A stretch of DNA of 20,148 bases from a virus (IMGVR_UViG_3300010885_007174:1-20148); one strand, 5' to 3'; counted from the first letter of the stretch, positions 1 to 20,148 are shown. The notes: generated from the sequence alone by a model not told the origin. Numbers and translations: made by a program.

Positions 1-736
1 AGCTACGCATTGTCGACTTGTCTAGTTCATCTACTTGTTCGATTTCCTCATTCTTTATCTTCTTTTGCTTTTCTAGTGCTTGTTTTGCCAAGTGTCTAAC
101 TCTTGACATTGCGGTATGATGTGCGCCAGATTTGTCTGTAACATTAGCAGATGATTTCTTCTTGTCTGGAATAAAAGGAGGATCAACTTCTTCCTTCATC
201 ACGCCCTTCTTGGCTGAAAGGTAGGCAGCAATTCCCATCATTCTGCGCTTCTCTTTTGACTTGCCAGCAAATTGTGGAGCATTTGACTTTTGAAAGTCAG
301 AAACATATTCACCGGCGCCCATCGATGGCTTTAGCTTCTCATCGATGTTCTCTTCTTTTAGAGCGCGTAGTTGAGCTTCGTATCCTGCGGCGGTAGTTCT
401 ATCACCGTCTTCTAATGCCTTGGCTAATTTAGTATACAGCATCGAGCGTCTGTAGTCGCCTTTGTTCTTCCATACTGAAGCAGCACGAACAGCACCTTCA
501 TGAGAAATTTCGTCAAGGTGTTCTAGTTCTTCATAGACCTTAACGTCCTCTTCATTATCGTAGCCATGACGAGTTTCTTTTCTCTTGATTGTTTTTACCT
601 TTGAACCATCAAACACAGCATCATCGTTCTTGTTAGCATCAGCAGTCTTAGCGACTACGTGCTTGTCAACGAACTTCTTTTCGTCTGCTGATTTTGGTAC
701 GTATAGTTCTTTAAGCTTCTTGAGTTTGATCGACAT
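1..736 (-). CDS. Lysine-rich prohead-core-position protein (T4 gp68 position), 3' end off the window
   Basis: The reading frame is open from an ATG at 736 to the left edge, giving at least 245 residues with no stop, so the C-terminus is missing. It begins MSIKLKKLKELYVPKSADEK and is rich in Lys, Glu and Asp and predicted mostly helical. Near residue 160 it carries KPSMGAGEYVSDFQKSNAPQ, followed by FAGKSKEKRRMMGIAAYLSA, a basic segment I recall from head-core proteins of marine T4-like phages. The last visible residues include EIEQVDELDKSTM. It overlaps the end of the gp67-like gene by 26 nt and has a GAGG Shine-Dalgarno about 6 nt before the ATG, which suggests translational coupling. T4 gene order (20, 67, 68, 21) makes a gp68-type prohead core role likely, but T4 gp68 is only about 141 residues. 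The assignment rests on position, not on firm homology. Confidence 0.72.
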   Translation of the reverse strand, partial: MSIKLKKLKELYVPKSADEKKFVDKHVVAKTADANKNDDAVFDGSKVKTIKRKETRHGYDNEEDVKVYEELEHLDEISHEGAVRAASVWKNKGDYRRSMLYTKLAKALEDGDRTTAAGYEAQLRALKEENIDEKLKPSMGAGEYVSDFQKSNAPQFAGKSKEKRRMMGIAAYLSAKKGVMKEEVDPPFIPDKKKSSANVTDKSGAHHTAMSRVRHLAKQALEKQKKIKNEEIEQVDELDKSTMRS

Positions 737-959
737 TTTCGGCCTCTGTTTCTACTTCCTGTTCGGGAACAGCTTCTGAATCCGTTTCTACTTCTGACTC
801 TTGCTCATTATTATACATAGAAGCTGCTACTTCTTGCTTTTTAGTTACTAAAGCAGCAGCAACCTTTTGAGCCATAACACTATTAAAAGCGTCTTTAAAT
901 GTAGAAGGGTTGTTCTCTAAAACGCTATCAATCATATCACTAATATTAAAGTCAGTCAT
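711..959 (-). CDS. gp67: Prohead core protein, gp67 (Pip)-like
   Basis: This 82-residue protein is close to the 80 residues of T4 gp67. It has a short amphipathic N-terminal half (MTDFNISDMIDSVLENNPST, then FNSVMAQKVAAALVTKKQEV) and a strongly acidic C-terminal half rich in Glu, Asp and Gln from about residue 50. That helix-plus-acidic-tail layout is typical of gp67, an internal scaffold-core component processed by the prohead protease during T4 head maturation. It lies directly after the portal gene, exactly as in T4. A late promoter (TATAAATA, 979-972) and an AAGGA Shine-Dalgarno lie directly upstream. Sequence conservation in this family is weak, so the call depends on size, charge pattern and synteny together. 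Confidence 0.72.
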   Translation of the reverse strand: MTDFNISDMIDSVLENNPSTFKDAFNSVMAQKVAAALVTKKQEVAASMYNNEQESEVETDSEAVPEQEVETEAENVDQTQEA

Positions 960-971
960 AATTATTCCTTT

Positions 972-979
972 TATTTATA
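972..979 (-). promoter_or_regulatory. T4-type late promoter before the gp67-like gene
   Basis: On the minus strand the sequence reads TATAAATA, a perfect match to the T4 late -10 element recognised by the gp55 sigma factor with gp33 and the sliding clamp. It ends 12 nt before the ATG at 959. With T4 spacing the transcript would start near 966, inside or just after the AAGGA Shine-Dalgarno, so the leader would be extremely short. Confidence 0.65.
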
Positions 980-993
980 CTATTTAAAATTAC

Positions 994-2544
994 TTATGCT
1001 TGTGTGTTGTCTGTAGGTGCTTGAGGCTCTTCTCCACCTAAAGCTAATGATGCAAATTGAGGGTTATTTTTTTCTTTAGATATCTGCTTATCTAGAATCT
1101 CAATTTCTTCATCTGTTTGACGGAGAACATGTCTTCTAATCCAATCATTAGAATAATATACCCCTGCATAAGGTGTAATTAGCGCAAGACTGTTTAATCT
1201 TTCAGTAAGCACTTCTGTATCTTTTAATTCTGCAAAGTAATTGTCTTTTGCATAATCAAATTTAATTTTGCTAGAGAACTCATCCCAGTCTTCTGGAGTG
1301 GTTATACCTTTAAGAATAAGTTGCTTTTCCAGACACTTAATAAAGATTTGTGAAAATCTTAATCTTAATCTATCAATAAATTTAGAGAATTTAACTTCAT
1401 CGCGTGAGATTTCGGTTGATCTTCCTAGATTAAACGCGGTATCTGTTTTGAGTCTAGATACTGGTACGTTAAGACTTTCATACAACTTCATCTGAAAGTA
1501 TTCTACGTCAGCCATCTCACCTAGGTTTTGACCGCCAGGCAGTGTTGTAATTTCTGTGCCTCTGTTACCTTCACGTCTTGGTAGCCAGTAGTCTTCAAGC
1601 ATTGTCATGAACTTACGATCATCTCTAAGCTCACCAGTCGATGCATCATATACTAGTCTATTTTTATGGCGTGTCATCATATCTTGAAGATATTGTTCCG
1701 CCTTCATTTTTGGCAGATTACCCACGTCAATATAGAATATTCTTCTTTCTGGCGCTCTTGATACTCTATAGATAACTGTTGCATCTTCTAGAGTTCTTAA
1801 TTGATTAAGAGGCTTGATAGCTTTGTGTAGATACGAAAGTACCAAAGTATTGCTTACATCTAAAAGACCAGATGTAACATGCACAATACTATCTTTAGCA
1901 ATCTTTAAAGCTGCAGTAGGGCTTGAACTTGCAACCGATGTGCTGTCATTAAAATTCTTTTCTGAATAAATGTAGTATTCAGCTTTTGTGGAATTTAAAG
2001 TTGCATTGGTCTTTGGATCTTTTTTCTTTTGTACTTCTTTTACTTTTCTAATTCTTCTAGGGTCAATGAATCTTAATTCTTGAATGCCTAGTTTAGGATT
2101 GTCTATATTAATGATAGCATGTAGATATAGTCTACCATCAATATACCACCTTCTAAAAATTTCATAACACTGATTATTAAAATTTAATAACGTTGTTATT
2201 TCTTCGAATTCTTGAGTGATAGCTCTTTTAACGGACGCTGATAGGTTTGTATCATCCAGAATTATTCTTACTGGAGGGGAATCGTCATCTGATACTATTG
2301 CTTCATTAACTACATCATCTATTGCGCTATCTACTTCCGGGTGCATTGACATCATTCGATACTTGTTAACTAAATCTGCTTCAGATTTAACAGTACCTTC
2401 TAAGTCAATATATGTGCCGTACGCGCCGCCGGCCGCTACAACAAGGGCGCCATCGTCCGATACTTGTGGTACGAACGATGGCTCCTTTGACTGCTCCTGA
2501 GCGGAATTCCCAGGTCTTTTAATTTCAAAACCAAATAATATCAT
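994..2544 (-). CDS. gp20: Portal vertex protein gp20
   Basis: This 516-residue protein (T4 gp20: 524) forms the dodecameric portal at one head vertex, through which DNA is pumped by gp17 and to which the neck is attached. Family segments are visible: SMHPEVDSAIDDVVNEAI near residue 66, LRFIDPRRIRK near 156, the stretch RIFYIDVGNLPKMKAEQYL then MMTRHKNRLVYDASTGE in the middle, and LPGGQNLGEMADVEYF followed by LYESLNVPVSRLK, which match the T4-like portal core. The C-terminus is Gln/Pro/Thr-rich and probably disordered. It starts 19 nt after the stop of gp19, with a GAGG element before the ATG, and no promoter is seen in that gap, so it is probably transcribed from the gp18 or gp19 promoters. 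Confidence 0.97.
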   Translation of the reverse strand: MILFGFEIKRPGNSAQEQSKEPSFVPQVSDDGALVVAAGGAYGTYIDLEGTVKSEADLVNKYRMMSMHPEVDSAIDDVVNEAIVSDDDSPPVRIILDDTNLSASVKRAITQEFEEITTLLNFNNQCYEIFRRWYIDGRLYLHAIINIDNPKLGIQELRFIDPRRIRKVKEVQKKKDPKTNATLNSTKAEYYIYSEKNFNDSTSVASSSPTAALKIAKDSIVHVTSGLLDVSNTLVLSYLHKAIKPLNQLRTLEDATVIYRVSRAPERRIFYIDVGNLPKMKAEQYLQDMMTRHKNRLVYDASTGELRDDRKFMTMLEDYWLPRREGNRGTEITTLPGGQNLGEMADVEYFQMKLYESLNVPVSRLKTDTAFNLGRSTEISRDEVKFSKFIDRLRLRFSQIFIKCLEKQLILKGITTPEDWDEFSSKIKFDYAKDNYFAELKDTEVLTERLNSLALITPYAGVYYSNDWIRRHVLRQTDEEIEILDKQISKEKNNPQFASLALGGEEPQAPTDNTQA

Positions 2545-2563
2545 AACTGCCTCAAATTAAGAG

Positions 2564-3115
2564 TTAAACTCCGCCTGCATTACCAGTAATACCACCTGAA
2601 ACTTCCCAATAGTCATACTGGAATGTTACAGTAAATTCTTCAATTGCATCTGTCGAATCCCATGCTAGATCAATAGCAGAGATATCCGATGGGTAAATAC
2701 CATTAAAGTTGTAAGTTCTGATAGGCACACCTGTCTTCGAGAACTGTGTTACTTGTGCTTGAGCCTTGTATAGAAGTGGGCTAGCACCACCAAACGTTCT
2801 TAAGTTGCCTTGTAACGATTGGATTTGATTTGACCACTGTTCCATAGCATTACGGATTAGGAAGTCTTCATCGTTAATTACAGTAACAGTCCAAGCATCA
2901 AATGTTCTATCGCCAGCTAATCTGATCTTACGACCAAAGTATGGTACTTCGATAGTTCCTAGAGTTGAGGCAGGAATTTGAGCTGCCTTAACTAGGAAAG
3001 GTACCTTGATGTCAGCAACGCCGTTAGCGGGGTTCTGGATAGTCACTTGGAATAGCGACTGTCTTGCACCCCCTAGCGTTAGCTGACTTCTAATCTCATT
3101 TACATTGAAAGCCAT
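2564..3115 (-). CDS. gp19: Tail tube protein gp19
   Basis: The 183-residue product (T4 gp19: 163) is the subunit that stacks as hexameric rings to form the inner tail tube through which DNA passes. The signature RKIRLAGDRTFDAWTVTVIN around residues 65-84 matches the T4 RKINVAGDRTFD-WTVTV segment, and the C-terminal part contains a DYWE motif, where T4 gp19 also ends. An extra Gly-rich tail (VSGGITGNAGGV) follows DYWE. It is preceded by a late promoter (AATAAATA, 3142-3135) and a good AAAGGAG Shine-Dalgarno. It lies between sheath and portal genes as in T4. High expression is expected, as this is one of the most abundant virion proteins. Confidence 0.96.
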   Translation of the reverse strand: MAFNVNEIRSQLTLGGARQSLFQVTIQNPANGVADIKVPFLVKAAQIPASTLGTIEVPYFGRKIRLAGDRTFDAWTVTVINDEDFLIRNAMEQWSNQIQSLQGNLRTFGGASPLLYKAQAQVTQFSKTGVPIRTYNFNGIYPSDISAIDLAWDSTDAIEEFTVTFQYDYWEVSGGITGNAGGV

Positions 3116-3134
3116 GTCTTTTCTCCTTTGTCTT

Positions 3135-3142
3135 TATTTATT
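3135..3142 (-). promoter_or_regulatory. Late promoter before tail tube gene
   Basis: The minus strand reads AATAAATA, one mismatch from the T4 late consensus TATAAATA, and it overlaps the stop codon of gp18. The predicted start near 3129 would give a leader of about 14 nt containing the AAAGGAG Shine-Dalgarno before the ATG at 3115. This would allow tube protein to be made independently of sheath. Confidence 0.55.
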
Positions 3143-5255
3143 AGAACTGTCCAACGATTTCAGAGAATTCGACACCTGTTCTGACCGCTACGAAGTTCAA
3201 CTGGATAAAGTTGATCGACTTAGCAGGCTTAATGTAGATGTCACCAACAAACTCATTGCGGTCAATAACTTCACCGGTGTTGTTTGATTCATCGCAAACA
3301 ACCTTGAAATCATAGATGCCACGACGACCTTGTACATCACGCAAGAAAGGCTCAACAAGGTTCTTGAACTGTGCACGAGTGAACGGGTCGTTGAATTCGA
3401 ATAGTGTAAACTTAGCTGCAGTTGCAATGGCCTTCTCTAGCACAATGAACAATCTACGAACGTTAATTCTGTCGAATGCTGATGGCTTGGCAAGAAGAGT
3501 CTTGTCGCCGAACAGAAGAGTGCCTTGACCTGGGAATGTTACTACAGGGTTAACACCTGACTTGTAAAGAACGTCACGTTGAGCCTTCGAAGGATTGAAA
3601 GCTAGTCTTACTGAGTTCTTAATAATGCCTCTGTTGAAACCGGCTGGCGAGAACCATGGATCTCTTGTATCATCAGTTCTTACGCATAGACCAGCAACAT
3701 CACCGTTTAGAGGTACATAACGATATACGTCATTGTACTTGTCGTATTGGTACTTGTAACCTGAGTCAAGAACAGCATACGATGTTGAAGTAAGAGCATT
3801 TCTGTATGTAACTACATCATTTTCTTCGTCGCCACCGGCATTTAGTACTACTGATGCCTTGCTTGGAGAAATGAATGCAACGCAATCTTTTCTTGATTCG
3901 CAAACATTGTTAATAATGTAGTTGCCAAGAGTTGCATTATTTTCACCGCCGGTTGCCTTGCCTTGTAGCACTAAAGAAATGTCAACATCTTCTGCTGAGC
4001 TGAACATATCATAACCAGCAGTTAGAACATTAACAGGTACACTGTCTTCTGCGGCGCCGTCTGAACCAGCCACGAACGAAAGAGCTAGTGGTGTGTTATT
4101 GGCGAGTGAAGCGATGTTTAATGCTGTATTTGTATAACCAGATACTCTGTTATTGTTGTAATAAACATAACGTGAATTTTGGTTAATAACATCCTTGACG
4201 TAGTTTGTCGATCCATCAGTTGTCTTAGCGTTAGTAGCTCTCGAAAGGCCTTGGAAGACTTCTAGAACCGCGCCTGGTACGCCTGTAAACTGACCGTCTT
4301 GATCTTCTACGATAACGTGAACTTCGTCAACAGCTGCTGAGTTACCAAAGTTTGCAACATAGTCTGATGTACCTGGAGCCTTATCTACGGCGGTGGCATA
4401 TTGCCAGTAACGCTTTAGGTATCCGGCGCTTGTTGAGCTCACGTTTGCTATTCCAGCACCTTCGAAGTCAACTAATGTGAACTTGGATTCTGTATTAACG
4501 GTGAACGTTGCTTGTGTACCTGTGTTCGATACTGAGCCAACTGATGTTACCTTGACTAGCTGTGTACCAATTGTATTGTTACCTAAATCAACTAGGTCAC
4601 CGACAGATAGAAGGCTACGTAATGTACCAGCACGTGATACAGCATCAGCGATAGTACCTGAACCACTTTGACCAACTACTACAGCAAAAGTGTTTGTACC
4701 GTTGTAAGCTTGAACTGATGTGATGCTACCGTTAACGCTAATTGAACCGTTACCTGCAAGAACTGTGTTCGAGAAGAAAGCATTGCTTGTATCACACACA
4801 GAGATTTTTAACGAGTTTCCTAGTGCACCTGGATATCTTGCAATGTATCTAACGTTGGTTTCGCTACCGATATTGGTCTGTACAGTTGTGCTATCAAAGT
4901 CATCATCGTTCTTAATAATGAGGTTTGTAGCTGACGATACTGTCGACACATTAGCGAAAGCAGTTAATACACCGTCAGCACCAGTTGCATCGGTAGTATT
5001 AGCAGTTCTTACTACATATAACTTATTTCCGTAAGCAAGGAAATTAGCTGCAGTGAAGAATGTTTCTGCATTGTGGTTGGTTGGTTTGCCGAAACGGGCA
5101 ACTAGATTAGTTTCTGAGTCTACTAAAATTCTTTTGCCAACTGGTCCCCAACGAAAAACGCCAGCTAGAGCGCCTTCTGTTGTTGATACTGCTGGGACTA
5201 CAGTGGTCAAGTCAATTTCAGTGACATTTACACCTGGACTAACTTGAAATGCCAT
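3141..5255 (-). CDS. gp18: Contractile tail sheath protein gp18
   Basis: The 704-residue protein (T4 gp18: 659) polymerises around the tail tube and contracts at infection. The C-terminal third is diagnostic: RLAFNPSKAQRDVLYKSGVN, VVTFPGQGTLLFGDKTLL, PSAFDRINVRRLFIVLEKAI, FEFNDPFTRAQFKNLVEPF and DVQGRRGIYDFKVVCD all correspond to conserved blocks of the T4 sheath core. The N-terminus (MAFQVSPGVNVTEIDLT) is the usual start of this family. The middle, about residues 80-370, is Ser/Thr/Asn-rich and variable, as expected for the surface-exposed protruding domains. Two late promoters lie upstream (5316-5309 and 5284-5277), with an AAGGAG Shine-Dalgarno before the ATG. This fits very high late expression. 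Confidence 0.97.
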   Translation of the reverse strand: MAFQVSPGVNVTEIDLTTVVPAVSTTEGALAGVFRWGPVGKRILVDSETNLVARFGKPTNHNAETFFTAANFLAYGNKLYVVRTANTTDATGADGVLTAFANVSTVSSATNLIIKNDDDFDSTTVQTNIGSETNVRYIARYPGALGNSLKISVCDTSNAFFSNTVLAGNGSISVNGSITSVQAYNGTNTFAVVVGQSGSGTIADAVSRAGTLRSLLSVGDLVDLGNNTIGTQLVKVTSVGSVSNTGTQATFTVNTESKFTLVDFEGAGIANVSSTSAGYLKRYWQYATAVDKAPGTSDYVANFGNSAAVDEVHVIVEDQDGQFTGVPGAVLEVFQGLSRATNAKTTDGSTNYVKDVINQNSRYVYYNNNRVSGYTNTALNIASLANNTPLALSFVAGSDGAAEDSVPVNVLTAGYDMFSSAEDVDISLVLQGKATGGENNATLGNYIINNVCESRKDCVAFISPSKASVVLNAGGDEENDVVTYRNALTSTSYAVLDSGYKYQYDKYNDVYRYVPLNGDVAGLCVRTDDTRDPWFSPAGFNRGIIKNSVRLAFNPSKAQRDVLYKSGVNPVVTFPGQGTLLFGDKTLLAKPSAFDRINVRRLFIVLEKAIATAAKFTLFEFNDPFTRAQFKNLVEPFLRDVQGRRGIYDFKVVCDESNNTGEVIDRNEFVGDIYIKPAKSINFIQLNFVAVRTGVEFSEIVGQF

Positions 5256-5276
5256 TTTGTGTCTCCTTCAAAAGGT

Positions 5277-5284
5277 TATTTATG
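5277..5284 (-). promoter_or_regulatory. Proximal late promoter of the sheath gene
   Basis: The minus strand reads CATAAATA, one mismatch from TATAAATA, 21 nt before the ATG at 5255. It would start transcription near 5271 and keep the AAGGAG Shine-Dalgarno in a short leader. It is a weaker match than the distal element 32 nt upstream. Confidence 0.5.
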
Positions 5285-5308
5285 ACAAGAAGTATAACTG
5301 ATTATTTT

Positions 5309-5316
5309 TATTTATA
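5309..5316 (-). promoter_or_regulatory. Distal late promoter of the sheath gene
   Basis: A perfect TATAAATA on the minus strand in the AT-rich 75-nt gap between gp17 and gp18. It would give a leader of about 48 nt for gp18 and readthrough into gp19, gp20 and beyond. This is the largest gap in the conserved half of the window and the only one with two promoter-like elements. Confidence 0.68.
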
Positions 5317-5330
5317 AATTTTCAAACCTA

Positions 5331-6974
5331 TTAAGTCATCATCCACTTATTGAAAGATATTCTTGATTCATCCAAATTTTCTATCTGAACCTTACCAAAA
5401 TCTCCTACTTGAATAGGTTGCTTATCGTCAATAACACCAAAAGGCAATAGTTCGTCCTCAATTCGTTGAATACTATTTTCATACAAGTTACGTCTAAAAT
5501 TATTGTTTGCATAGTCTTTAAAGTACTGTTGATCTGTTAACCATGCAAAAATAACACAACACATCACTAAGTCATCGTTACCTTCTTCTGCTTCAAACGA
5601 AGTACCATTACTTACAAATCTGTACAGCTCTTGTATAGTATCAAAATCATTAATTATAAGTTTGTCACTTTCAATCATTGATTTTAAATTAGAGCAGCCA
5701 ATCTTCTTAGTTAATTTAGTAGTTCTTACACCTGCATGAGAAGAGCCAGAGAATCCAGCTGATACTACTGCACCTTTAAGGGGTGAGGAATAACTAAAAA
5801 TTAAATTATCATACTCTAAATCATGCTGAAGAATATCGGCTACCTGTTGTCCTACATCATTTATTTCTACTAAAATTAAAGATTTATTATAATAGTTTGC
5901 TAGATTATAAACGACAGATGGATATACTAATGGATCTATTTCCTTATTACGATATGAAGCAACATCCACATAAGGAAACTCAGTAACATCGAACACTTTA
6001 AAGGCAGAATAGTCCCCTTCACGTCCACGCGCAGTATCGACTGCTATAGTATAAATTCTATCCTTTTCTGGGTACTTAAATATCTTTAAATGCTCGTCAG
6101 ACTTTACAGGTGTCTGATAAACTAAAGTTCTAAGCTTTGCACCTGCAATTAGGGTTGATGATGAACCTAGGAACTCACACTCAAACTCCTGCCTAAATTG
6201 TTCCTCGGATGTGTTGTTAATTGTTTGTTGCTTCCAGGCTTCATCTCTTCCTGGCACTTCACTCCAATGAACGTCAATCCGCTTATAATCATTTCTTTCA
6301 TTCTCACTATCAGCCCATATCTTATAGAATAAGTTAAGACCATTAGGAGTAGACGTAATTAATACTTTTGTAGTAGCGCCAGAAGAAATGGTAGGGTATA
6401 CAGAAGCAAAGAACGACTCTTGAATGTTGTTGGGTACGAAAGCAAACTCATCTAGGTAAACTAAGTTTTGTGATGTACCTCTAATGGCTGATGATGCAGT
6501 AGAACTAGCTTGTATCTTAGAGCCATTTTCTAACTCTACATTACCTTTGTTCCATTCTACTATACCTTGTTGCATCCATCTAGGCATGTGTTCATAAGCA
6601 AGTTGAATTCTACTTAGAATTTCCCGTGCTTGTTTTTCTTTGTGGGCAAGTATAGCTACTGAATAGTTTTCGTAAAACAGTACACGATGCAGAATAATAC
6701 CTACAACTACGGTAGTTTTACCGACCTGTCTAGGCATCTTACATATTACAAATCTTTCTTTATCTGAAAGCTCTATAATATCTTTTTGATAGTCGTAAGG
6801 TTGAAAAGGTATTAAGCCTTTGTCTACGTGTACTATCTTTACGTAATTTTCAATAAAGTATACTGGATCTCTTGAACACTTTATGTATTCCTGGACGTTG
6901 TCCTTTGTCCATTCAATCTCTACATAACTACGTTTGAGGTTTCTATTACCAAGATAATACTCAGTGTTGCTCAT
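5331..6974 (-). CDS. gp17: Terminase large subunit gp17 (packaging ATPase and nuclease)
   Basis: This 547-residue motor protein (T4 gp17: 610) docks on the portal, hydrolyses ATP to drive DNA into the prohead and cuts the concatemer when the head is full. Walker A is PRQVGKTT at residues 81-88, Walker B with its catalytic Glu is LVYLDE at 171-176, and the coupling motif is ITSTPNG at 206-212. The RNase H-like nuclease domain shows the three expected acidic positions: Asp313 in VDTARG, Glu370 in LVEIND and Asp467/Asp468 in GNDDLVM, which correspond to T4 Asp401, Glu458 and Asp542. All catalytic residues are present, so the enzyme should be active. The start overlaps the end of gp16 by 14 nt, which suggests coupled translation of the two subunits. 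Confidence 0.98.
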   Translation of the reverse strand: MSNTEYYLGNRNLKRSYVEIEWTKDNVQEYIKCSRDPVYFIENYVKIVHVDKGLIPFQPYDYQKDIIELSDKERFVICKMPRQVGKTTVVVGIILHRVLFYENYSVAILAHKEKQAREILSRIQLAYEHMPRWMQQGIVEWNKGNVELENGSKIQASSTASSAIRGTSQNLVYLDEFAFVPNNIQESFFASVYPTISSGATTKVLITSTPNGLNLFYKIWADSENERNDYKRIDVHWSEVPGRDEAWKQQTINNTSEEQFRQEFECEFLGSSSTLIAGAKLRTLVYQTPVKSDEHLKIFKYPEKDRIYTIAVDTARGREGDYSAFKVFDVTEFPYVDVASYRNKEIDPLVYPSVVYNLANYYNKSLILVEINDVGQQVADILQHDLEYDNLIFSYSSPLKGAVVSAGFSGSSHAGVRTTKLTKKIGCSNLKSMIESDKLIINDFDTIQELYRFVSNGTSFEAEEGNDDLVMCCVIFAWLTDQQYFKDYANNNFRRNLYENSIQRIEDELLPFGVIDDKQPIQVGDFGKVQIENLDESRISFNKWMMT

Positions 6975-7341
6975 TTTGATCTTTTAAAAATTTTTGAAGC
7001 TCGGCTGTGCTGCCAACAAATAGATTATTGTTGATAGTCTTTGCATTGCCAGCTTCTCCAGATAGCTCTTGCTTTCGTTTTGAAAGCTCCAAAAGATCCT
7101 TATTAACCTCTGACATAGTTTTAATAAGATTAGCTGCGACTTCATAGCTTCTAGGATGTTGGGATTGCCCGGCAACATCTAAAATACCATCTAGAGCCTC
7201 TGCGCCCTTCTCTATAATATTAAGAAGATTGCCTCTTGCATATTCAAAATCATATTCGTAATCGGGCTGCTTTTTAATAACTTGTATTTCTTTTTCAAGA
7301 GGCGGGAGGCCTAATGCGTCAGAAATAGTATCAGTTTTCAT
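6961..7341 (-). CDS. gp16: Terminase small subunit gp16
   Basis: The 126-residue protein is shorter than T4 gp16 (164) but matches the compact form I recall from aquatic T4-like phages. The central part is predicted to be two long helices: EYDFEYARGNLLNIIEKGAE and then SQHPRSYEVAANLIKTMSEV followed by NKDLLELSKRKQEL, the antiparallel coiled coil that makes the gp16 ring. The C-terminus has FVGSTAELQKFLK, a conserved segment of this family. It recognises viral DNA and stimulates the gp17 ATPase. It overlaps gp15 by 11 nt and gp17 by 14 nt, with no promoter of its own. Confidence 0.92.
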   Translation of the reverse strand: MKTDTISDALGLPPLEKEIQVIKKQPDYEYDFEYARGNLLNIIEKGAEALDGILDVAGQSQHPRSYEVAANLIKTMSEVNKDLLELSKRKQELSGEAGNAKTINNNLFVGSTAELQKFLKDQNEQH

Positions 7342-8146
7342 CTATGCTCTTCTTTATAATAATATAGTCCCAATCATCATCAGGTAGAATGTCACTTCTA
7401 TCTACCGTTAGCGATGCATTAGTTGTTGGTTGTCCATTAGCCAACATACCTGGGTATATAGTAATACTCTCAGCAACAGTATTAGTATTAAATTTTTCGT
7501 AGAAATTAGTATTTGCAAGAGTAATAACATTAGACTTCTTGACTGGGCCAAATAGATACCCTAGCATAGTAAAGTTTATGGTCCAGGTAAGAACTCTTCT
7601 TTCTTCATAATTAGTATCATACGTGTCTGAAGATGTAATGTTCTTTATGATAACAGGTATGTCTAATTTAAAATCTAACTCTGGAATAAGATTTAAAGTT
7701 GCGGTCCATTCAGGAGTAAAAAACGGCAGAATTTGTTCTAGAATTCTTGTGCCGTCTTCTGCATTCTTTACCATGATATTTAAAGTGAAGTCAATATCAT
7801 ATGGTACTGGATTGTACGCATACTTTAGATAATTGTCATCATTAGTTTCGACTTTAGTAATTCTACTCTTATTGATTGTAGCAAGCTTTCTACTTGCAGC
7901 ATAAGATAGTCCAGTCATCTCAAATGACATTACCGGTAGAATAACCGCAGCAGGTCTATTGAGGTTTGGTTCGGCATCCACTCTTGCTAGAGCTTTATCG
8001 CGAGGTGCGTAGGTGATAGGTACACGAAGTGTCTGTATGCTTGTATTGCTTGCATTTACTCTGTTAATGTAAATGTCGTTAAAAAGTGTGCCAAAGTACG
8101 TTACGTACTTTCTGAGTGTCTTATGATAAAAGGTCTGTCCGAACAT
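7331..8146 (-). CDS. gp15: Tail sheath stabiliser and completion protein gp15
   Basis: At 271 residues it is almost the same length as T4 gp15 (272), which forms the hexameric ring capping tube and sheath and making the contact with the neck. The N-terminus MFGQTFYHKTLRKYVTYFG, then LFNDIYINR and RVPITYAPRDK, parallels T4 gp15 (MFGYFYNSSFRRYATLMGDL and RVPITYASKE). EQILPFFTPEW near residue 137 matches the T4 EQILPYFQP block. The start overlaps the stop of gp14 as TAATG, so translation is probably coupled. Confidence 0.94.
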   Translation of the reverse strand: MFGQTFYHKTLRKYVTYFGTLFNDIYINRVNASNTSIQTLRVPITYAPRDKALARVDAEPNLNRPAAVILPVMSFEMTGLSYAASRKLATINKSRITKVETNDDNYLKYAYNPVPYDIDFTLNIMVKNAEDGTRILEQILPFFTPEWTATLNLIPELDFKLDIPVIIKNITSSDTYDTNYEERRVLTWTINFTMLGYLFGPVKKSNVITLANTNFYEKFNTNTVAESITIYPGMLANGQPTTNASLTVDRSDILPDDDWDYIIIKKSIDEN

Positions 8147-8874
8147 TATAGATTGCCTTCACTAAACGGGTCAATGTTAGTAAAGTCAATAAACTCTAAA
8201 GCTTCATTTTGTATAGTAGACGTATTATCTACTATTAGGTCACCAATATCTTCACCTTCTGTAATTAAATTAAAGCCAGACTCATCTGTTAGGAAGCCAT
8301 AATCTGCACCTATTTGATACTTAATAGAGTACGCATTAACGTCAAGTCTATAGTTGTCATATAGATTATCAACATCTAATAAACCAGTATTAAATATCTC
8401 GTTGCTATATTCAAACAGTTCACATTGTATATCGAATGTTTGTAGTGAGCCTAGTTGATAGAAAATAGCTTCGTGTTCGACAAACTTAATTTCAAATATC
8501 TTATTGTTTAAAGGGAAGAATATAAGGTCGCCTTCTCTTGGTCTAACTATGGCTTCTATACTTCCTACCTCATCATTAAATATTCTTCGAGCCATAGTAA
8601 ATGTAACTCGATCTCTTATCTCTAGATTGAACTTAGATAAGAAGTCTCCTTCTCCTGCAAATCCCTCAACATTCTTAATATACATTTCAAGCATGTAAGC
8701 ATTGTTAAAGGAGCTTAAAGGACTCTCACCGTAAATAGGATCGTATGCGTCTCTTGTTCTAGGCAAATAATAAAGTTCATGACCGTAGATCTTAATAGCT
8801 TCTACAATCAAGTTTTCAATTAAAAGCTGCTCTTGGCTACTTTTAAAATTATTAAAGTAAAAATTGGTTGCCAT
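8146..8874 (-). CDS. gp14: Neck protein gp14 (head completion)
   Basis: This 242-residue protein (T4 gp14: 256) joins gp13 to form the neck on filled heads, ready for tail attachment. Conserved features of the virus neck protein family are the start ATNFYFNNF, HELYYLPRTRDAYDPIYGE at residues 32-50, a central RDRVTFTMARRIF segment and GDLIFFPLNNKIFEIKFVEH. The C-terminal third is acidic and more variable. It starts within the stop codon of gp13 (TAATG) and ends within the start codon of gp15, placing the three neck and tail-completion genes in one coupled translation unit. Confidence 0.93.
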   Translation of the reverse strand: MATNFYFNNFKSSQEQLLIENLIVEAIKIYGHELYYLPRTRDAYDPIYGESPLSSFNNAYMLEMYIKNVEGFAGEGDFLSKFNLEIRDRVTFTMARRIFNDEVGSIEAIVRPREGDLIFFPLNNKIFEIKFVEHEAIFYQLGSLQTFDIQCELFEYSNEIFNTGLLDVDNLYDNYRLDVNAYSIKYQIGADYGFLTDESGFNLITEGEDIGDLIVDNTSTIQNEALEFIDFTNIDPFSEGNL

Positions 8875-9617
8875 TACCCAATCATATCCATCACTGGCAA
8901 CGAGTAGCTAGAAATCATTTCTTGTTCTAACTTATCTATTTCCTGCTTGGCATCATCTAATATTTTTTCACCATTAAACTTAACGCCACCAGGTAGTTCT
9001 AAGCCAGTAAACTTAGTTAGATTAGTACCCCATTGATACTTAATTTTTGCTGTGCAGTATTCTTGCAGCCATCGGTCACCCCAGGCATCAGTAAACACAG
9101 CTGGGTCTACTACCATATATGCTTCAACTAAAAGGTAAGTAACGCCGGTATGGACGTTCCAATCCATATCAACATATAATCTGTTAGTATGACGGTTATA
9201 TCTAATAGGCTTTTGTCCAACGATGATTTGCTGTATAAGTGCCAAATGCTGCATTGTCATATAGAAAGGTATTAAACTTACTGATGTAAGAGTATACAAA
9301 TCATTAAGAGCAATCTGATATCTGATATTGAATAAGTCTTGATGGCCAACTACCGGATCACCAATAGGAAATATTCTTACTGCTCCTATAATGTTTTCCG
9401 GCAGGGTAATATACTTGTTAACCTTATCTTGTTCGGTAATAAGGTGCTTATAGTAAATTTTTTCCGATCCATCAAAATGATAATCATAATAATACTTAAG
9501 GGATTCGTCTACTCGATCATCAATCTGATCATCATCTACGTTAATCTCAAGGACTGGCTTACCTAACTTTCTAAGGCAGTATTCTTTAAATTCATTTCTT
9601 GAAGTTGGGATAGCCAT
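8874..9617 (-). CDS. gp13: Neck protein gp13 (head completion)
   Basis: The 247-residue product is shorter than T4 gp13 (309) but carries its strongest blocks: YCLRKLGKPVLEINVDDDQI then DDRVDESLKYYYDYHFDG at residues 13-50, LYVDMDWN near 146 and WGTNLTKFTGLELPGG near 196. These resemble the gp13 of aquatic T4-like phages, as I recall them, more than coliphage T4. The protein helps seal the portal after packaging and carries gp14. It has an AAAGGA Shine-Dalgarno 7 nt before the ATG and lies 10 nt after the tail-fibre chaperone gene. Confidence 0.94.
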   Translation of the reverse strand: MAIPTSRNEFKEYCLRKLGKPVLEINVDDDQIDDRVDESLKYYYDYHFDGSEKIYYKHLITEQDKVNKYITLPENIIGAVRIFPIGDPVVGHQDLFNIRYQIALNDLYTLTSVSLIPFYMTMQHLALIQQIIVGQKPIRYNRHTNRLYVDMDWNVHTGVTYLLVEAYMVVDPAVFTDAWGDRWLQEYCTAKIKYQWGTNLTKFTGLELPGGVKFNGEKILDDAKQEIDKLEQEMISSYSLPVMDMIG

Positions 9618-9627
9618 GTTTATTCCT

Positions 9628-10017
9628 TTAGTTTAACTCTTGAGGCCATGTAATGGTATACGGGTAATCTGGTTGCTTTGAGATGTCTGCTAATGCTTGT
9701 GCATAATTATCTAGGTCATCTAAGTTGTCCGTGGTAGGAATATCCAATCTTACTTCTCTGCTGTGTCTCTCATAACGCCAGCTTAACAGTGAGAAAAGAT
9801 AAGCTCTTCTCTGATATGCAATTCTTTTTAGGTCAGTTAACCTTAGCTGTATATCTTCTTCTGTAAGATCTTCTAGAGTGGCCCACTCAATTCTTTCATT
9901 CTGTACTATAGGCTCATCCAATAATATAACCTTTTTAGTTGTAAGATCGATATTATCAGGATCAGGAAATAGCTCCAGATCTGGATTTTGTTCTATGAGA
10001 GTGTCTAGTTTTGTCAT
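9628..10017 (-). CDS. Putative tail-fibre assembly chaperone (APC-type)
   Basis: The 129-residue protein has an acidic, variable N-terminal part and a C-terminal half with the pattern of phage tail assembly chaperones (Pfam Phage_tail_APC type): an Arg-rich RRAYLFSLLSWRYERHSR helix, then YAQALADISKQPDYPYTITW just before the end, which fits the family pattern YR-ALRDI-Q-gfP--v-WP. Such proteins help tail-fibre C-termini fold or trimerise and are usually encoded right after the fibre they serve. Here it follows two paralogous fibre genes, so they are the likely clients. The ATG has no Shine-Dalgarno. The 13 nt before it read AATAAATACTATT, a T4-type late promoter, so the message may be leaderless. 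Confidence 0.66.
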   Translation of the reverse strand: MTKLDTLIEQNPDLELFPDPDNIDLTTKKVILLDEPIVQNERIEWATLEDLTEEDIQLRLTDLKRIAYQRRAYLFSLLSWRYERHSREVRLDIPTTDNLDDLDNYAQALADISKQPDYPYTITWPQELN

Positions 10018-10022
10018 AATAG

Positions 10023-10030
10023 TATTTATT
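10023..10030 (-). promoter_or_regulatory. Late promoter abutting the start codon (possible leaderless mRNA)
   Basis: The minus strand reads AATAAATA followed by CTATT and then ATG. AATAAATACTATT matches the extended T4 late consensus TATAAATACTATT except at the first base. With the T4 spacing (element at -13 to -6) the +1 would be the A of the ATG at 10017. The element overlaps the stop codon of the upstream fibre gene. Confidence 0.55.
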
Positions 10031-11150
10031 AAGGGTAGTTAAAAGTAGAAATTCTACTATCTAGAGTTCCATCTAATGAATAAGAAAAGGTAATATAGTT
10101 GCTGGGTACATACCCCCAAGTACTATCTGTTGAAGGGTAGTTGCCATATTGGGGTAATACAGTATAAGCTGCTAGTCCCCCAGAAGGATATTTTAGTGTA
10201 ATTGCACCGGAAGCTGAACTAGGGGATGCAGGCATTATACTAGTACTTCCTGCATAATTATACCCACTATAAAAATCTAAACCATAAAGTTGTTTGTTAG
10301 ATACTGAAGTAGCAAACGCACTAACAGATGAAGATGAACCTAATAATGTCCATGCACTATTTGTATTTGCTGTACCTACCGAACCCCAATTGGGGCTAAT
10401 TGATGAAGTACTATAATAATCAAAAAATTTAATGTAAATTGTAGCTATATTAGAGGTTTTACCACTTTTATATGCCCACCCTCTAGCCATATAGTATGAC
10501 GGTTCATTAAAAAACATAACATATACTAAATTGCCTATGGATAAATTTCCTGGACGTAAATCCCAATATACACCCGTTCCGTTTGAATATAAAACTTGGC
10601 CGGCTGTTCCACTAGATCCGTTTGCAAAGATGTTTTGTGTTGCTATTCGAGTACTAAAAGAGGTTCCAAAAACGCTATTAAATCGAAGATAACTAGAACT
10701 TAACGATGTATTTTCATTTCCGCGTCCGGCACTGTAAGTACTGGGGATAATAGAGGGTAAAAAATCTCCATAAAATAATGTATTAGATGAACTGTTTCCT
10801 ATTGAAAAAGAATTAGAATAGGTATTAACTAAACCTAGACTGATACTGTCGGATAAAAGAATAACATTGCCAGATGTTAAAGATGTAGAATTTACGGTAG
10901 TGTTAGTAACCCCGCTATACTCAAGAGTAGATGTATTTACTCTTGTGTTGCTCCCAACAGACATAGAGGTATTGTTTATAACTAGATCTGCCCCTAAACT
11001 AATAGAAAAATTATTAATAGTAGTGTTTGTTGCAGTATTACCTATACTAATAGATATAGAATTTATAGAGGTATTAGATACTGCGTCTGTTAAGATAGCT
11101 GCAGAAGCTGGATTTGATAAAACACTAGATACTGATCTACTTTTTGTCAT
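10029..11150 (-). CDS. Tail fibre / adhesin protein, paralogue 1
   Basis: A 373-residue Ser/Thr/Asn-rich protein. The N-terminus MTKSRSVSSVL resembles that of the neighbouring fibre genes and may be the virion-attachment end. Residues 26-57 hold two copies of a 16-residue NT-INxxSISIGN repeat, followed by degenerate copies. The motif GTAGQVLYSNGTGVYW near residue 190, common in phage fibre proteins, precedes a C-terminal domain of about 170 residues (ARGWAYKSGK, LYGLDFYSGYNYAGS, IMPAS, LKYPSGGL, ending STFNYP) that is shared with the next gene upstream. I infer a trimeric fibre with a receptor-binding tip. It lies 8 nt after the paralogue with little Shine-Dalgarno, so it may depend on coupling. 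No enzymatic motif is visible. Confidence 0.72.
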   Translation of the reverse strand: MTKSRSVSSVLSNPASAAILTDAVSNTSINSISISIGNTATNTTINNFSISLGADLVINNTSMSVGSNTRVNTSTLEYSGVTNTTVNSTSLTSGNVILLSDSISLGLVNTYSNSFSIGNSSSNTLFYGDFLPSIIPSTYSAGRGNENTSLSSSYLRFNSVFGTSFSTRIATQNIFANGSSGTAGQVLYSNGTGVYWDLRPGNLSIGNLVYVMFFNEPSYYMARGWAYKSGKTSNIATIYIKFFDYYSTSSISPNWGSVGTANTNSAWTLLGSSSSVSAFATSVSNKQLYGLDFYSGYNYAGSTSIMPASPSSASGAITLKYPSGGLAAYTVLPQYGNYPSTDSTWGYVPSNYITFSYSLDGTLDSRISTFNYP

Positions 11151-11158
11151 AATTTAGT

Positions 11159-12328
11159 TTAGGGGTAATTAAAAGTAGCAATCTTAGAGTCTTGAGTACC
11201 ATCTAATACATAAGTAGTAGTAATATAGTTGTTAGGTGTATATCCCCAGGTAAAATCAGTCGATGGAGTATTAAAGCCTGCTACTGAGCTTGAATGGCTG
11301 GAGAGCCCTCCTGACGAATACTTTAGTGTGGTGGCTCCTGTTGGTCCAGTAACACTGGCAGGCATTATAGACTCACTGCCTGCATAATTATACCCGCTAT
11401 AAAACTCTAAACCGTATAGTTGTTGACTATTAACGTTACCCGACAACATAGAATAACTCGAGCTCGAACCTGAAGAAGACCAACTACTTATAGGAGCAGA
11501 AGCAACTGTTGTAAATGACGGATTAATAGAAGAAGTAGTATAGAAATCATAAAGTCTAAAGTACATAGTACTAGAAGAGGGGTTCGTTGCTTTATTGTTT
11601 TTATATACCCAGCCTCGTGCTAAGTAGTACGTTGATGCAGAACTTTTAAACCACATCATATATACTAGATTTCCTATAGCCAGTGTACTTCCTCCACCAC
11701 CACTACTTACTGTACTCCAGTAAATACCTGTACCATTTGATGTAAGTATTTGTCCTGAAGATCCATTAGAGTTGTTTGCATAGATCGCACCTGGAATAAT
11801 ATGCGTAGTATTTGCTCTAAGTGTACCAGCGATAACTAGACTTGTTGAATTAATAAAAGATGAGGTACCGAAGTAGTTGACTCCCGCAGTAGTACTGTTT
11901 GCATATGCAAAACTAGAAGGAATTCCTACAAAAACTGTAGTGCTGTTTACTAATACAGTATTACCTACGAATATGGCACTAGAATTTATCTGAGTATTAA
12001 CAGTAGTATTGCCTATTGAAATATTTGCAACACTAATAGAAGTATTTACTGTACTATTTCCTATTACTAAAGCAGAAGCATTAATTACACTATTCGACGT
12101 ACTATTTCTAATAGCAATACTTGTTGCGTTAATTACTGAATTAACGATAGTATTACCTACAACAAACGATGATGTATTAATCGTAGTATTAGCGGTAGAG
12201 TTGCTAATAGAAATAGAAGTGGCGTTAATAAAGGTATTAACAGTAGCACTGCCATATGCAAGATTACTAGCACCCGCTGTTAAAGTTGTTAAGCCTGAAA
12301 ACGTTGAAAGTGTTCTACTTCTGGTCAT
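11159..12328 (-). CDS. Tail fibre / adhesin protein, paralogue 2
   Basis: A 389-residue paralogue of the following gene. It starts MTRSRTLSTFSGL. Residues 31-126 are six uninterrupted copies of a 16-residue repeat of the form NT-INATSI-IGNSTV. GSSGQILTSNGTGIYW follows near residue 195, then a Gly-rich hinge (SSGGGG), then the shared C-terminal domain: ARGWVYKNNK, LYGLEFYSGYNYAGS, IMPAS, LKYSSGGL, WGYTPNNYI, ending DSKIATFNYP. The regular repeat suggests a beta-helical or beta-spiral shaft. The matching C-terminal domain suggests both proteins bind related receptors or one replaces the other. It follows a chaperone-like gene by 3 nt. Confidence 0.74.
   Translation of the reverse strand: MTRSRTLSTFSGLTTLTAGASNLAYGSATVNTFINATSISISNSTANTTINTSSFVVGNTIVNSVINATSIAIRNSTSNSVINASALVIGNSTVNTSISVANISIGNTTVNTQINSSAIFVGNTVLVNSTTVFVGIPSSFAYANSTTAGVNYFGTSSFINSTSLVIAGTLRANTTHIIPGAIYANNSNGSSGQILTSNGTGIYWSTVSSGGGGSTLAIGNLVYMMWFKSSASTYYLARGWVYKNNKATNPSSSTMYFRLYDFYTTSSINPSFTTVASAPISSWSSSGSSSSYSMLSGNVNSQQLYGLEFYSGYNYAGSESIMPASVTGPTGATTLKYSSGGLSSHSSSVAGFNTPSTDFTWGYTPNNYITTTYVLDGTQDSKIATFNYP
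11951..12238 (-). repeat. Six tandem 48-bp repeats coding 16-residue NTxINATSIxIGNSTV units
   Basis: Six in-frame units of exactly 16 residues follow each other without gaps: they begin NTFINATS, NTTINTSS, NSVINATS, NSVINASA, NTSISVAN and NTQINSSA. The DNA copies have diverged, while the hydrophobic-polar pattern (I at position 4, S/T near 7-8, I-V-I-G at 9-12) is kept. This points to a structural constraint such as a beta-solenoid turn or spiral shaft, and it offers substrate for unequal recombination. Confidence 0.8.
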
Positions 12329-12331
12329 GGA

Positions 12332-12772
12332 TTATACCTTTGGATACTTGGCTTTTACATCTAGAATTTTTTGTTTCATAGCAGCGAATTCTTCAGTTTT
12401 TTCACCCTTCCAAATTGCACCCAACTGCTCGCTCAACGATGGGTACTCATTTCTTCTTTGTGCGTAGTAGTCAGGAATAGATGGTCTAACAATTTCATCC
12501 TTGTTGATATCTATAACCATGTCTTCACCAAATGGTGATTGCAAAGTTCTTGTCTTTGGATCTAATGCTTCCCATTCGGCTTCTTTGGCTTCTATTTCTG
12601 CTACAATCTTGTCTTTTGAGCTCTCTAAGAACTCGTTAAGATTTGCACCAGGAGGGATAAAAATCTTCCAGTCGTAGACTTTATCGTCAAATGTTACTCT
12701 AATATCAGCGAGTGCTCTTTCTTCGTTTCCACCAACTGTCAAGAGCCCTTCTAAAGAAATTTCACAAGTCAT
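12332..12772 (-). CDS. Putative tail-fibre chaperone-like protein
   Basis: A 146-residue acidic protein of a type often found beside fibre genes in aquatic phages. The N-terminal half (residues 1-60) looks like a small beta domain (IRVTFDDKVYDWKIFIPPGA). It is followed by a helical, charged stretch, then PDYYAQRRNEYPSLSEQLGA near residue 100 and a C-terminal ILDVKAKYPK. The YA-RR-EYPS-EQL--IW segment with a terminal VK-KYPK is a pattern I recognise from phage proteins thought to assist tail-fibre or tail assembly, but the biochemical role is not established. It has a GGAGT Shine-Dalgarno, sits 8 nt after the glycosyltransferase-methyltransferase gene and 3 nt before the fibre paralogue, which makes that fibre its likely partner. 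Confidence 0.55.
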   Translation of the reverse strand: MTCEISLEGLLTVGGNEERALADIRVTFDDKVYDWKIFIPPGANLNEFLESSKDKIVAEIEAKEAEWEALDPKTRTLQSPFGEDMVIDINKDEIVRPSIPDYYAQRRNEYPSLSEQLGAIWKGEKTEEFAAMKQKILDVKAKYPKV

Positions 12773-12780
12773 TTTTACTC

Positions 12781-14136
12781 CTATTTGTTTGCTTCTATTC
12801 TAAAATTAACACCCGGATGCTGACCCTGGGGTGGTAGAACTTGAACGTTTTTATATCCTAATTCGGTTAGAAGATCTGTTAAAGCTTTTGGATAGTAACC
12901 AAACAGATGCGGCGACTTAACTCCATTCTTCAACGCCTCTTCTGATGGCTTTTCTTCATCAATAAAAGCACCATAAATGCATAACGTTAAACTAAATCTT
13001 TCTTCAAACGTCTTAGCATCAGTAAACGCTTTGCAGAGGCCCTCTAAATCAGGCATCTCCATAATAAGCTTGCCGTCTGGCTTCAAAGCATCTAACCACT
13101 TACTTAGCAGCTCTGGAGCTCTATGCTGTGGTATATGCTCAATCACGTGTGAAGCAAAAATCTCATCCACACAGCCTGAAGGTAGCTTAAAATCAAAAAT
13201 ATCTTCGTTGATGTCTGCAATCTTGTTATATTTATCAATGCCAATATATCCTTCTAGCTTGTCGCGACCTGAGCCGATATTAAGCTTGAGAGGTTCGCCG
13301 CTATCAATAATTGCTTGTAACTTGTTTTTGCCGCTGTTGCTACCCTCGGGCAATCTATCAATCCAGCGTCTGTCAATATAGTCTTTATAATCTAAAGTAA
13401 GAGGTCTACCAATAGGAATATTGGTATAGTACTTCTTAATATCTACTGATGGGTGTGCTGTATAGTTGCCTGATGCAAGATCCATATGCAGACACTGTAC
13501 ATCGGTGTTGACAAGAAGTTTAATTCCTAATCTGTGTAGTCTGTGTACAAAGAAGTTGTCCTCGCCTACAAAAGGGATCTCATCGTTAATGTTATTACCA
13601 ATACAGCAGAATGGTAGTTCAGGATCTTCTTCTTTTAGTCTCTTCAAAATATCAATAGGAACTAGCATCACATCCATACCTGTTTGCCAGGCAGTGATTA
13701 ATTGCCCAGGGTCTACATTAGGGATAGTAATCCAGTTGCCGTTCCGCACCATAATCATGGCATCGGAGCATTTGATATAGTAGACGCCTGTTACTACTGT
13801 ACCTGGATTCTTTTCTGCTGTTTCGTGTAAGACCTTAAATGCATCGTACGGGAGAACAGTATCTTCGCCAACGAATAAAAGATACTTTGCGCCACTCTCT
13901 AATGCTCTTTCTATTAGATAGTTTCGAGCAACGTCTACCTTTTCTCCACCTATATTACAGAAGCCATGCGAGAAACCTAGCATGTCTATATGAAGGCCAT
14001 CGTAGCCATCAAAATTTTGTGCTGCTGTTTCGTTTAGATCTCTTCTTGGTTGAGCTACCATTACATATGGTGCTATTTCTTTTGAGCCTTCATAAATCTC
14101 TTGCATTATACCAATAATCTTATCACGATTATACAT
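12781..14136 (-). CDS. Glycosyltransferase (GT-A type) fused to SAM-dependent methyltransferase
   Basis: A 451-residue two-domain enzyme. Residues about 20-240 look like a GT-A glycosyltransferase: ARNYLIERALESGAKYLLFV leads into GEDTVLP at 90-96, a likely metal/nucleotide-sugar acidic motif, and GEDNFFVHRLHRLGIKLLV with a later CLHMD at 191-219 fits the acceptor-side ED--F--R pattern. Residues about 282-450 are a class I methyltransferase of the Methyltransf_11 kind: LNIGSG at 285-290 (SAM loop), IGIDK at 298-302, ADIN at 307-310, ASHVIEHIP at 328-336 and LKPDGKLIMEMPDL. Neither domain has a signal peptide or membrane segment, so both should act in the host cytoplasm. The position inside a fibre cassette suggests glycan or fibre modification, but the substrate is unknown. 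A GAGG element precedes the ATG. Confidence 0.82.
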   Translation of the reverse strand: MYNRDKIIGIMQEIYEGSKEIAPYVMVAQPRRDLNETAAQNFDGYDGLHIDMLGFSHGFCNIGGEKVDVARNYLIERALESGAKYLLFVGEDTVLPYDAFKVLHETAEKNPGTVVTGVYYIKCSDAMIMVRNGNWITIPNVDPGQLITAWQTGMDVMLVPIDILKRLKEEDPELPFCCIGNNINDEIPFVGEDNFFVHRLHRLGIKLLVNTDVQCLHMDLASGNYTAHPSVDIKKYYTNIPIGRPLTLDYKDYIDRRWIDRLPEGSNSGKNKLQAIIDSGEPLKLNIGSGRDKLEGYIGIDKYNKIADINEDIFDFKLPSGCVDEIFASHVIEHIPQHRAPELLSKWLDALKPDGKLIMEMPDLEGLCKAFTDAKTFEERFSLTLCIYGAFIDEEKPSEEALKNGVKSPHLFGYYPKALTDLLTELGYKNVQVLPPQGQHPGVNFRIEANK

Positions 14137-14148
14137 TACTAAACCTCA

Positions 14149-15312
14149 CTAAAATTTATTGAAAAAAGGTGACAGGCATGTGCCTATGTTAAAAGGAATT
14201 CCTGGATTTGTTGAAATTTTTTGGCCTGCCTTCATATTACTGTTAGGTATAAAATGAATTTCACCGTTAGGTGTAAGAATTCCACCCGCATAAAAATATG
14301 GGGAAGAAATTAATATGTTATAAGTTGATACTATCCCTAATGCAGAAACTTTTTGACCGTATGGAGCCCAGAATGGTACAAAATGAATATCCCCGTTAGG
14401 TGCTAGTACTCCGCCGTAATATTCACCATTTACCCCACTATATACTAAACTATAAGTTGACACAACTCCGGAGACTGATATTTTTTGTCCTACTCGTGCA
14501 CGAAATGGTACTAAATGAATATCTCCATTATGAGATAAAACACCCCCTATGTAATTAGAATTTGAACCATTAGTATGTATTAAACTATAAGTTGATACTA
14601 CTCCAGATGCAGATACTTTTTGACCTACTTGTGCCTGCGCAGGTACAAAATGAATATCTCCATTAGGTGCTAATACCCCTCCATTATATAAGTTTGGATA
14701 AAACCCTGTTAAGGTATACACTAAGCTATAAGTAGACACTACACCAGTATTGGTGTTTATCTTTTGACCTACTATTCCCGAATTGGGTATAAAATGAATA
14801 TCGCCGTTGGGTGCAAGAACGCCTCCTGTGTATGCGCCAGTACCTGTAGTATACACTAAGCTATAAGTAGACACTACACCAGTATTGGTGTTTATCTTTT
14901 GACCCACTCGTGCCTGCGCAGGTATAAAATGAATATCTCCATTAGGGGCAAGTACACCTCCCGTATACACATAAGACCCAGTATACACTAAACTATAAGT
15001 TGATACCACCCCGGCTGCAGATACCTTAAGCCCCACCGGTGTTGCATTAGGTACGAAATGAATATCGCCGTTGGGTGCAAGAACACCTCCAGCATAGCCG
15101 ACGCCATATGTATACACTAAACTATAAGTTGATACCACCCCGCTACTAAACAAACTACCACCTGCAACTGATTTGTTTAATAATGTTTTAAATGAATTCC
15201 ATGCAGTTAAATCACTACCTATAGAACTATTATCCGCAGCCGGTACAGTGCCTTGTGTTGTGCTTTGTACCTCTGAAATAAATGTGTTAGAATTACGGTT
15301 CAGTATAGCCAT
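14149..15312 (-). CDS. Seven-repeat putative beta-propeller tail adhesin, copy A
   Basis: A 387-residue protein with three parts. Residues 1-58 are an N-terminal region (SEVQSTTQGTVPAADNSS) shared in outline with the next two genes. Residues 59-371 are seven repeats of about 42-47 residues, consensus VVSTYSLVYT-x(n)-GGVLAPNGDIHFVP-x(n)-GQKVSASG. The last 16 residues end in CLSPFFNKF, also conserved in the paralogues. Repeat length, a GGVLxPNG turn in each unit and the count of seven fit a seven-bladed beta-propeller. Similar VLAPNG-type repeats occur in other proteins predicted to be propellers. I infer a virion-borne adhesin or glycan-binding protein. It begins 2 nt after the stop of copy B with no clear Shine-Dalgarno (TAATAATG), so translation is probably coupled. 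Confidence 0.75.
   Translation of the reverse strand: MAILNRNSNTFISEVQSTTQGTVPAADNSSIGSDLTAWNSFKTLLNKSVAGGSLFSSGVVSTYSLVYTYGVGYAGGVLAPNGDIHFVPNATPVGLKVSAAGVVSTYSLVYTGSYVYTGGVLAPNGDIHFIPAQARVGQKINTNTGVVSTYSLVYTTGTGAYTGGVLAPNGDIHFIPNSGIVGQKINTNTGVVSTYSLVYTLTGFYPNLYNGGVLAPNGDIHFVPAQAQVGQKVSASGVVSTYSLIHTNGSNSNYIGGVLSHNGDIHLVPFRARVGQKISVSGVVSTYSLVYSGVNGEYYGGVLAPNGDIHFVPFWAPYGQKVSALGIVSTYNILISSPYFYAGGILTPNGEIHFIPNSNMKAGQKISTNPGIPFNIGTCLSPFFNKF
14200..15138 (-). repeat. Seven propeller-blade repeats in copy A
   Basis: Seven consecutive coding repeats of roughly 126-141 bp. Some are nearly identical at DNA level: the 56-nt stretch at 14714-14769 recurs unchanged at 14849-14904. The variable positions cluster just before GGVLAPNG and between HFVP and GQK, which would place diversity in surface loops. 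Confidence 0.85.
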
Positions 15313-15314
15313 TA

Positions 15315-16427
15315 TTATAACTTATTAAAGAATGGTGACTGGCATATGGATTGATTAAAAGGTATGGCTGGTAGTGTTGATATTTTTTGACCAACAGCTG
15401 CACTTTGAGGTATAAAATGAATATCTCCGTTAGGCGCTAAGACCCCACCTTTGTATCCATTCGTAACAGTATACGCTAAACTATAGGTTGATACTACTCC
15501 TGATGCAGACACTTTTTGCCCCACAACAGCTGAATTACCTGGTATAAAATGAATATCTCCATTAGGCGCTAGAACACCACCGTAATATAATGCATTGCCT
15601 GTGTACACTAAACTATAAGTTGATACTACCCCTGTGGCTGATACCTTTTGCCCTCGGCTTGCATAGGCTGGTACAAAATGAATGTCTCCATTAGGTGCTA
15701 GAACTCCTCCAAAGTGTGGATAATAATCAGTATAAACAATTGAATAAGTAGATGATACACCTGCTGCTGATACCTTCAGACCTCTAAGGTAAGAGTAAAA
15801 AGGTATTGTGTGAAGCTCGCCATTAGGAGCTAGTACCCCTCCGCTCACATTAACGTGTGCATTAATTATACTAAATGTTGAAACTACCCCTGAAGAAGAT
15901 ACTTTTTGAATATTGCTACTGGCTATAAAAAAAATATCTCCATTTGGCATTAGTACTCCGCCAACATAGCCGCTGGCAATTATACTATAAGTTGACACTA
16001 CCCCTGACGCAGATACTTTTTGGCCAACAGTAGCACCATTTGGTACAAAATGTATATCACCATTAGGAGCTAAAACTCCTCCTAGATATGCAACAGAACT
16101 AGTATATACTAAACTATATGTGGACACTACACCAGATGCTGATACTTTTTGCCCTACAGTAGCCGCATATGGCACAAAATGAATGTCTCCATTAGGTGCT
16201 AGAACACCGCCAGAATATGCATTAGCCGCAGTATACACCAAACTATAAGTGGATACTATCCCGTTCTGAAATGCTTGTCCTGCATTTACGCTTGCATCTA
16301 ACATACCTTTCATACCAAAGAACCAGCTATCAGATGTGGTGGTGCTATTATCTGCTGTATTAATGGTTCCCCAGGCTCTTTGTTTAACTTCTGAAACCCA
16401 CCCAGGTGCTAAGGAATATGTTGGCAT
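15315..16427 (-). CDS. Seven-repeat putative beta-propeller tail adhesin, copy B
   Basis: A 370-residue paralogue of copy A. The N-terminal region has the same layout (GWVSEVKQRAWGTINTADNS, then GMKGMLDASVNAGQAFQNG), residues 57-354 contain seven repeats, and the C-terminus ends CQSPFFNKL. Repeats 3 and 4 are the most diverged: repeat 3 is shortened (VVSTYSIIASGYVGGVLMPN), and repeat 4 has VSGGVLAPNGELHTIP in place of the usual GGVLAPNGDIHFVP. This divergence, with the retained count of seven, suggests an older copy still under structural constraint. It starts 2 nt after the end of copy C and has a poor Shine-Dalgarno. No catalytic motif is seen. Confidence 0.75.
   Translation of the reverse strand: MPTYSLAPGWVSEVKQRAWGTINTADNSTTTSDSWFFGMKGMLDASVNAGQAFQNGIVSTYSLVYTAANAYSGGVLAPNGDIHFVPYAATVGQKVSASGVVSTYSLVYTSSVAYLGGVLAPNGDIHFVPNGATVGQKVSASGVVSTYSIIASGYVGGVLMPNGDIFFIASSNIQKVSSSGVVSTFSIINAHVNVSGGVLAPNGELHTIPFYSYLRGLKVSAAGVSSTYSIVYTDYYPHFGGVLAPNGDIHFVPAYASRGQKVSATGVVSTYSLVYTGNALYYGGVLAPNGDIHFIPGNSAVVGQKVSASGVVSTYSLAYTVTNGYKGGVLAPNGDIHFIPQSAAVGQKISTLPAIPFNQSICQSPFFNKL
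15366..16259 (-). repeat. Seven propeller-blade repeats in copy B
   Basis: Seven consecutive coding repeats, most of 42-44 residues, with a shorter third unit of about 38 residues. They follow the consensus VVSTYSLVYT / GGVLAPNGDIHFVP / GQKVSASG seen in copies A and C. Confidence 0.85.
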
Positions 16428-16429
16428 GA

Positions 16430-17002
16430 TTAGAACTTATTAAAGAATGGAGAGCAACAGACGCCTAGACTGAATGGTTCAGCAGGATTTGTTGAAATTT
16501 TTTGACCCTGGGAAGCAGTATAGGGTACAAAATGAATATCTCCATTAGGTACTAATACTCCTCCGGTATATGAAGCAGAAACAGTATATATTAAACTATA
16601 AGTTGATACTACTCCAGTATTAGTGTTTATTTTTTGGCCTACTGGTGTGTTAAATGGAACGAAATGAATATCTCCATTAGGTGCTATTACCCCTCCCCAG
16701 TATTGTCCACCACTAGTATATACTAAACTATAAGTTGACACTACTCCTGAAGCGGATACTTTTTGTCCTCTATTTGCATTATTAGGTATAAAATGTATAT
16801 CTCCATTAGGAGCTAGAACTCCCCCAACATATGCACCATTACTATTAGTATACACTAAACTATAAGTTGATACTACTCCAGATGCGGATATTTTTTGTCC
16901 AACTTCTGCTGCAACGGGTACAAAATGAATATCTCCATTAGTAGCTAAAACACCACCCCAATATGCACTAGTAGTAGTATACACCAAACTATAAGTTGAC
17001 AC
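16430..17002 (-). CDS. C-terminal fragment of propeller adhesin copy C
   Basis: This 190-residue stretch holds repeats 4-7 and the CCSPFFNKF tail. The GTG at 17002 is a valine codon inside the repeat consensus VVSTYSL rather than a convincing start: no Shine-Dalgarno precedes it, and the frame stays open upstream to 17230 with in-register repeats 2 and 3. It is best read as the second part of a frameshifted gene. Confidence 0.6.
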   Translation of the reverse strand: MSTYSLVYTTTSAYWGGVLATNGDIHFVPVAAEVGQKISASGVVSTYSLVYTNSNGAYVGGVLAPNGDIHFIPNNANRGQKVSASGVVSTYSLVYTSGGQYWGGVIAPNGDIHFVPFNTPVGQKINTNTGVVSTYSLIYTVSASYTGGVLVPNGDIHFVPYTASQGQKISTNPAEPFSLGVCCSPFFNKF

Positions 17003-17400
17003 TACTCCTGAAGCGGATACTTTTTGTCCTCTATTTGCATTATTAGGTATAAAATGTATATCTCCATTAGGTGCTAGAACTCCACCTAGATATGCTCCAT
17101 TACTATTAGTATAGACTAAACTATAAGTTGATACAACCCCGGATACTGATATTTTTTGACCTACTAGTGCAGAATAAGGTACGAAATGAATATCACCATT
17201 AAGTGATAATACTCCCCAACATATGCACCATTACTATTAGTATACACTAAACTATAAGTTGATACAACCCCGGAGGCTGATATTTTTTGTCCTCGGTTTG
17301 CACCTAAAGGAACAAAATGAATATCTCCATTAGGAGCTAATACCCCTCCAGCATATATACCAACAAAATAAGTATACACCAGACTATATGTAGATACTAT
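16481..17400 (-). repeat. Seven propeller-blade repeats in copy C (spanning the frameshift)
   Basis: Seven repeats are present if the frame is restored. The DNA is more homogeneous than in A and B: 86 nt at 16725-16810 are identical to 16986-17071, and the stretch around 16826-16874 recurs around 17218-17266. This shows recent duplication or gene conversion within the gene. Confidence 0.85.
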
Positions 17401-17568
17401 TCCATTCTGAAATGTTTGTCCTGCGTTTGCGTTTCTTTGAAGTAATCTTTGCATACCGGGTACTGTATTACTTCCCATGCTGCTATTATCACCTGTAGGC
17501 AATGTACCGGCGGCTGCTTCAGTAACGTCGTTTTGCCACGAAGGGGAAATAATATAGTTATTGGCCAT
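17164..17568 (-). CDS. N-terminal fragment of propeller adhesin copy C
   Basis: As the sequence stands, this 134-residue product contains the N-terminal region (SWQNDVTEAAAGTLPTGDNS), repeat 1 and the start of repeat 2, and then an out-of-frame tail EYYHLMVIFISYLILH that has no counterpart in the paralogues. The start ATG overlaps the stop of the collagen-like gene (TAATG). With barely more than one blade it should not fold as a propeller. Confidence 0.7.
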   Translation of the reverse strand: MANNYIISPSWQNDVTEAAAGTLPTGDNSSMGSNTVPGMQRLLQRNANAGQTFQNGIVSTYSLVYTYFVGIYAGGVLAPNGDIHFVPLGANRGQKISASGVVSTYSLVYTNSNGAYVGEYYHLMVIFISYLILH

Positions 17569-18437
17569 TAGAACCCTAGAACTCTGACTCTATATTGGCT
17601 TGAGGTAGGTGCTATAACAAAACTAACTACACACGTATTATTGTTTGTAACTGATACATCAGGGTACACTTGGTTATTAGTGGCATTCTCAAAAACTACC
17701 ACTGACACATCTGCTTTAGCTAGGTTATGATTAATAGTAAAAGAAGTGTTAGTACCATCCCCTATGTTAGTTGTGTATGATATGGCCCCTGCATCTCCTT
17801 TTGCTCCATTATTACCAGTATTACCTGTCTCACCTTTTTGTCCTTTCATACCTGCTGCTGAAAATGTAGTTAGATCAGAATTTGTAAATGTTATGGTATT
17901 TAATTCATCTATATAAGTTGCGGCGTAAAGCTGACTACCCTTATCGCCCTTTGCACCAGTACTACCAGTTGAACCAGTCGGTCCTACTTCACCCTTGTCA
18001 CCCTTATCTCCCTTTGCACCAGCAGCATAGACATTGCCATCTGCACCTTTGCTGCCTTGATCGCCTTTTTGACCTTTAACACCAGTGACCGGGAAAACAG
18101 TTGAGTCTGAATTGGTGAAAACTATTGTGTTGTTAGCATCTGTGTATAATGCACTAGAAACCTTCTCTCCCTTTTCTCCTTTGGAGAAAACATTGTTTAT
18201 AATGCCTATGGTAATAATATCGCTACTGTTGGCAGCAAGGGTAAGAGTAACCCCTAGAGAGTTTGCAGTATAGTCACCAGTATTGGATTGCAATACACCG
18301 TTAATATAGATTAAAAAATTATTGAAATTACTCTTTGTAGATGAGTATGGGAAATAGGTCTGGCCTTCTGTTGCAACAGTAGTTTCTAGTACTAAGCTGT
18401 CTGATGCACGACTTGCTAAGTTTCTAATTATGCCCAT
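17568..18437 (-). CDS. Collagen-like tail fibre protein
   Basis: A 289-residue protein. Residues 1-85 form an N-terminal beta-rich domain (FNNFLIYINGVLQSNTGDYT). Collagen-like Gly-X-Y runs follow at about 87-92, 119-134, 140-167 and 196-218, rich in GxKGDKG and GPTG. The segment YTDANNTIVFTNSDSTVF plus GVKGQKGDQG (from residue 98) is duplicated as YIDELNTITFTNSDLTTF plus GMKGQKGETG (from 175). The C-terminal 70 residues (IGDGTNTSFTINHNLAKADV, ending YRVRVLGF) match a beta domain commonly ending aquatic-phage fibres. Collagen repeats in phage fibres trimerise the shaft, so I infer a trimeric fibre. It overlaps the start of copy C by one base and has an AGG element before the ATG. Confidence 0.8.
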   Translation of the reverse strand: MGIIRNLASRASDSLVLETTVATEGQTYFPYSSTKSNFNNFLIYINGVLQSNTGDYTANSLGVTLTLAANSSDIITIGIINNVFSKGEKGEKVSSALYTDANNTIVFTNSDSTVFPVTGVKGQKGDQGSKGADGNVYAAGAKGDKGDKGEVGPTGSTGSTGAKGDKGSQLYAATYIDELNTITFTNSDLTTFSAAGMKGQKGETGNTGNNGAKGDAGAISYTTNIGDGTNTSFTINHNLAKADVSVVVFENATNNQVYPDVSVTNNNTCVVSFVIAPTSSQYRVRVLGF

Positions 18438-18448
18438 TTTTTAACCTG

Positions 18449-19084
18449 TTAAAAAGCCAAGCTGTATGTTAATACTGTTGTTATGTTAAGTGGTGCACCA
18501 CCGTTAACAGATAACCCTGCAGACGTCAGTTGAGAATTAACTGTTGAGTTTCCTATTTGCACACCGCTCATATTAATGTTTACGTTGCCAGATGAGGCTG
18601 TATTAGAAAGCACCACACCATTAGAACTATAGGTTCCAGTAATGGTTGCATTGCCAGTAAATAGCGTTGCACTGTCACCATTCAGACTGACATTGCTAAA
18701 AGCTACTCTTGTATTTGCGGTGCTACTACCGACTATGAATGCACCGGTAGGTTTGTCGTACGACACGTATTGTGCGCCGTTGGCGTATCCAGCATCATTA
18801 AATTGTACTGTGCTGAATAATCCTAACGCCTGAGATGTGTAGCTTGACCAGTATGCACCAGAACCATTAGATGTTAATACCTGGCCTGATGTGCCTAGTG
18901 ATCCATTAGAATAGATGGATGTAACAGTAAGCGTAGTTGCGTTAACTGATGATACTGCAATACTTGTTGAGTTTAAGTATGCATTGCCGCCACCGTCTCC
19001 AATATACATCTGCGCATTAGCAATTTTGATGTTATTGTTTAGATTTTCAGATAGCAGTCTTGAGAAGTCTCTAGTCTTACCCAT
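18449..19084 (-). CDS. Tail fibre-like structural protein
   Basis: A 211-residue Ser/Asn/Thr-rich protein that starts MGKTRDFSRLLSEN, an N-terminus of the kind seen in aquatic T4-like phage fibres and similar to the MTKSR/MTRSR starts of the two fibre paralogues in this window. It contains GTSGQVLTSNGSGAYWSS near residue 66, the same motif as in those paralogues, and a late IGNSTVNSQLTSAGLSVNGG segment that resembles one unit of their 16-residue repeat. It ends in NITTVLTYSLAF. I read it as a short fibre or fibre-attachment protein at the head of the cassette. It is the first gene after a strong terminator and has its own perfect late promoter (19119-19112). Confidence 0.68.
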   Translation of the reverse strand: MGKTRDFSRLLSENLNNNIKIANAQMYIGDGGGNAYLNSTSIAVSSVNATTLTVTSIYSNGSLGTSGQVLTSNGSGAYWSSYTSQALGLFSTVQFNDAGYANGAQYVSYDKPTGAFIVGSSTANTRVAFSNVSLNGDSATLFTGNATITGTYSSNGVVLSNTASSGNVNINMSGVQIGNSTVNSQLTSAGLSVNGGAPLNITTVLTYSLAF

Positions 19085-19111
19085 GGCGATATAGAATAGT
19101 GGAACACTATC

Positions 19112-19119
19112 TATTTATA
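19112..19119 (-). promoter_or_regulatory. Late promoter for the fibre cassette
   Basis: A perfect TATAAATA on the minus strand, directly after the T tract of the terminator and 27 nt before the ATG at 19084. It is the only recognised late promoter between 19112 and the one at 10030, so it may drive the whole run of fibre genes. Confidence 0.68.
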
Positions 19120-19120
19120 C

Positions 19121-19153
19121 AAAAAAAGAAAGCACCTCAAGGGTGCTTTCTTT
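19121..19153 (-). terminator. Strong Rho-independent terminator
   Basis: On the minus strand a 12-bp perfect stem (AAAGAAAGCACC with its complement, 19125-19136 and 19142-19153) closes a 5-nt loop and is followed by a run of seven T (19127-19121, partly within the stem foot). It sits 20 nt after the stop of the structural gene at 19173 and just before the next late promoter, so it separates two transcription units. Confidence 0.88.
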
Positions 19154-19172
19154 CTTGAAATACCGTCTAAAA

Positions 19173-19802
19173 TTAGACTGGGATTTCTTCCCATTGGAAC
19201 GAGCCAAAGAATGCGCTGGCACCAGATGCTGATGTGGTGTACGAGCAAACGTAGCCACCAGGAGGAACAATAACGCTGCCTTCTAGATCATATAGAAGAG
19301 GCACTGATGGGACTGTTGTGATAGCACCAGTTAGGCCTGAACCGAAGATGGTGTTAACGACTGGGGTTGCTGTTAGAGTGGCTGATGCATAAGCAACACC
19401 GTAACCTTGAGCACCACCAACATACTGCGACTTGGTCGAGGTGTTCGAAGTCGAGAATGTAGCGATTGGTGATGTGCTGAAGCCAGTCATAACACCGTAA
19501 GCAGCGGCAGAACCGAAGGCAACGATGAATGCATAGCCAACCTTGTTGATGACTAGGTTAACTGGGCTGTTAAGTGGGTTGTAAACCATTAGACCGGTGA
19601 ACGATGTGGTTGTACCAGCCGAGGTTGTAGCAGCAGCCGTCGAAGCAGCGTTGAAAAGAGCTCTACGATAGTTGGTCTCATAATAACGACCGTGTAGCTC
19701 AGTTGCGATAAGATCGCCTTGTTGACCAAGACGTACGTTTGGGTTAGAACCGGCACCAAGTGATTGTGCAGAAATTGGGCCTACTTGTCCTTGAATAAGC
19801 AT
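19173..19802 (-). CDS. Conserved phage structural protein of unknown function
   Basis: A 209-residue Ala/Ser/Thr/Gly-rich protein with predominantly beta character and no enzymatic motif. Near the N-terminus it has NPNVRLGQQGDLIATELHGR followed by YYETNYRRALFNAAS, and then TGLMVYNPLNSPVNLVINKV. This LG--G-L---ELHGRYYE ... TGL--YNPL-S-VNL pattern is one I recall from uncharacterised virion proteins of several environmental phages. The DNA uses more G/C-ending and uniform codons than the fibre genes, like gp18 and gp19, which hints at an abundant product. It has its own late promoter (19858-19851), an AAAGGAG Shine-Dalgarno 7 nt before the ATG and a strong terminator after the stop. A coat, decoration or tail surface role is possible but not shown. 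Confidence 0.7.
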   Translation of the reverse strand: MLIQGQVGPISAQSLGAGSNPNVRLGQQGDLIATELHGRYYETNYRRALFNAASTAAATTSAGTTTSFTGLMVYNPLNSPVNLVINKVGYAFIVAFGSAAAYGVMTGFSTSPIATFSTSNTSTKSQYVGGAQGYGVAYASATLTATPVVNTIFGSGLTGAITTVPSVPLLYDLEGSVIVPPGGYVCSYTTSASGASAFFGSFQWEEIPV

Positions 19803-19827
19803 GTGAGTCTCCTTTACTTAGTTAAAA

Positions 19828-20148
19828 TTAACCTTCATCGGTTACGTTACTATTTATATCTTTGCGAAGTTGTGTAACTTCGGTAATAAATGGCGAGCCA
19901 TTTAATCCTTCTGAAAGGATCAAGTTGGTCACTTTCGTTTCTATTAGTAATTGTTCTAATACCTCTATAATTTTTTGATTAGAGTATCGTACATTATACT
20001 GAGAGAAAGAATCAAATCCATCTAAATCATCATAATAAATGTTGAGGTTATCAGATGGATTGTATGTTGTAGTGTTAACACTTAATGTAACAAGAGGACC
20101 ACCGCCTGGATTTGTAGCTCCTAGGTTGGGTGCGCCTGCAATGTACAA
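19828..20148 (-). CDS. Unrecognised protein, C-terminal part (5' end off the window)
   Basis: The frame is open from the right edge to a TAA at 19828. The first visible codon is TTG at the very edge with no Shine-Dalgarno in view, so the real start most likely lies outside the window. The visible 106 residues run from a Gly/Pro-rich part (YIAGAPNLGATNPGGGP) through a beta-like VTLSVNTTTYNPSDNLNIYY to an acidic helical end (NQKIIEVLEQLLIETKVTNL, then TEVTQLRKDINSNV). I do not recognise the family. The neighbours suggest a virion or tail protein. Its 3' end contains the late promoter of the next gene. Confidence 0.6.
   Translation of the reverse strand: MYIAGAPNLGATNPGGGPLVTLSVNTTTYNPSDNLNIYYDDLDGFDSFSQYNVRYSNQKIIEVLEQLLIETKVTNLILSEGLNGSPFITEVTQLRKDINSNVTDEG
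19851..19858 (-). promoter_or_regulatory. Late promoter for the structural gene
   Basis: A perfect TATAAATA on the minus strand, inside the last codons of the upstream gene and 48 nt before the ATG at 19802. The predicted leader of about 43 nt contains AAAGGAG. Confidence 0.68.

Follow-up and report, generated by a model that had tools for sequence, protein, structure and literature searches.

Three adjacent genes of a virus, each built from seven copies of one repeat, raise the questions of what such repeats form, whether their number is held in related phages, and what the three genes may do together. The window (the whole stretch of DNA analysed, a virus record of 20,148 bases) contains structural genes of T4-like type, of which nearly all are encoded on the minus strand. 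In it, the three genes lie as a cassette with neck genes on one side and fibre-like genes on the other, and they are transcribed in the order C, B, A. The terminase of the window is about 55% identical to terminases of P-SSM2-type phages in sequence comparison. A cyanophage host was considered and not adopted: cyanophages are among the terminase relatives at 55%, yet ten related contigs yielded no psbA-type gene.

Three tandem repeat genes and the fold predicted for them

All features located below are on the minus strand. Gene C (slot 1; 16430..17568), which is interrupted by a frameshift, consists of an N-terminal domain (residues 1-56; 17401..17568), seven blades and a C-terminal tail (AEPFSLGVCCSPFFNKF; 16433..16483). 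Gene B (slot 2; 15315..16427; 370 aa) consists in the predicted model of N-terminal helices and a closed seven-bladed propeller; its N-terminal domain (residues 1-56; 16260..16427) has helices at 10-19 and 32-49, the propeller of 28 strands covers about residues 57-352 (15372..16259), and the tail reads ...AIPFNQSICQSPFFNKL (15318..15371). In gene A (slot 3; 14149..15312; 387 aa), repeat reading and alignment give an N-terminal domain (residues 1-58; 15139..15312), seven blades and a tail (GIPFNIGTCLSPFFNKF; 14152..14202). The N-terminal domains and tails were assigned to their slots by the grouping described below. A glycosyltransferase and methyltransferase-like protein of 451 aa (12781..14136) is located directly 3' of slot 3, and a collagen-like fibre protein with Gly-X-Y repeats (17568..18437) directly 5' of slot 1.

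The repeat unit of about 43 residues is composed of VVSTYSLVYT, a variable stretch, GGVLAPNGDIHFVP, a further variable stretch and GQKVSASG, and occurs seven times per gene, far beyond chance. Blade lengths are 43, 44, 45, 47, 45 and 44 residues plus a seventh blade in gene A, and 43, 43, 38, 43, 43 and 44 residues plus a seventh in gene B, in which blade 3 is the shortened one. Read in sequence, the elements begin with the VVSTYSLVYT strand (D), continue with A-B-C-D six times and end with A-B-C. In gene C, one frameshift of a single base, located in a run of C near 17215, falls inside blade 2 and leaves an N-terminal ORF (17164-17568) and a remainder open as 16430-17212. An independently assembled contig of 104.9 kb (L009) has only two differences from the window over 10,832 bp; one of them is this frameshift, and gene C of L009 is intact with seven blades. 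Because this near-identical contig has an intact gene, the break would be due either to an error in sequencing or to a variant present in a minority. The earlier description of three tandem paralogues with seven repeats each is confirmed for A, B and C, with C read across the frameshift, as are its twenty-one blades in tandem, counting the interrupted blade 2 of gene C.

An AlphaFold2 model of copy B, made as a single chain with an alignment of 133 sequences, reached a pLDDT of 90.5 and a pTM of 0.90 and contains exactly 28 strands (7x4). The strand at residues 57-62 precedes blade 1 and belongs to blade 7, which has only three C-terminal strands of its own; the N-terminal strand closes the ring in the predicted model by the one-plus-three (velcro) arrangement. 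Copies A and C align with B over all blades in the same alignment and were placed by it. In a Foldseek search of the PDB, the best match of copy B was the streptogramin lyase 2qc5 (E 5.4e-20, TM 0.87 over the target, 2.9 A), and the six best matches were all Vgb lyases, a seven-bladed family. The sequence profile found the same Vgb proteins in the PDB (2qc5, E 2e-9), and its matches to 2z2n and 2z2p stop short of the C-terminal part of Vgb. The Pfam family Vgb_lyase (PF24684) was matched by gene B (6e-9) and by the long part of gene C (6e-10), at 35.5 and 38.9 bits for a curated cut-off of 50, with no match for A; five relatives lie above the cut-off (L012, 71.7; L081, 61.7; L010, 59.8; L044, 55.2; L043, 53.0). 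NCBIfam Vgb matches are far under their cut-offs. PHROGs matches of A, B and C were short and weak, and were left out of the evidence.

A closed seven-bladed propeller is strongly supported as the predicted fold of copy B. The earlier note had read such a fold from the repeats and pointed to structure prediction and profile searches as ways to check it. The confident 28-strand ring with its N-terminal strand in blade 7, the structure and profile matches led by seven-bladed 2qc5, and the constant blade count all agree with that reading. That the repeats instead form an open array or some other fold that is not a propeller, or stem from a recent tandem expansion to no set number, seems exceedingly improbable. 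Such a reading would find some favour in the model made from the single sequence of copy B, which alone is poor (pLDDT 41) and has been superseded by the alignment-based one. An open solenoid is contradicted by that aligned model, with its pLDDT of 90.5 and velcro closure, and by the seven-bladed Vgb matches, while an expansion without fixed count is at odds with the seven blades kept across divergent phages. Recent expansion is not supported either, because silent sites between the blades of the window phage are far diverged (pS about 0.52). Since the framework is also conserved in relatives, the likeness of the blades is maintained by selection and does not stem from fresh duplication.

Blade and gene number in related loci

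Related IMG/VR loci were scanned with a blade profile built from the window. Merging of near-copies gave 62 distinct viral loci, in which two distant Cylindrospermopsis phages were counted as one. Seven blades were found in 152 of 162 complete genes of these loci, which were collected by similarity to gene B, so that more distant relatives with other numbers may be missed. The three-gene cassette, which the earlier note had suggested looking for in related phages, is present there: exactly three genes occur in 38 of the 43 distinct loci flanked on both sides, and two further loci of the 43 have three genes with the third one split. A second scan found three genes in further contigs that hold the whole region (L127, L141, L149, and likewise L128).

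The exceptions to seven blades can mostly be explained by double propellers, split genes and a frameshift. L057 has two long genes with two propellers each (7+7), and in one of these genes two partial matches were read as one blade split by an insertion. In L045 and L074, slot 3 is divided into two genes of four and three blades (4+3) that are separated by a small ORF, and the exception in L031 is a frameshift. Seven blades are not absolute, because one slot-3 gene of L044 appears to be six-bladed and one of L030, with a broken frame upstream, five-bladed.

Among 50,697 phage records the three-gene cassette was not found; the only related propellers were those of the two Cylindrospermopsis phages, one propeller each, and a search with such a propeller as query yielded one further locus only. 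A bacterial or prophage origin was considered and rejected, as a scan of 84,980 species genomes for such relatives gave pattern matches and no confirmed relative. Judged by the loci compared here, the cassette is typical of a large family of uncultured T4-like phages known from metagenomes.

Slot-specific ends, propellers and variable loops

The N-terminal domain occurs in a short form of about 57 residues, the type of the window, and a long form of about 140 residues. Trees of both forms cluster by position in the cassette rather than by phage: slot labels change 3 times in the long-form tree against 28.7 after shuffling (the minimum being 2), and 7 times in the short-form tree against 23.0. 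The nearest neighbour in another locus came from the same slot for 141 of 156 N-terminal domains and 149 of 156 C-terminal tails, and for 62 of 156 propellers, where about one third is expected by chance. The propeller tree carries no slot signal (25 label changes vs 22.9 shuffled, and 26 vs 28.6); propeller alignments and tree are noisy owing to the related repeats, and the loss of signal could in part be saturation. By these counts and trees, the N-terminal domains and C-terminal tails are slot-specific and the propellers are not. In L018/L019 and in L033 (the latter by eye), slots 1 and 2 stand in swapped order with one of each retained.

Silent-site comparison of close pairs is independent of the propeller tree. 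Between phages with N-termini 91-99% identical, the propellers are just 64-82% identical, silent sites included. For the same-slot pairs L028/L042 and L032/L054, nucleotide identity is 93-94% in the N-terminal domains and 66-75% in the propellers, and the same codon is used at shared residues in 82-87% of cases in the former vs 44-53% in the latter. In slot 1 of L028/L042 the N-terminal domain is 93.7%, the tail 100% and the propeller 68.4% identical in nucleotides, with the same codon at identical residues in 82% (N-terminal domain) and 49% (propeller). Same-slot pairs with a near-identical N-terminal domain and tail have propellers that differ as much as those of different slots. Because silent framework sites change along with the loops, we infer that whole propellers have been replaced through recombination between the conserved ends. 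Loop-targeted mutation alone is insufficient to explain differences of this pattern. A diversity-generating retroelement with hypermutation of loops only was likewise rejected, since the silent framework sites change too and no reverse transcriptase (RVT_1) was found in ten related, possibly incomplete contigs with lengths of up to 238 kb. Several blades of gene C have loop sequences in common, so some exchange between single blades is likely as well.

Variation within the blades is confined to certain positions. Over 1,170 distinct blades from relatives, framework entropy is mostly below 1 bit per column, and the variable columns belong to the D-A and B-C loops and to the residue that precedes GG. 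Between the blades of the window phage, pN/pS is 0.10 in the framework and 0.96 in the loops at a pS of about 0.5. A ratio near 1 reflects relaxed or diversifying change and is by itself no proof of positive selection. Of the 57 high-entropy propeller residues mapped on the model of copy B, 41 fall in D-A and B-C loops, which differ in entropy from the turns A-B and C-D with P = 3e-8. In standard propeller topology the D-A and B-C loops lie on one common face. Entropy and topology together indicate that the variable loops are concentrated on one face of the propeller. The variation between fixed strands that had been noticed at first reading can thus be sharpened to two classes of loops that share this face.

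Possible role and relation to known systems

It is probable, though short of certain, that A, B and C are slot-specific tail receptor-binding proteins with fixed ends, swapped seven-bladed propellers and a variable face for host contact. We infer a tail adhesin, carried on the virion, as the best reading of their putative role. The long-form N-terminal domain of relatives, a form distinct from the short domain of the window, matches annotated tail-fibre proteins such as that of Roseobacter phage CRP-6, and also occurs in the protein adjoining the tail fibre gene of Methylophilales phage Venkman. Some relatives have inserts, which are LamG lectin-like, glycine-rich or extra propeller-like domains, and the LamG inserts resemble domains of baseplate-wedge proteins. 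The adhesin role is favoured because of the syntenic position together with these tail-fibre-type N-terminal domains and lectin-like inserts. The suggestion that the propellers stand in place of classical fibre tips is not supported: the same phage also has collagen-like and other fibre-like genes.

In the mechanism that we propose, C, B and A would be three tail-associated receptor-binding proteins, one for each fixed attachment slot. Each would have a slot-specific N-terminal domain and C-terminal tail and, between them, a closed Vgb/NHL-like propeller with the N-terminal strand closing blade 7; this closure is predicted with high confidence for copy B and suggested by alignment for A and C. 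One face, which may be the host-contact surface, would bear variable loops of the D-A and B-C types, at most seven of each and fourteen in all. Comparison of the loci suggests that this surface is altered by swaps of whole propellers, whose slot of origin would be irrelevant. In 49 of 51 distinct loci, the gene directly downstream of the cassette encodes a glycosyltransferase homologue, mostly as a fusion with a methyltransferase, and a PDB search with this glycosyltransferase gave no match; speculatively, it probably modifies the adhesin or the target glycan.

The Vgb fold is an enzyme fold too, a counterpoint to the adhesin reading. That the propellers are tail-borne enzymes which act as a Vgb-like lyase or depolymerise surface glycans, with loops that set substrate specificity, is nevertheless very unlikely. 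The closest solved relatives are streptogramin B lyases, and trimeric propeller enzymes are described in phage tailspikes, namely the endosialidases of K1F and phi92 (PMC4901313). Here, however, the conserved residues recur in every blade as a structural pattern rather than as one unique set of active-site residues, and it is the face of the loops that varies. That the proteins serve the virion as structural or decoration proteins, in collar, baseplate or head, with no receptor role is a slightly less remote, still unlikely reading. The genes sit between fibre-like and neck genes, and the whisker and baseplate genes of T4 are in the same general region, which would suit such proteins. In purely structural proteins one would not expect a pN/pS near 1 that is limited to the loops on a single face, nor the replacement of entire domains among closely related phages, and the lectin-like inserts argue for surface recognition.

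The receptor-binding proteins that we favour may form either one heteromeric tip or three separate adhesins. A single heteromeric organ, most simply a heterotrimer with three different propellers abreast on a three-chain fibre, is a tentative idea and rather doubtful at present. It fits the retention of one gene per slot type even where slots 1 and 2 are swapped (L018, L033), the slot-specific ends, and the collagen-like (three-chain) fibre gene next door in the window phage. The upstream gene is collagen-like in the window phage and only some related phages, so a collagen stalk would be no general feature. If true, such an organ would bring together, at a single tip, three binding faces unrelated to each other, which would evolve via propeller exchange among slots.

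The cassette matches what one would expect of three fixed sockets, each fitted with a host-recognition head that can be exchanged. It is a natural scaffold of repeats in which one face can bear as many as fourteen variable loops; it follows a logic comparable to that of T2-type gp38 or antibody frameworks and predicts the residues that decide host range in T4-like phages known here only from metagenomes. The loci also offer a clean data set on how a propeller keeps its number of blades under recombination of blades and propellers.

Propellers as receptor-binding domains of phages are already known; what is new is a cassette of three slots in which the ends stay fixed and the propellers are exchanged. 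No three-propeller phage cassette was found in the literature searched, which covered few subscription journals. The Vgb proteins (PDB 2qc5, 2z2n-2z2p; PF24684) are likewise seven-bladed and are the best match in both sequence profile and structure. Unlike them, the phage proteins have an N-terminal domain and a C-terminal tail specific to the slot, their blades are almost identical and carry variable loops, and they are encoded by three genes in tandem; enzyme activity is not indicated for their propellers. As described in PMC4901313, the receptor-binding protein Gp45 of Staphylococcus phage phi11 also contains a propeller, three per trimeric spike, but it has five blades, is a homotrimer from one gene of a siphophage and does not belong to an interchangeable three-gene cassette. 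In the description given by the same source, the C-terminal domain of phiKZ gp131 (PDB 4GBF), a suggested receptor-binding domain at the baseplate periphery, is closer in being a seven-bladed propeller of a contractile phage, but gp131 is presented as a single protein; P2 of PRD1 is a further propeller receptor-binding example named there. The distal tip adhesin gp38 of the T2 type, from T-even phages, likewise sets hypervariable loops, which determine host range, in a conserved framework, but is a single tip protein with a polyglycine-II sandwich fold (PMC12892980). The eCIS eBAP3 fibres combine a propeller and a collagen-like fibre in a contractile injection machine, with propeller lectin and collagen-like shaft in one fibre (PMC12923769), whereas here a separate collagen-like gene adjoins the three propeller genes, and only in some phages. 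The Cylindrospermopsis phages Cr-LKS4 and CrV-01T (OQ625504, MH636380) share a set of seven related blades (GGVLAPNGRIY...), and their C-terminus, ...LNKI, is similar; in contrast to the cassette of three genes, their one propeller ends one long protein of about 1,140 aa.

Propeller architecture in related loci

In the related IMG/VR locus L057, slots 1 and 2 of the cassette (positions 850-5667) both encode two propellers per protein, and a linker resembling the N-terminal domain stands ahead of the second. The slot-3 propeller is divided over two genes, of 4 and 3 blades, in L132 (8213-10516) and L152 (8222-10915). The break falls at a D-A loop; a glycine-rich stretch closes the first half, and an ORF of ~165 aa separates the halves. 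By eye, this ORF appears sulfotransferase-like; a Pfam search of it returned zero matches.

Possible modification genes

A glycosyltransferase-methyltransferase gene, at 12781-14136 on the minus strand of the window, adjoins slot 3 directly downstream, and such a gene occupies this position in 49 of 51 distinct loci. The gene behind slot 3 encodes the glycosyltransferase half alone (~270 aa) in some of the phages. No full homologue was found among 50,697 phage records.

Upstream in the same phage, in L088 on the contig of L009 (near-identical to the window), lies a minus-strand gene (8535-10499) for a 654-aa protein. Its PLOD-type collagen glycosyltransferase domain matches GT_PLOD of Pfam at E 3e-57 and the PDB structure of LH3 at E 3e-49. 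The protein also contains a GT25 domain and an oxygenase domain that matches structures of lysyl hydroxylase. Collagen-like fibre genes with many G-D-K triplets lie nearby. With these genes, the phage may carry out the hydroxylation and glycosylation of its collagen itself. GT_PLOD is present in 3 of 26 related contigs. A 524-aa protein of L088 (14787-16361, minus strand) consists mainly of Gly-rich triplet-like repeats (GTAGTAGSAGNPG...) and differs from that phage's GDKG collagens.

A giant-virus structural match

The top viral structural match of modelled copy B (slot 2; window 15315-16427) was BFVD entry A0A1V0SG21 of the giant virus Hokovirus HKV1, a 620-aa protein named collagen-repeat containing (TM 0.78 over the query). 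The Hokovirus entry apparently combines propeller and collagen in a single protein.
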